Assembly (NCBI GenBank): GCA_002011125.2
Contig: MTMF02000009.1
Coordinates: 547,095-611,094 of the forward strand
Source of the DNA: Candidatus Hydrothermarchaeum profundi
GTDB lineage: Archaea > Hydrothermarchaeota > Hydrothermarchaeia > Hydrothermarchaeales > Hydrothermarchaeaceae
Length of the DNA stretch: 64,000 nt
Direction of reading: 5' to 3'
Part shown: positions 1 to 64,000 of the stretch, piece by piece
How the letters are laid out: the number at the start of each line of letters is the position of its first letter
How positions within the stretch are numbered: position 1 is the stretch's first letter
Program-made: the position numbers and the translations under genes
The notes under the pieces: model-generated
The model's input: the letters and a program-made list of their open reading frames with translations, nothing else
What the model was told of the DNA's origin: nothing
Database searches by the model: none

Positions 1-138
1 ATTTAAGCGATAATCAGCTCACTCATTTGCCGCCAGAGATAGGTAAACTTAAGAACTTAGAGGAGCTTGATTTAAGCGATAATCAGCTCACTCATTTGCC
101 GCCAGAGATAGGTAAACTTAAGAAGCTGAAATATCTCC
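1..138 (+). repeat. Tandem 69-bp LRR-coding repeat
   Basis: The 69-base units starting at bases 1 and 70 are identical over their first 55 bases (1-55 and 70-124) and then diverge. Identity at the DNA level, including third codon positions, points to a recent tandem duplication or gene conversion within the LRR gene rather than old protein-level repetition. More copies may lie left of the window. Confidence 0.85.
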
Positions 139-221
139 ATTTAGGCGGCAATCCCCTTCCCCGGAGCGAGAAGGATAAAATTAAAAAGCTGCTACCGGAG
201 TGCCGTATTTACTGGCTGTGA
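1..221 (+). CDS. Leucine-rich repeat protein, 5' end outside window
   Basis: The reading frame is open from the first complete codon (base 3), so only the C-terminal end of a longer gene is seen. It encodes two typical 23-residue LRRs of the pattern [20 protein letters not shown], a degenerate third repeat and a basic, cysteine-containing end. LRRs are protein-interaction scaffolds, and this LPPEIGxLxxL subtype is common in bacterial and archaeal accessory genes. An internal ATG at base 27 is only a repeat methionine and not the true start. No catalytic domain is visible; the function of the whole protein is unknown. Confidence 0.75.
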
Positions 222-228
222 TTATTCT

Positions 229-648
229 TCAAATCAAAAGGGGCATAACTATCATCAATATTATGGAGAGAGGCAAATATAGTAGAAGTATAATGCCTTT
301 GAAAGCCTTGGCAAAGTCGTTGAGCTCGTAGATAAGACAAGAGGATCCCATAAAACACGCTTTGAGCGGGATTTCGAGGAGGGTGGACAGCACCGCTTTT
401 AGCATGAGAATCGTCCCTATATTTAGATACCATTGAAACCAGGCTGGCAGGGATTTCCAAGCTGGGAAGAATATCTGCCAGAGAAGGAACGCAATCCCTC
501 CCATAAAGAACCTGAGTCCCCTTAGGGGTTCCCCATGTTTGAAGGCGTCAAAAAACAGCCATAAAACACCAATTAAAAATAAAATTAATACGTAAGAGAG
601 TATCTTCGGAATAAACACCAGGGTCTCAACCATGAAGGGATCTACCAT
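229..648 (-). CDS. Small hydrophobic membrane protein, unknown function
   Basis: A 139-aa protein rich in Leu, Ile, Phe and Trp with about four predicted membrane segments: roughly residues 8-32 (LVFIPKILSYVLILFLIGVL), 45-60, 72-92 and a C-terminal IILLLYLPLSIILMIVMPLL segment. No family is recognised. It is divergent from the HEAT-repeat gene. If that gene starts at 719 there is a clean 70-base divergent promoter gap. The start could be ATG 648 or the ATG five codons later. It is one of the few unbroken genes in this accessory region. Confidence 0.5.
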   Translation of the reverse strand: MVDPFMVETLVFIPKILSYVLILFLIGVLWLFFDAFKHGEPLRGLRFFMGGIAFLLWQIFFPAWKSLPAWFQWYLNIGTILMLKAVLSTLLEIPLKACFMGSSCLIYELNDFAKAFKGIILLLYLPLSIILMIVMPLLI

Positions 649-718
649 AGCTATTCCTGCTCATAATAAGCAGGAAAAGCATAAATACTTTGCGAGAAAC
701 AGCCTCGATTTGAGAAAA

Positions 719-2161
719 ATGGAAGAAGATGTTGAAGCCCTGATAGATCTCCTGAAGGATGAAGATGGGGATGTCCGGGGTGATGCTGCCCGGAAACTTG
801 GGGAGATAGGTGACGAGAGGGCAGTGGAACCCTTAATCAGGGTTTTGTTGGAGGACGAGGGGGAATATGTCCGGTGGTCTGCTGCCGAGGCGCTGGGAAG
901 GATAGGGGACAAGCGAGCGGTTCCCGCGCTTATAAAAGCTTTAGAAGACGAAGATTACTATGTTCGATTAAAAGCTGCTTGCGCTCTTGGAGATATCGGT
1001 GATAGTAGGGCTGTGGGCCCCTTGATCAAGGCTTTAAAGGACCCTAACATTGACGTTCAGTGTGAAGCCTTAGACTCTCTTGGAAAAATCGGAGAGCCGG
1101 CGGTAGAGCCGTTACTCAAGGCTTTGAAAGACGATAATGAACTTGTCCGGGAGGGTGCTGCGGCAGCTCTTGGAGGCCTCGGCGATAAAAGAGCCGTAGG
1201 GCCCCTAACCCAAGCTTTAGGGGATGAGAGCTATGATGTCAGGTGCGCTGCCGCCCAGGCTCTTGGAGATATCGGCGACAGCAGGGCATTAGAACCATTA
1301 ACTAAGGCTCTGAAGGACAGTGAGGTGGGCGTCCGCATGCGTGCAGCCAAGTCCCTTGGGAAGATAGGAGATAAAAAAGCGATAAAGCCCCTCTCCAGGG
1401 CTCTGAGGGACGAGGACTGGAGCGTTCGAAGCTCAGCGGCAGAGGCGCTGGGAAGGATGAAAGACGATAAAGCGCTGGAAATTCTCATTCAGGCTTCAAG
1501 AGACACAAATCCCGGGATTCGTATGGAAGCGATGTACGGTCTTGGATGTACGGGCGATAAAAAGGTGGTAAAGCTCCTCATCGAGGCTTTGAGGAATGAG
1601 AAAGGCATAGTCAGATGGAACGTGGTGGAGGCTCTTGGGAGGATGGGGGATGCAAAAGCGGTGGATCCATTAATCCGGGCTTTAGGGGATGCGGACAGGG
1701 AGGTTCGATGGAGAGCAGTTGAAGCCCTAGGAGAGATAGGGGACAAAAGAGCAGTGGGATCTTTGATATGCGTATTAAAGGAAGATAAGGACATGCATGT
1801 TCGCCACTGGGCGGCCTGGGCTCTCGGTGAGCTAAGGGATAAAAGGGCTACTGAAGCTTTGATCCAGGCTTTGAAGAAGGGGGACTGGGAGGTAAGGCGG
1901 GTTGCAGCCTGGGCTCTTGGAAATATTAGAGATAGAAAAGCGGTGGATCCATTAATTCAAGCGTTAAGGGACGATGACAGGGATGTTCGATCCAACGCCG
2001 CCTGGGCTCTTAGGGAGATTGGAAGCAAGGAAGCAATAGCAGTCCTGCGCAAAGCCCTGGAGGACGAAAACATAGATGTGCAAAAGGTCGCCAAAGAGGC
2101 ATTAGAGGGCAGGATAGCCCCTATGATCACGACCAAGAGGCTATTTTTGTGGGATCATTAA
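719..2161 (+). CDS. HEAT-repeat (PBS lyase-like) protein, C-terminus probably frameshifted
   Basis: The predicted protein is made almost wholly of about fifteen 31-residue HEAT repeats of the form DPLIRALGDADREVRWRAVE, ALGEIGDKRAV. Such proteins are alpha-solenoid scaffolds and the partner is unknown. The frame is open from base 632, but ATG 719 (MEEDVEALIDLL) begins the first repeat and avoids overlap with the divergent gene, so I prefer it. The last residues (from about APMITTKRL to the stop at 2161) do not match the repeat. In another frame bases 2149-2196 read as a normal repeat continuation (VGSLIQALKEV) ending at a stop that overlaps the next gene start, so a frameshift near 2110-2148 has probably shortened the protein. 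Confidence 0.8.
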   Translation: MEEDVEALIDLLKDEDGDVRGDAARKLGEIGDERAVEPLIRVLLEDEGEYVRWSAAEALGRIGDKRAVPALIKALEDEDYYVRLKAACALGDIGDSRAVGPLIKALKDPNIDVQCEALDSLGKIGEPAVEPLLKALKDDNELVREGAAAALGGLGDKRAVGPLTQALGDESYDVRCAAAQALGDIGDSRALEPLTKALKDSEVGVRMRAAKSLGKIGDKKAIKPLSRALRDEDWSVRSSAAEALGRMKDDKALEILIQASRDTNPGIRMEAMYGLGCTGDKKVVKLLIEALRNEKGIVRWNVVEALGRMGDAKAVDPLIRALGDADREVRWRAVEALGEIGDKRAVGSLICVLKEDKDMHVRHWAAWALGELRDKRATEALIQALKKGDWEVRRVAAWALGNIRDRKAVDPLIQALRDDDRDVRSNAAWALREIGSKEAIAVLRKALEDENIDVQKVAKEALEGRIAPMITTKRLFLWDH

Positions 2162-2188
2162 TTCAAGCGTTAAAAGAGGTGAGATTTC

Positions 2189-2427
2189 GTGAGTAAGTAT
2201 AGGAACTATCTTTATGATCTTAGTTTTTTAATCAAAGAAAGGGCGCTGAATGCTAAGAAAGCTCGTGAGCAGGAAAAGAAGGGTTCAGAAGGTATATGTA
2301 CGAGTCAAGGCGTCTTATGGCGTTCAATGAGGTAGTCTCTATTATGCAGCAACAGGCTGAGGCATTTGGGATACCCCTGGAGGAATTAAGGCCGGATGAC
2401 ATATACCCCGACCGCGACCTTGTTTGA
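2189..2427 (+). pseudogene. Frameshifted small hypothetical gene
   Basis: A GTG start at 2189 has a good ribosome site (GAGGTGA, 2176-2182) and reads MSKYRNYLYDLSFLIKERAL until TAG 2333-2335. After about base 2280 the sensible protein continues in another frame as MYESRRLMAFNEVVSIMQQQ and ends AFGIPLEELRPDDIYPDRDL at TGA 2425-2427. Joined, the two parts give one helical protein of about 79 aa. A single-base indel near 2275-2290 explains the break. Function unknown. The start overlaps the shifted end of the HEAT gene, as expected of an old operon. Confidence 0.65.
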
Positions 2428-2469
2428 CGAGAGATTACTCGACCTCCAGCACAGGGACGTCTATATCCT

Positions 2470-3045
2470 CTAACCCGCTGGCGAGGCTTTCCTGCAACTG
2501 TCAGAACCAAAAGTAACGACCACGATATGCATTGTCCCCTTGTATTTACTCAGTCTCAGACTAGTGGGCTCTCCCCCTTCTAAAATATACAGACAGTCCA
2601 GAAGAGATTCTGATATCCTAATCCCGATTCTTTCTTTAAGCTGAAGGAACTCTTCCTCTAAAACGATTAAGCTGAGCCCTTGCCTCGCCGATTTTTTCCC
2701 GCTCCCCCTGCGAAAGCTGCTCGCCCTTAAGCAATTTTTTCCCCGTTCTCTCGACGTACCGGTCAAGGGAGACAACCCGGGAGATAAAAGTATCCTGTTG
2801 CAGAACTTCCCTCCGGGCATCGAGGGGAAGGGAAGCGACATCTCCTAAGGTTTTCTCTATTTCTTCCTTGAAGATCGGCCCGGCAATACCACGGCTTAGA
2901 CCGCCTAGTGCTTCAAGCTTTTTGAGGAACAGGATGCGATATGTCTCCCTGGTAACCTCGACCTCGAATTGCTCCATCGATTTGCAGAGAAGGGAGACGA
3001 ATCTATTAACCCTTCTTCAAGAACCCTTTCTTTCCAATCTTCCAT
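2470..3045 (-). pseudogene. Hypothetical gene with two frameshifts
   Basis: On the minus strand an ATG at 3045 begins MEDWKERVLEEG. The protein continues in a second frame (NRFVSLLCKSMEQFEVEVTR, then a long helical stretch) from about 3010. From about 2667 it continues in a third frame as LIVLEEEFLQLKERIGIRIS, to LYILEGGEPTSLRLSKYKG and a stop at 2470-2472. The three pieces abut without gap and make a coherent protein of about 190 aa, so I read them as one gene broken by two single-base indels. A shorter intact frame exists within it (2636-2977, 113 aa). The family is not recognised. Confidence 0.65.
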
Positions 3046-3186
3046 TCTAGTTCCCCTCGTGTCACATAACGCAGAAGAATAAAGTTATGTCAAAGTATAT
3101 TGTTTTCCGGGTTCCATCAGAAAGTCTTAGCTCCATTCTATCGTAATGTTGCTACCTTTTTTAATAAGGCGTTGCCCGTCCAGTCT

Positions 3187-3375
3187 CTAATCCTTCTCAC
3201 GCTTTCCAAATTTCCTTTCGAGGTATTCGTATTCTGTAGCTATACTTTCGATGTTATTTTTCACATCCAAAATTATGATTGCCTCCTTTATTGATTCACC
3301 GCTTTTTTCTATGTACCTCGCTATTTTTTTATTCCTCTTTGGACGATGAGACGGCCTTTTTAACCGCTTCTTCAA
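3187..3375 (-). CDS. Small basic hypothetical protein
   Basis: A 62-aa frame starting with TTG inside the end of the upstream minus-strand gene, overlapping it by 47 bases. The N-terminus is very basic (KKRLKRPSHRPKRNKK), which may be overlap-derived. The remainder is a charged helix (SIKEAIIILDVKNNIESIA). No motif is recognised. The start is uncertain, and it could be the remains of a longer gene like its neighbours. Confidence 0.35.
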   Translation of the reverse strand: MKKRLKRPSHRPKRNKKIARYIEKSGESIKEAIIILDVKNNIESIATEYEYLERKFGKREKD

Positions 3376-3628
3376 CCAGGTCAGCCCAGTTATTATCGAG
3401 GCTGATTGCTCCCCACTGAAAGCCCTCCCTTCGCAGGGTGTTTCTAACGCTCAAGCCTAAGGAATGATGATACCCGAGGGACCAGTCCTCTCCTTTTTCC
3501 TTTATCACCTTCTTGAGCTCCGGCAGGGCTTCTCTATGATGTTTGATGATACAGTCTACGGCTTGCTTCCATTCTTTGTCTGTGATTACCTCTCCGGTAT
3601 CTTTCAACCTTAACTCAGGCGCAGCCAT
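3329..3628 (-). CDS. Hypothetical protein, possibly DUF6794-like
   Basis: A 99-aa soluble protein starting at ATG 3628. The middle (WSLGYHHSLGLSVRNTLR) loosely resembles the HHGLGRWIRN-type motif I associate with DUF6794, a small domain often found among bacterial immunity or accessory genes; this match is from memory and weak. It is divergent from the broken gene at 3664, with an AT-rich 35-base gap holding TATA-like sequence. No catalytic residues can be assigned. Confidence 0.5.
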   Translation of the reverse strand: MAAPELRLKDTGEVITDKEWKQAVDCIIKHHREALPELKKVIKEKGEDWSLGYHHSLGLSVRNTLRREGFQWGAISLDNNWADLVEEAVKKAVSSSKEE

Positions 3629-3663
3629 GTTTTTAAATATTCTTGCTACTAAATAAATAGCTA

Positions 3664-3947
3664 ATGGGAAGAACCATGACTATCTTATCTCCAGAACGGG
3701 TTGCAGAGATGATTCGGAAACGATTGAGAGGCGAAATATCTCAAGAAGAACTCTCTGACTGGGCATGGAATGCCCACTGGAAAGAGGAGAAAAGGGAACA
3801 ATGCTATGAAGAAGGCAGCTTTCAAATGATAGCGGAAATAATTTTTGCCCTGGCTCATAGCGGGACAGAGGGTTCGAAATCGGTGAGCAAGAGCTGCGGA
3901 AATATCTGAAGCGACTTGAAAGAGTGCATCATGAAACGAAGGTCTAA
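3664..3947 (+). pseudogene. Frameshifted immunity-like hypothetical gene
   Basis: From ATG 3664 the frame reads SPERVAEMIRKRLRGEIS, then ALAHSGTEG, and then loses sense, stopping at 3907-3909. In the next frame the sequence continues naturally as FEIGEQELRKYLKRLERVHH and ends at TAA 3945-3947. A one-base indel near 3870-3874 in the run of G explains this. The joined protein of about 94 aa resembles small acidic colicin-type immunity proteins in style, but no family is firmly identified. The restored stop would overlap the start of the SUKH gene (3931), suggesting an original operon. Confidence 0.6.
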
Positions 3948-4389
3948 TGTTATTTCCGAATTGGTTAGGCAGATTATCCTTTTAGGTATTGCATCCCCTG
4001 AAGAAATTCAGGGATGCACTCCGGAGGAGGTAGCAGAAATCCAGGCCGATGCAGGCGTTAAATTACCGGCAATTTATATAGATTTTTTATATGCGATGGG
4101 ACGGGGTGCAGGAAATTTTTTTAAAGGTTCAGATATGTTCTACCCGAGTTTGCTCGGCCTTCGAAAAGCAGCGGAAGAATTACTATCTGAAGAGGGTGCC
4201 TCTTTTTCTCTTCCCAAAGATGCTTTTGTTTTTTTGATGCATCAAGGCTATCAATTTATGTTCTTCCGAACCATTGAGCGCAACGACGACCCTCCGGTTT
4301 ATCATTATATGGAGGGAGAAGGAGTACCTCGAAAGATTTCAGCTAGCTTTTCTCAATTTCTGGTCGAAAGCGTTAGAGACCAGGTGTAG
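3931..4389 (+). CDS. SUKH-family (SMI1/KNR4) protein
   Basis: About 152 aa from ATG 3931; a TTG at 3916 is an alternative start. The order of motifs fits SUKH-1: an N-terminal helix (CTPEEVAEIQADAGVKLP), AIYIDFLYAMGRGAGNFFKG, a central DMFYPSLLGLRKAAEELL segment, and FVFLMHQGYQFMFFRT followed by VYHYMEGEG. SUKH proteins are best known as immunity proteins against polymorphic toxins in bacteria, and also occur as general interaction modules. It follows a frameshifted small gene that may also be immunity-like. No toxin gene is visible nearby, so it may be an orphan immunity gene. Confidence 0.75.
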   Translation: MKRRSNVISELVRQIILLGIASPEEIQGCTPEEVAEIQADAGVKLPAIYIDFLYAMGRGAGNFFKGSDMFYPSLLGLRKAAEELLSEEGASFSLPKDAFVFLMHQGYQFMFFRTIERNDDPPVYHYMEGEGVPRKISASFSQFLVESVRDQV

Positions 4390-4398
4390 TAGAAGGGC

Positions 4399-5568
4399 TT
4401 ATAGGAAATCACGGGCTCTTTTTATCCCGTCGATTATAACCCGGGCTTCATTCCTTAACTTCGGGTCATTCTCGTAGACCCACTGAGCATGAGTCAAAGC
4501 CTCCTCCAGCCGTCTTGCCCCCACAAGATACCAAGCGAGGCTGAGATGAGCCCGCCCATAGTTGGGGTCGAGTTCCACGGCTTTCTCAAGCAGCTCAATA
4601 AGCTCCTGGCCCCTCGCTTTCCCCGTGCGGGAATAAGCGATAGCCAGGTTATAGTAGGCCGCCGGATGGTCCGGTTTGAGCTCCAATAACCGTCGGAGCA
4701 GCTTTTCCAATTTTTTCCATTCTTGGAGCCTCCAGCCCAGGGATATCGCCAGAGCTATGAGCCAGGCATTCCATGGTTGCTCCTCGATAGCCTTAGAGAA
4801 CAGACTAAAAGCCTTCTCGTCTTCTCCTTTTCTCTCTGCTTCCAGGGCTTTCTTGGCATTTGTGGGGAGAAGCTCCAGAGTCGCGTGCACTGCGTCCTCC
4901 AGGGAAACAAGGAGGGGATATGGAGGAAGGCAGTTCCTAATACTCTGGATTGCTTTCGCCTTAGTGGAAAGCTTATCACTGTCTGGGTCGCATAGCTTCT
5001 TAGTCGCTTGAGAGAAGGGGTGTATGCAGGCCGAGTGGAACTTTGTTGTGACTATATCCACGAAGGACTGGATGGGGTTTAGAGGGGGATACAGCGCCCA
5101 GACAGCGTTTCTATGCCTTACCAGCCACTCCCCCCAGAAGGCTCCCATGGCGTAGTAGAGCAGAGGCTCCCTTGGGATCCTAACGCCTTCGGCTGCCTGC
5201 TCATATTCCTCCAGTTCCTTCTCGGTGAGGTCCTGACGGAGCTTAACCCCTTCAAAGTATTTCCTAAGGGAGGGGTCAATTAGGTGTTTGTTTGCAAAAC
5301 AGTCAAGCTGGGTCGAGTCAGGATTCTCCAAGTCAAGGGCGAACCCGAATACCTCATGGGCACCCTTCTGGAATGCCTTTGCCGCCGCAGCTATTGTCTT
5401 TGAATCGACGGGGTAGTTCTTTGAGTTCCTCGGTAGACCTGTTTCTCTCTGGATGAACTCAATGAAACGTGCTATATCTGGGGGCGTCTCCTCCATGAAT
5501 TCTGCACAAGGCTCATAAAAGCTTTTTACTGCTGAATTTTCTTTTCTGATATACTTTCTAGAACTCAT
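4399..5568 (-). CDS. TPR-repeat protein
   Basis: A 389-aa protein without signal peptide. Residues 1-230 form an unrecognised alpha-helical domain with several Trp and Cys residues (YYAMGAFWGEWLVRHRNAVW). Residues about 235-385 hold three to four tetratricopeptide repeats (PAAYYNLAIAYSRTGKARG; YGRAHLSLAWYLVGARRLEE). TPRs mediate protein-protein contacts. It is separated from the converging SUKH gene by nine bases and from the divergent serpin gene by 67 bases. The partner is unknown. Confidence 0.75.
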   Translation of the reverse strand: MSSRKYIRKENSAVKSFYEPCAEFMEETPPDIARFIEFIQRETGLPRNSKNYPVDSKTIAAAAKAFQKGAHEVFGFALDLENPDSTQLDCFANKHLIDPSLRKYFEGVKLRQDLTEKELEEYEQAAEGVRIPREPLLYYAMGAFWGEWLVRHRNAVWALYPPLNPIQSFVDIVTTKFHSACIHPFSQATKKLCDPDSDKLSTKAKAIQSIRNCLPPYPLLVSLEDAVHATLELLPTNAKKALEAERKGEDEKAFSLFSKAIEEQPWNAWLIALAISLGWRLQEWKKLEKLLRRLLELKPDHPAAYYNLAIAYSRTGKARGQELIELLEKAVELDPNYGRAHLSLAWYLVGARRLEEALTHAQWVYENDPKLRNEARVIIDGIKRARDFL

Positions 5569-5635
5569 ATCAAGTCCTTTCTAAACTTATTTTTAGTAAC
5601 ATTTTTATTCATCAGGATATAAAAAAATTTCAAAA

Positions 5636-6745
5636 ATGGATGAGATAGTCGGGGCAGGCTTGAGTTTCGGCTTTAGGCTGTTTGCTGAACTCTATAAGAG
5701 GGAGCCGGGGAGAAATATCTTTGTTTCTCCTCTTAGTGTTTTGTTTGCTCTCTCCATAGCCTATAATGGCTCAAGGGGGGAGACGAAACATGCGATGGCA
5801 AAGGCGTTATGTGTCCATACTATTGGGTTGGATAAACTTAACCAGGCAAATAGCTCACTGCTAGCCGCCTTAGAGGAGCTTGATCCAAAGGTCCATCTGA
5901 TAATTGCTAATGCTCTCTGGACTAGTCATGATATCAGGTTTAAAGAGGATTTTCTGACTGATGTCAAGTTCTATAGGGCGGAAATAGTGAACCTAGATTT
6001 TCATAGCCCCGATGTTGCGAGTCTCATAAATGAGTGGATCAGAAAGAAAACCCGTGGAAAGATACCTCTGATTGTTGACGAGTTGCCGCTGAATGTAGTT
6101 CTGTTAATTCTGAATGCGGTCTATTTCAAAGGAACTTGGAAGCATGCGTTTGAGAAGTCAGACACCAGGGAAGAGGCCTTCATCCTGCCAGACGGTACTA
6201 AGAAAAGACATCCAATAATGTTTCAAAATGGACTCTATAAGTACTATAGAGATAAAGACTTTCAAGCGGTCAGCCTTCCCTATGGCTACGGAAGGATTAG
6301 TATGTACGTGTTCCTGCCTGATAAAGATCTCGAGGAATTTCACAGATTTTTAAACCCAGAAAACTGGAATCGCTGGATGCATCAGTTCCGCAAGATGGAG
6401 GGTACTATAGGCATACCAAGGTTCAAAATGGAATACGGTGCAGACTTGGAGAATGTCCTTACTGCTATGGGTATGGGAATAGCCTTTGATAAAATGAGGG
6501 CGGATTTTGGGGATATGGTAGAGGATGCGAAGGTCTGGATCAACAAAGTCATACACAAAACTTATTTGAAAGTTGATGAAAAAGGCTCTGAAGCCGCCGC
6601 TGTAACTGAGGTGATCCTAGAAAAGGAGGAGCCACCTGAGGAGACCTTCACTATGATTGTAAACCGTCCTTTCTTCTTTGCTATCAGGGACAACGATACA
6701 GGGGCGGTGCTGTTTATGGGTTCCGTCATTGACCCGGAGGAGTGA
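5636..6745 (+). CDS. Serpin (serine protease inhibitor)
   Basis: A 369-aa full-length serpin without signal peptide. Visible signatures are NIFVSPLSVLFALSIAYNGS near the N-terminus, VVLLILNAVYFKGTW in the middle, the proximal hinge DEKGSEAAAVTEV (about residues 318-330) and the C-terminal signature VNRPFFFAIRDNDTGAVLFMG. The small Ala/Ser/Thr residues of the hinge are those needed for loop insertion, so an inhibitory serpin is predicted. The reactive loop is short and acidic (ILEKEEPPEE), giving no clear P1 residue. Serpins are sporadic in archaea, and the position in an accessory region suggests acquisition by transfer. TATA-like sequence lies upstream (about 5617-5624). Confidence 0.9.
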   Translation: MDEIVGAGLSFGFRLFAELYKREPGRNIFVSPLSVLFALSIAYNGSRGETKHAMAKALCVHTIGLDKLNQANSSLLAALEELDPKVHLIIANALWTSHDIRFKEDFLTDVKFYRAEIVNLDFHSPDVASLINEWIRKKTRGKIPLIVDELPLNVVLLILNAVYFKGTWKHAFEKSDTREEAFILPDGTKKRHPIMFQNGLYKYYRDKDFQAVSLPYGYGRISMYVFLPDKDLEEFHRFLNPENWNRWMHQFRKMEGTIGIPRFKMEYGADLENVLTAMGMGIAFDKMRADFGDMVEDAKVWINKVIHKTYLKVDEKGSEAAAVTEVILEKEEPPEETFTMIVNRPFFFAIRDNDTGAVLFMGSVIDPEE

Positions 6746-6796
6746 TTACATAGGCTGCGATATTATTAAATCTGCTAGGGAGAACATAATAGTGGG

Positions 6797-7186
6797 GTGA
6801 ATAGATTGGATGAAATCACAGGGGAAGTCGTTGAGAGGTTGATAGAGCAGGAGCTTGATAAGAGTAGTAGGGAAGGAATAGAGCTGTATATGAGGCTCTG
6901 TCAGGAGCCGATGACGGAGGAGGAACGTAAAGAGAGGCTCAAAACTATAAGGGGTTATGGAGTATGGTGGAGCACCGATTCTGGAGTTCGCCTTAAAAGG
7001 GCAAAAGTAGCCGATGTCAAGAAGCTCCGGGAGGGAGGCTACGAAGTATCTGCGACCTGCATCTTGGAGATCGAAACAGCACATGAATTACTTCCGGGAG
7101 AGTTCTCAGAGGAGAACATTGCAAAAGTGAGGATGAAGGTCAGTGATACTCTCGAGGTTGAAGAATTCGATTTTCAGTGGATTTAA
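6797..7186 (+). CDS. Hypothetical protein
   Basis: A 129-aa acidic protein starting with GTG 6797 (TTG 6806 is possible). It has an N-terminal helical part (EVVERLIEQELDKSSREGIE) and a C-terminal alpha/beta part (ADVKKLREGGYEVSATCILE). No family is recognised. It follows the serpin by 51 bases on the same strand and may be cotranscribed. Confidence 0.5.
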   Translation: MNRLDEITGEVVERLIEQELDKSSREGIELYMRLCQEPMTEEERKERLKTIRGYGVWWSTDSGVRLKRAKVADVKKLREGGYEVSATCILEIETAHELLPGEFSEENIAKVRMKVSDTLEVEEFDFQWI

Positions 7187-7291
7187 TACCGCTTATCCCT
7201 CTAGTGGAGAAGGCTCTTAACCTTGGCGAAATCACTTACTACCAGTAAGAGGTAATATCAATGGAGATGGAATTAAAAGGGAGCTGGAAAT

Positions 7292-7419
7292 ATGTGGGGT
7301 TTTAAAGATATTATCTCAGTCGTTGGTAAGATTTTATCAGAGAGTATACCTGGAGGATATATGTAGAAGAGCCAACAAAGAAACAAAAGCGATTCCTTAC
7401 GGCAAGAATGTTAGCATGA
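7292..7419 (+). pseudogene. Short frameshifted gene
   Basis: ATG 7292 begins MWGFKDIISVVGKILSESIP, then hits a stop in frame. From about 7360 another frame continues YVEEPTKKQKRFLTARMLA and ends at TGA 7417-7419, overlapping the next ATG (7416) by the common ATGA arrangement. This looks like a roughly 42-aa gene broken by an indel near 7350-7362. Function unknown. Confidence 0.45.
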
Positions 7420-7613
7420 GTGGAGATGAGTTGGTTAGGCTTTCTAAGGAAAATATTCAATTCATAGAAGCAACTTTTTCTGCATATAAAAATAAGCAAC
7501 ATGTGTTTACTATAAAATCGATAGACTCATCCCTTTGGGTAGTGAATTCTGAAGGATCCGAAATCATTGAGTTTTTCAAAAAGAAGTTTACTTCAAAAGA
7601 GAAGAGGGGATAA
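7416..7613 (+). CDS. Small hypothetical protein
   Basis: A 65-aa protein from ATG 7416 (MSGDELVRLSKENIQFIEAT), chosen over the longer TTG-started frame at 7323 because the upstream codons make poor protein and ATGA overlap with the preceding broken gene is typical of operons. It contains a beta-rich central part (VFTIKSIDSSLWVVN) and a basic end. The family is not recognised. The stop is one base before the start of the AlkD-like gene. Confidence 0.5.
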   Translation: MSGDELVRLSKENIQFIEATFSAYKNKQHVFTIKSIDSSLWVVNSEGSEIIEFFKKKFTSKEKRG

Positions 7614-7614
7614 T

Positions 7615-8307
7615 ATGCTCAAAGAAATACAATTCAACAAGATCGTTGAAAAACTAAAATCTTTATCTAATTTTAAGGCAGTAGAAGGCATGGCAAAATA
7701 TGGGATTACACCTAAAAAGACTTATGGAGTCTCGATTCCAAATCTCAGAAAAATTGCTAAAGAGATCGGAGTAAATCACGAGCTTGCCTTACAGCTTTGG
7801 GAAATGGATACTCGAGAAACTCGAATACTTGCTAGTATGATCGATGACCCGGAGTTAGTAACTGAAGAACAAATGGAAGAATGGGTAAAAGAGTTTGATT
7901 ATTGGGAAATCTGTGACCAAGTATGTTTGAATCTCTTTACCTATACAAAATCTGCTTATCAAAAGGCTATAGAGTGGGGCGGGAGAGATGAAGAATTTGT
8001 TAAAAGGGCGGGGTTTGCTTTAATGGCGTGCTTGGCATTTAAAGATAGAAAAGCGAAGGATGAGCAGTTTGAGAAATTTTTTCCGATTATTAAAAGAGGA
8101 TCTACGGATAATAGGAATTTTGTTAGGAAGGCAGTTAACTGGGCATTAAGGCAGATTGGAAAACGAAATCTTAACTTAAATAGAAGAGCGATAGAAACTG
8201 CTAGAGAAATTCAACAGCTAGATCCAAAAAGTGCTAAATGGATTGCTTCAGACGCCATCAAAGAATTAACAAGTAAGAAAATCCAACATAGGTTGAAAAA
8301 GAAGTAA
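7615..8307 (+). CDS. AlkD-like DNA alkylation repair protein
   Basis: A 230-aa alpha-solenoid of HEAT-like repeats matching the AlkD family, which excises alkylated purines such as 3- and 7-methyl adducts without base flipping. Recognisable stretches are YGVSIPNLRKIAKEIGVNHE, ETRILASMIDDPELV, FDYWEICDQVCLNL and NRNFVRKAVNWALRQIGKRN. ATG 7615 is preceded by GAGGGG at 7604-7609, which fixes the start; the longer frame from 7567 is overlap. It is intact, unlike many neighbours. Role in repair is inferred from family only. Confidence 0.85.
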   Translation: MLKEIQFNKIVEKLKSLSNFKAVEGMAKYGITPKKTYGVSIPNLRKIAKEIGVNHELALQLWEMDTRETRILASMIDDPELVTEEQMEEWVKEFDYWEICDQVCLNLFTYTKSAYQKAIEWGGRDEEFVKRAGFALMACLAFKDRKAKDEQFEKFFPIIKRGSTDNRNFVRKAVNWALRQIGKRNLNLNRRAIETAREIQQLDPKSAKWIASDAIKELTSKKIQHRLKKK

Positions 8308-8574
8308 AATGAGGAATGGTATAAAATTCATAAAAGAAGGTGGACGGCTCGATTGTATGGGCAGTAAGAAGTACTACGACTATTCATTGAGCCTGGAAAG
8401 ATGAGAAAAATTGCATTAGATAGGAGCGTGGCAAAGACCGTATTTAGGGAGAGAAGACGCTTACTGACTCTCCAACGTAGAGATGACTCATACTTCCTTT
8501 AGTGATGACTCTCTGTCCTTACCCTAAATGTTATACGTGAATTTTTTTTAAGGAGTTTGCCTTTATTACTTATC

Positions 8575-9257
8575 ATGCTTTCTAAGAGCCGGGTTAGAGA
8601 GATACTGGAGTGCTGTCTCTGCCCAGGGGACTATGTTTTTGTCTAGACGGCGAAGAGGTATTCTTTTGTACCCTTAATGGCGGCTAATTACTTAAAAAAG
8701 ATAGAAAAGCTTACTGAGAAACTTCTTCCCCCTCTTAGAGAAGGGGAAAGCCTTTTGGACGAGCTTGAGAGGTATCCGTATTAAAGGGTGTACTTGGGCA
8801 AGGGGAAGATATTCGCCATTACCGAGGAGGAAAAGAAGACGAGCACCCTTTCCTGGCTTATTTAACCAGAAGGGATCCTTTCTACAAATGGCTTTTAGAG
8901 CATTCTATCGTTGAACTCTTACTTTTTGTTGGGACCTTTAATAAAAGTCTCATTAAATCGCTTATGAGGAAAAGCGGAGCTGGCTGTAGGAATGGTGCAC
9001 AGCACGTTTTCGTTTTTATTGATGTACCGAGAGAAAAAATCCTCAGGGATTTTCCATTTCAGGGGGAAAAACCAACTCCCTGGGAAAATATAAAGGACTA
9101 CTCTAGATACACAGGATGGGTGGAAGAAATTGGAGAAGGGTATTATAAATATTATTATACTTTTCATGAGTGGTGCGGTACCCGCCGAGGAGAGAGCTAT
9201 GAGCAAAGGCGGAGAAAACGATACTATTTAAAACAATATTATAAAGTCAAAGGATGA
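8575..9257 (+). pseudogene. Decayed hypothetical gene (two nonsense codons, one frameshift)
   Basis: From ATG 8575 one frame runs MLSKSRVREILECC to a TAG at 8644-8646, continues in the same frame through MAANYLKKIEKLTEKLLPPL to a TAA at 8782-8784, and continues again as VYLGKGKIFAITEEE. At about 8832-8840 the frame shifts, and the sense continues as EHPFLAYLTRRDPFYKWLLE through to the intact 3' part (8964-9257), which includes YTGWVEEIGEGYYKYYYTFH and ends at 9257. The restored protein is about 226 aa. Both stops can be explained by C-to-T change of Gln codons. The family is not recognised. The 267 bases before it (8308-8574) show no coding sequence that I can support. Confidence 0.7.
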
Positions 9258-9450
9258 AAAGCAATGCTAGATGTAGCACTTCTTGGAGTTTGAACAAAAT
9301 GAGAGTTTAACTCCTTATTTTTCCTCTATTTTTAGAGTTACACTTCTCTAAGAGCTCATGCTAGAAGATAAGAACCTTCTGTATCAGCCGTAAGGAGGTC
9401 AATTATCCTTAAACAATAAATATTATATTCAGTATACTTATAATCGTTCT

Positions 9451-9711
9451 GTGAAAAATATGGCTAAGAAAAAAAAAGTAAGAAGAAAAGAGAAAAAAAG
9501 AAAGATGGAGAAAGGTGAATTTGAGGAACCTCCTAGGAGTTTTTTAGATCTTGGAAGGCCTTTAAATATAGGAGTGGGGATTTTTTTGGTACTTATGGGA
9601 GCATTAAACTTTTCAGTTTCTCCGATATTTCGGTTTATACTTGGGGCAGGTCTTGCCTTCCTCACTAGAGGGCTATACCAACAATATAAGTTAATAAAAA
9701 AAGGATTTTAG
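9451..9711 (+). CDS. Small membrane protein
   Basis: An 86-aa protein (GTG 9451; ATG 9460 is equally possible) with an extremely Lys/Arg-rich N-terminus (MAKKKKVRRKEKKRKMEKGE). It is followed by two hydrophobic segments, about residues 41-57 (GVGIFLVLMGALNFSV) and 61-77 (FRFILGAGLAFLTRGLY). Function unknown. TATA-like sequence lies at about 9421-9429. It marks the change from decayed genes to intact ones. Confidence 0.6.
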   Translation: MKNMAKKKKVRRKEKKRKMEKGEFEEPPRSFLDLGRPLNIGVGIFLVLMGALNFSVSPIFRFILGAGLAFLTRGLYQQYKLIKKGF

Positions 9712-9779
9712 TAAAATTTTCTAGTGTATTTTAATACCTCAGCAGGTCTTGCTCTAATAATGCAAAGGAAGACTGCGGC

Positions 9780-10541
9780 ATGAAAAATAAGATTAGGATA
9801 GAAAAATTATCAAAGATATTCCATACTCATGGTAGAGAAATAGAAGTCCTAAAAGAGTTATCCTTAGAAGTAAGAGAGGGAGAGTTTTTTGGAGTGGTAG
9901 GGCCGACAGGATGCGGTAAAACAACTCTTCTTAATCTAATAGCAGGTCTCGAAGAACCCAGCGAAGGAGCTATATTTATAGATGGTGAGGAGCTAAAGGG
10001 ACCTGGTTTCGATAGAGGAATGCTCTTCCAAGAGGGAGCACTTCTACCCTGGCGGAATTTAGTTAAGAACATTGAGTTTGGCATGGAAATTAAGGGAATA
10101 GAGAAAAAAAAGAGGAATGAACTTGCTATCAAATATTTGAAAATGGTTGGACTAGAAGGATTTGAAGAAAGTTATCCATATCAGCTTTCAGGAGGTATGA
10201 TTCAACGCGCAGCATTAGCTCGAGTACTTACTTTTGAGCCTGATATTCTATTAATGGATGAACCATTTGCGTCGGTGGATGCGCTTACTAGAGAAAAACT
10301 ACAGGAAGAGTTACTTAGAATATGGCAAGTAACCAAGAAAACTATACTATTCGTTACCCATAGCATAGATGAGATAATATATCTCTCGGATCGTGTGGCA
10401 GTTCTGACCTCTAGGCCAGCCCGAGTAAAGGATATACTAGAAATAAATGCATCGAGACCAAGAACAGAATTTAGAATGAGTAAAGAATTCTCCGACTATA
10501 GGAATCGAATTTGGAAACTACTCAAATCCGAGATACAATAA
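9780..10541 (+). CDS. ABC transporter ATP-binding protein, NitT/TauT type
   Basis: A 253-aa nucleotide-binding subunit with all core motifs: Walker A GPTGCGKTTLLNLIAG, Q-loop FQEGALLPWRNL, signature LSGGMIQRAALARVL, Walker B ILLMDEPFASVD and the H-loop FVTHSIDE. The LFQEGALLPW stretch and overall length are typical of the nitrate/sulfonate/taurine (NitT/TauT) importer subfamily. No permease or binding-protein gene lies beside it, so it is an orphan here and its partner must be elsewhere. The substrate cannot be predicted. Confidence 0.9.
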   Translation: MKNKIRIEKLSKIFHTHGREIEVLKELSLEVREGEFFGVVGPTGCGKTTLLNLIAGLEEPSEGAIFIDGEELKGPGFDRGMLFQEGALLPWRNLVKNIEFGMEIKGIEKKKRNELAIKYLKMVGLEGFEESYPYQLSGGMIQRAALARVLTFEPDILLMDEPFASVDALTREKLQEELLRIWQVTKKTILFVTHSIDEIIYLSDRVAVLTSRPARVKDILEINASRPRTEFRMSKEFSDYRNRIWKLLKSEIQ

Positions 10542-10568
10542 ATCACAGCTTCTTATCTTGTTAATCTT

Positions 10569-10577
10569 CTTATAAAT
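10569..10577 (+). promoter_or_regulatory. TATA box of the tfb gene
   Basis: The sequence TTATAAATA lies 40-48 bases before the GTG start at 10617, consistent with an archaeal TATA box and a short leader of roughly 20 bases. Identified by eye. Confidence 0.5.
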
Positions 10578-10616
10578 AATGAAAAGAAATCAAGAAATCA
10601 ACAGAGAGTTGATAAT

Positions 10617-11537
10617 GTGGAAAACAGAATCGAATACTTGGAAGCATGTCCAGAATGCGGAGGAAGAGACCTTAAGAAAGACGAAAGAAGGGCCGAAGTA
10701 GTGTGTAGAGAATGCGGACTAGTCGTAGATGAAAATATGGTAGATACAGGCCCGGAGTGGAGAGCCTTCGATAACGAGCAACTGCAAAAGAGAAGCAGGA
10801 CAGGAGCACCTATGACATACCTAATCCATGATAAGGGTCTTTCCACGGTTATTGACTGGAGGAACCGGGATAGCTATGGAAAAGACATCGTGAGGCATAG
10901 AGCACAACTTCACCGGATGAGGAAGTGGCAGCAGAGGATCAGGGTCTCTAACGCTACTGAGCGCAACCTCGCCTTCGCCTTAACAGAGCTAGACCGTGTC
11001 GCATCACGCCTAGGCCTGCCGAGGAACGTACGGGAGACGGCCGCGGTAGTCTACCGCAGGGCAGTGGAAAAAGGCCTTATACGCGGAAGAAGCATAGAAG
11101 GCGTAGCCGCCTCAGCCCTTTATGCTGCATGCCGGCAGTGCCGGGTGCCTAGGACCCTTGACGAGATCGCTGACGCGGCCAAGCTCAACCGGAAAGAGAT
11201 CGGCAGGACATACCGCTTCGTAGCCAGGGAGCTAGGCATCAACCTTAACCCGACCACGCCCATAGACTACGTGCCCAGGTTCGGCTCAGCCCTCAAGCTC
11301 TCAGGCGAGGTCCAGAGCAAGGCCATCGAGATACTTAAGAAGGCCATGGAGCAAGAGCTCACCTCAGGCAGGGGGCCTACGGGCGTCTCAGCCGCGGCGA
11401 TATACATCGCCAGCGTCCTGCTCGGCGAAAGAAGGACCCAGCGGGAGGTCGCCGACGTAGCCGGCGTAACCGAGGTCACCATCAGAAACAGATACAAGGA
11501 GCTAGCCGAAAGACTAGACATCGAAATCACCATCTAA
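10617..11537 (+). CDS. tfb: Transcription initiation factor B (TFB/TFIIB)
   Basis: A 306-aa archaeal TFB, which bridges TBP at the TATA box and RNA polymerase. It has an N-terminal zinc ribbon (CPECGG and CRECGLVV), a B-finger/linker with [13 protein letters not shown] and [18 protein letters not shown], and two cyclin-like repeats (about 120-205 and 215-306; note [18 protein letters not shown] and [20 protein letters not shown]). The GTG start matches the family N-terminus. The 3' two thirds (about 10870-11530) is much more GC-rich and uses G/C-ending codons, unlike its 5' end and flanks, suggesting gene conversion or transfer. Other TFB copies may exist elsewhere. Confidence 0.95.
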
Positions 11538-11588
11538 GACTATCTATAGGGATATATAGTCCTACGGCGATAAAGCTACGGGTATAAA

Positions 11589-11798
11589 ATGATACGAGTA
11601 ATATTATCACTAGGTAGACTTATAGTTCCAATTATTATTTTGTTTACATTACTTTACAAAATAAAAGTGCCCTGTCCAAAGTGCACAGGACCCTTCACAG
11701 TAATGCGTTGCCGTGAGTGTAGAGGAGTAGGAAAAGTCTCACTCTTACAATGGATTTTAATCAATTTGGGGTACAGAAAATATAGGAAGCAGTCGTAG
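11589..11798 (+). CDS. Small membrane protein with CxxC zinc-ribbon motif
   Basis: A 69-aa protein with an N-terminal membrane segment (about residues 4-23, LSLGRLIVPIIILFTLLYK) and two CxxC pairs (CPKC, CREC) followed by RGVGKV. This resembles half of a DnaJ-type CxxCxGxG zinc site. Probably a membrane-tethered zinc protein; function unknown. It lies between tfb and the converging giant protease gene. Confidence 0.55.
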   Translation: MIRVILSLGRLIVPIIILFTLLYKIKVPCPKCTGPFTVMRCRECRGVGKVSLLQWILINLGYRKYRKQS

Positions 11799-11843
11799 GA
11801 GTTTAATAAGGAACTTTAAAAGGTAGAGAAGTAAAGAGGAATG

Positions 11844-14800
11844 TTAACTTAAAAATCGAACTTCAGGGGGTAAGTTAGTGGGGCAAACAAAACTGCATCC
11901 TGAGACGTTGCTTAATGTCTCATTTATATCATTCCAGTTTTCTGTTCTATCACAGAAATTCCTGAATCCTTTAATCCCATAGGAGCTTTCATTTCTTATG
12001 TCTACGGAGTTTGAGCAAATAAAACTCCTTTCTATCTTTGAATCATTGGTTAGGGACAGAGTGATACCATCTTCGTTTGAGACACTTCTAACCCCTATCA
12101 GGCTCGTATTGACTGAGTTAACAATCCTCATCCCCCATAAATTATCATGAATGGAGTTCTCCAAAATTGTACTGGCACCTGAGTATAAATAAATTCCGTA
12201 GTTATTTTCAAATATCCTGTTTCTAAAAACTAGGTTGGAATTACCAGAAATATCTATCCCTCTTATATCCCCAGATATGCTGTTTCCGAATACAGTAAAC
12301 ACCGGGCCAATTAGATTTCTTGTACTATAAATCAAAATACCGCTACCCTCCAGAAGGTTATCAGAAATCACGGTTTCATTAGCATCCACCTCTACTCTAT
12401 TATGGATAATTCGATTAATGCCTTGAATATGTAAAATAGAGCCAATAATATTCCTAGGTGATTTATTCTCTATTTTTATTCCCTTAACAATATTTTCAGC
12501 TATCACGCTATCTTGGATAACGTTTCCAGATGAATGAGAAATACTTATGCCATATGCATTAGAGGCGAAATGAGAGGAAGGCGATAGTGAAGTTATTCCT
12601 TGCGTGCCACTAGGCATAACCCACGGAAACTCCTTAGGTGCAACAAACGTGTGCAATACTGCAATAGAATTATTATGTGATCTCCTTAATTGTACTCCGG
12701 CCCCATTATTGGCACTTGAGTTAACAGGTCCAATGATGTTCTTATGGGACTCCAATAAAGATATTCCGACTTCATTCTTACTAATTCCTGTATCTTCACC
12801 CGAACCACCATACACAATGTTTTTATTAGAGCGCATCAACTGTATTCCACTTAGCGTATTTTGTTTTATTTCTTGGATGTAGGCTATTTGGTTAAACTTC
12901 GAACCATAAAGAACAATTCCATTCATTTTGTTTGAGTTAGCAAATCCGATTTGAATTTCATTAAAATCAGAATCGCGGAATCTTACTCCAGAGCCGCTAA
13001 GGCTGTTAGATGCATTAAAAATATTAATAAGATTATCATGAGAATCTGAAAATACTACATTATCTATCCCATTGTCCGTGGCTTGCCAAATATCAATTCT
13101 CGAATTATTTACATTTAAGAATTTGAAACCTTCCATCTTATTTTTCGAAGCACTTCCCCAAATCACGTTAAACTTTGAGTCGAAAATAATGAAACCAGCT
13201 TCTTCAATCGAATTATCTGCAGGAGAAACACCGAACGCATTGTTATTTGAATTAAAAATTTTCACGTTACTTTGTTGGTTTCTAGAGCTATTGATCCAAA
13301 TAAAATTCTGGTGAGAATCCTCGACGCTAATTCCATTATCTCCACTCGAATTTATTATGACGAAGGCACTCCGAAGGCCGCCGCCAATGTAGTTACCTAT
13401 TGATCTTTTTATTGTAATCCCGTCATCTGTTTTGGTATTCGTCACCGAATCTATATAGATTGAGTTCAAATTAGAAGAATCCATTAATAATCCGTGTCTT
13501 TGACTCTCAGCGATAGAAGATACAACAACTGTATTCTCTGATGAATGATCTATCTCAATACCGTCTTGAAAACTCTTTTCAATAGACTTAACATTGATAG
13601 CATTTCTATGAGAGTTTACAAGTTTTATCCCGGTTGAAAATCCAGTTATAGTGGAAACAGAAATATCATTTTCATTTGAGTCCTTTATTAGGATTCCAAT
13701 GTCGGTTCCAGTACCAGAAAGAGTATCCCAAGATAAAGTGACCTGATTACTATTTATAGTAATCCCGCCTTTAAGTTCTGAGCCTGTCAGCTTAAGGGGC
13801 TTGTTAATCATTACCGATTCCGCATAGGGCACGTCTGAAGAGCAAACCCAAACATTCCCGAAATTAGGGGCTTGATCCACTCCAGCTTGGATTGAAGTTT
13901 GGAAGTTACCCTGTCCTGGCCGTAGATTATAGACCCTCTCGGTTATGGGAGGGGCAGGACCGTCGCCATCAGGGTCGCAGGTAATTTCTTCATAATCTTG
14001 GGGATTAGTCCTACAAGGCACAAGCCTTACCGCACACTTATATCTTTTTTTCTCAGGGTCATTATCAACTACAACCATAGTATCGGAGTATTGGGGTACA
14101 CTCTCATCCAGCTTTATTGTAAACTTGATGGTATCGTTTCCCCAGTTCCCTCCTAAATCCTTAGCACAGACCGAGAGATAATTATCACCATCATTGACAT
14201 ATATTGTTGTGTTAGGCCATATTGGGATACCATTCTTACAGGAGAAAAAAGGTTTAGTGGACCAGAGCAAATATCTCCACTCTACTACAGGTTCATTAAC
14301 ACTAACATTGAGGGGGAAGGGATACCATCGAATTGTTTTCGGCCTATTAAGTGTTATTATTGAATCTTTTACTGGCGATAATATCTTTACAATTGGTTCA
14401 ACTTTATCCTCTACTTTAAAACTGACAGAGGCATCTGCACCTATAAATTTCAGGCTCTCCTGATCAACAGACGTAATCGAAAGACCTTTTTCCGCAAAAT
14501 ATTTTTGCAACGCTGTTGTTGTTTGGGCATCTGGAATTCCAGTTACTTGAACTTCTTGGCCAAAGAGTTTAAGAAAGATTTGAAGCTCTCGAACAGCCTC
14601 ACTCGATGAACCGGCCGTGATAGTCCCCTCTCTAACAGCTTTCGTAAGCTCGTTTAGATTTATTACATCTACCACATCTATACTTGGAGTAAAAATACCA
14701 TCCCTGTTAACATCCACGATCAGGTTATACAGATCAACGCTTCTTGTGTTGTCCCAGATTTTGGTATTGTCAGTAACTCCCTGAGCGTTAACATTTACAT

Positions 14801-17800
14801 TTTTCTTTTCAACTACCTTAATGCTATTTAAATCAAGGGTTCCTCTATTCCTCCAGTGAAGGAAGTCCTGATGCTTTACTATGTAGAAATCGACCTGGGT
14901 GTTCGGAGGCATGCCTTTTGCTATTGCATAAACAGGTTCATTGAGCTGGAATATCTTCTTTGGTTGTCCACTTGGATCTGTTGTCATGACGGCTCTAATA
15001 GTAAAACCAGGGCCTGTTGATGAATTAATCACGTCAACTAAGTCTTGTACTTCACTGTTGCGGTCAAAACGTCCATCGCTATCGGTGTCAACTATTAAAT
15101 TAAACCTGCCATCATAATTAGATAGATAAATATAATTTGAGGGGTCAAACCACACGTTCTCGTCGAAAATGAAACCATCAGGTCCAGGTCTAGTAGTAAC
15201 TGACCGAACCTTTATATTTTCTAGGTCTAAGCCGTCTACCCAATTTCTTGCCGGGTCATACGTAGTTACATATATTGTGACATTACTCTGATTTATCAGA
15301 CCCGTCACTTTTGATTTAACAACATAATCTAGAGGGCTAAAAATTTGGCTTTTATTAACAAACTTATCCATAGATGAGACGTTGCAAATATTTCCAGTTA
15401 AAGAGAACTTTCCGTGTCCGTCGTGCCACTTTACTACGATATAGTATTTTCCGCTTGGATAGTTAGGCGGTAGCTGGAAGTCAAGTATACTTTCGTCAAC
15501 GCCATTACCATCATTAATGCTCCTTGCTAGAATTTCAGGCTCTCCAATCTCCCAGAAAGGTCTGAATACATCGTTAGCAGGGGGTTTAAAGTGAACATTA
15601 TAAATGAATAAGTCATAATCTCCAGTAGGGGGATTGTCGAGAGCGAAGCTATATCGGACTCCTTTCTCCAGAATCACGAAGCGAGACCAGACTTTTTTCT
15701 CCCATGGGGTTGTACCAAACGATGCCGTCCCATAGTTGCAGAAGCCTCTTGTAACAGACTCTATCGCCGCATCAACGGCAATTCTCCCGTAACCTTCTTT
15801 CGGGTCTTTGCCTCCACGGTCAAAAACATCCGTCACACCATCATTATTGTTATCTCCTGGAGCATTACTTGCACCGTGTTGTGGGAATCCCGGTGGAACC
15901 ACCTCACCGCTATGAACTTCGAAGGTATTCATAAGTACGATTCTCTTAAGGGCTAGGGCATCTTGTTCCAGATAGCGCCAAGCGCTGAAATCTTCGTCGA
16001 TTCTTCCATCTCTATCGGTATCAATTCCGTCCCATGGGTCTTCATCGATGCTCTCATCACCGTCATCATCGATATGATCATAGTCCGTAATTGCATCAAT
16101 AATTAACGCAACTTCCCCAGCAACATGCGGTGCCGCCATTGAAGTCCCGGATTTTATGACATAATTATCCAGCCCCGGAACCATCCCTTCAATGTCAAGA
16201 ATATTATTATTATTAAAATCAAACCATAGTTCGCCACTGAACTTATTATCTGGCGCCCCTGCAGGATAAGTATCAAGGCACCTATCTCCTCCGGGTGTAA
16301 AGGCGCTATTACCATCCAAATCAAGGTAGGGCTCTCCCGCATCTCTTAGTCCATTGTTATTTAAATCCAGAAAAATATCGATTGGATTGTGTTGAGCACC
16401 AAAACCCACAATCTCATCAAAATTAAAGTGAGCAAAACTAACATCCCACATACTATTAGCATTATTATCTATGCATCTGTCTCCTCCATCGTGGGTATCA
16501 TCTCGATCTTCATCTTCAAATGCTTCAGGTACATCATTAGAATCTGCAGCTTCAATTAGAGTGCCTGGAGCAACCACATCAGGCTTATGACCTCTGATCC
16601 CTCCTCCCAAGTCCATTACATTGGGTCCATTCGAAGAGAAATATGCAACACTATCAGTGAGGGTAACAGCGCCTACAGTTATAATTGTTGGAGCACGACC
16701 CGGATCTGTTGTAGTAATTCCTCTATGAAACCAGTTTCCACCAGACTTTACAGTAACAACTCCTATATTGGTAAGATTTTTGACAGCTCTCTCTAAAGCC
16801 GGACTATTTCCGCTTCCATTTCCCATACTCATTGAGGTAACGACTATGTGATAATCTCTTGCGTTATCCTTGATAAAGTCATACGCTTCGAGCATTTCTG
16901 AACCTTTTTTAACCCTAGCCATGAAAAGTCTGGCGTCGCGTGCAACTCCAGCATGGCTTATTCCTCTCCCTGCAGCGATGTTTGCAACATGAGTTCCATG
17001 CCCATTGCTATCTTTTGGGGTTGTATATTTGTAAGCAATATCCACCCAGCCTACAATTTTTACGTCTGTGGGCAAGGTCTCCCATGCCTCTGAGGTTCTA
17101 GTTTCTTGATACCTTTCAAGCTCAGGATGGAAGTCATCTATCCCTGAATCTATCAGGGCAATAGTGGTATTTGGGTTGCCCCTAAATGGAAGATTTGGGT
17201 CGTTCCAGACATTCGTGGCCCTAATTTGCCATGTTGAAGACACTAACTCTGGACTCAGAACTAGATCCGGATCGATTATAAGAAGCTTTTTCTTGGCAGC
17301 ATCTCTGTATGCCTTTACTCTGTCAGCTGGTATCCCTCCCGCAAAACCGCTTATTATAGTGTAGGTGAAGGTAATACTTCCTCCCTTTCCTTTAAAAACA
17401 TCTAGGTCTGATCGGTTAACTGGATTCCTTAGTAAAACTATTACATTAATGTGTTGTGAACCTCTTCCCGCTTCTATAAGTGCATTGATATCCTTTTCCA
17501 CTAAATCATTTATCTGATTAAAGTTCTTATCTGCTGTATCAAAAGGTTCTGGTTCAAATCGTATCTCTTTATCAACCAGTGCGTCTGGCGATTTCTGATA
17601 GACTGCAGTTAAAATTATCGATTGATTTATTTCAAGGGCTTGACCATGTAATAGGCCAAACGAAAATGTTAGTTTGTTATTGACCTGATTAAAACCTGCA
17701 CTGAACTTTGATGGATCGCTTGTCGATGCTAATATCCCCTGTATAGTCCCTGCTTCTGCAATAAAAGTGAGGTAGACTTTGAAATCGTCTATTGGATGAT

Positions 17801-18053
17801 CAACATTGTTTTTGATGGTTATGTTAACCGTAACAGTTCCATCAACCTCAGAAACTTGTTTTGTAATCAGAGGAAATTGTTTGATAGTTATTACTTCAGG
17901 GATAGATTTTTCTTGGATAATGGTAATATTCTCTTTATCTTCTGTTAAAAAGACTTTTTCTCTTGCGAAATAAGTAAATAAAACAATAATAACTACAACA
18001 ACACCGAATATAAGCAAATAATGCCGGATTTGCTCTATACTCAATCTGATCAT
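11844..18053 (-). CDS. Giant membrane-anchored subtilisin-like protease with beta-helix region
   Basis: A 2069-aa surface protein. A hydrophobic segment at residues about 11-30 acts as signal or anchor. Next is a folded N-terminal and propeptide-like part (about 50-280), then an S8 catalytic domain with Asp302 (IALIDSGIDDFHPE), His352 (NGHGTHVANIAAG), oxyanion Asn440 and Ser638 (SGTSMAAPHVAG). About 130 extra residues (503-630) rich in Asp/Asn calcium-type loops (DLNNNGLRDAGE) sit just before the Ser. Downstream are beta-sandwich regions, a stretch resembling a peptidoglycan-binding-1 helix bundle (AVRELQIFLKLFGQEVQV), and from about residue 1450 many Asn-rich NosD-like parallel beta-helix turns. 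Probably degrades or processes proteins outside the cell. The next gene is divergent. Confidence 0.9.
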   Translation of the reverse strand: MIRLSIEQIRHYLLIFGVVVVIIVLFTYFAREKVFLTEDKENITIIQEKSIPEVITIKQFPLITKQVSEVDGTVTVNITIKNNVDHPIDDFKVYLTFIAEAGTIQGILASTSDPSKFSAGFNQVNNKLTFSFGLLHGQALEINQSIILTAVYQKSPDALVDKEIRFEPEPFDTADKNFNQINDLVEKDINALIEAGRGSQHINVIVLLRNPVNRSDLDVFKGKGGSITFTYTIISGFAGGIPADRVKAYRDAAKKKLLIIDPDLVLSPELVSSTWQIRATNVWNDPNLPFRGNPNTTIALIDSGIDDFHPELERYQETRTSEAWETLPTDVKIVGWVDIAYKYTTPKDSNGHGTHVANIAAGRGISHAGVARDARLFMARVKKGSEMLEAYDFIKDNARDYHIVVTSMSMGNGSGNSPALERAVKNLTNIGVVTVKSGGNWFHRGITTTDPGRAPTIITVGAVTLTDSVAYFSSNGPNVMDLGGGIRGHKPDVVAPGTLIEAADSNDVPEAFEDEDRDDTHDGGDRCIDNNANSMWDVSFAHFNFDEIVGFGAQHNPIDIFLDLNNNGLRDAGEPYLDLDGNSAFTPGGDRCLDTYPAGAPDNKFSGELWFDFNNNNILDIEGMVPGLDNYVIKSGTSMAAPHVAGEVALIIDAITDYDHIDDDGDESIDEDPWDGIDTDRDGRIDEDFSAWRYLEQDALALKRIVLMNTFEVHSGEVVPPGFPQHGASNAPGDNNNDGVTDVFDRGGKDPKEGYGRIAVDAAIESVTRGFCNYGTASFGTTPWEKKVWSRFVILEKGVRYSFALDNPPTGDYDLFIYNVHFKPPANDVFRPFWEIGEPEILARSINDGNGVDESILDFQLPPNYPSGKYYIVVKWHDGHGKFSLTGNICNVSSMDKFVNKSQIFSPLDYVVKSKVTGLINQSNVTIYVTTYDPARNWVDGLDLENIKVRSVTTRPGPDGFIFDENVWFDPSNYIYLSNYDGRFNLIVDTDSDGRFDRNSEVQDLVDVINSSTGPGFTIRAVMTTDPSGQPKKIFQLNEPVYAIAKGMPPNTQVDFYIVKHQDFLHWRNRGTLDLNSIKVVEKKNVNVNAQGVTDNTKIWDNTRSVDLYNLIVDVNRDGIFTPSIDVVDVINLNELTKAVREGTITAGSSSEAVRELQIFLKLFGQEVQVTGIPDAQTTTALQKYFAEKGLSITSVDQESLKFIGADASVSFKVEDKVEPIVKILSPVKDSIITLNRPKTIRWYPFPLNVSVNEPVVEWRYLLWSTKPFFSCKNGIPIWPNTTIYVNDGDNYLSVCAKDLGGNWGNDTIKFTIKLDESVPQYSDTMVVVDNDPEKKRYKCAVRLVPCRTNPQDYEEITCDPDGDGPAPPITERVYNLRPGQGNFQTSIQAGVDQAPNFGNVWVCSSDVPYAESVMINKPLKLTGSELKGGITINSNQVTLSWDTLSGTGTDIGILIKDSNENDISVSTITGFSTGIKLVNSHRNAINVKSIEKSFQDGIEIDHSSENTVVVSSIAESQRHGLLMDSSNLNSIYIDSVTNTKTDDGITIKRSIGNYIGGGLRSAFVIINSSGDNGISVEDSHQNFIWINSSRNQQSNVKIFNSNNNAFGVSPADNSIEEAGFIIFDSKFNVIWGSASKNKMEGFKFLNVNNSRIDIWQATDNGIDNVVFSDSHDNLINIFNASNSLSGSGVRFRDSDFNEIQIGFANSNKMNGIVLYGSKFNQIAYIQEIKQNTLSGIQLMRSNKNIVYGGSGEDTGISKNEVGISLLESHKNIIGPVNSSANNGAGVQLRRSHNNSIAVLHTFVAPKEFPWVMPSGTQGITSLSPSSHFASNAYGISISHSSGNVIQDSVIAENIVKGIKIENKSPRNIIGSILHIQGINRIIHNRVEVDANETVISDNLLEGSGILIYSTRNLIGPVFTVFGNSISGDIRGIDISGNSNLVFRNRIFENNYGIYLYSGASTILENSIHDNLWGMRIVNSVNTSLIGVRSVSNEDGITLSLTNDSKIERSFICSNSVDIRNESSYGIKGFRNFCDRTENWNDINETLSNVSGCSFVCPTNLPPEVRFLS

Positions 18054-18207
18054 TTAGCTTTTTATTTTTGATCTATAAAAATTTTTATGTATTTTATCCA
18101 TCATTTCTGTACTCTAGCTTTTTGAAACAATTTTTTTATATTTTCTTGTGGCATAAGATAGAATTTTATTTATATTATGAAACTTATAAATTTTAAGGGG
18201 TAATATC
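18054..18207. promoter_or_regulatory. Divergent promoter region between two surface-protein genes
   Basis: A 154-base AT-rich gap. For the rightward gene, TTTATAT-type sequence lies near 18168-18175 and a ribosome site AAGGGG at 18195-18200 precedes ATG 18208. For the leftward gene several A/T-rich TATA-like stretches are present but none is decisive. The shared region may coordinate expression of the two exported proteins. Confidence 0.45.
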
Positions 18208-20598
18208 ATGTCTATCCTATCTAATAGGTATAGGCTATATTTTTTCCTCTTGATCATTTTGGCCGTGGCTGGAGGCTTGCTTATTCTCCATAGCTCACAA
18301 AAGGTTAAAATTGATTCCACAATACCTGTAATTAGTTCTGGTGAGATCAGGGTTGACTCAGCGGTAATCGGACCCCGCGGCGGTGCCTTTACCTTTGATG
18401 AGGGTCAAGTTACTATACTCCTACCTGAGGGGGCAGTGTTATCTAATATCAATATCACCTGTGAGGCTGCCCCGACGAGCAAGCTACCAGAGGCATTAAA
18501 GGAGATGGCAGTAGTTGGGCAGCTTTATCGCCTAGGACCTGAGAGCATAACCTTCAAGAAGCCGGTGACTATTAGAGTAACCTTAGATAACTCCCTTTAT
18601 AATGTTGCCGAAGACAGCACAGAAGTAGTGCCACCCATCCTCTTCACCGTAAATGAGAAAGGGGAAGCTGAGCCTTTACAGGATCAGAAAATAGTAGTTG
18701 GACCGGGAGAGGCGTATATTCAGGGAAATATTACCCGGTTTAGTTGGATAGTTAAGGAACAGGGCACGAGTATATTTAGAATGATTCCACCAGAGGATAG
18801 CAGTTTTATTAGCGGTAATTGGTTTTCTGCTGACTTCCATATTTATAACCTACGTGAAGAGGAATTAGGAGATAGGACATCGACTACTATATTTAATGTA
18901 TTGTTATGGCCAGTTGGTAGTCATACGGTGGAAGCAGAGCCTATTCAAATGTCGAAACAGGAAAGATTTGATCTTTTTCCAGGCAGAACTCGTAAAAATT
19001 CTTTCTGGTATTTCTGCGGTCAAAAAGGCATAGGAGAATATGGCGCAGGCTTTCACTATTATGTGTCAGAGCTAGAGTATCAAAACGCTACAATTGAGAT
19101 GTCTTTACTGATAAAAAATCAAGCCAAATGCGGTGTACCTGAAGAAAGCGGAAAGGTGATCCAAATCGGAGAAACTAAAGTTGAACGCAAGGGTACAGTC
19201 GAATTATTAATGTCTCCGGCAAAAGTTAGCCCACAAGTTGGTAGTAGATTCATCGTTACTTTTAATGTCCGAAATCTTGGTAAAAGCGAAGTAGGAGAAG
19301 AGTTAATAGAAATAAATCGGGCAATCCTCGCACCTTACTATTCTGACCCAGTAGGGATTTATGCGATAAACGGTAGTGTAGTAGGTATTGCGGGAGTTCC
19401 TCTCAGATCCTTTAGTCTTTCTTCAGGTGATCATCATCAACAAACTTTTACTTTTTACTGCAAAGAGAAAGGGATAGGGGAATACGGTGCCGAACTTACT
19501 TATTCAGGAAGGGGACTAGACTCTCAACAAATTGAGGAGAAACTAGATATAAGAGGCGTGGCTCATTGCAGCATTGAAGAAAATGAAACTGTAACGATGG
19601 GTAAGAGGATAGCTATTCAACCGGAAGGAAACATGAAGTGTAGTTACGCTGGGTGGGAGGCGAAATTCACTGCAGTGACTCTCGACTCTCAAGGTAATAT
19701 AATAGGCCCGGTTGTAGTTACATGGAGTTCTAATGAGTTTGGGATATCTCAAGTGGGTTCTTCTCTCATTTTCACTTCAGAAAAAAGTGGAGCAGGATAT
19801 ATTAATGCCACCGATATTTTCGGGCATTCCGCCTCTATACCGTTTATTGTAAAAAAAGTGCCTAAGGGAGAAGTGCTTCTAGACAATGTAAATATAAAAG
19901 AGAAGTCCAACTCGATCTTTAATATTTCAAAACCGGTCTATGGATACAATTATTTGTATGTCTCTGAGAGTGAGCCGCAAGCTATTGTTCAATTTGTGAA
20001 ACAACTCCTTCCGGACCCCTCTCCAGGTGAGGTCTTTAAGCTCAACGAGCAGCATTACTTGGTTATCGACTCAGAGTCCTACTCAATGCTAATAGCTCCT
20101 GCCATAGTTAAGAGGATATTACCAGATAACCATTTCAACATCGATTCAGCGCTACGCATCAGTGAGGGTCTAAAAGCTCAGTACGTGGTAAGTAATGGAG
20201 TTCCCAGCCTTCACTTCATCGTAGATGGCGCCTACGTTGGATTCATTGAGCTTAAGCAGACCCAGTTACCTCAGAAGGTCACTAAAAGTGTTAGAGAACT
20301 ATCACCAGCTTTAAATAACATGATTTTCTGGGTAAGCAATGTATCGTCTAACATGGTAATATTGGTGGTGGCTGAAGAAAAGAATAAAAGAAATATCAAT
20401 GACGGTGAAAGCCTTGAAGGCTTTCCATTAAGTGTAAACAATCCTGACTTCCCTCTCCATGGATTGTCGAAATTGAGCACTAAGTATTATATTAGCAAAG
20501 GTGAAGAGAAACGGTTATTAGGGACAGAATATTATCTTATCTTCCAATATTCTATGGCTGGCGATCTTACTATGAAACGCATACCGCCTCCATGTTAA
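18208..20598 (+). CDS. Exported surface protein with ZU5-like domain
   Basis: A 796-aa protein with an N-terminal signal or anchor (RLYFFLLIILAVAGGLLIL, about residues 11-29). Residues about 45-135 match a ZU5-type beta domain (IGPRGGAFTFDEGQVTILLP, EGAVLSNINITCE). Next are two related beta-sandwich repeats ending in cysteine motifs (FWYFCGQKGIGEYGAGF and FTFYCKEKGIGEYGAEL), an Ig-like segment and a C-terminal domain from about residue 560. No catalytic site is seen, so an adhesin or cell-surface role is likely. It is divergently transcribed from the giant subtilase and may form an exported pair with it. Confidence 0.75.
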   Translation: MSILSNRYRLYFFLLIILAVAGGLLILHSSQKVKIDSTIPVISSGEIRVDSAVIGPRGGAFTFDEGQVTILLPEGAVLSNINITCEAAPTSKLPEALKEMAVVGQLYRLGPESITFKKPVTIRVTLDNSLYNVAEDSTEVVPPILFTVNEKGEAEPLQDQKIVVGPGEAYIQGNITRFSWIVKEQGTSIFRMIPPEDSSFISGNWFSADFHIYNLREEELGDRTSTTIFNVLLWPVGSHTVEAEPIQMSKQERFDLFPGRTRKNSFWYFCGQKGIGEYGAGFHYYVSELEYQNATIEMSLLIKNQAKCGVPEESGKVIQIGETKVERKGTVELLMSPAKVSPQVGSRFIVTFNVRNLGKSEVGEELIEINRAILAPYYSDPVGIYAINGSVVGIAGVPLRSFSLSSGDHHQQTFTFYCKEKGIGEYGAELTYSGRGLDSQQIEEKLDIRGVAHCSIEENETVTMGKRIAIQPEGNMKCSYAGWEAKFTAVTLDSQGNIIGPVVVTWSSNEFGISQVGSSLIFTSEKSGAGYINATDIFGHSASIPFIVKKVPKGEVLLDNVNIKEKSNSIFNISKPVYGYNYLYVSESEPQAIVQFVKQLLPDPSPGEVFKLNEQHYLVIDSESYSMLIAPAIVKRILPDNHFNIDSALRISEGLKAQYVVSNGVPSLHFIVDGAYVGFIELKQTQLPQKVTKSVRELSPALNNMIFWVSNVSSNMVILVVAEEKNKRNINDGESLEGFPLSVNNPDFPLHGLSKLSTKYYISKGEEKRLLGTEYYLIFQYSMAGDLTMKRIPPPC

Positions 20599-21008
20599 TT
20601 GATAAAAGTGAGTTACGGCTATATCTACTTATAAATTATTGAGCTGTACGCTTACATCCTTCAATAGGTATTCAAAAGGATTCAGGTGTGAAAGAACGCT
20701 GGCACTACGCTGTTCCTTTTTTAAATGGGAGAAAAATAAATTACCACTTTTATAGATAAGGGCCTCTGAAGTAGTAAATTGCACTTTAACTGCTTTAATG
20801 TGCTTTTAGACAGTTTAAATGATGCTTTAGTCCTACCGTATGCTGTTACACTTCTATTCCTTAGGGCCTCTTTTAATTTCTTTCCAGGTTGAAAACAAGG
20901 TTTCTCAGTTTTTGTAAAACTATTAGTTAAATTCTTTCTTTACATTTACTTAACTTATATATATGAGAACAAGTAAATATTTAATCAAAGTTGAGGGGGC
21001 ATTAAGCG
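20599..21008 (+). other. Intergenic region with promoter of the sensor-regulator gene
   Basis: A 410-base gap with no supported gene on either strand. Its right end holds a TATA box, TATATATA at 20956-20963, and a ribosome site GAGGGGG at about 20992-20998, ten or so bases before the TTG start at 21009. The rest is AT-rich with no obvious inverted repeat or conserved signal that I could see by eye. Confidence 0.5.
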
Positions 21009-23531
21009 TTGCAAAGTAAAGGTTTGTCCACAGGACTAAAAGAGATGGATAGACTACTAGGGGGCCTAAAACCAGGAGATAATATTGTTTGGCTGGTTCC
21101 TTCTATGGATGAGTATAAGCTTTTCTTGGAACCTTTTATTTCTCATGCTAAAGAATGCAAATTTACTCTAATTTACGTATCTATAGATTCCTCTCTTACT
21201 GATATTATCGGAAGAGACGTAGAAACTTTTCATATATCAGAATACAATCAAATTTCAAGCCTGATAAAAGACATAAAGACTTTAATAGAAGAAAAAGGAA
21301 GGGGTACTCACTATGTATTTGATCCTTTAACTCTTTTTAAAAATCGATGGGGCGAGGATGCATTAGTTGAATTCTTTCTATCAGTATGTCCGTATCTTTT
21401 CGAAATGGAGACCACTGCTTACTTCAGCATGTATAAGGGTGCTCAAAAAAATGAAACAATTGCTAAGATAAAAGAAACCACTCAGATACTTGTTGATGTG
21501 AGTAGGGTGGGTGGGGAGGTGTATATTCAGGTTCAGAAGGCGTGGGATAGGTATGCGGATGAGATGTTTAAGCCTCATAAGTTTAGGATGGGGGCTTTAA
21601 AGGTCCTTGAGGAGATTGATGTAAGTAATTATGTTTTGAAGTTGGAGGAGAAGGTGAGGGAGCTTAATATTATTAAGAATAAGTTGAAGGAGTCTGAGGA
21701 GAAGTATCGTGATTTGTATGATAATGCTCCGGACATGTATCATTCGCTGGATGAGAATGGTGTTATTATTGAGTGTAATGAGACTGAGGCGAGGATGCTG
21801 GGCTATTCGAAGGATGAGATAATAGGTAGGCCTCTTACAGACTTTTTTACCGATGAGTCCAAAAAACTCTTTCATAAGGATTTTCCTAAATTGAAAAAAG
21901 AAGGATCGCTTCTTAATCTTGAAAGGGAGTTTGTAAGGAAGGATGGAACTACTTTTCCAGTTAGCTTGAATGTCTACGCAGAGTTTGATGAAAATGGTAG
22001 ATTTATTAAAACGAGGTCAATAGCTAGGGATATAACTGTGCTTAAGGAAGCTGAGAAGAAGTTAAAAAAGTTAGCTCATGATCTCGGTGAAAGGGTTAAA
22101 GAACTTAATTGTCTTTACGCTATTTCAAAACTTGTAGAAAGAGAGGGCTCTACATTGGAAGATATCCTTCAAGATACGGTTAATCTTATCCCACCTGCTT
22201 GGCAATATCCTGAGATCACATGTGCAAGGATCACTTTCGGGGATAGTGTATATAAAACTACCAATTTTAGAGAAACCCGGTGGAAGCAAGCAGCTGAAAT
22301 TTTTTCTGATGGAAAGAGAGTTGGAAAAATAGAGGTCTGTTATCTTGAAGAAAGACCGGAGATAGATGAGGGTCCTTTCTTAAAAGAAGAGAGAAATCTA
22401 ATTAACGCTATTGCAGAGCGGTTGGGAGAAATAATATTCCATAAAACAGCTGAAAAAGAGCTTAGGAGACTAAAAGAGTTTAACGAAGGTATTGTTAAGC
22501 GGATGGAGGAGGGCATAATTGTAGAAGATAGGGAAGGTTTTATTACCTTTACTAATCCAAGGATGCTGAAAATGTTAGGGGGGAGTAGAAGTAATATAGT
22601 GGGTAGACATTGGAGCGAGATATTCTCTCCCGAGTCTATAAAGAAGGTAGAGGAAGAGAACTTAAAGCTTATGGAAGGGATGATATCCCGTTACGAGGCC
22701 GTCTTGGATTTTAATGGTAAGAAAGTCGATGTCATGGTTAGTGCTACTCCTATTTCCGAGGATGGTAGATATTCTGGCAATATAAAAGTATTTGTAGATA
22801 TAACTGAGAGGAAAAAAGTTGAAGAAAGGCTTAGATTGAAGGCTTTAAAATACAATATTGAAAAGGGTTCAAGTTACTTAATTACAGAGAAAGCATTAAA
22901 TAAAGGCTTAGATGTTTTTCTTGATCTTTTAAATGCAGGTTATAAAGGCTTAATAATAAGTAGGACTGAGCCTGGAGAAATGGTTGAAAAAGCAGAGGGG
23001 AAGGCTGATGTGATATGGCTTAGTAAGAAAATAAAAGGTGAAAATATTCTTCCTCCATTGCTTAGTGTATTAGCAAAGTTCGTTGAGGATTTTGTTTCGT
23101 CTAATAGGGTTTTGTTGTTAGATAGGCTGGAGTACTTAATTGTGCAAAATGGATTTAATGAGGTTATGAAGTTCTTGCAGGAGCTCAATGAGGTAGTTTA
23201 TGTTGCTAAATCAATTCTTATTGTAGTTGTTGATCCCTCTACTTTATCGGCCCAAGAGCTGGGATTATTGGAAAAGGAAATGAAAAAAGTTGAAGCAAAA
23301 TACCAGGTTGAATTAGATAAAGATCTTTTTGAGATTCTTATGTTCGTAAAAAGCGAGAACGAGTCTGGGAGGTTTCCTGCCCACAAGGATGTGGCACATA
23401 GTTTTGGTATCACACGACCTACAGCTATTAAACGAATAAAGGAATTAAAAAACAGAGGCTATATTGTGGATAGAAGAAGAGGTAAATTCAAGATTATTGA
23501 GTTAACTGAGCGAGGAAAGGCTATATTGTAA
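21009..23531 (+). CDS. PAS/GAF/DUF835 sensor-regulator with C-terminal winged helix
   Basis: An 840-aa cytoplasmic protein. Domains in order: a KaiC/RecA-like part (about 1-215; STGLKEMDRLLGGLKPGD fits the family start, but the Walker A lysine-loop is missing), coiled coil, PAS (about 232-350; MYHSLDENGVIIECNETE), GAF-like (about 365-480), second PAS (about 490-605), DUF835 (about 620-750; GSSYLITEKALNKGLDVF) and a winged HTH (about 765-840; VAHSFGITRPTAIKRIKELK). There is no histidine-kinase domain, so it should act as a one-component signal-responsive DNA-binding regulator. Bases about 21490-21820 use strikingly G/T-rich codons compared with the rest, suggesting recombination with a paralogue. 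Confidence 0.8.
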   Translation: MQSKGLSTGLKEMDRLLGGLKPGDNIVWLVPSMDEYKLFLEPFISHAKECKFTLIYVSIDSSLTDIIGRDVETFHISEYNQISSLIKDIKTLIEEKGRGTHYVFDPLTLFKNRWGEDALVEFFLSVCPYLFEMETTAYFSMYKGAQKNETIAKIKETTQILVDVSRVGGEVYIQVQKAWDRYADEMFKPHKFRMGALKVLEEIDVSNYVLKLEEKVRELNIIKNKLKESEEKYRDLYDNAPDMYHSLDENGVIIECNETEARMLGYSKDEIIGRPLTDFFTDESKKLFHKDFPKLKKEGSLLNLEREFVRKDGTTFPVSLNVYAEFDENGRFIKTRSIARDITVLKEAEKKLKKLAHDLGERVKELNCLYAISKLVEREGSTLEDILQDTVNLIPPAWQYPEITCARITFGDSVYKTTNFRETRWKQAAEIFSDGKRVGKIEVCYLEERPEIDEGPFLKEERNLINAIAERLGEIIFHKTAEKELRRLKEFNEGIVKRMEEGIIVEDREGFITFTNPRMLKMLGGSRSNIVGRHWSEIFSPESIKKVEEENLKLMEGMISRYEAVLDFNGKKVDVMVSATPISEDGRYSGNIKVFVDITERKKVEERLRLKALKYNIEKGSSYLITEKALNKGLDVFLDLLNAGYKGLIISRTEPGEMVEKAEGKADVIWLSKKIKGENILPPLLSVLAKFVEDFVSSNRVLLLDRLEYLIVQNGFNEVMKFLQELNEVVYVAKSILIVVVDPSTLSAQELGLLEKEMKKVEAKYQVELDKDLFEILMFVKSENESGRFPAHKDVAHSFGITRPTAIKRIKELKNRGYIVDRRRGKFKIIELTERGKAIL

Positions 23532-23583
23532 ATTTTTACATATTATTTACATTAATTTCAATATTAAGTAAAATACAAGAAAA

Positions 23584-23675
23584 GAAAGAGGTTTATTTTG
23601 AGGTTAAAGACCTCCTACAATGAGCCTCTTTCAACTAGGTGCCGGGAGGTTTCACTCTCGGCGGCTTTCTTTTCA
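23584..23675 (+). ncRNA. Candidate structured RNA or 3' UTR element
   Basis: Two consecutive hairpins. The first has outer arms GAAAGAGG (23584-23591) and CCTCTTTC (23625-23632), with an inner stem GAGGT/ACCTC (23600-23604 and 23610-23614). The second has GCCGGGAG (23641-23648) pairing with CTCTCGGC (23655-23662) around a six-base loop. A T-rich run follows (TTTCTTTTCATTTTTT), as expected of an archaeal terminator. It starts about 50 bases after the sensor-regulator stop. It may be only a terminator structure; the nested first hairpin makes an independent small RNA possible. Confidence 0.45.
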
Positions 23676-23807
23676 TTTTTTGGAGAAAACTAGTATTTAA
23701 AATTATGCCCTCAGCGCTCATAGGGTTCATCATATATTCAGATCGCCCATCATTCATCATTGGGCACTCAAAATTAATAAACTTACCATTATAAAAAATA
23801 CTTCACA

Positions 23808-24029
23808 CTATTTTAAGTCCCTGCGTCCTTCAATTGTTTCTTTTATTTCTTTTAATCTCTCGATGAGCACATGTGCATTGTCTGTGCTCATATTTACAAC
23901 CTTTTCAATTTTCTCTAGTCTACTTGCAAGGTTTGTCAATTTAGTGCTTAAAATGTATATGTATGTCATAGAGAGCAGTAACATAAAAAATAATCCGACA
24001 AAGGCAAATCCAATCACATATTCCTCCAT
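23808..24029 (-). CDS. Small membrane-anchored coiled-coil protein
   Basis: A 73-aa protein with one N-terminal membrane helix (about residues 5-28, VIGFAFVGLFFMLLLSMTYI) followed by a heptad-like helix (LTNLASRLEKIEKVV). Function unknown. Its layout matches the larger membrane coiled-coil proteins at 54.4-55.9 kb and 45.4 kb. Confidence 0.55.
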   Translation of the reverse strand: MEEYVIGFAFVGLFFMLLLSMTYIYILSTKLTNLASRLEKIEKVVNMSTDNAHVLIERLKEIKETIEGRRDLK

Positions 24030-24223
24030 ATAACAACAAGAGCTTTTAAGGAGTAAATATATTTTGTTTAAATTTACTTTTAAAAGAATCTACAATCCGA
24101 GATTATGAGATTTTTGCATCGGGAATCTCTATAGAACCAATATTATCAACTTCCTAATTAAAATCTACTTTGCAAACATACTTGAACAAAATATATTAGA
24201 TAAAAAAACTTCATTGCTAACTA

Positions 24224-24658
24224 ATGAAGGGTATTTATATACTTATCACTTACCTAGAAAAAAACAGTGAAATAGTGATTGGAAGGTTGGGAAAACTTAC
24301 ACTAAAAAAAGGGTTTTATTTGTATGTTGGTTCTGCAATGAACTCTCTTGAAGGAAGGATAAAAAGACATTTCTCAGTAAAAAAGAAAGTTTATTGGCAC
24401 ATTGATTATCTGTTAAAGAACGCGAAACCGCTTTATGTCGTCATCATAGAAACAGAGGAAAATCTAGAGTGCACTCTAGCTAAGAAATTAAAAGAGAGAT
24501 TCATAGAGATAAATAGATTCGGTTCAAGTGATTGCTTATGTGTAAGTCACTTATTTTATTCAGAAGATGATCCTAGTGAAGTTCTAAATAATATCAAGGG
24601 ATTAAAGCCACTTACCTTATTTCAGGATCTTCCCAGTCTTTCTGCTCCAGAGGAGTAG
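24224..24658 (+). CDS. DUF123 (GIY-YIG-like) protein
   Basis: A 144-aa protein matching the archaeal DUF123 family, thought to be related to GIY-YIG nuclease folds. It has GIYILITYLEKNSEIVIGRL, then GFYLYVGSAMNSLEGRIKRH, a WHIDYLL motif and the late Cys-rich FGSSDCLCVSHLF. In other archaea DUF123 is often linked or fused to endonuclease III-type glycosylases. Here it converges on the ogg gene with a 42-base 3' overlap, supporting a DNA-repair link. A TATA-like sequence at about 24189-24197 suggests a leaderless start. Confidence 0.85.
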   Translation: MKGIYILITYLEKNSEIVIGRLGKLTLKKGFYLYVGSAMNSLEGRIKRHFSVKKKVYWHIDYLLKNAKPLYVVIIETEENLECTLAKKLKERFIEINRFGSSDCLCVSHLFYSEDDPSEVLNNIKGLKPLTLFQDLPSLSAPEE

Positions 24659-25258
24659 ATCAAGCTCATCGAAATCGATTCCTATTCTTTTCGAGAAATC
24701 TTTCATCTTATTCTCTATTCTAATATAATCCTTCTTTTTTGAGATTTTTGGTAGTTCTCCCTTTTTGCAAGGGATTACAGAAAACTCGCATAGGCTTCTT
24801 AATATGTGTTTATCCAATATGGCGTAACCCTTAAAACCTATGTTGCGTAGGAAATGACTTGCTTCTTTATATCCAAATCCCTTTATTTTTTTTACAAAAT
24901 AGTCTCTAAGTTCTTGTTTATCAGTAAAAGATTCGATTTTACCTTTAATATCAAAGTTCAACTCTTTTCTAAGAGTTTCTCTCGCTTCTACAATATACTC
25001 TGCTCTTTTAAATGGATATCTATAGCTGCAATCTTTTAGTGAGCGCTGTATTTCTTCTAGACTACCTGAGAATAGTATATCCTTTAGAGACTCCATAGCA
25101 TTCAGCCCCATCTCAGCACTGGTATTAGCTGTCAGTATACAGAAGCAGAGTTCTTCAAAAATCTTTTTGTTTCCCTTATGGTACACTTCGCTGAACTCTT
25201 GCATCCTCTTCTTGATCTCGTTTTTCCTTATCCGATAAAGTTCCTCTAATTCCTTCAT
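24617..25258 (-). CDS. ogg: 8-oxoguanine DNA glycosylase/AP lyase (archaeal Ogg)
   Basis: A 213-aa HhH-GPD superfamily protein of the archaeal Ogg2 type, which removes 8-oxoguanine and cleaves the abasic site. The helix-hairpin-helix is IKGFGYKEASHFLRNIG, the catalytic lysine is in AILDKHIL, and the C-terminus ends in the family-typical LLLWSRKTGKILK with a terminal lysine used for base recognition. Its ATG overlaps the sfsA stop by four bases (ATGA), so the two are cotranscribed. Confidence 0.9.
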   Translation of the reverse strand: MKELEELYRIRKNEIKKRMQEFSEVYHKGNKKIFEELCFCILTANTSAEMGLNAMESLKDILFSGSLEEIQRSLKDCSYRYPFKRAEYIVEARETLRKELNFDIKGKIESFTDKQELRDYFVKKIKGFGYKEASHFLRNIGFKGYAILDKHILRSLCEFSVIPCKKGELPKISKKKDYIRIENKMKDFSKRIGIDFDELDLLLWSRKTGKILK

Positions 25259-25941
25259 TTTAGATCTACTTCTAATCTTCCCTCAATATTTATCTCTCTG
25301 CCTCTAAAGCATGTATAGTAGGAGTAGACTTCTACTCCATTGGCAAATGCCTTTCTCAGGGCTTCTCCAAAAGTAGGGTCGGTATTGTCATTTGGCTTAA
25401 ATTTTTTGGCGTCAGATCTTTGAACTACAAATATGATACTTGTACGATAGCCTTTCTCTCTAGCTTTAGAAAGCTCCTCCACATGCCTCCTTCCCCTCTC
25501 AGTAGGAGCATCTGGAAACATAGCCACTTCCTCTTTAACTAGTGTGCATGACTTTACTTCTATCAGGCAATCTTGGCCATTGAGAAGAAGAAAATCAAAT
25601 CTGCTATTGCCGTATTTATATTCCGGTATAATTTTTCTATATTTAGAAAATTCTTTCAATGATCGATTTTCTAAGCATTCTTTAATAAGCATATTTGGGA
25701 TTCTAGAATCTATTGACACAATTTCATCGTTAAGCCTAACTCCTATTAAATCGTAGCGAGTTCTCCTATGCCGACTTTCCGTCTCTCTTAGTATAACCCT
25801 TGCTCTAGGGAGTAAGAGTTCCTCGAGTCTCCCCGGATTAGGCAGGAAACATTCTACAGTATCATGTATCCTGACTTTAACCAAGAATCTGTTAACTCTT
25901 ACTAAGAATTTTGCTTCGACCAATTTCCCAGAGAGTTCCAT
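25255..25941 (-). CDS. sfsA: SfsA family DNA-binding/nuclease-like protein
   Basis: A 228-aa SfsA homologue. The N-terminal OB-like part (FLVRVNRFLVKVRI, CFLPNPGRLEELL) and the PD-(D/E)xK nuclease-like core (RFDFLLLNGQDCLIEVKSCT, then FPDAPTERGRRHVEELSKA) are intact. E. coli SfsA was named from sugar fermentation, but the fold suggests a nucleic-acid enzyme. Here it sits in an operon with ogg and is divergent from rtcB (34-base gap), consistent with a nucleic-acid role. Confidence 0.9.
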   Translation of the reverse strand: MELSGKLVEAKFLVRVNRFLVKVRIHDTVECFLPNPGRLEELLLPRARVILRETESRHRRTRYDLIGVRLNDEIVSIDSRIPNMLIKECLENRSLKEFSKYRKIIPEYKYGNSRFDFLLLNGQDCLIEVKSCTLVKEEVAMFPDAPTERGRRHVEELSKAREKGYRTSIIFVVQRSDAKKFKPNDNTDPTFGEALRKAFANGVEVYSYYTCFRGREINIEGRLEVDLK

Positions 25942-25975
25942 AAGTTTAATAGGTTAATGTTAATATGATAATAAT

Positions 25976-27421
25976 ATGCTTAAAAATAAGTTGAAAAAAA
26001 TTAGGGAGGGAGTATATGAACTCCCGAGGGGAGCAAAGCCGGGAATGCGTGTGCCGGCATGGCTATTTCTTAGTGAGAAGTTATTGAAGGAGGTAGAGGA
26101 AGGGGCAATTGAGCAAACAGCTAATGTGGCCACGCTTCCAGGAATTTATAAGCATTCTATCGCGCTTCCTGACATGCATTTTGGATACGGTTTCCCGATT
26201 GGGGGAGTAGCAGCCCTTGATTATGAAAATGGGGGTTTATCTCCAGGTGGAATCGGTTTTGACGTTAACTGCGGTGTCCGTGTATTGAGAACAAACTTAA
26301 AAGATAGTGAAGTAATACCAAAAATGCGAAATCTAGTTGATACTATTTTTAGAAATGTCCCATCTGGTGTTGGTTCAAAGGGGAAAATAAAGCTTTCAAA
26401 GAGCGAACTTGAAGAAGCTATTGAGATAGGAGCCCGATGGGCTGTTGAAAACGGTTATGGTAAAGAAGAAGACCTTGAGCATTTAGAAGAGAAGGGATCA
26501 TTACCCGCGAGGGCGGAGGTTGTTTCCGATAAGGCTAAAAGTAGGGGCATACCTCAGTTGGGAAGCCTGGGAGGGGGTAACCATTTCTTGGAGATACAGA
26601 GGGTTGAAAAGATTTTTGATAAAGAAATTGCGAAGTTTATGGGGATAGAAGAAGAGGGACAAGTCTGTCTCATGGTCCATACAGGCTCTAGGGGATTTGG
26701 GCACCAAGTTTGCACTGATTACTTGAGAATACTTGAGAGCAGGTTTAGAGATATAATCTCCAAGCTCCCGGATAGAGAGCTGGTATATGCGCCTTCCGGT
26801 ACTAAAGAATGTGAGGACTACTTTTACGCTATGAATTCTGCGGCTAACTTTGCGTGGTGTAATAGGCAGATGATTACTCATTGGGTTAGGGAAAGTATAA
26901 CCAGAGTATTTGGAGTTTCAGAAGAAGATATTGGATTAGATGTAATTTATGATGTCGCTCATAATATCGGCAAAGTAGAGGAGCATAAAGTTGATGGCGA
27001 GGTTAAAAAGGTTTATGTACATAGGAAAGGTGCAACCCGGGCCTTTGGTCCGGGAAGCTCTGATATCCCAAGGGACTATCAGAAGATAGGACAGCCTGTT
27101 CTAATTCCTGGCTCTATGGGAACCGCTTCTTATATTTTAATAGGCACAGAGAAAGCGGAAGAAGAAACCTTTAGTAGTGTTTGTCATGGTGCTGGAAGAC
27201 TACAATCGAGAGCAAAGGCTCTGAAGAGTTATAGGGGAGAGCAAGTAAAGAGGGAGCTGGAAGGTAGGGGTATAATAGTTAGATCGGCTTCTTGGAAAGT
27301 GCTTGCGGAAGAAGCTCCTGCTGTTTATAAAGATGTAGATGAAGTTGTTAAAACCTGCGAGTTAGCCGGAATATCTAAAATAGTCGTTGAGCTTCGGCCT
27401 CTCGGAGTAGTTAAGGGATGA
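25976..27421 (+). CDS. rtcB: tRNA-splicing ligase RtcB
   Basis: A 481-aa RtcB, the GTP- and Mn2+-dependent 3'-5' RNA ligase joining tRNA exon halves. Core motifs are present: GGIGFDVNCGVRVLRT (metal-binding Cys), GSLGGGNHFLEIQ, MVHTGSRGFGHQV, YDVAHNIGKVE and SVCHGAGRLQSR, whose histidine is guanylylated. Length matches intein-free archaeal enzymes. No intein is present. Archease, its activator, is encoded about 330 bases further right on the other strand. AT-rich TATA-like sequence lies about 25 bases before the ATG. Confidence 0.97.
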   Translation: MLKNKLKKIREGVYELPRGAKPGMRVPAWLFLSEKLLKEVEEGAIEQTANVATLPGIYKHSIALPDMHFGYGFPIGGVAALDYENGGLSPGGIGFDVNCGVRVLRTNLKDSEVIPKMRNLVDTIFRNVPSGVGSKGKIKLSKSELEEAIEIGARWAVENGYGKEEDLEHLEEKGSLPARAEVVSDKAKSRGIPQLGSLGGGNHFLEIQRVEKIFDKEIAKFMGIEEEGQVCLMVHTGSRGFGHQVCTDYLRILESRFRDIISKLPDRELVYAPSGTKECEDYFYAMNSAANFAWCNRQMITHWVRESITRVFGVSEEDIGLDVIYDVAHNIGKVEEHKVDGEVKKVYVHRKGATRAFGPGSSDIPRDYQKIGQPVLIPGSMGTASYILIGTEKAEEETFSSVCHGAGRLQSRAKALKSYRGEQVKRELEGRGIIVRSASWKVLAEEAPAVYKDVDEVVKTCELAGISKIVVELRPLGVVKG

Positions 27422-27642
27422 AAGAAAAGGATTGAAAGACTTTATTAGATTTTAACAGATTTCACGGCAGAGAAGCTACGGGGAAATTGGGGAATCCACA
27501 GGTAAGTTCTGTCGCGGAATTTTCTGGTGCTTTCTTGCGGTGTTTATGATTATTTTGAAGACTTGTGGTTGAATTAAAAAGTTAGGAATAAATGCTAAAT
27601 TCTTGAAAATTATAGGAAACGAAGTGATAAAAGTTTCATATT

Positions 27643-27756
27643 CTATCTGAAAGTTCCTTTTGCAGGAGTGCCTTTTTCGGTATGATACTCACATTCAGGA
27701 CATATCCATTGATTCCCTATCTTCTCAAGACGTGATCCGCAGTTGGGGCATTTCAT
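27643..27756 (-). CDS. Short zinc-ribbon protein
   Basis: A 37-aa protein: MKCPNCGSRLEKIGNQ, then WICPECEYHTEKGTP, with two CxxC pairs forming a minimal zinc ribbon. The ATG at 27756 overlaps the archease stop as ATGA, so translational coupling is likely; an in-frame ATG at 27783 would give 46 aa. It is the last gene of the dapF-ferredoxin-ferredoxin-archease operon. Small zinc ribbons of this kind are often nucleic-acid or protein adaptors; the partner is unknown. Confidence 0.75.
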   Translation of the reverse strand: MKCPNCGSRLEKIGNQWICPECEYHTEKGTPAKGTFR

Positions 27757-28169
27757 ATATCCAGTATCACTTGGGTCATCCATTTATCGTTTTTCTTAAT
27801 TTTTAGTTTATGATATGTTGCTGATTTAATTGGCGTACGAGTTTCATGTCTTGCTTGGTCTATTTCTTCGCCCTTACATACGGCTCTTACGATAAGGTTT
27901 TTTTCGTCAACAGTTACTTGGAATGATTTGAATGCCAGATTTTCCGCATCTGAATAATACAGAAGTTCATTCAGCCAGTTAAACATCAAAGACTCAAGGT
28001 CATTTCCAGTAACTTCTATTTCTCTGAAGACTTTTTCTTGTAGGTCATCAGTTTTGATCATTACCTCGAACATGGCTAGTGCGGCATTGGCGAATAATTC
28101 TGAGAGGTCTTTCCCATAGGCTCTAAACGCTACATCTGAGGTAGTTATGTCGACAAATTCAAATTTCAT
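27753..28169 (-). CDS. Archease
   Basis: A 138-aa archease, the small acidic protein that activates RtcB and tRNA methylation enzymes. It fits the family: EFVDITTSDVAFRAYGKDLS, then LFANAALAMFEVM, LESLMFNWLNELLYYSD and SATYHKLKIKKND near the end. The 5' end overlaps the preceding ferredoxin by 11 bases. Family proteins usually have a HTAD-like motif (DHTADIG); here the equivalent is DITTSDVAF, which lacks the His. Its rtcB partner is about 330 bases away on the other strand. Confidence 0.9.
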   Translation of the reverse strand: MKFEFVDITTSDVAFRAYGKDLSELFANAALAMFEVMIKTDDLQEKVFREIEVTGNDLESLMFNWLNELLYYSDAENLAFKSFQVTVDEKNLIVRAVCKGEEIDQARHETRTPIKSATYHKLKIKKNDKWMTQVILDI

Positions 28170-28374
28170 ATCTAAACCAATTTAGGGTTATAGCGTGAGT
28201 AGGGCAAAATGCTGCACAGTTTCCGCAGTTAATACAATAATCTTCATCTAAAACGTATGCTTTCTTTTCTCCATTCCTATTTTCTATCTTCCATATTCTC
28301 GGTCCCTTTGGACAAACTTCATAACACTTACCACATCCAATACATTTATCCTCGTCTACTATAATACCTTTCAT
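28159..28374 (-). CDS. 2[4Fe-4S] ferredoxin
   Basis: A 71-aa bacterial-type ferredoxin with two cluster motifs, CIGCGKCYEVCPKGPRIW and CINCGNCAAFCPTHAI. It carries low-potential electrons. It is nearly identical in layout to the gene just upstream, so the pair arose by tandem duplication. It overlaps archease by 11 bases. The redox partner is unknown. Confidence 0.9.
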   Translation of the reverse strand: MKGIIVDEDKCIGCGKCYEVCPKGPRIWKIENRNGEKKAYVLDEDYCINCGNCAAFCPTHAITLNWFRYEI

Positions 28375-28401
28375 CGGAAGTCACCATTGGTAGAGGGAAT
28401 A

Positions 28402-28602
28402 CTACTGCCAGTTGATCTTTATAGCATGCGCAGGGCAAAAAGATGCACAGGTACTGCAGTTTATACAATATCCTTCGTCTATAATTGATGCTTTTCTACT
28501 ACCATTTTGGTTTTCTATCTTCCATATTCTCGGTCCCTTTGGACAAACTTCGTAGCATTTTCCGCATCCCGTGCATTTATCTATATCAACTATGATTCCC
28601 AT
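28402..28602 (-). CDS. 2[4Fe-4S] ferredoxin (tandem paralogue)
   Basis: A 66-aa ferredoxin with motifs CTGCGKCYEVCPKGPRIW and CINCSTCASFCPAHAI, clearly a duplicate of its neighbour; the first cluster segment is identical from CGKC onward. Its start overlaps the dapF stop by 13 bases, so it is part of the same operon. The role of two similar ferredoxins beside lysine synthesis and archease is unclear. Confidence 0.9.
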   Translation of the reverse strand: MGIIVDIDKCTGCGKCYEVCPKGPRIWKIENQNGSRKASIIDEGYCINCSTCASFCPAHAIKINWQ

Positions 28603-29435
28603 TTTACTTCACCTTCAAAGACAAATTCTGCTGGACCATTCATAAACCATTCGCCTTTTTTATTTTTTTCGACATATAATGTTCCGCCTTTAGCTTCGAG
28701 TTTTATAGGCATTTCGATACTAGCTTCTCCCAATATACAGGCTATAACCGCACTAGCTACTATACCAGTTCCGCATGCTAAGGTTTCCCCTTCTACTCCT
28801 CTTTCGTAGGTTCTGACTTTAAAGGAGTTCTCTCCTACTTTTTCTAAAAGATTTACATTAGCGCCCTCCGGAAATATAGGATGAAACCGTATCGCTCTAC
28901 CTATCTTCATTAAATCAGCATGGGCAATGTCCTGCACAAATACTACTGCGTGAGGAACTCCGGTATTTACCCCGTGTATCTCTATTTCTCCGCTGTTAAT
29001 CTTTATTTTTTCTCCAAGCAACTTTCCTTCACCTAGTGCTGGTATATCTCTTCTTTCGAGTTTGGGTTTTCCCATATTCACTTTTACATACGAAATCTTT
29101 CCATTAGAAGTTATTTCAAGCTTCTTTATGCCGGCTAAGGTTTCTACTGATATCTTCTTATTGCTTTTTATTCCTGAATCTCTAACATACTTAGCCACGC
29201 ATCTAATGGCGTTACCACACATCTCAGGCTCGCTTCCGTCAGGATTAAATATCCGCATCTTAACATCAGCTACCCGAGATTTTTCTATTAAAACAAGCCC
29301 ATCAGCTCCTATGCTAAACCTTCTTCTACAAAGCTTTTTAGCTAGAGTAGACTTTTCCTCTTCCCCGATTTCTTCATTGAGATTATTAATTATTATGAAA
29401 TCGTTTCCAGCACCATGATATTTATAAAATTTCAT
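28590..29435 (-). CDS. dapF: Diaminopimelate epimerase
   Basis: Converts LL- to meso-diaminopimelate in lysine synthesis. The two catalytic cysteines are seen in EPEMCGNAIRCVAKYV and ETLACGTGIVASAV. The protein is 281 aa from ATG 29435 (MKFYKYHGAGNDFI), the family-typical start, rather than the in-frame TTG at 29450. TTTATAA sits about 26 bases upstream, consistent with a leaderless message. It heads an operon with two ferredoxins, archease and a zinc ribbon. It implies that this archaeon makes lysine by the DAP route. Confidence 0.95.
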   Translation of the reverse strand: MKFYKYHGAGNDFIIINNLNEEIGEEEKSTLAKKLCRRRFSIGADGLVLIEKSRVADVKMRIFNPDGSEPEMCGNAIRCVAKYVRDSGIKSNKKISVETLAGIKKLEITSNGKISYVKVNMGKPKLERRDIPALGEGKLLGEKIKINSGEIEIHGVNTGVPHAVVFVQDIAHADLMKIGRAIRFHPIFPEGANVNLLEKVGENSFKVRTYERGVEGETLACGTGIVASAVIACILGEASIEMPIKLEAKGGTLYVEKNKKGEWFMNGPAEFVFEGEVKWES

Positions 29436-29538
29436 AAATTTTAGTGGCAATTAATCTTATAAATGCTTTCCTAGTGATCTTCGTAAGATTTTTATACTAA
29501 ATCATTCTACACATCGGTCTTCTTTTGGGTGTTTCTCT

Positions 29539-29847
29539 ATGAACATAGAACACTTTGACTCAATCGACTCCCATGAGTATTTGGTATGGGATGAAAATTA
29601 TTCTAGAATTATAGCTTCAGCCAGAATTAAAAAGATCAATGAGGGATTTGAGTTGAAGATTATAAATGTTGAAAGATGGTATAGGGGCGAAGGAGTAGGT
29701 TCAATGTTATTAAATAAAATAGTGGCTGACTTCTCCGACACTACTTTAATCGCGTGGGTATTTAGCTCTAGAGTAGAATGGTACCTGAAAAATGGATTTA
29801 AAGTAAAAGAAAGAGCAGGAAGGCTGGTTAAAGTAGAGATAGAATAG
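29539..29847 (+). CDS. GNAT-family acetyltransferase-like protein
   Basis: A 102-aa short GNAT fold. The acetyl-CoA loop is seen as WYRGEGVGSMLLNKIV, preceded by a beta strand (ELKIINVERW) and followed by LIAWVFSSRVEWYLKNGFKV, the usual Y/FxxxGF end. The substrate is unknown. It is shorter than most GNATs, lacking part of the N-terminal helices. Transcribed alone, divergent from dapF. Confidence 0.7.
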   Translation: MNIEHFDSIDSHEYLVWDENYSRIIASARIKKINEGFELKIINVERWYRGEGVGSMLLNKIVADFSDTTLIAWVFSSRVEWYLKNGFKVKERAGRLVKVEIE

Positions 29848-29889
29848 ATGAATTTGGGTCTAGGAGGGGAAGAACATCGCTTGGTTTTA

Positions 29890-30041
29890 TTTGCATACGC
29901 TTATTAGGCGAATGCAAACATTTTCCACACTTATTTCTTCCCGGCGAATCTCCCTGAAATGCGTCATAAGTTTTCACAAACTTTGACACACTTCCAAGAA
30001 TTCCGTCATTCCAAATCGAATATCTTTCGATATACGATTTG
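29890..30041. ncRNA. Intergenic cluster of three hairpins, candidate structured RNA
   Basis: Three inverted repeats in a 152-base stretch free of genes. The first is TTTGCAT/ATGCAAA (29890-29918) with an inner CGC/GCG stem after an A-A mismatch. The second is AAGTTT-TCAC-AAACTT (29968-29983). The third is a 30-base near-perfect palindrome at 30012-30041: CAAATCG/CGATTTG arms, an A-A mismatch, then ATATC/GATAT around a TTTC loop. The first and third share the same design. They could be parts of a small RNA, the GNAT gene terminator, or protein-binding sites. Strand is unknown. Confidence 0.45.
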
Positions 30042-30083
30042 AAATCACCTAGATTCCCCTTATTCTTAGAGGGTACCTAATGG

Positions 30084-30091
30084 TATAAATA
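30084..30091 (+). promoter_or_regulatory. TATA box, leaderless promoter
   Basis: TATAAATA lies 22-29 bases before the ATG at 30113, the spacing expected if transcription starts at or next to the start codon. Confidence 0.65.
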
Positions 30092-30112
30092 ATTTTCCGT
30101 AAAAGTAAAATT

Positions 30113-30853
30113 ATGAGACTCGGGAGCATTGAGGTAATAGAGCCTTACCCCGCTATATACATAAAAGAGTTGGAAGCTATTGTGATCTGTGATCTTCATC
30201 TTGGATATGAAGGAATAATGGCGGAGCAAGGGATCTTTATGCCTAAGGTTCAGTTTGAAAGAGAAATGGAAATTCTTTCTAAAATCGTTGATTATAAGTC
30301 TGCGTCCAATTTTATTATTGTAGGGGATGTGAAGCACGAATTTTCTGAAACAACATACCATGAATTCAGGGAGGTCAAGGACCTTTTTGAATATTTGAAA
30401 AACAATTTTGAGAGGATCGTCCTAGTAAAAGGGAATCATGATAATTATATTATTTATACTACGAGGAGGTATGGGGTAGAACTCTATGACGAGTTTCTTT
30501 TTAAAGATTTTCTATTTTTGCATGGTGATAAGCCCTTGAAAGAAACTAAAGGCAGGTATATAATAATGGGACATGAGCATCCAGCAATCGCTCTTTATGA
30601 TGAAATAGGGGCAAAGGAAAAACTTAAATGCTTTTTGTACGGGGAAGTGGAGGCAAGGAAATTTTTGGTAATGCCAGCTTTTTCTTATTTAGCCTTAGGC
30701 TCTGAGGTTAATACTATACCCCGAGAGGAGCTTCTTTCCCCAATACTCAAAGAATTGGAGATTGATGACTTTAGAGTAATAGCTATTAGTGAGGAAGCAG
30801 GAATAATGGATTTCGGCAGGTTAGGGGATATTAGGCCAGAAAAATTATTCTAA
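30113..30853 (+). CDS. ICC-like metallophosphoesterase
   Basis: A 246-aa calcineurin-type phosphoesterase. The metal-binding motifs appear in order: ICDLHLGYEG (DxH), NFIIVGDVKHEF (GD), VLVKGNHDNY (GNHD), FLHGDKP and MGHEHPAI. It resembles the archaeal COG1407 group, whose substrate is not established. The 3' end overlaps the converging protease gene by nine bases. Confidence 0.85.
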   Translation: MRLGSIEVIEPYPAIYIKELEAIVICDLHLGYEGIMAEQGIFMPKVQFEREMEILSKIVDYKSASNFIIVGDVKHEFSETTYHEFREVKDLFEYLKNNFERIVLVKGNHDNYIIYTTRRYGVELYDEFLFKDFLFLHGDKPLKETKGRYIIMGHEHPAIALYDEIGAKEKLKCFLYGEVEARKFLVMPAFSYLALGSEVNTIPREELLSPILKELEIDDFRVIAISEEAGIMDFGRLGDIRPEKLF

Positions 30854-31669
30854 AATTAAATCAACAACTTCGGAGATATTCCTAACCTCTATCAGATCAA
30901 TTCCTTCTATGAATCTCTTCTGGCCTCTGGGAACTAATATGATCTTGGCACCATATTCTTTAGCTGCGAGGGCTTTTTTTGTTACATGTGCTACACTCAG
31001 TATTTCTCCATTTTCATTTATTCCCCCAGTAACCATAATTCCTTCTTTTAGAGTTTTATTTTTTAGTGCAGCTATAAGAGCTACTGTCATTATGGTACCA
31101 GCACTGCTACCAGTAAGGGTTAGAGTATTATTGTAGGGATTTGAAACATGAAATATTACGTTGTATTTTGAGATTTCTTCTCCAGTAAAATTCTGGGCAA
31201 CTTTTAAAGAAATTCTCATAGTATTTTGAAAGTCCTTGGTAAAAGATACATTAGATGCATCTAGTAGCAGTTCGCCGCTTCCATATTCAAGCTTTGTTTC
31301 TAAGGGCAGAACTATCCCGGTATTAGTATCGGTTTTAACGCCTAGGATGTATGCTTTTACTATCCTCGAAAAGTTAAGGGTTTCTATAATTTCCTTTTGC
31401 TTCGAGATAGAGGCATTGAGTGCAGTAAGAGTAGCTATGACTCTTTTTAGCTCAGCTTCAGTCTTATTAAGTTCCAATTCAGATTCTTTATAATTTTTTT
31501 CTAATGCTTCAAGGCGATGCAGAGCCTCTTCATACGTTTCTTTTAAATCTTGAAAATCCGATCTAAGAGCCTTAAGTTCTTCTTTACTAGAAGCACTGTT
31601 TTTAAATTGAATGAGATTAGCGGTAACTGAAAGCAAAAGCAATAATATTAGTATCTGAGTTGTTTTCAT
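30845..31669 (-). CDS. Membrane-anchored Lon-like (S16) protease
   Basis: A 274-aa protein: N-terminal signal or anchor (ILILLLLLSVTANLIQF), a coiled coil (about residues 28-92) and a C-terminal S16 domain without any AAA+ ATPase. The catalytic Ser is in LTGSSAGTIMTVALIAAL and the Lys in SVAHVTKKALAAKEYGAK; VTGGINENGEIL is also family-typical. It matches the archaeal predicted serine protease group COG1750. ATP-independent proteolysis at the outer membrane face is inferred. It overlaps mtnA by four bases. Confidence 0.85.
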   Translation of the reverse strand: MKTTQILILLLLLSVTANLIQFKNSASSKEELKALRSDFQDLKETYEEALHRLEALEKNYKESELELNKTEAELKRVIATLTALNASISKQKEIIETLNFSRIVKAYILGVKTDTNTGIVLPLETKLEYGSGELLLDASNVSFTKDFQNTMRISLKVAQNFTGEEISKYNVIFHVSNPYNNTLTLTGSSAGTIMTVALIAALKNKTLKEGIMVTGGINENGEILSVAHVTKKALAAKEYGAKIILVPRGQKRFIEGIDLIEVRNISEVVDLILE

Positions 31670-32697
31670 GATTTAAACGCTTTTTCTATACTCTCTTCGA
31701 AGGGCGGTTTTAAAACACCTTTATCTGTTATTATCCCTGTTATATATTCATTGGGAGTTACATCAAATGCAGGATTCAAAATTCCCACGCCATCTGGGGC
31801 TACTCTTTTATTATTAAAGAACTTTATCTCTCTAGGGTTTCGATATTCAATAGGTATCTCCTCGCCAGTTGCGATGCCTACGTCAATCGTGGATAGTGGA
31901 GCAGCCACATAGAAGGGTATTCCATGTTCTTTGGCTAATATCGCTATGCCGTAGGTTCCTATCTTATTAGCTGTATCTCCGTTCCTAGCAATTCTATCAG
32001 CTCCAACGATTACCTTCGTAACTCCAAGATTCTTCATGGCAAAGGCAGCCATATTATCGCATATTAAATCGACTGGAATCTCTTCGGCAACCATTTCAAA
32101 CGTTGTCAATCGGGCTCCCTGTAATAATGGCCGAGTTTCATCAGCTATAACTTTTATCTTTTTTCCCTGTTTCCATGCCGTCTTGATTACCCCGAGTGCT
32201 GTCCCTATACCGGTTGTAGCTAGTCCTCCTGCATTACAATGAGTAAGAACTACATCTCCATCTTCTAATAAGTCAGCTCCATACTCGCCTATCCGCTTAT
32301 CAGATATCTTGGTTTCATCATGAATTCTCAGCGCTTCTTTAACTGTTTCAGCAGCTATATTTTTAGAGGATTCAGCTCTTTTAATCACTCTATCCAGCGC
32401 CCAAAATAAGTTTACGGCTGTTGGTCTTGTTTTCTTCAACCTATCGTAGGATTTCTTTAATTCTATGAGAAGGATTTCACTAGGCTTATCTGCATTTTTT
32501 ATGGCAGTAATAGCCATACCCAAAGCTGCTGCAACTCCGATAGCAGGAGCTCCTCTTATCCTTAAATTTTCAATAGCTTCAGCAATACATTCTACGTCTT
32601 CGCACTCTATATACTTGACCTCAGTAGGGAGGAGCGTTTGGTCTAATATAATAACACTAGAATCTTTTAACTCGATTACTTTCAAGCCTATCACCAC
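31666..32697 (-). CDS. mtnA: S-methyl-5-thioribose-1-phosphate isomerase
   Basis: A 343-aa member of the eIF2B-like isomerase family, length and motifs fitting MtnA: NLRIRGAPAIGVAAALGMAI, LTHCNAGGLATTGIGTALG (catalytic Cys) and VGADRIARNGDTANKIGTYG (catalytic Asp). It converts methylthioribose-1-phosphate to the ribulose form in methionine salvage. The MTA/MTI phosphorylase that makes its substrate is encoded at 58.6-59.4 kb. A ribose-1,5-bisphosphate isomerase is the main alternative, but the long N-terminal domain favours MtnA. Starts with GTG. Confidence 0.88.
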   Translation of the reverse strand: MVIGLKVIELKDSSVIILDQTLLPTEVKYIECEDVECIAEAIENLRIRGAPAIGVAAALGMAITAIKNADKPSEILLIELKKSYDRLKKTRPTAVNLFWALDRVIKRAESSKNIAAETVKEALRIHDETKISDKRIGEYGADLLEDGDVVLTHCNAGGLATTGIGTALGVIKTAWKQGKKIKVIADETRPLLQGARLTTFEMVAEEIPVDLICDNMAAFAMKNLGVTKVIVGADRIARNGDTANKIGTYGIAILAKEHGIPFYVAAPLSTIDVGIATGEEIPIEYRNPREIKFFNNKRVAPDGVGILNPAFDVTPNEYITGIITDKGVLKPPFEESIEKAFKS

Positions 32698-32733
32698 AAA
32701 CCTTTTTTATTGATATCTCTGTATTTATAGGCT

Positions 32734-33387
32734 ATGGAACTGGTGGGGATATCAGTCTTCGCAGCTGATAGAAAAGGCCTGTTAAGAGACATAACAACGG
32801 TAATAGCCAAGCATGGAGGTAATATAAGGTATATACAGCAGTTCCCCATGGATGAGGAAGTGCAAATCTATTTTGAGCTTGAGGATATAAAGGACTTTGA
32901 GTCTTTAATCTCAGATCTTAATAAAGTTGAAAGTGTTATCTTGGTAGAAAAGACACGCTCATTTGAAAGCATTTATGGTAAACGAGTGATAGTTATTGGG
33001 GGTGGAGCTCAGGTCGCGCAAGTCGTGCTGGGTGCTGTTAGTGAGGCGGACAGGCATAATATTAGAGGCGAGAGAATAAGCGTAGATACTATACCATTAG
33101 TCGGTGAAGAAAAGCTAGCGGAAGCCATTAGGGCTGTTGGAAGGCTTCATAGGGCGGCTATCCTAGTATTAGCGGGTTCAATAATGGGAGGTGAAGTCAC
33201 TAAAGCTGTGAAAGAACTGCGCGAGGATCATGGCATCCCCGTGATCTCGCTAAATATGGCTGGAGGCGTTACAAAAGTGTGCGACCTTGTTGTCACAGAT
33301 CCGGTCCAAGCAGGAGTTATGGCTGTTATGACAGTAGCTGATACGGCTAGCTTTGATATTAATAAGGTGAGGGGGAAAAAATTCTGA
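32734..33387 (+). CDS. ACT-domain regulatory protein (DUF5612-like)
   Basis: A 217-aa protein: N-terminal ACT domain (about 1-75; [20 protein letters not shown], an amino-acid-binding fold). The C-terminal domain has [36 protein letters not shown] and [19 protein letters not shown]. This combination is known from methanogens as a predicted regulator of amino-acid metabolism and I believe is annotated DUF5612. It overlaps the larE start by four bases, so it is probably coregulated with sulfur transfer. TATA-like sequence lies about 25-30 bases upstream. Confidence 0.75.
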
Positions 33388-34169
33388 AGCAAAAACTTTT
33401 GAAATGGTTCGAAGATAAAGACGGAGCCGTAATAGCATTCTCTGGCGGGGTAGATAGCTCAGTTGTAGCAAAGGCGGCCAAAGAAGTTTTGGGTGGAAGG
33501 GCTATCGCTGTAACTTCTTTTTCACCTACATTTCCAAAATGGGAAGCAGAGTTAGCTAAAAAAGTTGCCATGGAAATAGGCATTAGATTGGAGATAGTAA
33601 ATGAAAATGAGCTGGAAAACCCGATGTTTGTTAGAAACCCGCCTAATAGGTGTTATTACTGTAGAAAAGGTCTTATCGAGGAGATAAAGAAGGTGGCGGA
33701 TGAGAATGGCATATCTCTAATTGTAGATGGTGCGAATTATGATGATATTAAGGAACATAGACCTGGTTTAAAGGCTATGAGAGAAGCTGGCGTCAGAAGT
33801 CCTCTAATTGAGCTTAAGTTAGGGAAAGAGGAAGTACGGGAGATCGCTAGAGAGTTTGGGCTTTCGGTAATGGATAAGCCTTCAATGGCGTGTCTTGCTT
33901 CTCGTATTCCTTATGGAGAATCTATTACGGGTTTTAAGTTAAAGAGAGTGGAAATGGCGGAGGATTTTTTAAGATCCATGGGAATTAAGCAATTAAGAGT
34001 TCGAAGTCATAAAAATACCGCTAGAATTGAAGTTTCTAATGGAGATGTTCTACGGGTGCTGGAGAATAGAGAAAAGATATTAAATAGGCTAACTCAGCTA
34101 GGTTTTGCCTATGTTACCCTCGATCTTGAAGGATATCGATCTGGCAGTATGGATGAAGTTTTAAAATAA
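33384..34169 (+). CDS. larE: LarE-type ATP-dependent sulfur transferase (three-Cys)
   Basis: A PP-loop enzyme with [18 protein letters not shown] (nucleotide binding) and three cysteines: RCYYCRK and, late, [14 protein letters not shown]. In LarE proteins the last Cys is the sulfur site; forms that also carry the CxxC pair hold a [4Fe-4S] cluster and can act repeatedly, using sulfide. The strong ribosome site GGTGAGGGGG (33366-33375) points to a CTG start at 33384 that overlaps the upstream TGA as CTGA; a TTG at 33399 is the conservative alternative. No larB or larC is nearby, so nickel-pincer synthesis is not indicated. The next genes are sulfur carriers. Confidence 0.85.
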
Positions 34170-34275
34170 TTCTACGATAAAATTACAATTTTGCACATGT
34201 TTATTTTTTGTAGTCGAAAATATTCTCAAAATTTCGTTTGGTATTGTTCAACAGAAATAATTTATTACTAGAAAT

Positions 34276-34303
34276 AATATTTTCACCGAAAAATATTTAT
34301 AAT
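34276..34303 (+). promoter_or_regulatory. TATA box with adjoining palindrome, candidate operator of the sulfur operon
   Basis: AATATTTTC, ACC, GAAAAATATT (34276-34297) is an inverted repeat with one extra A. It runs straight into the TATA box TTTATAAT (34296-34303), which sits 20-27 bases before GTG 34323. A third copy of the half-site, CGAAAATATT, lies upstream at 34215-34224. A repressor or activator binding here would control the whole thrC-to-SepCysS operon. Seen by eye; no regulator is identified. Confidence 0.5.
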
Positions 34304-34322
34304 AAGACATAAAGCGGTATTA

Positions 34323-35570
34323 GTGATTCTTATGATCGTCGGATTAAAATGTAGAAATTGCGGTAAGAGGTATCCCGAAGAGCCTGTAAGCATCTGTGAG
34401 GATTGCTTTGGGCCACTAGAGGTTGAATACGACTACGAGAAAATTAAAGAATCTTTGAGTATAGAGAAGATAGAGAAAGGACCTAACACGCTCTGGAGAT
34501 ATAAAGATTTACTACCAGTAAAAAGCAAGGTCGTAGATTTAAAGGCAGGCTTTACGCCTCTTCATAAGGCGGATAATCTTGCTGAAGAACTCGGTTTAAA
34601 AGAGCTTTATATTAAAAATGACTCTGTTAATCCTACTTTTTCATTTAAGGATAGGGTGGTATCAGTCGCAGTTTCTAAAGCCTTAGAGTTTGGTTTCGAT
34701 ACAGTGGGGTGTGCTTCTACAGGGAATCTAGCAAATTCTGTCGCAGCTCATGCAGCGAAAGCTAAGTTAAAATGTTATATTTTTATACCTGCTGATCTGA
34801 ATTTGGGAAAAATTATTCAAACCCTAGTTTACGGTCCGAACTTAATAGGGGTAAAGGGGAATTATGACGAAGTAAACCGACTTTGCACAGAGATCGCAGG
34901 CTATTATGACTGGGGTTTTGTTAATATAAATTTACGGCCCTACTACGCAGAGGGCTCTAAGACATTAGGCTATGAAGTTGCTGAGCAGCTAGGATGGACT
35001 ACTCCAGATAGAATTGTAGTGCCGGTAGCATCAGGGTCTCTCTTAACCAAAATATGGAAAGGTTTCAATGAGTTGGTTGAAGTTGATATCATAGATGAAG
35101 TTAAAACAAGAGTTACGGCTGCACAGGCACAAGGATGTTCTCCAGTGGTTACTGCATTTCTAACAAACAGTGAGGTGAAGCCTGTAAGGCCTAATACTAT
35201 CGAAAAGAGTCTCGCAATAGGTAATCCTGCTGACGGCTATTATGCCGTTAAAGTGCTTAAAGAATCTATGGGCACTGCAGGTGCGGCGTCAGATGAAGAA
35301 ATTATAGATGGTATAAAGCTCTTAGCAAAGACTGAGGGCATATTCACAGAGACGGCCGGGGGAGTCGTTGTAGGCACATTAAAGAAACTTGTTGAAAATG
35401 GTGAAATCGATAAAGATGAGAGAGTTGTAATATACATTACTGGCAATGGGTTAAAGACTCAAGACGTATTGGCAGATTATCTGCCTTCACTTATTAAGAT
35501 AAATCCAGATCTTAATGAATTCAATGAACTTTTGAAAAAAAAGACTACTGTAAAGGAGGTGGCTATTTAA
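34323..35570 (+). CDS. thrC: Threonine synthase (PLP-dependent)
   Basis: A 415-aa fold-type II PLP enzyme making threonine from O-phosphohomoserine. It starts with a zinc ribbon (CRNCGKRYP, CEDCFG), typical of archaeal ThrC. PLP lysine is in NPTFSFKDRVVSVA, with ASTGNLANSVAAHAAKA and VPVASGSLLTKI downstream. GTG 34323 fits a leaderless start; ATG 34332 is also possible. It is the first gene of a seven-gene overlapping operon of sulfur carriers ending with SepCysS, an unusual setting for ThrC. A thiocarboxylate-using variant making homocysteine cannot be excluded. Confidence 0.88.
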   Translation: MILMIVGLKCRNCGKRYPEEPVSICEDCFGPLEVEYDYEKIKESLSIEKIEKGPNTLWRYKDLLPVKSKVVDLKAGFTPLHKADNLAEELGLKELYIKNDSVNPTFSFKDRVVSVAVSKALEFGFDTVGCASTGNLANSVAAHAAKAKLKCYIFIPADLNLGKIIQTLVYGPNLIGVKGNYDEVNRLCTEIAGYYDWGFVNINLRPYYAEGSKTLGYEVAEQLGWTTPDRIVVPVASGSLLTKIWKGFNELVEVDIIDEVKTRVTAAQAQGCSPVVTAFLTNSEVKPVRPNTIEKSLAIGNPADGYYAVKVLKESMGTAGAASDEEIIDGIKLLAKTEGIFTETAGGVVVGTLKKLVENGEIDKDERVVIYITGNGLKTQDVLADYLPSLIKINPDLNEFNELLKKKTTVKEVAI

Positions 35571-35839
35571 TGGCTATTGTTAGGCTTGCTACTCCCCTGC
35601 GGAAATATAGTCAGGGAAAGCCTGAGATTACAGCTCCGGGGAAAACTTTGAAAGAGGTTATTATGAACATAGATTCTGCTAGCCCGGGTTTTGCTGAAAA
35701 AATCTTAGAAAATGACGAGATAAAGAGATTTGTAAATATCTATGTGAATAATGAGGATGTAAGGTTAGGGGATGGGTTGAATACAAAAGTGGGAGAAAAA
35801 GATACTATCTCTATACTTCCAGCAGTATCAGGTGGTTAA
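35570..35839 (+). CDS. Ubiquitin-like sulfur carrier (MoaD/ThiS/SAMP family)
   Basis: An 89-aa beta-grasp protein ending in the exposed diglycine LPAVSGG, the site where E1-like enzymes form an acyl-adenylate and then a thiocarboxylate. Other family marks are TLKEVIMNI, NIYVNNEDVRLGDGLNTKVG and KDTISILPA. Its ATG overlaps the thrC stop by one base (TAATG). A matching E1-like gene is two genes downstream. Possible roles: sulfur donor for molybdopterin (needed by FwdB), thiolated tRNA, or Cys/Hcy synthesis, or protein tagging. Confidence 0.88.
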   Translation: MAIVRLATPLRKYSQGKPEITAPGKTLKEVIMNIDSASPGFAEKILENDEIKRFVNIYVNNEDVRLGDGLNTKVGEKDTISILPAVSGG

Positions 35840-35842
35840 CTA

Positions 35843-36331
35843 ATGGTACTCATTTATAGTACACCTATCGAAAAGTGGGAATGTGCGTATAAGGAATGCG
35901 GAGCCAAATGTTGTACAGGCGGTAGAGAAGTTACTGCCGGGGATATAAGAAGGATAGCAAGGGCTACCGGACTTAAGCCGGAAAAGTTTGTGCATTTAGA
36001 GGATGAGAAAGGACTTTTCAGGTTAAAAAATGGTGATAGATGCGTATTCCTTAATGACGACTACTCGTGCCGTTTGCATAAAAGGGGAGTCAAGCCAATA
36101 TTCTGCCGTATGTACCCCTTTAAATTTGAAGGAGTTATTTATGCGGATGAAATAGTCCTTAAGGTTAAAGTCACGGATAACTGCCCTGGAATCGGTAGGG
36201 GACATAAGATTGGGGAAGATTTGGAGGCTACTATAGAAGAACTTGGGAATAAATTTGTAAACGAGATAAAAGATTTCTTAAGATTAAAGGGAGAAGGGTT
36301 GTCAAATGAGTCTATCATTGGAAGAGATTAA
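35843..36331 (+). CDS. YkgJ-type cysteine-cluster protein
   Basis: A 162-aa protein with the YkgJ/CxxCxxCC-type metal site: WECAYKECGAKCCTGG, then RCVFLNDDYSCRLHKRGVKP and IFCRMYPF, and a last Cys in VTDNCPGIGRG. Such proteins bind zinc or an iron-sulfur cluster and their role is not settled. It overlaps the E1-like gene by 26 bases. Position suggests a function in the sulfur relay. Confidence 0.8.
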   Translation: MVLIYSTPIEKWECAYKECGAKCCTGGREVTAGDIRRIARATGLKPEKFVHLEDEKGLFRLKNGDRCVFLNDDYSCRLHKRGVKPIFCRMYPFKFEGVIYADEIVLKVKVTDNCPGIGRGHKIGEDLEATIEELGNKFVNEIKDFLRLKGEGLSNESIIGRD

Positions 36332-37103
36332 AAGGTATAGCAGGCAACTCGTGTTGCCGGACTTTGGTAGTAGAGAGCAGAATAGGCTTAAAAAAGCCAA
36401 GGTAGCTGTTACTGGCGCTGGAGGACTTGGATGCCCGATATCAACTTACTTGACCTTAGCAGGCGTAGGAAGAATCGACATAATTGACATGGATAAGCTA
36501 GATCTTACTAATTTGAACAGACAATTTCTGTATAGTGTTGAGGATATAGGAAAGCCTAAGGCTGAACTGGCTGCTAAGCGTTTGAGCGAGATAAATCCAG
36601 AGATAGAAATCAATGGTATCACAGAAATGATAACGTACGATAACGCGTTTGACCTCCTTAAAGGATACGATGCGGTAGTTGATGGAACAGATAATTTTCC
36701 GGTTAGATATGCGGTTAATGATGCGTGTGCGGTTAACAGAGTACCTCTCTTCCATGGAGCAGTGCTGATGTATGAGGGCCGGGCTATGAGCATAATTCCT
36801 AAGGAAACTGCATGTTTTAGATGCGTTTTTCCAGAAGCACCGCCTGCAGGTACAGTGCCCACTTGTAGGGAAGCCGGCGTTATAGGCGCAATGACAGGAA
36901 TGGTTGGAGCTATTCAAGCATTAGAGGCGATAAGATATCTTGCTGGAAAAGAGATAGCCCTTAAGAATACACTATTGGTTATAAATGCCGATACTATGGA
37001 TTTCGATAAGATCAAGGTAACTAGAAAGGAAGATTGTACTGCATGCGGCGAGAAATTTATCGCTAAGCCTGTAGTTTATGTTTGCGAAGATGAGGGAAAC
37101 TAA
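36306..37103 (+). CDS. E1-like adenylyltransferase (MoeB/ThiF/HesA family)
   Basis: A 265-aa E1-like enzyme that adenylates the C-terminal glycine of a ubiquitin-like carrier. It has the nucleotide loop VTGAGGLGCPISTYLTLAG, DLTNLNRQFLYSVEDIGKPK, DGTDNFPVRYAVNDAC, a zinc site (CFRC and CTACG) and the likely catalytic Cys in AGTVPTCREAG. No rhodanese domain is attached. Its substrate is almost surely the GG-tailed carrier two genes upstream. It overlaps the YkgJ-like gene. Confidence 0.9.
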   Translation: MSLSLEEIKRYSRQLVLPDFGSREQNRLKKAKVAVTGAGGLGCPISTYLTLAGVGRIDIIDMDKLDLTNLNRQFLYSVEDIGKPKAELAAKRLSEINPEIEINGITEMITYDNAFDLLKGYDAVVDGTDNFPVRYAVNDACAVNRVPLFHGAVLMYEGRAMSIIPKETACFRCVFPEAPPAGTVPTCREAGVIGAMTGMVGAIQALEAIRYLAGKEIALKNTLLVINADTMDFDKIKVTRKEDCTACGEKFIAKPVVYVCEDEGN

Positions 37104-37104
37104 A

Positions 37105-37350
37105 ATGGAGCCTGAAGTCTTTGACCTTAGAGGGGAAAAATGCCCGGATACCTTCGTTTACACAAAAGTGAAGTTAGAAGAGCTGGCGTACTCTGGCGGT
37201 GGTCTTTTAAAGGTTATCGTAGATTATCCGCCGGCAGCTGAGAATATCCCTAGGAGTCTGAAGGAGGAGAAAATAAAGTACGAGGTTTTAGATGTTAAAA
37301 AAGTTGGAGATAAGACCTACGAATTGCTAATAAAAGCTCCTCCGGTATGA
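37105..37350 (+). CDS. TusA-like sulfur-transfer protein
   Basis: A compact protein of 81 aa from ATG 37105 (MEPEVFDLRGEKCPDTFVYT); in-frame ATGs at 37078 and 37090 are alternatives, but 37105 matches the family start and follows the E1 stop directly. The single Cys in the GEKCPDT motif corresponds to the persulfide Cys of TusA's CPxP. TusA proteins relay sulfur between a desulfurase or sulfide source and acceptors. The 3' end overlaps the DUF169 gene. Confidence 0.8.
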   Translation: MEPEVFDLRGEKCPDTFVYTKVKLEELAYSGGGLLKVIVDYPPAAENIPRSLKEEKIKYEVLDVKKVGDKTYELLIKAPPV

Positions 37351-38279
37351 TGATTATGGAAAACATAAGAGCACATTTAGGGATGAAGTACAACTTAGTT
37401 GGGGTTAAAATCCTCAAGGAAAAACCAGTAGATATAGAAAAGCCTACTAGAAAGCTTCGTTACTGTGAGATGGTAAGAAAAGCTGCTAATGGCGAAGTGA
37501 TTACTGCGGAGCATGAGGATATAGCATGCCCCAATGCTGAGGTAACCCTCGGTTTTGTTGAGCCTGTGTATGTTGACATACAGCCACGTATTTCTCCAGC
37601 GGAAACTAAAGTGGTTAAGGTTGGTCCATTAGATAAAATTCGAGATCCTGATATCATACTAGCGATTCTTAATCCGAGGCAGGCAATGGAGGTTGCGTCC
37701 ATAATGGACGGCCTTGAAGCAAAGTTTGCGGGCAGTATGGCGGTTTGCGGAGAGGCTACCGCTAAGCCATATATGGAGAAAAAAAGTAATGTAACGATGC
37801 TTTGCGGTGGAGCGAGGACTTTTGCGGATTTCAGGGATTCAGATCTGATAGTAGGAGGTCCCCCTGAGTTTTTTGAAGAACTGTCAAAGAGAATATCTGC
37901 TCTTTCAAAGACCTGCGTGGCTCTTTGCGGTTGCAAAACAAGTGACCTCTCTCCACGTATAATTGAGAGCTTTAGGAAGATAGGCTTCGAGAAGGGAACT
38001 GACTATTTCTTTGGCAAGGTTGATGGTACAAATGTTAGGATATATTTAAACAAAGACACGCATGGTAAGATAAAGTACATAACTGTGCATATACCCCTTA
38101 GGGGAGTTGAAGTAAAAGCAAAAGAACCTTTGATAGTCAAGAAGAGGGGAAATTGGACAGATGTGGCGATGACCTTCGGTTTAGGCGAGGCGATTGATTT
38201 AAACACTGGCAGGGGACTCAAAGAGGCTATTATGGATATACTCAAAAAGGTTAGTGATTCAAAGGTAATAGCCAGATGA
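37347..38279 (+). CDS. DUF169 family protein
   Basis: A 310-aa protein matching DUF169: VGVKILKEKPVDIEKPTRKL, RYCEMVRKAANGEVITAEHE, CPNAEVTLGF, AVCGEATAKPYMEKK and MLCGGARTFADFRDSDL. The conserved cysteines suggest metal or cluster binding. A cysteine-rich C-terminal part (CVALCGCKTSD) is present. The family is common in anaerobes and often sits near C1 or corrinoid genes, and its function is unknown. Here it overlaps both TusA-like and SepCysS genes by four bases, so it is likely to share their process. Confidence 0.8.
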   Translation: MMIMENIRAHLGMKYNLVGVKILKEKPVDIEKPTRKLRYCEMVRKAANGEVITAEHEDIACPNAEVTLGFVEPVYVDIQPRISPAETKVVKVGPLDKIRDPDIILAILNPRQAMEVASIMDGLEAKFAGSMAVCGEATAKPYMEKKSNVTMLCGGARTFADFRDSDLIVGGPPEFFEELSKRISALSKTCVALCGCKTSDLSPRIIESFRKIGFEKGTDYFFGKVDGTNVRIYLNKDTHGKIKYITVHIPLRGVEVKAKEPLIVKKRGNWTDVAMTFGLGEAIDLNTGRGLKEAIMDILKKVSDSKVIAR

Positions 38280-39460
38280 GTGTATCACCCGAGTTTTCTG
38301 CTATGGATGTGGGTAATTTGAGTTACAGGTATAAAGACTTCATAATAATAAATCCGCTGATGAGGGGGGGAATAGTGCCTAAGAGTGTTACTGAGAGGCT
38401 CTGTGATGAAGGATGGTTAGAAGTAGGGTATAATCTCTGCCACGATTGCATTGAAGGTAGATCGAGTCTAATAACAAAGCCGAATGTGAAGGAATTTCTT
38501 TCGGAGATAGCTGTATTTTTTGGTGGTGACGAGGCAGAGCATACCTTTGGATGTAGGGCAGCGCAGTTTGCAGTCATGAAAACCATATCAGAGGTATCTC
38601 CGGATGGGGTAGTTTTATCGGATCCTAACAGCCACTACTCTACGAACATAGCTGCGGAGATGTGTGGTCTGAAAGTCGTTGAGTCACCGCATACGGGATA
38701 TCCTGAATATAAAGTTGAGGTGGACTCCGTTATTGAGAAGATAGAGGAGATAGGTAATCCTGCTCTTGTGGTAATGACTCATGCTGATCCGTATTATGGG
38801 AACCTAGCTCCAGTTAAAGAAATAGGTAAAGTATGTGCTGAGAAAGAGATACCTTATATGGTGAACTCCGCTTATACTGGCGGTGTAATGCCTATCAATA
38901 TGAAGGATTTAAACGCCGACTTCTTGACTTTATCCGCTCATAAGTCGATGGCGTCTATTGGTCCTCTAGGATTTCTAGTCACAACTTATGAGTGGTCTAG
39001 AAAGGTATTTGCGCTTTCTAAGTCTAAGCCGGATTGGACTGGCAGGGCGTTTGGTAAAAAAATCCCTAATGTCTTTGGCTGCAGTATTGGCGGCCTCCCC
39101 TTGGTCTGTGCAATGAATTCATTCCCCTATGTTAAGGAGAGAGTCAAAAAATGGGACGAGGAGATAAATAAAACCAATAAGTTTATTGATGCAATGGAGG
39201 ACCTGGGAGATATAATGCTTCTGGGTGAGCGGCCTCATAGGCATCATCTTCTTCATTTTGAGACGCCTCTCTTCTGGGAGATATCTAAAAAGCATAGGCG
39301 GAAAGGATTCTTCCTTGCGGAAGAAATGATAAAACGAGGCATTGTTGGCCTGCACAAGGGTCTAAGCAAGCATATAAAGCTGTCGGTATATGGGCTCAGC
39401 GATGAAGAGGTCAGCAAGGTGTTAGAGGCGTTTAAAGAGGTTGCTGAAATATCAGCTTAA
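38276..39460 (+). CDS. pscS: O-phosphoseryl-tRNA(Cys):cysteinyl-tRNA synthase (SepCysS)
   Basis: A 394-aa PLP enzyme converting Sep-tRNA(Cys) to Cys-tRNA(Cys). It has the N-terminal FIIINPLMRGGIVPKSV region, conserved cysteines in GYNLCHDCIEG, VVMTHADPYYGNLAPV, and the PLP-lysine region TLSAHKSMASIGPLGFLV. It is the last gene of the operon carrying a carrier/E1/TusA set. SepRS is not in the window. SepCysS needs an external sulfur source whose identity is not settled in most archaea, so this operon is a strong candidate for it. Confidence 0.92.
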   Translation: MSVSPEFSAMDVGNLSYRYKDFIIINPLMRGGIVPKSVTERLCDEGWLEVGYNLCHDCIEGRSSLITKPNVKEFLSEIAVFFGGDEAEHTFGCRAAQFAVMKTISEVSPDGVVLSDPNSHYSTNIAAEMCGLKVVESPHTGYPEYKVEVDSVIEKIEEIGNPALVVMTHADPYYGNLAPVKEIGKVCAEKEIPYMVNSAYTGGVMPINMKDLNADFLTLSAHKSMASIGPLGFLVTTYEWSRKVFALSKSKPDWTGRAFGKKIPNVFGCSIGGLPLVCAMNSFPYVKERVKKWDEEINKTNKFIDAMEDLGDIMLLGERPHRHHLLHFETPLFWEISKKHRRKGFFLAEEMIKRGIVGLHKGLSKHIKLSVYGLSDEEVSKVLEAFKEVAEISA

Positions 39461-39711
39461 TCACTAAATCCTCTGATTAAGACCTCAACGTTGGCGTCTT
39501 TTACTCCTTCAATTTTTTTAATTTCTCTCTCACCTCTAACGGCTAGCACGAAATTATATGGGCAGCTGCTCAAGATGCCTCGCATCTTAACATTTACCAC
39601 TTCACCCTCTATTTTTACTTCTTCTATGAGGCCTAGGTCAACTATGTTGCTGCCTGCCCTTATGCTGTGCACTCTTCTTAGTGCTCCTAATACTTCTTCC
39701 TCCGTTACCAT
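39457..39711 (-). CDS. DUF59 (MIP18/SufT-like) protein
   Basis: An 84-aa DUF59 protein: EVLGALRRVHSIRAGSNIVD, LGLIEEVKIEGEVVNVKMRG and the conserved SCPY cysteine motif. The family assists iron-sulfur cluster assembly. It overlaps the nadC stop region by 7 bases and is convergent with SepCysS. NadA in this NAD module needs a [4Fe-4S] cluster, a possible link. Confidence 0.85.
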   Translation of the reverse strand: MVTEEEVLGALRRVHSIRAGSNIVDLGLIEEVKIEGEVVNVKMRGILSSCPYNFVLAVRGEREIKKIEGVKDANVEVLIRGFSD

Positions 39712-40526
39712 ATTACCCTTAAGCTCATGTCAAGCCATTTACTGGCGGTAGTTAGTGATCCCATGGAGATTATATCCGGCTTTAACTTTATGTAGGAGTC
39801 TATATTCTTCTCAGTGATTCCTCCGGAGATCTCTATTTTTACCTTTTTCCTATATCCTTTTTCTTTTATCTTCTCTATTATTTTTTCTGCTTTATCAGGT
39901 GTCATATTATCAAGCATTATTATATCAACTCCTAACTCGCAGGCTGTGAGGGCTTCTTCAGCGTTCTTAACCTCAACTTCTAATGTCTTGGATTTATTTT
40001 TACTTCTTGCTTTTTTTATAGCCTCTTCTAATCCTACGATAGCAATATGATTATCCTTGATTAAATATGCTTCATCCAAAGTATTTCTATGAGGCCATCC
40101 TCCTCCGACTTTTATGGCTTTTTTCTCGAAGTATCTAAACCCTGGGGTGGTCTTCCTAGTGCCCGCTATGATAACACCATAGGCTGAGCTTTTTTTTACA
40201 AGCATGTGGGTATAGGTGGCGATCCCACTCATCCTCATAAGTATATTGAGGAGGACTCTTTCGATCGTTAGAATATTCCTGGCGTTGCCGTTAATCTTGA
40301 GAATGACATCTCCTTTTCCAATGGCATCACCGTCTTTCAGGCTTGACTCATATTTAAGGCCGAAATGTTCTAAGAGCAGTATTGATTCTTCTAGGCCAGC
40401 TAGAACCCCATCTTCTTTAGCGATTACTTCTGCGCTTATTTTTTGGTTCTTAGGTATAGTAGCCTGCGTAGTAATATCCTCTTTCCCTATATCTTCTTTT
40501 AAAAAATCTAATAATTTAGAAATCAT
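39705..40526 (-). CDS. nadC: Nicotinate-nucleotide pyrophosphorylase (carboxylating)
   Basis: A 273-aa quinolinate phosphoribosyltransferase: ILLNILMRMSGIATYTHMLV, GTRKTTPGFRYFEKKAIKVG, GGWPHRNTLDEAYLIKDNHI and IMLDNMTPDKAEKI. It turns quinolinate and PRPP into nicotinate mononucleotide. I start at ATG 40526 (MISKLLDFL) because a TATA box (GTTATATG, 40551-40558) lies 25-32 bases before it and would fall inside the longer frame starting at 40553. It is cotranscribed with the DUF59 gene and divergent from pncA. Confidence 0.93.
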   Translation of the reverse strand: MISKLLDFLKEDIGKEDITTQATIPKNQKISAEVIAKEDGVLAGLEESILLLEHFGLKYESSLKDGDAIGKGDVILKINGNARNILTIERVLLNILMRMSGIATYTHMLVKKSSAYGVIIAGTRKTTPGFRYFEKKAIKVGGGWPHRNTLDEAYLIKDNHIAIVGLEEAIKKARSKNKSKTLEVEVKNAEEALTACELGVDIIMLDNMTPDKAEKIIEKIKEKGYRKKVKIEISGGITEKNIDSYIKLKPDIISMGSLTTASKWLDMSLRVIW

Positions 40527-40537
40527 GCTATTGAAAT

Positions 40538-40558
40538 TATTTATACACGGCATATAAC
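40538..40558. promoter_or_regulatory. Divergent TATA boxes of nadC and pncA
   Basis: On the plus strand TATTTATA (40538-40545) is 26-33 bases before ATG 40571 (pncA). On the minus strand TTATAT (40552-40557) is about 26-31 bases before ATG 40526 (nadC). Both spacings fit leaderless transcripts, and the two boxes are back to back, so shared control is likely. Confidence 0.55.
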
Positions 40559-40570
40559 TATTAATTTTTT

Positions 40571-41089
40571 ATGCGTGCTCTATTGGTAATCGATATGCTA
40601 AACGACTTCGTAAGAGAGGATGGGGCGCTTCCAGTGCCGGGCGCTAACAAGCTAATAGAGCCTATAAACAAATTAATTGGGGAATTTCGGGAGAGAAAGG
40701 AGCCAATAATCTTCGTACAGGATTCCCATGATGAGGATGACAGGGAATTCAAGGCATGGCCTAAGCATGCGGTAGAGGGAACTGAAGGGGCTGAGGTAAT
40801 AAAGGAGCTGGATAAAAGGCCAGAGGATATAGTGGTTAAAAAGAAGAGGTACTCTGCCTTCTACAATACTGATCTAGATGATATATTGAGAGAGAAGGGC
40901 GTTGACACGCTCGTGTTGACCGGAGTGCTCACAGATATTTGTGTGATGCATACTGCTACCGATGCAGCCATGAGGAATTATAAGATAATTGTGCCTGAAA
41001 ATTGCGTAGCATCATCTACCGAGGAAAACCATAAGTGGGCGATAAAGCACATGAAGGAAATCCTCCTTGAAGTCGAAGTCATTGCCTGA
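40571..41089 (+). CDS. pncA: Nicotinamidase (isochorismatase family)
   Basis: A 172-aa cysteine hydrolase with catalytic Asp (VIDMLNDFV), Lys (VVKKKRYSAFYNT) and Cys (GVLTDICVMHTATDA). Divergent from nadC and close to pncB, nadX and nadA, so deamidation of nicotinamide to nicotinate for NAD salvage is the likely job. The metal site appears as VQDSHDEDD, a little different from the usual WHPxxH, so another isochorismatase-type amidase is possible. Confidence 0.82.
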   Translation: MRALLVIDMLNDFVREDGALPVPGANKLIEPINKLIGEFRERKEPIIFVQDSHDEDDREFKAWPKHAVEGTEGAEVIKELDKRPEDIVVKKKRYSAFYNTDLDDILREKGVDTLVLTGVLTDICVMHTATDAAMRNYKIIVPENCVASSTEENHKWAIKHMKEILLEVEVIA

Positions 41090-41099
41090 TCCTTCCCAA

Positions 41100-41500
41100 A
41101 GCGTCCACAACGATTCCTTCATGTAGCCATAGTAGGGCGTGTACTCTCTATTATCTTTTACGTAGGTATAAGTCAGGGCAGGGTTATGGTCTAACTGCTT
41201 TTGAAAGGATGACTATCTCCTCAGGGATAATATTAGGGGCTCCTTCGTCGGCGAAGACCTCGCTTATGAAGCTGAAGATGTGTCCCATGAGTTATCCTTC
41301 TTGACGGCGGATTACCCTGTTTTATCTTAGGCTTTTCCTTGGGGTAGCTTGTCCTTGGCTTTATCTTCTTTCCCTTACTAGTCCTGGTTGGCAACTCTTT
41401 TGGGATATTGACCTCCTACCTTTTAGCTTTTTGCCGTCTCCTCTAAGGCTATGTTGAGTTCTGTCAGCTGTGTATAATTCCTGAAAGTTGCTGATTTCCA
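41100..41500 (-). pseudogene. Degenerate coding remnant in a 540-base gene-poor stretch
   Basis: No intact frame exists, but reading leftward the minus strand gives protein-like pieces in three frames: WKSATFRNYTQLTELNIALE, then VNIPKELPTRTSKGKKIKPR and PKEKPKIKQGNPPSRR, then MGHIFSFISEVFADEGAPNI, then LTYTYVKDNREYTPYYGYMK. They suggest one former gene cut by several indels. The family is not recognised; a transposon-related gene is possible but not shown. The rest of the gap (41501-41630) is AT-rich and contains the promoter side of the next gene. Confidence 0.45.
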
Positions 41501-41630
41501 ATATAGGAATTATAGCGGTACTTGTTTTATACTTTATTAGAAAAATTTCTTTTTAATGATTTTATTGTAAAATGATAAGATTTTTCTAATGTGCCTTGAA
41601 AATAATATGGATAACTGGGGGTAATCGTTT

Positions 41631-42005
41631 TTGGCGGAGATTATTGTAACTATCGGCGGCAAAATAATTGAAGTAGAGCTTTGCGAGTCTCTTATATGTT
41701 CAAAAATACTAGATGCCTTGCCTATCCGCTCAAAGGCAAGTAGATGGGGTGATGAGGTTTATTTTTCAATACCGGTTGAGGCAAGCTCAGATGAAAATAA
41801 AAAAGAAATTCTTGAGATAGGAGATGTTTGTTACTGGGAAGCAGGGAGAGCAATCGCTATATTCTTCGGCCCAACTCCAGTAAGCGAGGGCGATGAATGC
41901 AGGGCATATGAACCCGTTAGTGTAATAGGAAAGGTGGTTAAAGGCATTGAGCTGTTAAAGTCGGTAAAAGACGGAGATGAGGTTAAAGTTGAGTTAGCAA
42001 GGTGA
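41631..42005 (+). CDS. Cyclophilin-like fold protein
   Basis: A 124-aa protein, TTG start at 41631. It resembles archaeal and bacterial cyclophilin-like proteins (TM1367 type): VTIGGKIIEVELCESLICSK, ASRWGDEVYFSIPVEAS, GDVCYWEAGRAIAIFFGPTP and IGKVVKGIELLKSVKDGDEV. Such proteins lack proven isomerase activity. It is followed closely by a YHS-type protein. Confidence 0.75.
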   Translation: MAEIIVTIGGKIIEVELCESLICSKILDALPIRSKASRWGDEVYFSIPVEASSDENKKEILEIGDVCYWEAGRAIAIFFGPTPVSEGDECRAYEPVSVIGKVVKGIELLKSVKDGDEVKVELAR

Positions 42006-42011
42006 AAAAAT

Positions 42012-42152
42012 ATGAAGATCAAAGATGTGGTATGTGATTGCGAGGTTGATAAAAACAAGGCATTTAAAAAAGAGTATAAAGGCAAAATCTATTTCTTCTG
42101 CACCCCAACATGCCGGGTAGCATTTGAGGATAATCCAGAGAAATACATCTAA
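42012..42152 (+). CDS. Short YHS/TRASH-type metal-binding protein
   Basis: A 46-aa protein, MKIKDVVCDCEVDKNKAFKK followed by GKIYFFCTPTCRVAFEDNP, with the CxC and CxxxC cysteines and FEDNPEKY end typical of YHS/TRASH metal-binding domains. It starts six bases after the cyclophilin-like gene, in the same operon, and converges on the HTH gene. Possibly a metal chaperone or sensor. Confidence 0.75.
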   Translation: MKIKDVVCDCEVDKNKAFKKEYKGKIYFFCTPTCRVAFEDNPEKYI

Positions 42153-42155
42153 GAT

Positions 42156-42398
42156 TTATCTCATCTCTTTAGAGATCTGTGCAAGAGTCTTTATACCGTC
42201 CTCTGTGAGAAAGTAGCTATCTTCACGCTTTTCTACTAAACCCTTTTTTGAAAGCTCCTCAAGCGATTTATTCACCCTTGGGAGACTTATCCTGAGTTTG
42301 TGGGAAATAGCCTTAGGCGTTGCTTCAGATTTAAGTACCTCCATTATTCTCAGCCTATACTTATCTGCTTTAACAAACCCTATTATCGAAACATCCAT
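42156..42398 (-). CDS. Small winged-helix regulator
   Basis: An 80-aa HTH protein: YRLRIMEVLKSEATPKAISH, KLRISLPRVNKSLEELSKKG, and a wing (LVEKREDSYFLTEDG). It resembles archaeal ArsR/MarR-like single-domain regulators. It begins two bases after the pncB stop, so is cotranscribed; control of the NAD genes is a reasonable inference. Confidence 0.75.
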   Translation of the reverse strand: MDVSIIGFVKADKYRLRIMEVLKSEATPKAISHKLRISLPRVNKSLEELSKKGLVEKREDSYFLTEDGIKTLAQISKEMR

Positions 42399-42400
42399 AA

Positions 42401-43558
42401 CTACACCTCAAGCTTTTTCAACTGCTCAAGAGTATAATCTCTGATCTCATCCACCGAGGGTAAATCTCTAACTATCTTCCCACCCCTAATAAGAGGAGTT
42501 AGCATACTTTTCATTTCCACTTTACAGCTATCGCATATTACACTTTTAGAGCCGTTGCTTGGCATAATTTTATCCTTAAGGCAATTAGGGCACCGGTAGA
42601 CCTCCTTCTTTCCACCGTATTTACCCCTTTTAGCAACAGGCTTTCCTTCCATTTCAACAATATCCATGGCGAAGTCTATAGTCTTAGAGTTGCTTATACT
42701 CGTCCCAATACCAAAGCCGTCTGCATTTGTGAACTCGACTATATTATTCTCGTCAACTCCACCTGACACAAAAATCATTACGTCCTTGTACCCCCTCAAA
42801 TCCAGTTCCCAACGGACTTCATCAATTATCTTCTTCATATTACCCCTCCTAGATCCAGGAGTATCAAGACGTACCCCTTTAAGCCCTTTGACGGCTTCAG
42901 CTGCCATTATTGACTCGATTTTCTCATCATAATAGGTGTCAACTAGAGCGATCCTTGGCACATCCTTGTCAACTACCTCGTCAAAGTACCTCCAAGCTGT
43001 AACTTGGTCTCCTACAACAATAATTAGTGCATGAGGCATAGTACCAGAAGCTCTCTTGCCGATGATTTTTTCTGCAGCAACGCAAGAAAATCCATCTAAG
43101 CCTCCTATATAAGCAGCTCTATCTATCATTGGCGCAAGGATTGGATGCATCCTACGAACTCCAAAGCTCAGTATAGTCTTATCGCCTGCAAGCTTTTTCA
43201 GCCTCGCTGATTTAGTTGTTATTCCTGAAGCCTGGCAAATTAATCCTAGCATGGGCGTTTCAAGCTCGCAAAACTCGGAGTACATTCCCTCAATCCTTAC
43301 AACGGGTTCAATAGGATAAAACACGCTTCCTTCAGGGAATGTATCTATGTTAACATTATATCCCTCAAATAAATATGCCAGCTCTTCTATTCCGGATAAT
43401 ATGCCCCATTTATAGTTCAGGGGTAGGGAGCTAGTAGTGCATTCTGCGATAACTCTTTTATCAATGCCCTTCTTTTTAATGACTTCTCTAGCCCTAACGA
43501 AATAGATATCTGTGGTTCTACCTTTCTTTACCTCGTCTTCAGATGCTGTATGAAACAT
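42401..43558 (-). CDS. pncB: Nicotinate phosphoribosyltransferase
   Basis: A 385-aa archaeal-type enzyme that forms nicotinate mononucleotide in NAD salvage: GILSGIEELAYLFEGYNVNI, SFGVRRMHPILAPMIDRAAY, IALVDTYYDEKIESIMAAEA, VRLDTPGSRRGNM and FVSGGVDENNIVEF. A C-terminal zinc ribbon is added (CPNCLKDK and CDSCK), as in many archaeal homologues. It is upstream of the small HTH gene and divergent from nadX. Confidence 0.92.
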   Translation of the reverse strand: MFHTASEDEVKKGRTTDIYFVRAREVIKKKGIDKRVIAECTTSSLPLNYKWGILSGIEELAYLFEGYNVNIDTFPEGSVFYPIEPVVRIEGMYSEFCELETPMLGLICQASGITTKSARLKKLAGDKTILSFGVRRMHPILAPMIDRAAYIGGLDGFSCVAAEKIIGKRASGTMPHALIIVVGDQVTAWRYFDEVVDKDVPRIALVDTYYDEKIESIMAAEAVKGLKGVRLDTPGSRRGNMKKIIDEVRWELDLRGYKDVMIFVSGGVDENNIVEFTNADGFGIGTSISNSKTIDFAMDIVEMEGKPVAKRGKYGGKKEVYRCPNCLKDKIMPSNGSKSVICDSCKVEMKSMLTPLIRGGKIVRDLPSVDEIRDYTLEQLKKLEV

Positions 43559-43599
43559 GAGAATAGTATATAACCTATTATGTTTAAAAAGTTGTCTTC

Positions 43600-44415
43600 A
43601 TGGAGACGGCTTTAATTGGATGTGGAGCCATAGGAAATGTACTGGCAAGAGGTATTGCTGAGAAAATCGTTGACGCTACCTTGGAGGTAGTATACGATAA
43701 TAATCATGAGAAAGCCTTAAGCCTACTGGAGTTCTTTCAGATTAAGCCGAAGGTTGCGAAGGACATAAATGAGATCTTAGAATCAGAAGTAGATTTAGTA
43801 ATAGAAGCAGCTTCCATAGAAGCCGTAAAGCAATACGGTCCAAGAATATTGAGGTCAGGTAAAAATCTTATGGCCATGAGCGTAGGAGCATTTGCTGATG
43901 TGTCTTTCGCAAGCGAGATGGAGAAACTAGCAAGAGAAAACAAAGTCAAAATATATCTACCCTCCGGAGCCATAGGGGGGCTAGATGCTCTAAAGTCCGC
44001 AGCAGCTGGCAAGATATATAAAGTTACTTTGAGAACCACAAAGCCTCCTAAGGCGTTAGAGAACGCTCCTTATCTTAAAGAGAAGAATATTAGTCTGAAA
44101 GATCTAAAAGAGAAGAAGTTGGTATTCCAGGGTAATGCCCTTCAAGCGATCAGAGGTTTTCCGGCAAATGTCAATACAGCAGTAGCAGTAAGTCTTGCAG
44201 GAATAGGAGCTGAAAAAACAACTGTGGAGATAGTGGCAGATCCGCAGTCTACGAGAAATATCCATGAGATATCAGCAGAGGGAGAATTTGGAAAATTATA
44301 TTTTAAAGTAGAAAACCTACCTTCGCCAGAGAATCCACGGACCAGCTTACTCGCAGCATTCTCCGCTATAGCAACATTAAAATCTATTACAAAGCCGATG
44401 GTGATAGGGACATAA
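43600..44415 (+). CDS. nadX: L-aspartate dehydrogenase
   Basis: A 271-aa NAD(P)-dependent enzyme that makes iminoaspartate: Rossmann start METALIGCGAIGNVLARGIA, VIEAASIEAVKQYGP, YLPSGAIGGLDALKSAAAG and GFPANVNTAVAVSLAGIGAE with the catalytic His region IVADPQSTRNIHEI. It takes the place of the oxygen-using NadB, as in other anaerobic thermophiles. The next gene is nadA. Confidence 0.93.
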   Translation: METALIGCGAIGNVLARGIAEKIVDATLEVVYDNNHEKALSLLEFFQIKPKVAKDINEILESEVDLVIEAASIEAVKQYGPRILRSGKNLMAMSVGAFADVSFASEMEKLARENKVKIYLPSGAIGGLDALKSAAAGKIYKVTLRTTKPPKALENAPYLKEKNISLKDLKEKKLVFQGNALQAIRGFPANVNTAVAVSLAGIGAEKTTVEIVADPQSTRNIHEISAEGEFGKLYFKVENLPSPENPRTSLLAAFSAIATLKSITKPMVIGT

Positions 44416-44461
44416 ACTTCATAAATTTTTTCATACGCTCAGGATTCCTTACGGTGATGTT

Positions 44462-45364
44462 ATGGGTGAATTGAGAGAAATCGAAGAGCTTAAAAAAGAC
44501 TGCATAGTTCTAGCTCATAATTACCAGATACCACGTATCCAAGATGTAGCCGATTTTGTAGGAGACTCGCTTGGCTTGTGTCAGAGGGCAACCAAGGTAG
44601 ATAAGCCTTATATCTTATTTTGCGGTGTTGACTTTATGGCCGAGTCAGCAGCGATGTTAAATCCTGATAAGACAGTGCTGATGCCTGAATTCATGGCTAA
44701 GTGTCCGATGGCTGCCCAGCTTCCGGCTGAAAAAGTACGAGAGGCTAGGAGAAAATATCCCGACGCCGCAGTTGTTTTATATATTAATACAAGGCTTGAA
44801 GCTAGAGCTGAGGCAGATATAGTTTGCACCTCAGCTAACGCAGTGAAGATAATAAAATCACTGCCTGAGAAAGAGATAATCTTTGGGCCTGACTGGGCTT
44901 TGGCTTGGCATGTGCAAAGGAATGTGCCTGAGAAAAAAATAATTACAATACCTGCCCAGGGAGCATGCCGCACGCATCTTTTATTCAAGCCGGAGCACAT
45001 TCTAGAGGCTAGGGAGAAGTATCCTAATGCCGAGGTTTTAGTTCACCCAGAGTGCAAACCAGAAGTGCAACTATTAGCTGATAAAATATGCAGTACTGAA
45101 CAAATGATACGATGGGCGAAAGAATCAAACAGTAGAGAGTTTATAATAGCAACTGAGATCGGCTTATTACATCGGTTGAAAAAAGAGAATCCGGGAAAAA
45201 CATTTATTCCTGCATATAAAAGAGCAGTCTGCATTAGTATGAAGAAAAACACTTGGGAAAAATTTATGGAAGAGCTGAGAGGAAGAAAGAATGTAGTAAA
45301 GATAGACCCAGTTATAGCAGAAAAGGCACGGAAATCTTTGGATAGGATGCTTAAAGCGGTATAA
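44462..45364 (+). CDS. nadA: Quinolinate synthase
   Basis: A 300-aa [4Fe-4S] enzyme condensing iminoaspartate with dihydroxyacetone phosphate. Visible: VLAHNYQIPRIQDVADFVGD, ILFCGVDFMAESAAMLNPDK, IVCTSANAVKI, FGPDWALAWHV, VHPECKPEVQLLAD and AVCISMKKNTWEKF; the cysteines in the first, third and last segments are the likely cluster ligands. With NadX and NadC this completes the de novo route to nicotinate mononucleotide within 6 kb. Confidence 0.95.
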   Translation: MGELREIEELKKDCIVLAHNYQIPRIQDVADFVGDSLGLCQRATKVDKPYILFCGVDFMAESAAMLNPDKTVLMPEFMAKCPMAAQLPAEKVREARRKYPDAAVVLYINTRLEARAEADIVCTSANAVKIIKSLPEKEIIFGPDWALAWHVQRNVPEKKIITIPAQGACRTHLLFKPEHILEAREKYPNAEVLVHPECKPEVQLLADKICSTEQMIRWAKESNSREFIIATEIGLLHRLKKENPGKTFIPAYKRAVCISMKKNTWEKFMEELRGRKNVVKIDPVIAEKARKSLDRMLKAV

Positions 45365-45394
45365 TTAAATAGAGAGGATAAAAAAAAAGTAAAT

Positions 45395-45727
45395 ATGCCT
45401 ATTGAGAATGTCGTAATTTTTATGGGGGGGATTCTTCTAACTTACCTTTGGATTAAAAGTATGAGAAACATTCTATCTGCTAAAGGAGAGGGGGCAAGAA
45501 GGAGGTCTTATCTGGAGGATAATTTGGTAAGAGAGTTGAAGGATGCTATAGGCAGGAAGGGAGAGGATTTGGATAAGTCAGATATTGCGGGAATACTTGT
45601 AGAAGTATATGATGACCTGTACTCCAGAATATCAGAAGAGGAAGAGAAAAGGAAAAAAGAGATATCCGCTATTAGAGCTGAAATAGAAGACTTGAAATCT
45701 AAACTTAGGTCCCTCAAAGAGAGATAA
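45395..45727 (+). CDS. Membrane-anchored charged helical protein
   Basis: A 110-aa protein with one N-terminal membrane segment (VVIFMGGILLTYLWI) followed by a long charged helix ending in a coiled coil (RISEEEEKRKKEISAIRAEI). Function unknown. It ends one base before the PfkB gene start, so cotranscription is likely. Confidence 0.6.
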   Translation: MPIENVVIFMGGILLTYLWIKSMRNILSAKGEGARRRSYLEDNLVRELKDAIGRKGEDLDKSDIAGILVEVYDDLYSRISEEEEKRKKEISAIRAEIEDLKSKLRSLKER

Positions 45728-45728
45728 T

Positions 45729-46628
45729 ATGGAAGTAATAGGGATAGGAGCCCTAAACGTAGACAAGCTGTTTTTTGTCGAAAGAATAGCTGGAGCCGGA
45801 GATGAAGTACCAGTAAATCGCTGGGTTAGAGCACCTGGCGGTTCTGCAGCAAACACTATAATAGGGCTAGCAAGGTTAGGGGTTAAAACCGGTTTTATCG
45901 GGAATGTCGGTTATGATGATGATGGGACTTACCTTCTAAACGACATGGAAAAGGAAAATGTAGATACCGGTGGAATAAAGAGAATTAAAGGTTCAACAGG
46001 GATAATTTTAGGATTTGTAGATAAAAAAGGTGAGAGAGCTCTATACGCATATCCTGGAGTAAATAATACCGTGGAAATAAGCCCTGATATTTTAGAATAT
46101 GCAAAAAAAGCTAAAATGTTGCATCTATCCTCTTTTGTTGGAGAAAGAGCTTATGAGGCTCAGAGAAGGCTTTTAAAAGAGTTATCAGATATTGAAATAA
46201 GTTTTGCTCCCGGTGCCTTATATGTTAGAAAAAAAATTAAGGCATTGGAGCTGATGATACGTAAGAGTTCTGTGATTTTCCTTAATAAAAGCGAGGTTGA
46301 AATATTAACCGGTAAAGAATATAAGAAAGGTGTATACGAGCTGCTTAAAAAAGGCGCAGGCATAGTAGCTGTGACTTTAGGGGAAGCAGGTTGTTATATT
46401 GCTGATAACCGGGAGAACCATAGGATTAATGCCTATAAAACACAGGTAGTAGATACAACAGGAGCTGGAGATGCTTTCGCAGCCGGGTTTTTATATGGTT
46501 ATCTCAGGGGCAAGACTCTTATTGAGTGCGGTAAACTAGGAAATTGGGTTGCCTCGAGATGCATCTCACGAGTTGGCGCTAGAAGCGGTCTACCCTATGC
46601 CAGCGATCTAGATTCTGCGAACCTCTAA
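45729..46628 (+). CDS. PfkB/ribokinase family carbohydrate or nucleoside kinase
   Basis: A 299-aa PfkB kinase with signature 1 (RAPGGSAANTIIGLARLG), GFIGNVGYDDDGTYLLNDME and signature 2 containing the catalytic Asp (VVDTTGAGDAFAAGFLYGYL). The substrate could be a sugar, nucleoside or sugar phosphate; I cannot decide from sequence. Confidence 0.88.
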   Translation: MEVIGIGALNVDKLFFVERIAGAGDEVPVNRWVRAPGGSAANTIIGLARLGVKTGFIGNVGYDDDGTYLLNDMEKENVDTGGIKRIKGSTGIILGFVDKKGERALYAYPGVNNTVEISPDILEYAKKAKMLHLSSFVGERAYEAQRRLLKELSDIEISFAPGALYVRKKIKALELMIRKSSVIFLNKSEVEILTGKEYKKGVYELLKKGAGIVAVTLGEAGCYIADNRENHRINAYKTQVVDTTGAGDAFAAGFLYGYLRGKTLIECGKLGNWVASRCISRVGARSGLPYASDLDSANL

Positions 46629-46636
46629 AAAATAAT

Positions 46637-47041
46637 TCATTTCTTATTGGGTATGTTAGATTCATAATTTTTTAAAAACATTTCAAAGCTTTTTATAAAA
46701 GTATTTATTTTCTGTAGTTCATATCTCAACGTTTCTGTCTCATTTTCCCATAATAACTGTAGGTACTCAATCTTGTCTTCAATCTGCTTCAATTCATTAT
46801 GTAGTTCCTGTTGGCCTTCCCACATCGCTGATTCCACTTCTTCCCTTATTAGAGTTTTTCTATCTTTTACCCCTTGCAGGTCTATAGCCTCTTTGACTCT
46901 ACCTAACATAGAGATTGCCATTTCATTGGGCATTCCAGCCTTTTCCAGTACATCTACTATATCGTCGTCGGCCATACCCTGTAATTTCATGCCTCTTACA
47001 AAATCCCTTGCAAGGAAATCTTGACTTGATTTTTTAAACAT
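46637..47041 (-). CDS. Helical hypothetical protein
   Basis: A 134-aa soluble all-helical protein: an N-terminal region (FVRGMKLQGMADDDIVDVLE, KAGMPNEMAISMLGRV) resembling small UBA-like helices, then a long coiled coil (LHNELKQIEDKIEYLQLLW). Lies six bases after the exported toroid gene and shares its strand. Function unknown. Confidence 0.6.
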   Translation of the reverse strand: MFKKSSQDFLARDFVRGMKLQGMADDDIVDVLEKAGMPNEMAISMLGRVKEAIDLQGVKDRKTLIREEVESAMWEGQQELHNELKQIEDKIEYLQLLWENETETLRYELQKINTFIKSFEMFLKNYESNIPNKK

Positions 47042-47047
47042 TCCTTG

Positions 47048-48592
47048 TCACTCCAGTATATCGAATCCTACGAATAAGTTGAGTATTAGGAAAGCAGAGG
47101 CTATCACAGTTGAGTATAATATTAAGTTTACTATTCCTGAGGGTATCATTCCTCCAACCAATAGTTTTTCTTCATGGAATATTCGAAACTTCCCGAATTG
47201 AGAGTGGTTTAGATCCATAACTAATTTTAGCTGATACTCACCGATTTTATCGGGAGTAATTGCCTTGAAAACCTCAAATTCATATTTGCTTTTTCCGGCT
47301 ATATAGATACTTGAACTGTTAATTTCGATATCTTTCCAGTTTTTATCACATAGTAGTGAGATATTATTAATCTGAACAGGCGTTATCCCTTCATTTTCCA
47401 CCGATAAAAGGAATTTTTGTGAGACATTTCTTTTAAGCTTTTTAGGATAAAGTTCAAATTTAATAGGGGTCTGCTGTAGTTTGATTAGTCCTTCTGCACT
47501 AGTAGAGTAGTTTTTTCCAGATTCTACGGCATATCTTGCATAGGCTTTTAGAGTGTATGTACCCTCTCTTTCCCCAATAAGAAAATCTGTTAAAATCTTT
47601 TTTCCTTTTCCTCTGCCGAGGTGACCCATATCAACCGATTTTTCAATCTCAAAAGCCGGAATCTCAACTACTACCTCTAGATCCTCTATATCCAGAAAAC
47701 CCTGGTTTTCTAATTTTACGATAATGTTAACTAAACTTCCAGCAATATATCTTTCTTTTAATGTAAATACCTCTAAAGATATCCTTGGTCTAATAGCAAT
47801 CAAATGAAACTCCCTACTTAGAGCCGTTAATGCCAAAGCCGTAGCTAGGGGCTCTCCCTCTGAACTTGAACTCCAACTTCCATCACTATTCTGTCTTTTT
47901 AGGAGTTTCATCTGCGAATCTTGATAAGAAGCTTTCAAACTCTCCGTCTGCAACAAGCTGTATAAGAGCTTATAGACTAGTACCATGTTGTTTATGGTGT
48001 AAAAGTCATCATGCTTGCTTTCTTCTAACCATTTTTTACCTTTTAACGCAGCTAAAAGATATCTGTCTTCTCTGGTATAATTATACAAACGCAATAATGC
48101 GTAAACGCAATTTGAAGTTATCAGCGAACTATTACTCCATTCGCCACTATCTTCTTGAAGCCTGATTAGAAAGTCCCCACCAAGCTTTGCAGAAGTAAGG
48201 TTCGAGTCTAACTGGGATATAAGGGACACACTAGTATACCACGGAGTGCTCTTATGGCTATCTGTTTTACCCCATCCACCGTCATTGTTTTGCCGTTGGT
48301 TCAACACTCTTCCTTGCTTATGTATTACTTCTGAAGATTTTGCTAGAGCAGCTGTATCGTAGGGTTCCACACCGCTGATCCAATAGAGGCTTTTATTGAT
48401 TTTGACACCATTTTCTTCTAGTGCTTGGATAACTATCGAGGTAGAGTATATTCTTGAATCTATTCCATCTGACAATTTACCCCAGCTTCCATCAGGGTTT
48501 TGATGATTTATTAGCCATGTTACGGCATCATTACTTCTATCAGCGAAAACAACAGAGGGAAGGAAAAGAGCCATTATTAAAATAGCCTTCAT
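47048..48592 (-). CDS. Exported terpenoid-cyclase-like (alpha/alpha toroid) protein
   Basis: A 514-aa protein with signal peptide (MKAILIMALFLPSVVFA) and a C-terminal membrane segment (IVNLILYSTVIASAFLILN). Residues about 20-255 hold prenyltransferase/squalene-cyclase-type repeats with QxxDGSWG motifs (NPDGSWGKL, NNDGGWGKT, NSDGSWSS). Residues about 265-470 are two beta-sandwich CARDB-like domains. The catalytic DxDD acid of cyclases is not seen, so an extracellular structural or binding role is more likely than terpene chemistry. Confidence 0.75.
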   Translation of the reverse strand: MKAILIMALFLPSVVFADRSNDAVTWLINHQNPDGSWGKLSDGIDSRIYSTSIVIQALEENGVKINKSLYWISGVEPYDTAALAKSSEVIHKQGRVLNQRQNNDGGWGKTDSHKSTPWYTSVSLISQLDSNLTSAKLGGDFLIRLQEDSGEWSNSSLITSNCVYALLRLYNYTREDRYLLAALKGKKWLEESKHDDFYTINNMVLVYKLLYSLLQTESLKASYQDSQMKLLKRQNSDGSWSSSSEGEPLATALALTALSREFHLIAIRPRISLEVFTLKERYIAGSLVNIIVKLENQGFLDIEDLEVVVEIPAFEIEKSVDMGHLGRGKGKKILTDFLIGEREGTYTLKAYARYAVESGKNYSTSAEGLIKLQQTPIKFELYPKKLKRNVSQKFLLSVENEGITPVQINNISLLCDKNWKDIEINSSSIYIAGKSKYEFEVFKAITPDKIGEYQLKLVMDLNHSQFGKFRIFHEEKLLVGGMIPSGIVNLILYSTVIASAFLILNLFVGFDILE

Positions 48593-48686
48593 ATTCCAAA
48601 AAAGTTAAATTATATTTTTTTATTACCTTTGAAAATCGGAATAATTACCAAAAATATTATAAGTTGTTATAGGATTGGTTATGGCT

Positions 48687-49589
48687 ATGGAGAATGATGT
48701 GAAAGCTGAAGTAACTCCCAAGGCTAGGGATGAAGCCGGGTTCATAATGACCCGGAAGGGAGATGTTATATCTTTTGAAAGAGAAACTCAGAAGCAAACT
48801 AGAACTGTAATTTATGAGCCGGCAAAATGTACTGGGTGCGGGCTATGCTATGAGGCATGTCCTATGAATGCTATCGAGCTTGGACCTGTAGGAGCAGTTA
48901 CGACTCATCAGCTGGAAGGAACCCAGATAACGATAGATCCTCATAAATGTGTTCTATGTGGCATATGCAGTGAAGTATGCATGTTTGGGACAATTGATAT
49001 GCGAATAAACGGCGAGTCAATAAAAAATTCTAGTGATTATCTCAAATATGCTCGTGTATTTGAATTTTATCAGGATAAGTGTAAGATGAAAGATGAAGAA
49101 AAGGGCGTAATGTGTAAAGACTGTGAAGAAGTATGCCCTCGCGAAGCTATTGAAGCAAAGCTGATTGAAAAAAATGGTAAAACTATTAATTCAATAGATC
49201 ATTTCAGCGATAAATGCATATATTGTTCTACTTGTGCAAGAGCATGTCCGCAGGATGCCATAATAGTTAAAAAAGCTTTTGAAGGAAAGACGGAAGTAGA
49301 TCTTGATAAATGCCAGGGATGCGGAGTATGTTACGAGGTATGTCCTTCAAAGGCTATTTCGATGCCTAAACCTAGTGTTCCTGGAGAGAAGGTGGATAAA
49401 ATCGTAATCGATAATGAGGTATGTATTTTTTGCAGCGCCTGCGAAAAAGCATGTCCGGTTGATGCTATCACAGTAAATAGGACCGAGGTTCATTATGTGA
49501 AAAGAAAAGAAAAATCATGGATTAAGAGATGGGAGGAAGCCTTCAATAAACTCAAAAAAGTAAAGGAAGAGGGAATTTCAGATGTTTAA
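48687..49589 (+). CDS. fwdF: Formylmethanofuran dehydrogenase polyferredoxin subunit F
   Basis: A polyferredoxin with six cluster motifs: CTGCGLCYEACP, CVLCGICSEVC, an irregular third (CKMKDEEKGVMCKDCEEVCP), CIYCSTCARACP, CQGCGVCYEVCP and CIFCSACEKACP. It conducts electrons to the FwdB active site. It is shorter than the eight-cluster FwdF of some methanogens. ATG 48687 lies 24-32 bases after TATTATAAG and is likely the leaderless start; ATG 48681 and TTG 48675 are alternatives. First gene of fwdFGDBAC. Confidence 0.9.
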   Translation: MENDVKAEVTPKARDEAGFIMTRKGDVISFERETQKQTRTVIYEPAKCTGCGLCYEACPMNAIELGPVGAVTTHQLEGTQITIDPHKCVLCGICSEVCMFGTIDMRINGESIKNSSDYLKYARVFEFYQDKCKMKDEEKGVMCKDCEEVCPREAIEAKLIEKNGKTINSIDHFSDKCIYCSTCARACPQDAIIVKKAFEGKTEVDLDKCQGCGVCYEVCPSKAISMPKPSVPGEKVDKIVIDNEVCIFCSACEKACPVDAITVNRTEVHYVKRKEKSWIKRWEEAFNKLKKVKEEGISDV

Positions 49590-50238
49590 ATTAGAGATCG
49601 ATAAGGACAATTGTACTGGATGCGGGAATTGTATAATAGTTTGTCCTGTTAATTCAATGAGCAATGATGACGTTTCAGGCGGTAAAGGTTCGCCCATAGA
49701 GATCAATATGGGAGTAACACTAGGCGCGGTAGATGTATATGAAGATTTTTGCAGGGGATGCGGTAGGTGTATGGCGGCATGCGCTTACGATGCTATCAAG
49801 GTAATACCTATTGAACAAAAAGAAGACCTTAGGCTCCAAAAGGCTGAAGAATTTCTCTACGGGAAAAAGAGAGACATATATGAACTTATAAAATCCAATG
49901 GTCCGATGACAATACCCCAGATTTCTGAAAAAATCAATATGCCCAGAAGAGAGGCATATAAGTTAGTATTCGCTCTTAAAAATGATGGTAAGCTTTTTGA
50001 ATATGAAAAAATAAATGGGATGTTCACTTATTTCATTGAGCCCTTAAAGAAAAAAGAAGAGAAAAAGGAAAAGACTGAGGAAGTAATCGTAGAGGTTCCA
50101 CCAGAGGTCGTAAATAAGATTAAGAATCAGATTAACTCGATGATGGAGTTATTTAAGAAACCTAAAATTCGCCTGTTCATAGAAATGGAGAAATTGGACA
50201 AAGCAAAGGAAGCATTATTAAAAAAGGGTGAGAAATGA
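49582..50238 (+). CDS. fwdG: Formylmethanofuran dehydrogenase ferredoxin subunit G with winged-helix extension
   Basis: A 218-aa protein. Residues about 1-75 are a ferredoxin with CTGCGNCIIVCPVNSM and CRGCGRCMAACAYDAI. Residues about 90-150 are a winged helix-turn-helix (GPMTIPQISEKINMPRREAY, KLVFALKNDGKLFEYEK) and the rest is a charged helical tail. Typical FwdG subunits are about 80 aa and lack this extension. The HTH may be a docking module or a redox-sensing regulator. It overlaps fwdF by 8 bases and fwdD by 4. Confidence 0.85.
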   Translation: MFKLEIDKDNCTGCGNCIIVCPVNSMSNDDVSGGKGSPIEINMGVTLGAVDVYEDFCRGCGRCMAACAYDAIKVIPIEQKEDLRLQKAEEFLYGKKRDIYELIKSNGPMTIPQISEKINMPRREAYKLVFALKNDGKLFEYEKINGMFTYFIEPLKKKEEKKEKTEEVIVEVPPEVVNKIKNQINSMMELFKKPKIRLFIEMEKLDKAKEALLKKGEK

Positions 50239-50636
50239 GCCTGGAAGTTAAGCTTATTACTGGTAGAACTCTCCATCAAGGAGCATCAATGGAGAGACTA
50301 GGTAAAGAAAGTGAGGAATACACGAAGTCTGTAGCAGTTTGTGAAATGGACCCTGCAGATATGGAAAAACTTGGGGTTAAGGAAGGAGATATCGTGAAAG
50401 TGGCAACCGATTCAGGGGAAGTTTTTTTGTGGGCTGCTAAGTCGCGACAAGCTCCGCATGAAGGGACAATTTTTATTCCTATGGGGCCTTGGGCGAATGC
50501 GCTGGTTGATGCTGGAACTAATTCGACCGGGATGCCCGATTTTAAGGGCGTGAAAGCAAGGGTTGAGCCAGCTCCAGAAGGAAAAGTATTGAACGCAGTT
50601 GAACTGGTAAGGGAGATATATGGCTACAATTACTGA
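50235..50636 (+). CDS. fwdD: Formylmethanofuran dehydrogenase subunit D
   Basis: A 133-aa molybdopterin-dinucleotide-binding subunit: EVKLITGRTLHQGASMERLG, LGVKEGDIVKVATDSGEVFL and GTIFIPMGPWANALVDAGTN followed by STGMPDFKGVKA. It completes the pterin-binding part of the tungsten- or molybdenum-dependent FwdBD unit. It overlaps fwdB by 17 bases. Confidence 0.95.
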   Translation: MSLEVKLITGRTLHQGASMERLGKESEEYTKSVAVCEMDPADMEKLGVKEGDIVKVATDSGEVFLWAAKSRQAPHEGTIFIPMGPWANALVDAGTNSTGMPDFKGVKARVEPAPEGKVLNAVELVREIYGYNY

Positions 50637-51918
50637 TGTGATTTGCCCATTCTGTGGTACTCTTTGCGACGACATAGAGGTCGTGGTTAATGGCAGTAAG
50701 ATTGAGAGTGCAAGGCATGCATGTAAAATTGGGAATTCTAAGTTCCTTAGTATAAATGACATTCCCAGACCTATAAAGCCATTAATAAGAGAAAATGGCG
50801 CTTCGAGAGAAGCCAGCATAGATGAAGCTATCGCTAAGGCAGCTGAGATATTGAGTAACTCAAAGAGAGCTTTACTATTTGGCTGGTCAAGTACAAGTTG
50901 TGAGGCAACAGCAGTAGGTATCGAGATAGCTGAAGAAATAGGCGGGTTAATAGATGGAACTACAACAGTTTGCCATGGACCGACGGTAATGGCTGTTCAA
51001 TATGTTGGTTTACCGTCAGTTACCCTTGGCGAAATTAAAAACAGAGCTGACTTAGTGATTTACTGGGGAGCTAATCCCATGCATGCTCATCCTAGACATC
51101 TTTCTAGATATAGCATTTTTCCAAGGGGCTACTTTAGAGAGAGAGGCCAGCAAGACAGGGAGTTAATAGTAGTGGATGTAAGGAAAACCGATACAGCTAA
51201 AATAGCGAATCACTTCATCCAAGTAGAGTTTGGTAAAGATTATGAACTCTTAAGTGCTCTGCGGATGATAGTAAATGGGGGCGAACTCGAAGAAGAAGAG
51301 GTAGCTGGAGTGCCAAAAGAGAAGATCATCGAATTAGCAGATAAGATGATGAACTGCCAGTTTGGGATACTATTTTTCGGGATGGGTCTAACTATGAGCC
51401 CAGGAAAGCATAGGAACATTGACAATGCTATTTCCCTAGTCAAAAACCTGAATAGGCATACAAAATTTTCTATAATGCCAATGAGGGGGCATTGGAATGT
51501 TACTGGATTTGGGGAAGTGATGACTTGGCAAACTGGATATCCTTTCGCTGTTGACTTTTCAAGGGGCTATGCTAGATATAATCCCGGTGAAACTTCAGCT
51601 AATGATGTCCTTCAGAGAGAGGAAGTAGATGCAGTGTTAGTGGTTGCCTCTGATCCTGTGGCTCACTTTCCAAGAAAGTCTGTTGCCCACCTCGCTAGAG
51701 TCCCTATGATTACAATAGCTCCCCATCACTCTTTGACAACGGAACTTTCTGAGATATTCATACCTAGCTCTATGGTAGGGATTGAAGAAGAAGGAACCGC
51801 TTATCGTATGGACACTGTTCCATTGTTCACTAGAAAAGTGATAGATCCTCCACAAGGAGTCCTCTCTGATGTTGAGATTCTTAAAAGAATTTTAGAAAAA
51901 ATAAGGGAAATGAGATGA
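50620..51918 (+). CDS. fwdB: Formylmethanofuran dehydrogenase catalytic subunit B
   Basis: A 432-aa molybdopterin oxidoreductase-type subunit that reduces CO2 to formate or runs in reverse. The N-terminal [4Fe-4S] site is ICPFCGTLCDDIEV with C35, and the W/Mo-ligand is Cys118 in TTVCHGPTVMAVQYVG, encoded by an ordinary Cys codon and not by TGA. YWGANPMHAHPRHLSRYSIF is the expected downstream motif. Metal (W or Mo) cannot be told from sequence. Confidence 0.95.
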   Translation: MATITDVICPFCGTLCDDIEVVVNGSKIESARHACKIGNSKFLSINDIPRPIKPLIRENGASREASIDEAIAKAAEILSNSKRALLFGWSSTSCEATAVGIEIAEEIGGLIDGTTTVCHGPTVMAVQYVGLPSVTLGEIKNRADLVIYWGANPMHAHPRHLSRYSIFPRGYFRERGQQDRELIVVDVRKTDTAKIANHFIQVEFGKDYELLSALRMIVNGGELEEEEVAGVPKEKIIELADKMMNCQFGILFFGMGLTMSPGKHRNIDNAISLVKNLNRHTKFSIMPMRGHWNVTGFGEVMTWQTGYPFAVDFSRGYARYNPGETSANDVLQREEVDAVLVVASDPVAHFPRKSVAHLARVPMITIAPHHSLTTELSEIFIPSSMVGIEEEGTAYRMDTVPLFTRKVIDPPQGVLSDVEILKRILEKIREMR

Positions 51919-51919
51919 A

Positions 51920-53623
51920 ATGAGCGAACTAGTCCTTAAAAACGGCATAGTATATGATCCAATCAACAATGTGAACGGAGAAAAGATGGATATATTAGTT
52001 AAAGATGGAAAAATAGTGGAAAAATTAAACGGAAACGCTAAAACTATCGACTGTTCGGGTAAAATAGTTATGCCGGGGGGAATAGAGATTCACAGTCATA
52101 TGGCTGGGGGGAAAGTCAATGGCGGGAGATTATTCCAACCCGAGGATCATGTCAGGTTTGCTATGCCTAAAACAAAAGTTACACGATCTGGCACCGGATT
52201 TTCGACTCCAACTACCTTCTTGACTGGGTACTTATATTCAAAAATGGGTTATACAACCGGCATGACAGCTGCTATGCCTCCTTTAATGGCAAGACATACC
52301 CATGAGGAGCTTAAGGATATACCTATGATTGATAAGGGCGCATATTGTCTAACCGATGGTAACTGGTTCATAATGAAGTACCTTAAAAATGGTGAGATAG
52401 AAAAATGTGCTGCTTATGTTTCATGGCTTTTAAAGGCAACCAAAGGCTATGTAGTTAAGATAACCAATCCTTGTGGTACAGAGGCATGGGGTTGGGGTAA
52501 GAATTGTAGATCCTTAGATGACCCCGCACCATACTTTGATATAACTCCTCGAGAGTTAGTTAAAGGACTTGTAGAGGTAAACGAGATTCTAAAGCTACCT
52601 CATTCAGTTCATCTTCATGCTAATAACTGTGGAAGGCTAGGTAATTTTGTTACAACCTTAGAGACTTTTAAGGTTCCGAATGGAACAAAGCCTGCTGCTA
52701 AGAGACAAATTATGCATGCGACGCATATTCAGTTTCATAGTTACGGGGGGGATACTTGGCATAACTTCGAGTCTAAAGCAGATGAAATTGCAAAGGCTGT
52801 AAATAGCAATAAAAATATTGTGATAGATACCGGTACTGTAACATTAGATCACACTACCACCATGACGGCAGATGGGCCACTGGAATATTACCTTCAGAGT
52901 CTAACTCATCTTAAATGGATGAATAGGAACGTGGAAATGGAAACTTCTCCGGGTATAACTCCTTTCATATATTCTCGGAAGATGCCTACTGCCTCTATCC
53001 AATGGGCTATAGGACTTGAGTTATCTTTACTTATTAAAGATCCATGGCAGGTTCTAATGACAACCGATCATCCAAATGCAGGACCTTTTATACGTTATCC
53101 TAGGATAATAGCGTGGTTGATGAGTAGGAAATATAGGGAAGAGACTGCATCTAAAGTTCATAAAGTAATTTATGATAGAAGCACTATAGATGGTATAGAT
53201 AGAGAATACTCGTTTTATGATATAGCGATCGTCACAAGAGCTGGGGAGGCCAAGGCATTAGGATTGAGCGACAGAAAAGGCCATCTTGGGGTAGGGGCTG
53301 ATGCTGACATAGCGGTTTATGATATTAATCCTTCAGAGATTGATCCAAGCAGGGATTACAAAGAGATTGAGAAGAAATTCTCATCTGCGGCATATACTAT
53401 AAAAGATGGAGAAATACTTGTGAAAAATGGAGAGATTGTGCAAACGCGATATGGTAGAACACTATGGGTAAATTCAAAAGTTGACGGAGAATTAGAGAAA
53501 GAAGTTATGAAGGATATAGAATACAATTTCAAGCGCTATTATTCTGTTAATCTTGCAAATTATCCGGTTAGAGAAGAAGTTCTTACAAGATCTACTGAAG
53601 TAACTAGATCTGCGAGTGTGTGA
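51920..53623 (+). CDS. fwdA: Formylmethanofuran dehydrogenase subunit A (amidohydrolase)
   Basis: A 567-aa amidohydrolase subunit that couples formate and methanofuran at a dinuclear zinc site. HxH is in GGIEIHSHMAGGKVNGGRLF. Further metal ligands are in the GYVVKITNPCGTEAWGWGKN and HSVHLHANNCGRLGNF stretches, the MHATHIQFHSYGGDTWHNF region, and the catalytic Asp in MTTDHPNAGPFIRYPRIIAW. It begins one base after the fwdB stop. Confidence 0.95.
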   Translation: MSELVLKNGIVYDPINNVNGEKMDILVKDGKIVEKLNGNAKTIDCSGKIVMPGGIEIHSHMAGGKVNGGRLFQPEDHVRFAMPKTKVTRSGTGFSTPTTFLTGYLYSKMGYTTGMTAAMPPLMARHTHEELKDIPMIDKGAYCLTDGNWFIMKYLKNGEIEKCAAYVSWLLKATKGYVVKITNPCGTEAWGWGKNCRSLDDPAPYFDITPRELVKGLVEVNEILKLPHSVHLHANNCGRLGNFVTTLETFKVPNGTKPAAKRQIMHATHIQFHSYGGDTWHNFESKADEIAKAVNSNKNIVIDTGTVTLDHTTTMTADGPLEYYLQSLTHLKWMNRNVEMETSPGITPFIYSRKMPTASIQWAIGLELSLLIKDPWQVLMTTDHPNAGPFIRYPRIIAWLMSRKYREETASKVHKVIYDRSTIDGIDREYSFYDIAIVTRAGEAKALGLSDRKGHLGVGADADIAVYDINPSEIDPSRDYKEIEKKFSSAAYTIKDGEILVKNGEIVQTRYGRTLWVNSKVDGELEKEVMKDIEYNFKRYYSVNLANYPVREEVLTRSTEVTRSASV

Positions 53624-54417
53624 TGATGACTGACGTGATTCTAGTACCGAAAGTCCAGCATAAAATAAGCCTCGAGGCCGAGGTTATAAAGCCTGATGAA
53701 TTCGCTGGTAAGACTATTGAAGAAATAAAAGAACTCCCGGTTTATTTTGGAAATACAGTTCAAAAACTGGGGGATTTCTTTGAAGTATCCGGGTCTGCAG
53801 AGGAAAATGCTGAGAATTTAAGAATAGTCGTTGAGGGGGATGTTTCTAGGGTAAAAAGAATAGGCGAGGGTATGACGACAGGTGAAATCCTAGTTAAAGG
53901 CGATGTGGACATGTATTTGGGAGCTAGGATGAAGGGGGGCAGAATAGTTGTAGAGGGCTCTGTGGACTCTTTTGCAGGACAGCAGATGAGGGGCGGAGAA
54001 ATAGAAATAAAAGGAAATGCAAAAGATTATTTAGGGGGGTCCTACAGGGGTGATTGGAGAGGAATGAGAGGGGGCCGAATTATTGTTGAGGGAAATGCTG
54101 GGAAGGAAGTAGCAGAATTCATGAGAGGTGGAGAGATAATAATAAAAGGAAACTGTGATTCATTCGCAGGAGTCCATATGAAGAAAGGCCTAGTGATAAT
54201 AGAGGGCTCGGTGGCTGAAAGAGTTGGAGCAGAAATGGTAGGTGGCAGTATAATTGTGCTTGGAGAGATGGCTAATCTTCTTCCTAGTTTTAAAATCGGG
54301 GAGGTAGTAGAAGGACTAAAGATAGACGGACGAGAATTTCCAGGTAAGTTTAGAAAGTATATTGGAGATTTTGCGGAAGGCCCCAGCGTAAAAGGGGTAA
54401 TTTATAAAAGATTATAA
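53620..54417 (+). CDS. fwdC: Formylmethanofuran dehydrogenase subunit C
   Basis: A 265-aa beta-helix subunit made of repeats like MRGGEIIIKGNCDSFAGVHM, related to the GltB C-terminal domain (GXGXG). It scaffolds FwdA and FwdB. It overlaps the fwdA stop by 4 bases and its end overlaps the converging coiled-coil gene by 6 bases. Subunits F, G, D, B, A and C are together; FwdE and FwdH are absent from the window. Confidence 0.95.
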   Translation: MMMTDVILVPKVQHKISLEAEVIKPDEFAGKTIEEIKELPVYFGNTVQKLGDFFEVSGSAEENAENLRIVVEGDVSRVKRIGEGMTTGEILVKGDVDMYLGARMKGGRIVVEGSVDSFAGQQMRGGEIEIKGNAKDYLGGSYRGDWRGMRGGRIIVEGNAGKEVAEFMRGGEIIIKGNCDSFAGVHMKKGLVIIEGSVAERVGAEMVGGSIIVLGEMANLLPSFKIGEVVEGLKIDGREFPGKFRKYIGDFAEGPSVKGVIYKRL

Positions 54418-55020
54418 ATCCTTAACCGATTCCCAAAGGCTTAACTTTTCTTTCAACTTTTCTACTTTTTGTTTTAGCTCTTCGTTTTCCTCCTTTAGCT
54501 TTGAGATTGCCTCTTTAGTTTTCTCCTTTAGTTCTGCTTTTAATGCTTCCAGTTTCTCCTTCTCTGTAGAAAGTTCTTTTTCTTGAAGCCGTGATAAATT
54601 ATTTAATCTATTTTGCAAGTCTCTTTTCTCGGTTTCAAGGACCCCTATCTTAATCCGATGCATTTCTAGGGATTCTTCCATAGCCTTTATTTTTTTAAGT
54701 TTCTCTTCTAGTTCTTTAGCATCTTTTTCAATTTGGGTCTTCTCTTCTTCAAGTTTTTTAAATTTCTCTGAATATTCTGCTTCAATTTCTTGAAACCTTT
54801 GTTTTAATGAGTTATTTTCTTCTTCTAATGCTTTTACTTTTGAATAAATTTCTGCTTTTTCTCTATCAGATTCGTCTAAGTTTTTTTGAAGCAAGTCGCA
54901 CTTCTTTTTTTCTCCTCTCCATTTTGAGATAGTGATGATAGTCATTATGAGTAATATGCCGATTATTCCTAAATGCACTACGCCGAAGGTTACTCCATAT
55001 ACATTAAATTCTGTGGCCAT
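54412..55020 (-). CDS. Membrane-anchored coiled-coil protein
   Basis: A 202-aa protein: N-terminal membrane segment (about residues 10-28, FGVVHLGIIGILLIMTIITI) and then a continuous Glu/Lys/Leu coiled coil to the end. It is a shorter paralogue-like companion of the next gene. With the HTH-CBS gene upstream they form a three-gene operon. Possible role: surface or cytoskeletal tether; not established. Confidence 0.65.
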   Translation of the reverse strand: MATEFNVYGVTFGVVHLGIIGILLIMTIITISKWRGEKKKCDLLQKNLDESDREKAEIYSKVKALEEENNSLKQRFQEIEAEYSEKFKKLEEEKTQIEKDAKELEEKLKKIKAMEESLEMHRIKIGVLETEKRDLQNRLNNLSRLQEKELSTEKEKLEALKAELKEKTKEAISKLKEENEELKQKVEKLKEKLSLWESVKDL

Positions 55021-55030
55021 CTTACTCTCC

Positions 55031-55939
55031 CTATAGTTTCTCTACTTCTAGTATTCTTATTTTTTCTCGTAGTCTCTCTATTTCATCTTTGAGACTGGAA
55101 TTTTCCTTTTCAAGTTTTCTTATTAAATCTTCTTTTTCATCTATAATTTTCTGTATGGTCTCTTTAGTCTTGGTTTTGACTTCTAATATGCGATCCTCGT
55201 ATTTCTGTGTCGTCTCTCTCAATTCAGTTTCAAATTCTTCAACAAGTTTCTTTTTCTCCATTTCATGGGAGTTTTTTAGCTCGTTTATTTTTAGCTCATA
55301 TTCTTTGAGCATTGATTCGTATCTCTTTTTTTGAGCCTCCAGTTCGTCTTCAAATTTATTTATTAATTCCTCTTTTTTCTTCTCAGCGTCTGCTAGTAGC
55401 CTTTCCTTTTCAGCTTTATGACCTGTTTTCAGCGATTCTATTTCTGCCTGAAGCTTCTCAAGTTCAGATTCATGTTTTTTCTTCTCTTCATTTAATTTTG
55501 CTTCTGCCTCTCGTCTTACTTTTTCAGTCTCGGTGTCTAACTTTTTCTCTAGCTCTTTTTTCTCAGAATCAAGCTCTCCGAGCCTTTTACTTAACATATC
55601 TACTTCATCGCGCAGAGCAGTGACCTTTAATAACTCGCTTTCTAGGTCTTTATCACGCTTCTTAGCTTGGGCTTCTTGGGCTCTCAGCTTCTCTCGCTCA
55701 AGTTTTAGTGAAGCAGTAAGTTGCTCAACTCTCTCCTTATATCTGTCCCTTTCCTCTTTTAGTCTCCTTATATTCTCATTTTGCATCGATGTTTCTTCTT
55801 TTAAAGTCTCCCTATGACTAAACTCGATTTCGCTTGAATTACTACGTCTTCTGCCTCTCACCTTGGATATTATCACAATAACTACTAGAAGTAGTAGTAT
55901 TGCGATTCCACCAGCTGCATAGACAGTATATTCTAGCAT
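55031..55939 (-). CDS. Long membrane-anchored coiled-coil protein
   Basis: A 302-aa protein with an N-terminal membrane helix (YAAGGIAILLLLVVIVIISK) and a basic patch (VRGRRRS), followed by about 260 residues of coiled coil. It directly follows the HTH-CBS gene (TAAATG junction). Function unknown; long membrane-attached coils may organise envelope or division structures. Confidence 0.7.
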   Translation of the reverse strand: MLEYTVYAAGGIAILLLLVVIVIISKVRGRRRSNSSEIEFSHRETLKEETSMQNENIRRLKEERDRYKERVEQLTASLKLEREKLRAQEAQAKKRDKDLESELLKVTALRDEVDMLSKRLGELDSEKKELEKKLDTETEKVRREAEAKLNEEKKKHESELEKLQAEIESLKTGHKAEKERLLADAEKKKEELINKFEDELEAQKKRYESMLKEYELKINELKNSHEMEKKKLVEEFETELRETTQKYEDRILEVKTKTKETIQKIIDEKEDLIRKLEKENSSLKDEIERLREKIRILEVEKL

Positions 55940-56509
55940 TTATTTTCCCTTCTCAATCAACTTCAATATATCCGCCTTTGTAATAATACCAACTATTTTA
56001 CCTTTCACTGTTACTAATACTGCAGGATTAAACTTCATCAATCGTGAAATGACTTTTAGGTCGGTGTTTTCACCAACTGTGGGAAACACATCATTCATTA
56101 ATTCCTCTATCTTCTTTTTTGAAACTAAGGATAAATCTTTTTCCATGTTCATCTCTTTTATCAGCTTTGATTCAGAGATAGCACCTACTTGGACACCATT
56201 CTTTAATACAGGCAGCTGTGAGATGCCATACTTTTCCATTAATCTATAGGCATGTCCTACAGTATCACTTGGGCGTATAAAAATCACTGGAGATTTCATT
56301 ATGTGTTTAGCTTTTATTTCTTTCTCCTTCTCCTCTTTAAGAGCGGTTACTATTTTTCTCAAGGTTGATAGTCTAGGATCTATATCGCCTGATTCAATTC
56401 TTGCAATTAACGATTGGCTAACTCCCGCCCTTTTTGCTAACTCAGTCTGTGTTAGTCGCAACTCCAGTCTGTATCTACGTAAGTCTTCATGCGTAGGGAG
56501 GTCAAGCAT
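55940..56509 (-). CDS. HTH (XRE-type) plus CBS-pair regulator
   Basis: A 189-aa protein: N-terminal Cro/XRE-type HTH (about 8-62; LRLTQTELAKRAGVSQSLIA, RIESGDIDPRLSTLRKIV) followed by two CBS domains (about 68-130 and 135-187; VIFIRPSDTVGHAYRLMEKY and VLVTVKGKIVGIITKADILK). CBS pairs bind adenine nucleotides or similar ligands, so energy-responsive transcription control is likely. This is a known archaeal architecture. It heads the coiled-coil operon. Confidence 0.85.
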   Translation of the reverse strand: MLDLPTHEDLRRYRLELRLTQTELAKRAGVSQSLIARIESGDIDPRLSTLRKIVTALKEEKEKEIKAKHIMKSPVIFIRPSDTVGHAYRLMEKYGISQLPVLKNGVQVGAISESKLIKEMNMEKDLSLVSKKKIEELMNDVFPTVGENTDLKVISRLMKFNPAVLVTVKGKIVGIITKADILKLIEKGK

Positions 56510-56534
56510 AAATAGGCAATTACTTTTAGTAATA

Positions 56535-57296
56535 TTATAAACTTTTCGCCATCTGTCGGTGTTTCTTGCAGAATTCTGGTTCAGTAAACTGTGAATTAAT
56601 TACTTCTTCTTGCCAATGAGAATTATAAAGCCTGCATATTTTATTATCACAAAAAGCTTCATTAAACACCTGATAAAATACCGCCTGCATTGCGTAGCCC
56701 TTCAACACTTCCTCCATTCTTGGATCTCCATGATCAATAAATCTCCCTCTAAACTGTTCTTTAATTTCCTCATATGCCAAAGGATCATGTCCAAGCAATA
56801 TTTTTTGTATATAAAATTCTCTGGGTTTTGCAGGAGCCTCGACTATACCGGTAGTGGAAATTAAGGAGGGGTATCCTAGAAGTATAACTCTACTGTGATA
56901 TCTCCTATCTACTTCGTCAAAAGTTCCAAAAAGGCGATCTGTGAATATTATATGAACCTGCTCTAATGATCTTTTATCCAGGGGTATTAGTTCCCGGTAA
57001 ATGTACTGAAGCATAAAGCCATCATATAGAATTCCATGGGGAGATATTTTTCTTTCTAAAACCTTTTTTTCAAACTGAATCTCTCCATAGGTGACATCAT
57101 TATACTCAAATTCTTTATTAGGGTTTAGTACTCTTATTCTTGCAATCTCGTGAGAAAGTCTGTCGATATTTGAGGGGGGATATTTCTCCAGGAAGTCGCC
57201 TGCAAATTCTACACAATGTTGCTTGATTTTTTTAGAGAGATATTCTACTACTTCGGAGACTTTAATTGTGGGTTTCGCATATAAGATAACTCTCAT
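56535..57296 (-). CDS. Conserved archaeal protein, putative metalloprotein
   Basis: A 253-aa protein whose start overlaps the thi4 stop by 4 bases. It contains [20 protein letters not shown], an Ala/Pro segment ([20 protein letters not shown]) and a C-terminal Cys/His set ([15 protein letters not shown], then EPEFCKKHR) that could bind zinc. This pattern recalls archaeal putative metallopeptidases (I believe DUF6775, from memory). No HExxH motif is present. Function not assigned; cotranscribed with thi4. Confidence 0.6.
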
Positions 57297-58069
57297 TTCC
57301 CAAGGAGATCCAATGCTATTTCAGCGGCTCTTTTCCCGGAAAGGAGCATAGCTCCGAAAGTTGGACCCATTCTCGGTAACCCATAAACAGTTGATACAGC
57401 CATTCCCATCACTATTAATCCCGGATGTGCCTCCCCAGTATGTTCTACAACGGCGTCCTCGCTCTTTTCGACCCACATGGCTCCATATCCTTTAATTTTC
57501 ATCAAACCTCTCCTTACAAGAGCTTGGACTACCTCTGCGTCATGGCCGGTGCCATCTATTACTAATTTAGACTCTAAAGCGACAGGATCTACACAGGTTA
57601 TCTCCCTTGGTAGTGCAGATATGGGAGTCCAATTAACCACCACTCCTGCTACCCGGTTATTCTCTCTCAGAACTACGTCATCAACACGTGTCATGCTTAA
57701 AATCTTCGTTCCTGCGTCACAAGCTGCTGCGATCAATTTTGAGCAAGCATGTGGGCCAGATGTCACATATAATCCAGAAGAATATTTCTGTAAAGGCACT
57801 CCTATTTCTTCTAGAATCTTATGTGCAGGAACTCTCACCGTGACCTTGTTCATCAAATATCCGCCGATCCAAAATCCTCCGCCGAGGTAATTGTTCCGTT
57901 CTATCAATAGTGTTTTGACGCCTCTACTAGCTAGTTCTTTTGCTGCCATTAAACCGCTTGGCCCACCTCCGACTATTATTACATCGCTTTCTGCGCTCTC
58001 TTGAAATTCTTTCGAGAAACTTTCCATTATGGCCCGAGTAACGTCTTTTTCGTCTACTTTATCGAACAT
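57293..58069 (-). CDS. thi4: Thiamine thiazole synthase Thi4-type enzyme
   Basis: A 258-aa Thi4 family protein making the ADP-thiazole precursor of thiamine from NAD and glycine. FAD/NAD site: [20 protein letters not shown]; further [20 protein letters not shown] and [18 protein letters not shown]. The active position is Cys in [14 protein letters not shown], the place of the sulfur-donating Cys205 of yeast (CMDP); many archaeal enzymes have His here and use sulfide. ATG 58069 ([10 protein letters not shown]) follows GGTGAT and is preferred to the ATG at 58081. Confidence 0.88.
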
Positions 58070-58129
58070 TGGAATCACCATACTTTCTATTAGTTTAACT
58101 TAGATAACATTATCTAAATTTCCTATTGG

Positions 58130-58627
58130 TTAGAGAGTAGGGATAAGAGCTATCCTCTCTTTAATTATCTCTACCAAGGCTTTTTTCTTCTCTTCAAATC
58201 CTTCTCCCGCAACAGCGCTAATCTCTTCATCACCTATATCGTAGATTTTCTTCAGCCTTTCAAATTTTTGTCCGTCTAATGAAAGGATTTCACTTCTACG
58301 ACATTTATATTCTTGCATCATTTTTCTAGGTATTTTTTCGCATACTGCAATAACTTTTCTGGATTTCTTTAGTCCCAATAGTTCAAGAGCTTTCTTTATT
58401 TGTCTCTGAGCAGAGGCTCTTACTAATACCTCAACTAAAAAATTATTGCTGAGATTTTCTTTTCTCTCAAAGGCCTTATATGCTTGATCTATTGCAAATT
58501 TTATTTGCTCTACTGAGGCTATATTCGAGGGGTCAATAAATTGAATATCTGGATACTTTTTTAAAGCTTCAGGCCCAATCTCTCTGTTACAGCACAATTG
58601 AAATATATGGATTTTTTTATTTCGCAT
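58130..58627 (-). CDS. Cgi121-like KEOPS complex subunit
   Basis: A 165-aa protein consistent with Cgi121, a subunit of the KEOPS complex that makes t6A on tRNA: IQFIDPSNIASVEQIKFAID, NNFLVEVLVRASAQRQIKKA, LELLGLKKSRKVIAVCE. The segment VRASAQRQIKKALELLG (equivalent to the R-(S/T)-x-(D/Q)-I/L motif) is family-typical. The start overlaps the phosphorylase gene by 11 bases. Confidence 0.82.
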   Translation of the reverse strand: MRNKKIHIFQLCCNREIGPEALKKYPDIQFIDPSNIASVEQIKFAIDQAYKAFERKENLSNNFLVEVLVRASAQRQIKKALELLGLKKSRKVIAVCEKIPRKMMQEYKCRRSEILSLDGQKFERLKKIYDIGDEEISAVAGEGFEEKKKALVEIIKERIALIPTL

Positions 58628-59396
58628 TCACTTTCGCACCCTCAAGTGCTCTAGCACATCGACATTCTCGTTCTTTTGGAAGAATCTCTATTGCCTTTAT
58701 TATTATATTTTTAAGTTTTTCTTCGTTTTCTTTTACTACCTCAATCACTTCAGTGGCAGTTAATTTATCTTCACTTATACCTGCTGCATAGTTTGTTACT
58801 GTACATAATGCTGCATAACAAATTTCCTGTTCTCTCGCTAAAACTACTTCGGGATAGCCTGTCATACCAACAAGGTCACAACCTAGCTTTGATAGCATTC
58901 TTATCTCAGCTGGCGTTTCAAATCTAGGTCCTTCTGTACAAGCGTATACTGCATTGGTGTAAACGCGGGGATATACATTAGCTGCATCAGCTAAAGCCTT
59001 CATTATTTCCGGGCAATAAGGCCGGGATAGATCTATATGAACGACTTCCTCGTCGTAGAAAGTTTGTTCTCTGCTCTTAGTAAAATCTATAAGATCGTGG
59101 GGAATTACTACATCGCCAGGTTTTAATGTTTTATTAATCCCCCCCACAGAATTAGTAGCTATTATTCTTTCTACCCCTAGCATCTTTAACCCATAAATAT
59201 TTGCCTTATAATTCACTTTATGCGGAGGAAGTTCATGGTGTTTTCCATGCCTAGGGAGAAAAAAAATCTTATCTCCTTTAAATTTCCCCACACTTATCTC
59301 TGGAGTAGGCCCATAAGGTGTTTCTAACTTTATATTTTCTACTTTTTTAAAGATTCTTGGGTCGTAGATCCCCGTTCCTCCAATGATAGCGATCAT
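58617..59396 (-). CDS. MTA/MTI phosphorylase (purine nucleoside phosphorylase family)
   Basis: A 259-aa trimeric-type enzyme: MIAIIGGTGIYDP, FFLPRHGKHHELPPHKVNYK, TNSVGGINKTLKPGD and GCDLVGMTGYPEVVLAREQE. Base-specificity residue is Asn202 in TVTNYAAG, as in 6-oxopurine enzymes, where classic MTAPs have Asp. So methylthioinosine or inosine may be used rather than methylthioadenosine. With MtnA (31.7 kb) it supports methionine salvage. A TATA-like TATAAT at 59421-59427 lies upstream. Confidence 0.85.
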   Translation of the reverse strand: MIAIIGGTGIYDPRIFKKVENIKLETPYGPTPEISVGKFKGDKIFFLPRHGKHHELPPHKVNYKANIYGLKMLGVERIIATNSVGGINKTLKPGDVVIPHDLIDFTKSREQTFYDEEVVHIDLSRPYCPEIMKALADAANVYPRVYTNAVYACTEGPRFETPAEIRMLSKLGCDLVGMTGYPEVVLAREQEICYAALCTVTNYAAGISEDKLTATEVIEVVKENEEKLKNIIIKAIEILPKERECRCARALEGAKVNAK

Positions 59397-59409
59397 TAAC
59401 CTAAAGTGT

Positions 59410-59428
59410 TTTATAACTCTTATTATAG
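59410..59428. promoter_or_regulatory. Divergent promoter elements of the phosphorylase and mgtE genes
   Basis: On the plus strand TTTTATAA (59409-59416) is 24-31 bases before GTG 59440. On the minus strand TATAATA (59421-59427) is 25-31 bases before ATG 59396. Both fit leaderless starts. The geometry supports the shorter mgtE start. Confidence 0.5.
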
Positions 59429-59439
59429 ATTTCTGTCTG

Positions 59440-60801
59440 GTGGTAGGTATAGTACTCTCAGAAAACTTTATACAAAAGCTAAAAAAACTTATTTCAGTAA
59501 AAAACTGGAAAATTTTTAATAAAGAGGTTAAAAAACTTCATCCGTATGATTTATCAGAATTTATAGAGGATTTAGAAGAAAAAAAACGAAAAGAAGTATT
59601 ATCTAATCTTAATAATGATATTTTATCTCAAATTTTGCCAGAATTGCCAGATGAGATTAGATTAGATTTCATAAAATCTCTTACTCCAAAAAAGGCAGCG
59701 GATCTCCTCTTAAAGCTTCCGCCTGACGAAACTGCAGATATTCTCAGAGACTTACATAGAGACTTTAGACGTGGGATTCTAAGATATTTCGCATTGAAAG
59801 ATGCGGAGGAAGTCAGAAAGCTTCTGAAGCATCCCTCAGATACTGCTGGAGGATTGATGACTCCTGAGGTCATATCCCTTCCGATGGATATGACAGTAAA
59901 AGACTCTATTGAATATATAAGGAAGAAAGCTACTGAGGTTGAAACTATTTACTATTTGTATGTAGTTGATGAAAACAATAAATTAGTTGGGGTTTTGTCC
60001 CTTAGAGATCTAGTACTAGCAGCGCCTGAAAAAAAACTCTCAGAAATAATGAACCCTGATGTAATTAAAGTGCCTGCAGATATGGATCAAGAAGAAGTTG
60101 CTAGAATAACAGCAGATTATGATTTACCAGTAGTGCCTGTTGTAGATAAGGATGATAGGTTAATCGGTATAGTTACGGTAGATGATGTCATTGATGTGAT
60201 AGAGGAGGAAGTTTCAGAAGATTTTGGATATCTTGCAGGCGCTGGAGAGAAGATAGATAAACTTATAGATGCACCAGTATTATCGGTTGTGAAATATCGT
60301 TTGCCTTGGTTATGTTTTGCATTAATTGGGGATGGATTAGTAGCAGCTTATGTTTTAAAATTATTCGAAAGAACTTTAGCGTCGGCAGTGGCTCTTGCCC
60401 TCTTTATACCGGTAATAATGACAATGGGAGGCGGGGTTGGAGTTCAGTCTTCTACCATTTTCGTTAGGGGCTTGGCGACGAAAGAGATAGAGGATTCGTG
60501 GAGATACTTTCTTAAGGAAATAAAGGTGGGGTTTACGATGGGGATAGTCGTGGGACTAGGTGTAACTTTAGTTGCTCAAATAGTAGTAGGAGAACCTATC
60601 TTAGGCCTTATTGTGGGAACTAGCATGTTTATTACAATGACATTGGCAAGTGCAACAGGCATACTAATCCCGAAGCTGTTTCACCGTGTAGGGATAGATC
60701 CAGCCGTTTCGTCCAATCCATTTATTACAACAACTCAAGACATTACAGGACTTTTTATCTATTTTAGTCTCGCCACTTTAATGATACATTATTTTGTATA
60801 A
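59440..60801 (+). CDS. mgtE: Magnesium transporter MgtE
   Basis: A 453-aa MgtE: N-terminal superhelical domain (LPPDETADILRDLHRDFRRG), CBS pair (about 130-255; HPSDTAGGLMTPEVISLPMD, VVPVVDKDDRLIGIVTVDDV) and five membrane helices (GLVAAYVLKLFERTLASAVA; MTMGGGVGVQSSTIFVRGLA) with the conserved Asp/Gly-rich pore region. GTG 59440 is chosen because the 59383 frame start overlaps the divergent gene and lacks a promoter. Mg2+ is gated by binding to the CBS/N domains. Confidence 0.93.
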   Translation: MVGIVLSENFIQKLKKLISVKNWKIFNKEVKKLHPYDLSEFIEDLEEKKRKEVLSNLNNDILSQILPELPDEIRLDFIKSLTPKKAADLLLKLPPDETADILRDLHRDFRRGILRYFALKDAEEVRKLLKHPSDTAGGLMTPEVISLPMDMTVKDSIEYIRKKATEVETIYYLYVVDENNKLVGVLSLRDLVLAAPEKKLSEIMNPDVIKVPADMDQEEVARITADYDLPVVPVVDKDDRLIGIVTVDDVIDVIEEEVSEDFGYLAGAGEKIDKLIDAPVLSVVKYRLPWLCFALIGDGLVAAYVLKLFERTLASAVALALFIPVIMTMGGGVGVQSSTIFVRGLATKEIEDSWRYFLKEIKVGFTMGIVVGLGVTLVAQIVVGEPILGLIVGTSMFITMTLASATGILIPKLFHRVGIDPAVSSNPFITTTQDITGLFIYFSLATLMIHYFV

Positions 60802-60883
60802 TTTTTTAAGTAAGTATATTTTCGTTTGATAATTAATCTGGACTTCTCTGAGTGTAAATCTAGACATGTTTAGCTAAGGATAG

Positions 60884-61942
60884 TTATTCTGTAATGGCTG
60901 CTTTTCCAGATCTTATTGACAAAAAAGTAAACATAGATAAAGTTAAACCTAAAATTATCCAAAGGGCAAGTTCCATTTCTCTGATTTCTCCTAGGATATA
61001 AAGACTTATTGCATCTACTATTATCCTAAGAGCAAGTACGAAAAAAATCATAACTATATATTTCGATATTCCTAGCCCCTCTATTAATGAATCGATTATT
61101 TTACCTCCTAACGGAACAAGAACAGCAAACATCAAAAGATCAATTGAGCTAGAAATAAAAATAGGTAAAGCTTCTAGCAGTTTTCCGTGAGTTATATTAG
61201 CTTTACTTACGGCATCCATACCTGTTATAATCCCGACAGTTCCTAAAAGAAATCCGACCGCATATGCGAAGAAAGTTATTCTGCCCGTTATAAAAGATGA
61301 TTTAATTTCTTGATAGAATTTATGAACATCACTTTCTAGACCGAACCCCTTTATAATTAAAAATACTCCTATAATGCCAACAGTCAGCCTCCACCCATGC
61401 ACTCCGAGAAGCATATAAAGTACTGCCGCTATACCTGGAAGTCCAACAATAATTCTAGATAGTTTAGGGTCTCTGACTATCTCTTTTAAGAATTCTTGCA
61501 TCACAAAATAAGTACTTTCAAGATTCTCACTTTGTCTCACCACAACACGTTTTAATGAAATTACATTAACTTTAGACTGGACAATTGGAAGTATGTATTC
61601 GTCTTCAGCGCCGTCTGTTACGACTATTACTCCCTCCGGACTAAACTCCGATAGTACTTCCTCCAGCTGTCTTGAGATTTCAGCGTCTGATTCCACTCCG
61701 ACATTCTCTTTACCAACTACAACAGAGACCATTACCTCCTTTCCTTCTTCTTTAAGCTTGTCACCTATTCGTACAGCTTCGAAAAGTGCATTTGCATCGG
61801 ATTCTGATGGGTCAGCTAAGGCTAGTTTTATCGCGGTGTCAAGGGTTTTTTGCCTCCCCATTATAGGTCCAGGTTCGCCCGTTTTTCTGAGGATATCAGC
61901 GTCCCTGTCTACTCCTAGAACAAGTATTTTTTTATATTTCAT
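60884..61942 (-). CDS. DUF373 membrane protein
   Basis: A 352-aa DUF373 protein: cytoplasmic N-terminal domain (ILVLGVDRDADILRKTGEPG, VTDGAEDEYILPIVQSKVNV) and about six membrane helices from residue 165. The family is archaeal with unknown function. It overlaps the upstream coiled-coil gene by four bases (ATGA). Confidence 0.88.
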   Translation of the reverse strand: MKYKKILVLGVDRDADILRKTGEPGPIMGRQKTLDTAIKLALADPSESDANALFEAVRIGDKLKEEGKEVMVSVVVGKENVGVESDAEISRQLEEVLSEFSPEGVIVVTDGAEDEYILPIVQSKVNVISLKRVVVRQSENLESTYFVMQEFLKEIVRDPKLSRIIVGLPGIAAVLYMLLGVHGWRLTVGIIGVFLIIKGFGLESDVHKFYQEIKSSFITGRITFFAYAVGFLLGTVGIITGMDAVSKANITHGKLLEALPIFISSSIDLLMFAVLVPLGGKIIDSLIEGLGISKYIVMIFFVLALRIIVDAISLYILGEIREMELALWIILGLTLSMFTFLSIRSGKAAITE

Positions 61943-62781
61943 ACCAAATTGAATCTCCTAAGGAGGTAGATATCGTCGAGATTAAGCTTTTCACCGTTTT
62001 TAAATCTTTCATAGATAATCTCGGCGCGCTCCTTTAACTCCTCCTCAGATACTTCATATTCAGCTTCAGCTTCTAACTCAAGTTTTCGAAGCTTATCTTC
62101 AACTTCTCTTAGTCGAGCTTTTTTTTCCTCCAACTCCTCCTTCTTCTTATCTATTTGAGGACCGATCTCCGCTATCTCCTTGTTTATTTCATCTATTTTA
62201 GCTTCTAATTCTTTTATTTTTTCAACAGCGGCTAGGAATTTCTCATGATGGGTTTGAGATTCCTCTGAGAGATTAAGGATTTTTTCATGTATTCTCTTTG
62301 ATATCTTTCTCTGGTTATCTATCTTTTTAGAAAGTTCGAGTAGGTCTTTATGTTCTTCAAGTTCTTTTCTCAGGTTTTCAATTTTTTCTACTAATTTATC
62401 TTCCTTATGGATTTCCATTACACTTGTCTGAAGTTTCCATTCTAATGCCTTAAGTTCTTTCTCCATTTTCTTGAAATTTACTTTTGGGGCGCCCTCTCGA
62501 AGTTTTTTGTACTGCGCGACCAGCTCCTTAACTGTGTTATTTGCTTGTTCACGTTCCTTTTTTAACCTTTTTATTTTTAAGTTGATTTGCTCTCTAAGCT
62601 CTCTCTGCTTATTGGCCTCGCTATTCTTTATTTTAATGGAATTTATAATATCCCGTTTCCTTAGATTATGTTTCCGTAAGAGTGCCTTACTCTGGGATAT
62701 CTCGTTCTTGAGCTGTCTTATACTAATCTTCAGCTCGTTTCTCTCTCTAAGTATCTCTTTGATGTTCATTTCTTGTTGCAT
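61939..62781 (-). CDS. Archaeal coiled-coil protein (COG1340 type)
   Basis: A 280-aa soluble protein that is coiled coil over about residues 5-245, ending in an acidic/hydrophobic tail (EELKERAEIIYERFKNGEKL, DDIYLLRRF). This combination is typical of the conserved archaeal COG1340 proteins of unknown function. It is cotranscribed with DUF373 and follows glyA by 17 bases. Confidence 0.8.
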   Translation of the reverse strand: MQQEMNIKEILRERNELKISIRQLKNEISQSKALLRKHNLRKRDIINSIKIKNSEANKQRELREQINLKIKRLKKEREQANNTVKELVAQYKKLREGAPKVNFKKMEKELKALEWKLQTSVMEIHKEDKLVEKIENLRKELEEHKDLLELSKKIDNQRKISKRIHEKILNLSEESQTHHEKFLAAVEKIKELEAKIDEINKEIAEIGPQIDKKKEELEEKKARLREVEDKLRKLELEAEAEYEVSEEELKERAEIIYERFKNGEKLNLDDIYLLRRFNLV

Positions 62782-62798
62782 ATTCTAAACCCTTATCC

Positions 62799-64000
62799 TC
62801 AAAAACAAAATTTAACTTCTTGAAATCCGTCCTTTAACTCTATTACGTAGTTTTTAATATTTTCGGCATCTTCCTTATTTAAAGCTAGTTTTGCCATTAA
62901 TTCTGCAATCTCTGTCATCTCACTTTCCCGCATACCATATCTAGTAACTTCCGGAACTCCAATTCTAATACCCGATGGGTTTGCTGTTCTCTCCAGAGAA
63001 TCCCATGGTAATAAGTTTTTATTAACGATGATATTTGCCTGCTCAAAAAGTTCTGCAATCTCTTTGCCTCCACCAAGATTTGATACATCTACTACTACCT
63101 GATGGCTTTCAGTAAATCCTTTTTCCTCACATAGAACATTAAATCCTCTCTCATATAGAGCCTGAGCTAAGGCCTTTGAATTTTTTATCATCTGCTTGGC
63201 ATAGTCTCTGCCAAACTTTTTCATTTCTTCCGCTGAGATCGCAAAGCCGACCACATGGTGTAAGTGGTGGTTGCTCATAAGACCGGGAAAGGCGGCTCTA
63301 TCTATTTTTTCAGCAAGATAATTCTTGCATAGCACCATGCCACCCTGAGGACCAGGGAAGGTTTTATGAGTACTTGAAGTTATTACATCTGCTCCTTCAG
63401 AAAAAGGATCCTGAAATTGTTTCCCAGCTATTAAACCTGCCACGTGTGCTGCATCATATACGATATAGGCATCAATTTCATCTGCAATCTCTTTTAACTC
63501 TTTAACGGGGTGGGGAAATAAAAATAAGCTTCCACCAAATAACATCAGTTTAGGTTTTTTCTCTAGTATCAGTTTTTTTGCTTTATCTACATCTATGTTC
63601 ATTTCTTCATAGTTAAAGGGGTACGGAAAATCTTTCAACCCTCTTATTCCTGCAGCACTAATATGTGTATGACTTATATGCCCCCCGCATTGAATACTCA
63701 GCCCAGTTATTGTATCACCATACTCTGCTAATGCAAAATATGCAGTTAAATTTGCAACCGCACCAGATATAGGTACGAGATTTGCATGATCTGCGCCAAA
63801 AAGCTCCTCAGCGGATTTCATTGCTATTGCTTCTATTTGATCGTAAAACTTCGTTCCTTGGTAGAATCTTTGGAAAATTTGAAAGCCTTCTTCATCCCTA
63901 CCACCTAAGAGACCCTCGGCATATCTATGCCCGAAATCACTTGCAAGGGCTTTTCTAACCGCAGGAGAGGTTATGTTTTCGCTAGCTATCATATTAAGGC
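62799..64000 (-). CDS. glyA: Serine hydroxymethyltransferase, 5' end outside window
   Basis: The C-terminal 400 residues of SHMT, which converts serine and tetrahydropterin to glycine and methylene-pterin. Motifs: MIASENITSPAVRKALASDF, DQIEAIAMKSAEELFGADHA, VYDAAHVAGLIAG and the PLP lysine in ITSSTHKTFPGPQGGMVLCK. The frame remains open to the window end (LNMIASEN), so the apparent ATG at 63992 is internal. In this organism the C1 carrier is probably H4MPT, linking it with the Fwd operon. Confidence 0.95.
   Translation of the reverse strand, partial: LNMIASENITSPAVRKALASDFGHRYAEGLLGGRDEEGFQIFQRFYQGTKFYDQIEAIAMKSAEELFGADHANLVPISGAVANLTAYFALAEYGDTITGLSIQCGGHISHTHISAAGIRGLKDFPYPFNYEEMNIDVDKAKKLILEKKPKLMLFGGSLFLFPHPVKELKEIADEIDAYIVYDAAHVAGLIAGKQFQDPFSEGADVITSSTHKTFPGPQGGMVLCKNYLAEKIDRAAFPGLMSNHHLHHVVGFAISAEEMKKFGRDYAKQMIKNSKALAQALYERGFNVLCEEKGFTESHQVVVDVSNLGGGKEIAELFEQANIIVNKNLLPWDSLERTANPSGIRIGVPEVTRYGMRESEMTEIAELMAKLALNKEDAENIKNYVIELKDGFQEVKFCF

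What the first reader, a model, noticed from the sequence alone, without database searches (positions are those of the whole stretch)
29890..30041. Matched palindromes in a gene-free stretch
A 29-base and a 30-base inverted repeat share the same plan (seven-base arms, A-A mismatch, inner stem) and flank a third hairpin. The 30-base one is perfect except for the mismatch. Such symmetry can be a small RNA, a dimer-binding site, or a mobile-element end.
Basis: seen in the sequence. Interest (0 to 1): 0.55.

Follow-up and report, generated by a model that had tools for sequence, protein, structure and literature searches.

The report
Orphan folded RNA candidate in archaeon
The two palindromes are parts of one larger, exceptionally well-folding 200-base stretch that looks like a gene for a small structured RNA in an uncultured archaeon, but no relative was found and nothing yet shows that it is transcribed or useful.

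Summary
The palindromes are real: 29890-29918 and 30012-30041, each with 7-base arms, an A-A mismatch and an inner stem. With the hairpin between them and an outer stem (30058-30046 with 29866-29856) they form one closed four-way junction of about 200 nt. The minus strand folds at -90.5 kcal/mol (z -8.7, 0 of 200 shuffles as good), and it is the most extreme of 2552 windows. The minus strand is favoured (9 G-U pairs against 4; 17-21 kcal/mol better). A TATA box (30084-30091) suits a leaderless start of the next gene; mirrored, it puts a minus-strand start near 30062, about 4 bases from the foot of the structure. Best reading: a lineage-specific structured non-coding RNA gene, divergent from a metallophosphoesterase gene and tail-to-tail with an acetyltransferase gene. 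It is single copy, matches no Rfam family, and has no relative in the 22 other genomes of its phylum nor in 8, 300 and 28 further genomes (sets overlap). Covariation therefore cannot be tested. Its 40% G+C, against about 60% for three known RNAs of this genome, counts against a conserved RNA.

The parts
29856..30058 (-). Whole structured element (candidate RNA, four-way junction)
   Evidence: MFE structure, base-pair probabilities, z-score, rank among windows
30046..30058 (-). 5' arm of closing stem P1
   Evidence: 10 pairs with 29856-29866, mean pair probability 0.84
29856..29866 (-). 3' arm of closing stem P1
30008..30045 (-).
   Evidence: 16 pairs, mean probability 0.98
29945..30005 (-).
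   Evidence: mean probability 0.90
29867..29942 (-).
   Evidence: mean probabilities 0.98, 0.95, 0.96
30084..30091 (.). TATA box (TATAAATA on +, TATTTATA on -), presumed to serve the leaderless gene at 30113 and perhaps an RNA start near 30062
   Evidence: spacing by inference; precedent for bidirectional archaeal TATA boxes in PMC6640164 (passages)
29539..29847 (+). GNAT acetyltransferase gene, tail-to-tail with the element
   Evidence: PF13508, E 1.4e-07
30113..30853 (+). Calcineurin-like metallophosphoesterase gene, divergent from the element
   Evidence: (PF00149, E 7.2e-08)
29828..30076 (-). 82-codon open frame, first ATG/GTG/TTG is GTG at codon 30, no relatives found; coding status doubtful

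Best explanation
The stretch is a gene for a structured non-coding RNA of about 200 nt on the minus strand, found so far only in this genome. Transcription starts near 30062 from the TATA box at 30084-30091, which also serves the leaderless metallophosphoesterase gene on the other strand. The RNA folds into a closed four-way junction with three long hairpins and ends near 29850, just short of the stop codon of the convergent acetyltransferase gene. It most likely acts as a stable RNA by its shape, as a protein-bound scaffold; because it lies tail-to-tail with the acetyltransferase gene, it could also pair with a read-through mRNA of that gene. Shown: the fold potential, the strand bias and the placement. 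Inferred: transcription, the ends, stability and any function.
For: Minus-strand fold -90.5 kcal/mol against a shuffle mean of -51.6, z -8.7, 0 of 200. Rank 1 of 2552 windows, residual -5.6 sd against -3.6 for the next window outside the element. All helices have mean pair probability 0.84-0.98 and the overall plan persists in the prediction at 60 C. Strand bias: the minus strand folds 17 to 21 kcal/mol better, with 9 G-U pairs of 77 against 4 of 68. The structure is not a by-product of the open frame: with the same peptide and the same codons permuted, 0 of 300 fold as well. The centre of the TATA box is about 25 bases from the ATG at 30113, and its mirror image points to about 30062, while the first paired base is 30058. 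In Pyrococcus furiosus one TATA box can give two divergent starts about 50 bp apart (PMC6640164, passages seen).
Against: No relative by DNA or by a one-sequence covariance model in the other 22 genomes of the phylum, nor by the model in 8 genomes reached through loci, 300 of another phylum (stricter filters) or 28 of a third; sets overlap: G028 is, G024 and G025 are. So no covariation can be shown. G+C is 0.398, like the window (0.40), while part of the 16S rRNA, one tRNA and the SRP RNA of this genome are at 0.595-0.603. No terminator-like site (a bacterial-type scan). The TATA box is already accounted for by the metallophosphoesterase gene. The P. furiosus authors assume that such divergent transcripts are non-functional. 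The plus strand also folds well (z -6.5). Strong folds are not unique: another gap of the window scores z -8.1, and a few stretches upstream of distant metallophosphoesterase relatives reach -5.6 and -5.2 by mononucleotide shuffle (L033, L009).
Confidence: 0.45

Rival explanations
1. A DNA-level inverted-repeat element: a single remnant of a mobile element (such as a miniature element with hairpin ends) or a cruciform-forming site, with no RNA function.
For: Both strands fold. G+C is the window average. The two flanking genes are not neighbours elsewhere: 0 of 41 metallophosphoesterase loci (4 of them second copies of the same stretch, 1 a paralogue in this genome) hold the acetyltransferase within the DNA held, so the gap lies at a lineage-specific junction. 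IS200/IS605-type ends also carry mid-stem mismatches (recalled, not tested).
Against: Single copy in the genome by DNA and by covariance model; no further copy of either palindrome in the window with up to 3 mismatches nor exact in viral contigs. The two palindromes differ in sequence. No target duplication seen by eye. The strand bias in G-U pairs is not expected of DNA.
Confidence: 0.22
2. A structured 3' end of the acetyltransferase mRNA (plus strand), serving as terminator or as protection of the mRNA.
For: It begins right after the stop codon at 29847, and the plus strand folds with z -6.5.
Against: The minus strand folds much better. No T-run follows a hairpin by the scan. Downstream of the acetyltransferase genes of 7 relatives the coding strand shows no comparable fold (z from -2.9 to 0.45, mononucleotide shuffles, up to 247 nt).
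Confidence: 0.13
3. A non-functional divergent transcript: the strong fold is a chance or decaying relic and the RNA is a by-product of a symmetric TATA box.
For: The P. furiosus authors assume such transcripts to be widespread in archaea and non-functional (PMC6640164, passages); no conservation found.
Against: A z of -8.7 over 200 nt in a closed junction is not expected of neutral sequence.
Confidence: 0.12
4. A small protein gene on the minus strand (82 codons, with a CxxC motif).
For: The frame is open throughout. Its codon score (-0.018) lies above the 95th percentile of 75 spurious frames (-0.037).
Against: The score also lies below the 5th percentile of 178 real gene pieces (0.002). The first ATG/GTG/TTG is at codon 30. 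No match in Pfam, NCBIfam, PHROGs, PDB, phages, plasmids or viral contigs, and among 22 other genomes of the phylum only one at E 0.07 with two stops inside. A frame open for at least 76 codons arises in 213 of 5000 mononucleotide shuffles of the gap.
Confidence: 0.05
5. Two operator sites for a dimeric regulator of the metallophosphoesterase gene.
For: The palindromes lie upstream of the TATA box.
Against: The arms differ in sequence (CAAATCG against TTTGCAT), the distance is large, and neither recurs elsewhere in the window.
Confidence: 0.03

Closest known systems
Archaeal orphan intergenic ncRNAs (e.g. those of Pyrococcus abyssi, PMC3124441; start of abstract seen in the search listing only)
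   Same: Intergenic small RNA genes of archaea
   Different: No match to any Rfam family here; average rather than raised G+C; no transcript shown
Divergent antisense transcripts from bidirectional TATA boxes in Pyrococcus furiosus (PMC6640164, passages seen)
   Same: One TATA box between two starts about 50 bp apart (here ATG 30113 and the presumed 30062)
   Different: Those are assumed to be non-functional; this one would start at the foot of a strong fold. Transcription is untested here
Archaeal H/ACA and C/D guide RNAs
   Same: Small RNA genes in archaeal gaps; hairpins with internal loops
   Different: No Rfam match up to E 5 in 29500-30200; no C/D box pair or k-turn recognised by eye. 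A C/D-like match 6 kb away shows that the search can find such RNAs in this genome
IS200/IS605-derived miniature elements
   Same: Imperfect palindromes with a mid-stem mismatch (recalled)
   Different: Single copy, palindromes unlike in sequence; closing stem and middle hairpin form one junction

Membership tests
Structured non-coding RNA gene | Fold more stable than shuffles of the same composition | tested here: met
Structured non-coding RNA gene | Compensatory base changes in relatives | not testable with these tools
   No relative found
Structured non-coding RNA gene | Transcript | not testable with these tools
   No RNA data
Structured non-coding RNA gene | Promoter at the right distance | tested here: inconclusive
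   TATA box fits, but is accounted for by the divergent gene
Structured non-coding RNA gene | G+C like the other stable RNAs of the genome (usual, not strictly defining) | tested here: not met
   0.398 against 0.595-0.603 for three RNAs
Any Rfam family | Covariance-model match | tested here: not met
   No match up to E 5 in 29500-30200; none at gathering in the window
Mobile or repeated element (MITE, REP) | More than one copy | tested here: not met
Mobile or repeated element (MITE, REP) | Target-site duplication or an empty site in a relative | tested here: inconclusive
   No duplication seen by eye; none of 41 loci has the same gene pair
Protein-coding gene | Start codon, codon usage, homologues | tested here: not met
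   First start at codon 30; codon score ambiguous; no homologue

The most novel reading that the evidence does not exclude
A new class of archaeal structured RNA, a four-way junction with three long mismatched hairpins, made from the reverse face of a leaderless gene's TATA box, acting as an RNP scaffold or as a tail-to-tail antisense partner of the acetyltransferase mRNA.
Probability: 0.2. Interest if true: 0.55.

Novelty: new member of a known kind. Interest (0 to 1): 0.33.

Why it matters
If transcribed, it is an orphan structured RNA from an uncultured archaeal lineage, and a case in which a promoter usually taken for noise (the reverse side of a symmetric TATA box) would feed a real RNA gene. 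That would bear on how new RNA genes arise in archaea. If not, it is a single inverted-repeat curiosity.

Tried and rejected
Known RNA: Rfam with a lax threshold on the stretch gave nothing; SRP RNA is elsewhere in the genome, so this is not a missed SRP RNA. RNase P RNA was not searched for across the genome; the window-wide Rfam scan holds no match at gathering. Small protein: rejected as the main reading. Conservation by position: 41 metallophosphoesterase loci (4 duplicates, 1 paralogue in this genome) hold no acetyltransferase relative; of 40 with enough upstream DNA, the 265 bases upstream fold with mononucleotide-shuffle z no lower than -3.9 except L033 (-5.6), L009 (-5.2, plus) and L042 (-4.3); these were not followed up, but the model found nothing in the genomes of L033 and L042 (G014, G005) or L009 (G026). 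Downstream of 7 acetyltransferase loci the lowest values are -3.3 and -3.2 on the reverse strand (L054, L057), where open frames lie. DNA similarity in phages and plasmids: none. Kinship to the other strongly folding gap at 23532-23781: a forced pairwise alignment shows nothing that I find convincing, and the model matches only the element and its own reverse strand in the window. Literature: the listings (12, 12 and 8 rows shown of 56, 35 and 100) and (3 of 3) gave no description of such an element; one search was for the organism only. In one search the flanks printed for L027 and L028 were those on the wrong side of the gene, and L026 was skipped; one search replaced that reading with all loci turned the right way.

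Full report
Observation. They are the only two sequences of that plan in the window; ten shuffles of the window gave four in total. Their arm sequences differ, so they share geometry, not sequence.

What is there. The gap between the acetyltransferase gene (ends 29847) and the metallophosphoesterase gene (starts 30113) is 265 bases. Folded as RNA, the minus strand of 29848-30090 gives -90.5 kcal/mol (shuffle mean -51.6, sd 4.5, z -8.7, 0 of 200 as good); the plus strand gives -73.7 (z -6.5). Among 2552 windows of 211 bases over the 64 kb, both strands, it is the most extreme after correction for G+C (-5.6 sd; the next outside the element is at -3.6). In a separate test of 66 stretches from 14 gaps of at least 150 bases, with 30 shuffles each, it scored -8.1; one other gap (23532-23781, plus strand) also scored -8.1, and nothing outside these two passed -2.7. 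The structure is one closed unit: an outer stem P1 (30058-30046 with 29866-29856), P2 (holding the 30-base palindrome), P3 (26 pairs) and P4 (holding the 29-base palindrome at its tip), with mean pair probabilities 0.84-0.98; the overall plan persists in the prediction at 60 C.

Which strand. The minus-strand structure has 9 G-U pairs in 77, the plus-strand structure 4 in 68. G-U pairs become A-C mismatches on the other strand, so the minus strand is the likelier RNA. The open frame on the minus strand does not explain the fold: 300 permutations of synonymous codons average -55.6 and none reaches -87.7.

Promoter. TATAAATA lies at 30084-30091. Its centre is about 25 bases before the ATG of the metallophosphoesterase gene, which suits a leaderless mRNA (inference). 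Mirrored, it would start a minus-strand transcript at about 30062, and the first paired base of the element is 30058. In P. furiosus one TATA box was shown to give divergent starts 49 bp apart, and the authors assume such transcripts to be non-functional (PMC6640164; passages seen). The box is accounted for by the protein gene anyway, so this is a fit, not a proof.

Relatives. Single copy in its genome by DNA and by a covariance model built from the one sequence (the only other match is part of the element's own reverse strand). No relative in the 22 other genomes held of its class and phylum, in 8 genomes reached through loci, in 300 genomes of another phylum with stricter filters, or in 28 of a third; these sets overlap in at least three genomes. 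No DNA match in phages or plasmids, nor of the exact palindromes in viral contigs. A one-sequence model finds only near relatives, so these blanks say 'not closely conserved', no more. The phylum holds Candidatus Pyrohabitans (Hydrothermarchaeota): contig C2 of G007 has the same length as record MTMD02000002.1; this is an inference. Only one other genome of its family is held, and it is 62% complete.

Position. None of 41 metallophosphoesterase loci (4 of them duplicates, 1 a paralogue in this genome) holds a relative of the acetyltransferase in the DNA held. In three relatives where both proteins were found with a close metallophosphoesterase copy (G006, G007, G011) they lie on different contigs. 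The gap is thus at a lineage-specific junction, which suits a young RNA gene as well as an inserted element. Upstream of those loci most stretches fold like shuffles; three reach -5.6 (L033), -5.2 (L009) and -4.3 (L042) by mononucleotide shuffle, so strong folds do occur elsewhere. These were not followed up.

Against a conserved RNA. Part of the 16S rRNA, one tRNA and the SRP RNA of this genome have 59.5-60.3% G+C; the element has 39.8%, like the window.

Protein. The 82-codon frame has its first ATG/GTG/TTG at codon 30 and no match in any library or collection tried, and in the phylum only one at E 0.07 with stops inside. Its codon score is ambiguous, just under the 5th percentile of 178 real gene pieces and just over the 95th of 75 spurious frames.

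Conclusion. A candidate structured RNA gene specific to this lineage is the best reading (0.45). A lone DNA inverted-repeat element (0.22), an mRNA tail (0.13) and a non-functional transcript (0.12) remain open. It is a new member of a known kind, orphan archaeal structured RNAs, and of moderate to low interest until a transcript or covariation is shown.

Noticed in passing
window 23709-23764, minus strand: Matches to archaeal C/D box guide RNA families below Rfam's gathering scores (sR3 40.2 bits of 41, E 6e-9; sR41 42.5 of 54, E 1e-8; snoPyro_CD 34.7 of 45, E 9.5e-6): probably a real C/D sRNA gene.
   Followed up: partly
window 23532-23781, plus strand: A second gap with very strong folding (z -8.1; z -4.6 over 23451-23760): two long hairpins after a PAS-type sensor gene (named by eye), the second followed by a T-rich run, perhaps a terminator region.
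   Followed up: partly
window 5601-5920, plus strand: Strong fold (z -3.1) over the start of a gene at 5636-6745 whose product looks like a serpin-type protease inhibitor (recognised by eye, no family search).
   Followed up: no
L049 (G000:C8): The 16S rRNA match stops at model position 742 of 1478 at the 3' edge of the locus; the gene appears to be cut by the end of a contig.
   Followed up: no
L033, L009 and L042, 265 bases upstream of the metallophosphoesterase match: Strong folds by mononucleotide shuffle (z -5.6 minus, -5.2 plus, -4.3 minus), not examined for structure or coding.
   Followed up: no

What the first reader, a model, noticed from the sequence alone, without database searches (positions are those of the whole stretch)
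33384..39460. Candidate sulfur-relay operon ending in SepCysS
Seen: a three-Cys LarE and then seven overlapping genes: thrC, a GG-tailed ubiquitin-like carrier, a YkgJ-type Cys protein, an E1-like adenylyltransferase, a TusA-like Cys protein, a DUF169 protein and SepCysS. Known: LarE proteins with CxxC plus a third Cys can hold sulfur on a [4Fe-4S] cluster, E1/carrier pairs make thiocarboxylates, TusA relays persulfide, and SepCysS needs a sulfur donor that is unsettled in most archaea. Inference: these form one pathway delivering sulfur to Sep-tRNA(Cys), with YkgJ-like and DUF169 proteins as new parts. The contiguous set is, as far as I know, not described as a system.
Basis: partly seen in the sequence, partly recalled or inferred. 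Interest (0 to 1): 0.8.

Follow-up and report, generated by a model that had tools for sequence, protein, structure and literature searches.

The report
Archaeal homocysteine operon joined to SepCysS
The gene cluster is real and conserved, but its carrier, E1 and TusA proteins most likely feed sulfur to a look-alike of threonine synthase that makes homocysteine (the methionine precursor), with the tRNA-dependent cysteine enzyme SepCysS attached at the end, so one archaeal operon probably makes both sulfur amino acids.

Summary
In detail: thrC, GG-tailed carrier, YkgJ-type protein, E1, TusA-like protein, DUF169 and SepCysS are packed on one strand (34332-39460). LarE lies apart behind a 162-nt gap. 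The block recurs in the order (Hydrothermarchaeota): with SepCysS in five relatives, without SepCysS in six, so it is not unique to this genome. The interpretation changes. The "thrC" is a paralogue; the genome has a canonical ThrC elsewhere. It belongs to a deep clade spread over bacteria and archaea, apart from canonical ThrC (support 100/99). 75 of 80 relatives have a carrier gene next door. All nine SAM riboswitches found in 33 bacterial loci sit just upstream of this gene. The genome has no DUF39, MetY/MetB or CysK, and has separate MoaD-MoaE and TtuA carriers. This fits the MetM/MetO homocysteine synthase reported from Streptomyces in 2024: O-phosphohomoserine plus carrier sulfur gives homocysteine. 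CPxT-type TusA and E1 sit with this gene in bacteria without SepCysS, so they primarily serve homocysteine. I read the operon as a sulfur-amino-acid unit: MetM-type homocysteine synthesis plus SepCysS. DUF169, found beside SepCysS even without the rest, is the best candidate link to Sep-tRNA; its role and YkgJ's remain inference.

The parts
34332..35570 (+). ThrC2: threonine-synthase paralogue, MetM-type homocysteine synthase candidate (PLP fold type II)
   Evidence: TIGR00260 312.5 bits; paralogue of the canonical ThrC at G000:C9:408843-410045 (42-43% id); 57-79% id to the carrier-paired clade; tree 100/99
35570..35839 (+). Ubiquitin-like sulfur carrier ending in GG (MetO-like)
   Evidence: ThiS PF02597; ILPAVSGG tail identical in 7 homologues; carrier next to ThrC2 in 75/80 loci
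35843..36331 (+). YkgJ-type CxxCxxCC cysteine-rich protein, role unknown
   Evidence: PF03692 34 bits; conserved in the order; no such gene in the 78 bacterial loci
36306..37103 (+). E1-like (MoeB/UbaA) adenylyltransferase, the only ThiF-family protein found in the genome
   Evidence: PF00899 279.9 bits; single match in G000; conserved PTCREAG and CxxC pairs
37105..37350 (+). TusA-like sulfur relay protein, CPDT instead of CPxP (a longer frame starts at 37078)
   Evidence: PF01206 56 bits; CPxT also in ThrC2 loci of Nitrospirota and in G044
37347..38279 (+). DUF169/COG2043 protein with six conserved cysteines (C40, C61, C134, C153, C194, C196)
   Evidence: PF02596 112 bits; cysteines kept down to about 30% id; beside SepCysS in G020 and G044 where ThrC2 is not attached to it
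38276..39460 (+). SepCysS, Sep-tRNA:Cys-tRNA synthase
   Evidence: TIGR02539 365.9 and PRK09331 394 bits; CxxC, third Cys and PLP Lys conserved, aligned to 3wkr
34290..34305 (+). AT-rich, TATA-like stretch upstream of thrC2 (possible archaeal promoter)
   Evidence: by eye; not tested
33399..34169 (+). LarE-type ATP-dependent sulfurtransferase, neighbour, loosely associated
   Evidence: TIGR00268 310.7 bits; next to the block in G001 and G005 and near a bacterial ThrC2 locus L133

Best explanation
The operon is a sulfur-amino-acid unit. The E1 adenylates the GG tail of the carrier, and TusA (CPxT type) brings persulfide sulfur to make a carrier thiocarboxylate. The ThrC paralogue (ThrC2, MetM type) uses that sulfur to replace the phosphate of O-phosphohomoserine and give homocysteine. 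SepCysS at the end of the operon converts Sep-tRNA(Cys), made by SepRS elsewhere in the genome, to Cys-tRNA(Cys). Shown here: gene content, clade membership, carrier pairing, riboswitch position in bacterial relatives, absence of other known homocysteine and cysteine synthases. Inferred: substrate, thiocarboxylate chemistry, direction of sulfur flow, and that DUF169 (perhaps with TusA and YkgJ) supplies or protects sulfur for SepCysS.
For: ThrC2 is a paralogue of a canonical ThrC in the genome and falls in a clade split from canonical ThrC at 100/99, with SFKDR[VP] in place of SFKDRG. Carrier next door in 75/80 relatives, E1 in 28, TusA in 11. Nine SAM riboswitches in 33 bacterial loci, all just upstream of ThrC2 on its strand. 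The genome has no HcyBio/DUF39, no real MetY/MetB (best 27 bits against 408 in G005) and no CysK/CysM among six PALP proteins. DUF39 is found in G021 and G023, which lack ThrC2. MetM (Streptomyces) makes homocysteine from O-phosphohomoserine, with a carrier-type gene metO and a SAM riboswitch (Hasebe 2024, as described in PMC12172450). Other carriers sit with MoaE and TtuA. SepRS is present with a translin-like (TRAX) gene.
Against: The Microcystis homologue made threonine from O-phosphohomoserine in vitro and had threonine deaminase activity; its MetM activity stayed unclear (PMC12172450). No MetE- or MetH-type methionine synthase was found in the order; MesC is possible, since the Methanosarcina control, which has MesC, also did not match. 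G007 has ThrC2 and DUF39 together. No archaeal ThrC2 has been assayed as far as I could find. Streptomyces MetM itself was not available for the tree. ASTGNLA and TEGIFTE[TP] were used as search patterns, so their conservation loci is not independent.
Confidence: 0.78

Rival explanations
1. One reading: carrier, E1, TusA, YkgJ and DUF169 form one relay whose end point is SepCysS and Sep-tRNA(Cys).
For: Same-strand overlapping genes ending in SepCysS in six genomes including the window. DUF169 adjoins SepCysS in G020 and G044 and was reported near SepRS (PMC8762117). SepCysS works through persulfides (PMC5424206).
Against: ThrC2-carrier-E1-TusA modules occur in many bacterial loci without SepCysS. 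The six-gene block lacks SepCysS in six order members. In the window the carrier lies next to thrC2.
Confidence: 0.15
2. ThrC2 is a thiocarboxylate-dependent cysteine synthase acting on O-phosphoserine (CysM/CysO-like), so the operon makes cysteine both free and on tRNA.
For: No CysK/CysM in the genome; SepRS implies an O-phosphoserine supply; cysteate synthase, a ThrC relative, uses O-phosphoserine (own knowledge). Two CysRS-like genes would use free cysteine.
Against: SAM riboswitches upstream of bacterial members point to methionine; Streptomyces MetM makes homocysteine; no other homocysteine synthase was found in the genome.
Confidence: 0.12
3. ThrC2 is simply a second threonine synthase and the neighbourhood is housekeeping sulfur transfer (Moco, tRNA thiolation) through the only E1.
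For: TIGR00260 score above cut-off; the E1 is the only one found and must also serve other carriers; cyanobacterial homologue with threonine synthase activity in vitro.
Against: A canonical ThrC exists in the genome; deep separate clade; SAM riboswitch control in bacteria; the other two carriers sit with their own acceptors.
Confidence: 0.07

Closest known systems
MetM/MetO homocysteine synthase of Streptomyces (Hasebe 2024, doi 10.1128/aem.01247-24; read only through PMC12172450)
   Same: ThrC-like PLP enzyme with a sulfur carrier gene; bacterial relatives of the window gene lie behind SAM riboswitches as metM does.
   Different: Archaeal; with E1, CPxT TusA, YkgJ and DUF169 in one operon, and SepCysS at the end; no riboswitch in the window.
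SepRS-SepCysS tRNA-dependent cysteine pathway (PMC5424206, PMC8762117)
   Same: SepCysS with conserved cysteines and PLP lysine; SepRS next to a translin-like (TRAX) gene.
   Different: SepCysS is tied to a homocysteine module; DUF169 adjoins SepCysS rather than SepRS here.
DUF39/NIL-ferredoxin/COG2122 homocysteine pathway of methanogens and Desulfovibrio (PMC5764234)
   Same: Anaerobic sulfide assimilation into homocysteine; a factor shared between homocysteine synthesis and SepCysS (COG2122) was proposed there too.
   Different: DUF39 is absent from the window genome and most of its order; the precursor would be O-phosphohomoserine, not aspartate semialdehyde.
CysM/CysO/MoeZ cysteine synthase of Mycobacterium and HcyS/HcyF system of Wolinella (own knowledge)
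   Same: E1-made carrier thiocarboxylate gives sulfur to a PLP enzyme.
   Different: The PLP enzyme here is a ThrC paralogue; the carrier ends in GG as encoded, and no protease gene lies in the operon.

Membership tests
MetM/MetO homocysteine synthase | ThrC-like enzyme in a clade distinct from canonical threonine synthase | tested here: met
   Tree 100/99; Streptomyces MetM itself was not available to place
MetM/MetO homocysteine synthase | Sulfur carrier gene adjacent | tested here: met
   Carrier overlaps thrC2 by 1 nt; 75/80 relatives
MetM/MetO homocysteine synthase | Control by a SAM riboswitch (seen in Streptomyces; not strictly defining, since the Microcystis homologue lacks it) | tested here: not met
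   None in the window, as expected for an archaeon; 9/33 bacterial relatives have one
MetM/MetO homocysteine synthase | Makes homocysteine from O-phosphohomoserine | not testable with these tools
   Needs an enzyme assay
SepCysS | Family score above curated cut-off | tested here: met
   TIGR02539 365.9 against 365.25 bits; PRK09331 394.1 against 301
SepCysS | CxxC plus third Cys and PLP lysine | tested here: met
   Alignment to 3wkr; motifs across homologues
SepCysS | SepRS in the same genome | tested here: met
   TIGR00470 749.6 bits, cut-off 380.65
Canonical threonine synthase | SFKDRG active-site motif and canonical clade | tested here: not met
   SFKDRV and separate clade; the canonical copy is elsewhere
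MoaD of molybdopterin synthase | Pairs with MoaE | tested here: not met
   MoaE lies next to another carrier, G000:C9:379092-379328
CysM/CysO cysteine synthase | PLP enzyme of the CysK/CysM family | tested here: not met
   CysK/CysM models are not among the best 25 for ThrC2; ThrC models score highest

The most novel reading that the evidence does not exclude
One relay (TusA, then either E1/carrier or DUF169) splits sulfur between a thiocarboxylate-dependent homocysteine synthase and tRNA-bound cysteine synthesis, with DUF169 as a new persulfide or Fe-S donor to SepCysS. This would name the missing sulfur donor of SepCysS in this lineage.
Probability: 0.25. Interest if true: 0.8.

Novelty: new variant of a known kind. 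Interest (0 to 1): 0.55.

Why it matters
How anaerobic archaea make homocysteine and which protein gives sulfur to SepCysS are open. The cluster offers a concrete, testable answer to the first for Hydrothermarchaeota (a ThrC paralogue with its own carrier) and a short list (DUF169, TusA, YkgJ) for the second. The same ThrC2 occurs in Aquificota, in some with the carrier next door; PMC5764234 names Aquifex among organisms with no known homocysteine route. Many genes annotated as threonine synthase in bacteria and archaea may be methionine genes.

Tried and rejected
AlphaFold models of DUF169 (mean pLDDT 58) and YkgJ (52) from three-sequence alignments were too poor for a fold search. No PDB relative by sequence for DUF169, and only chance-level ones for YkgJ. 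The Hasebe 2024 paper is not held. The literature on DUF169 gave only a listing beside a sulfite exporter gene in Desulfovibrio and a STRING link to YedE. No tRNA gene and no Rfam match in the window. Rejected: carrier as MoaD (MoaD-MoaE elsewhere); LarE as a fixed part of the operon; thrC as the only threonine synthase.
Full report
Observation. The window lies in an archaeal genome of 2.19 Mb in 19 contigs, 97.65% complete. Seven genes run on the + strand from thrC (ATG 34332) to the end of SepCysS (39460), with overlaps of 1, 26, 4 and 4 nt and one 3-nt gap. LarE ends 162 nt before thrC and is a neighbour rather than a member; among the relatives examined it stands next to the block in G001 and G005 only.

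Conservation. Relatives were searched for SepCysS and for the ThrC paralogue and their surroundings read. ThrC-carrier-YkgJ-E1-TusA-DUF169-SepCysS lies on one contig in G002, G004 and G008 (in G004 the contig ends inside SepCysS), in G001 (likewise) and, without YkgJ, in G007. In G003, G005, G006 and G011 contig ends cut the block, but the fragments fit (DUF169 directly before SepCysS). In G009, G013, G014, G015, G018 and G019 the six-gene block is kept and SepCysS lies elsewhere. G016 has SepCysS and SepRS, but neither ThrC2 nor an E1 was found (93% complete). Outside the order, G044 has DUF169-SepCysS at one contig end and SepCysS near a separate operon carrier-E1-TusA-(unknown)-ThrC2 on another contig, with a divergent regulator gene between. 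G020 has DUF169-SepCysS alone. DUF169 is therefore the gene that stays with both halves; SepCysS and the ThrC block are separable.

What the ThrC is. Most order members with the block also have a second ThrC at about 40-45% identity. In the window genome it is G000:C9:408843-410045, TIGR00260 376 bits. The window's ThrC (ThrC2) has 57-79% identity to a clade in Aquificota, Nitrospirota, Omnitrophota, Chloroflexota, Cyanobacteriota, Rokuibacteriota and others, and 54% to a copy in G024 (by its content I take G024 for a Nitrososphaerota member) that is followed directly by a carrier-E1 fusion gene. A maximum-likelihood tree separates this clade from canonical ThrC with 100/99 support. All 32 members read SFKDR[VP] where canonical copies read SFKDRG. 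The ASTGNLA motif cannot be counted for loci because it was a search pattern, but it also holds in the loci found by whole-protein search.

The carrier link. 75 of the 80 loci have a ThiS-like carrier downstream; in three of the five exceptions the contig ends within 0.7 kb of the gene. E1 lies within 3.5 kb in 28 and TusA in 11. The TusA-like proteins of most Nitrospirota loci, of G044 and of the order carry CPxT instead of CPxP. These bacterial modules have no SepCysS (the one match, in L197, is a weak 41-bit hit), so the carrier, E1 and TusA belong to ThrC2 first.

The methionine link. Rfam scans of 33 bacterial loci found nine SAM riboswitches (RF00162). All nine lie on the ThrC2 strand and end 71 to 501 nt before the ThrC2 match (L123, L131, L132, L149, L156, L157, L160, L175, L176). 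This was not used to pick the loci. Hasebe et al. 2024 reported MetM of Streptomyces as a homocysteine synthase acting on O-phosphohomoserine. PMC12172450 describes it with a carrier-type gene metO, a SAM riboswitch and homologues in cyanobacteria; I could not read the original.

The genome's other routes. HcyBio/DUF39 is absent from the window genome and from 23 of 26 genomes searched; it is found in G021 and G023, which lack ThrC2, and in G007, which has both. No genuine Cys_Met_Meta_PP enzyme was found except in G005. The six PALP proteins are ThrC, ThrC2, threonine ammonia-lyase, two TrpB-like proteins (by eye) and cysteate synthase, so no CysK/CysM. Methionine synthase was not found with MetE or MetH models. 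Methanosarcina, which has MesC (PMC7857596), was also negative, so this absence says little. The genome has two other carriers, one beside MoaE and one beside a TtuA-like gene (TtuA by eye), and one E1, which must then charge all three. SepRS is present with a translin-like gene, and two CysRS-like genes exist.

Mechanism. Most likely the E1 adenylates the carrier; TusA or sulfide gives a thiocarboxylate; ThrC2 uses it on O-phosphohomoserine to give homocysteine; SepCysS uses persulfide on its own cysteines to convert Sep-tRNA(Cys). Both terminal sulfur-fixing enzymes for the sulfur amino acids would thus be co-expressed. The DUF169 protein has six cysteines conserved down to about 30% identity, and YkgJ has a CxxCxxCC-type set. 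Both could carry Fe-S clusters or persulfide, but this is inference; structure models were too poor to use. A factor shared between homocysteine synthesis and SepCysS has been proposed before, as COG2122 in methanogens (PMC5764234).

Verdict. The finding is real and conserved. Whether sulfur from the same relay reaches SepCysS stays open, and DUF169 is the protein to test.

Noticed in passing
L225 (G000:C9:1571000-1579000): Cysteate synthase (TIGR03844, 495 bits) next to a fused sulfopyruvate decarboxylase (ComDE) and HdrDE-like genes (the latter by eye): a coenzyme M biosynthesis cluster in a Hydrothermarchaeota genome.
   Followed up: partly
window 31666-32697 (-): S-methyl-5-thioribose-1-phosphate isomerase (methionine salvage) lies about 1.6 kb upstream of the operon on the other strand.
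   Followed up: no
L112:7374-9914: In G024 a ThrC2 gene is followed directly by one gene fusing carrier, E1 and a C-terminal domain; the internal GG of the carrier would have to work inside a fusion or be cut.
   Followed up: no
L141, L142, L148, L152, L194: In Nitrospirota the canonical thrC often lies directly behind the ThrC2-carrier pair, so both users of O-phosphohomoserine are adjacent.
   Followed up: no
window 36306-37103 (G000:C9:583430-584134): The operon E1 is the only ThiF-family protein found in the genome, against three carriers; it probably serves Moco and tRNA thiolation too.
   Followed up: partly
window 39457-39711 (-): A SufT/MIP18-type Fe-S assembly protein gene meets the 3' end of SepCysS head-on; the same neighbour is seen in G001.
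   Followed up: no
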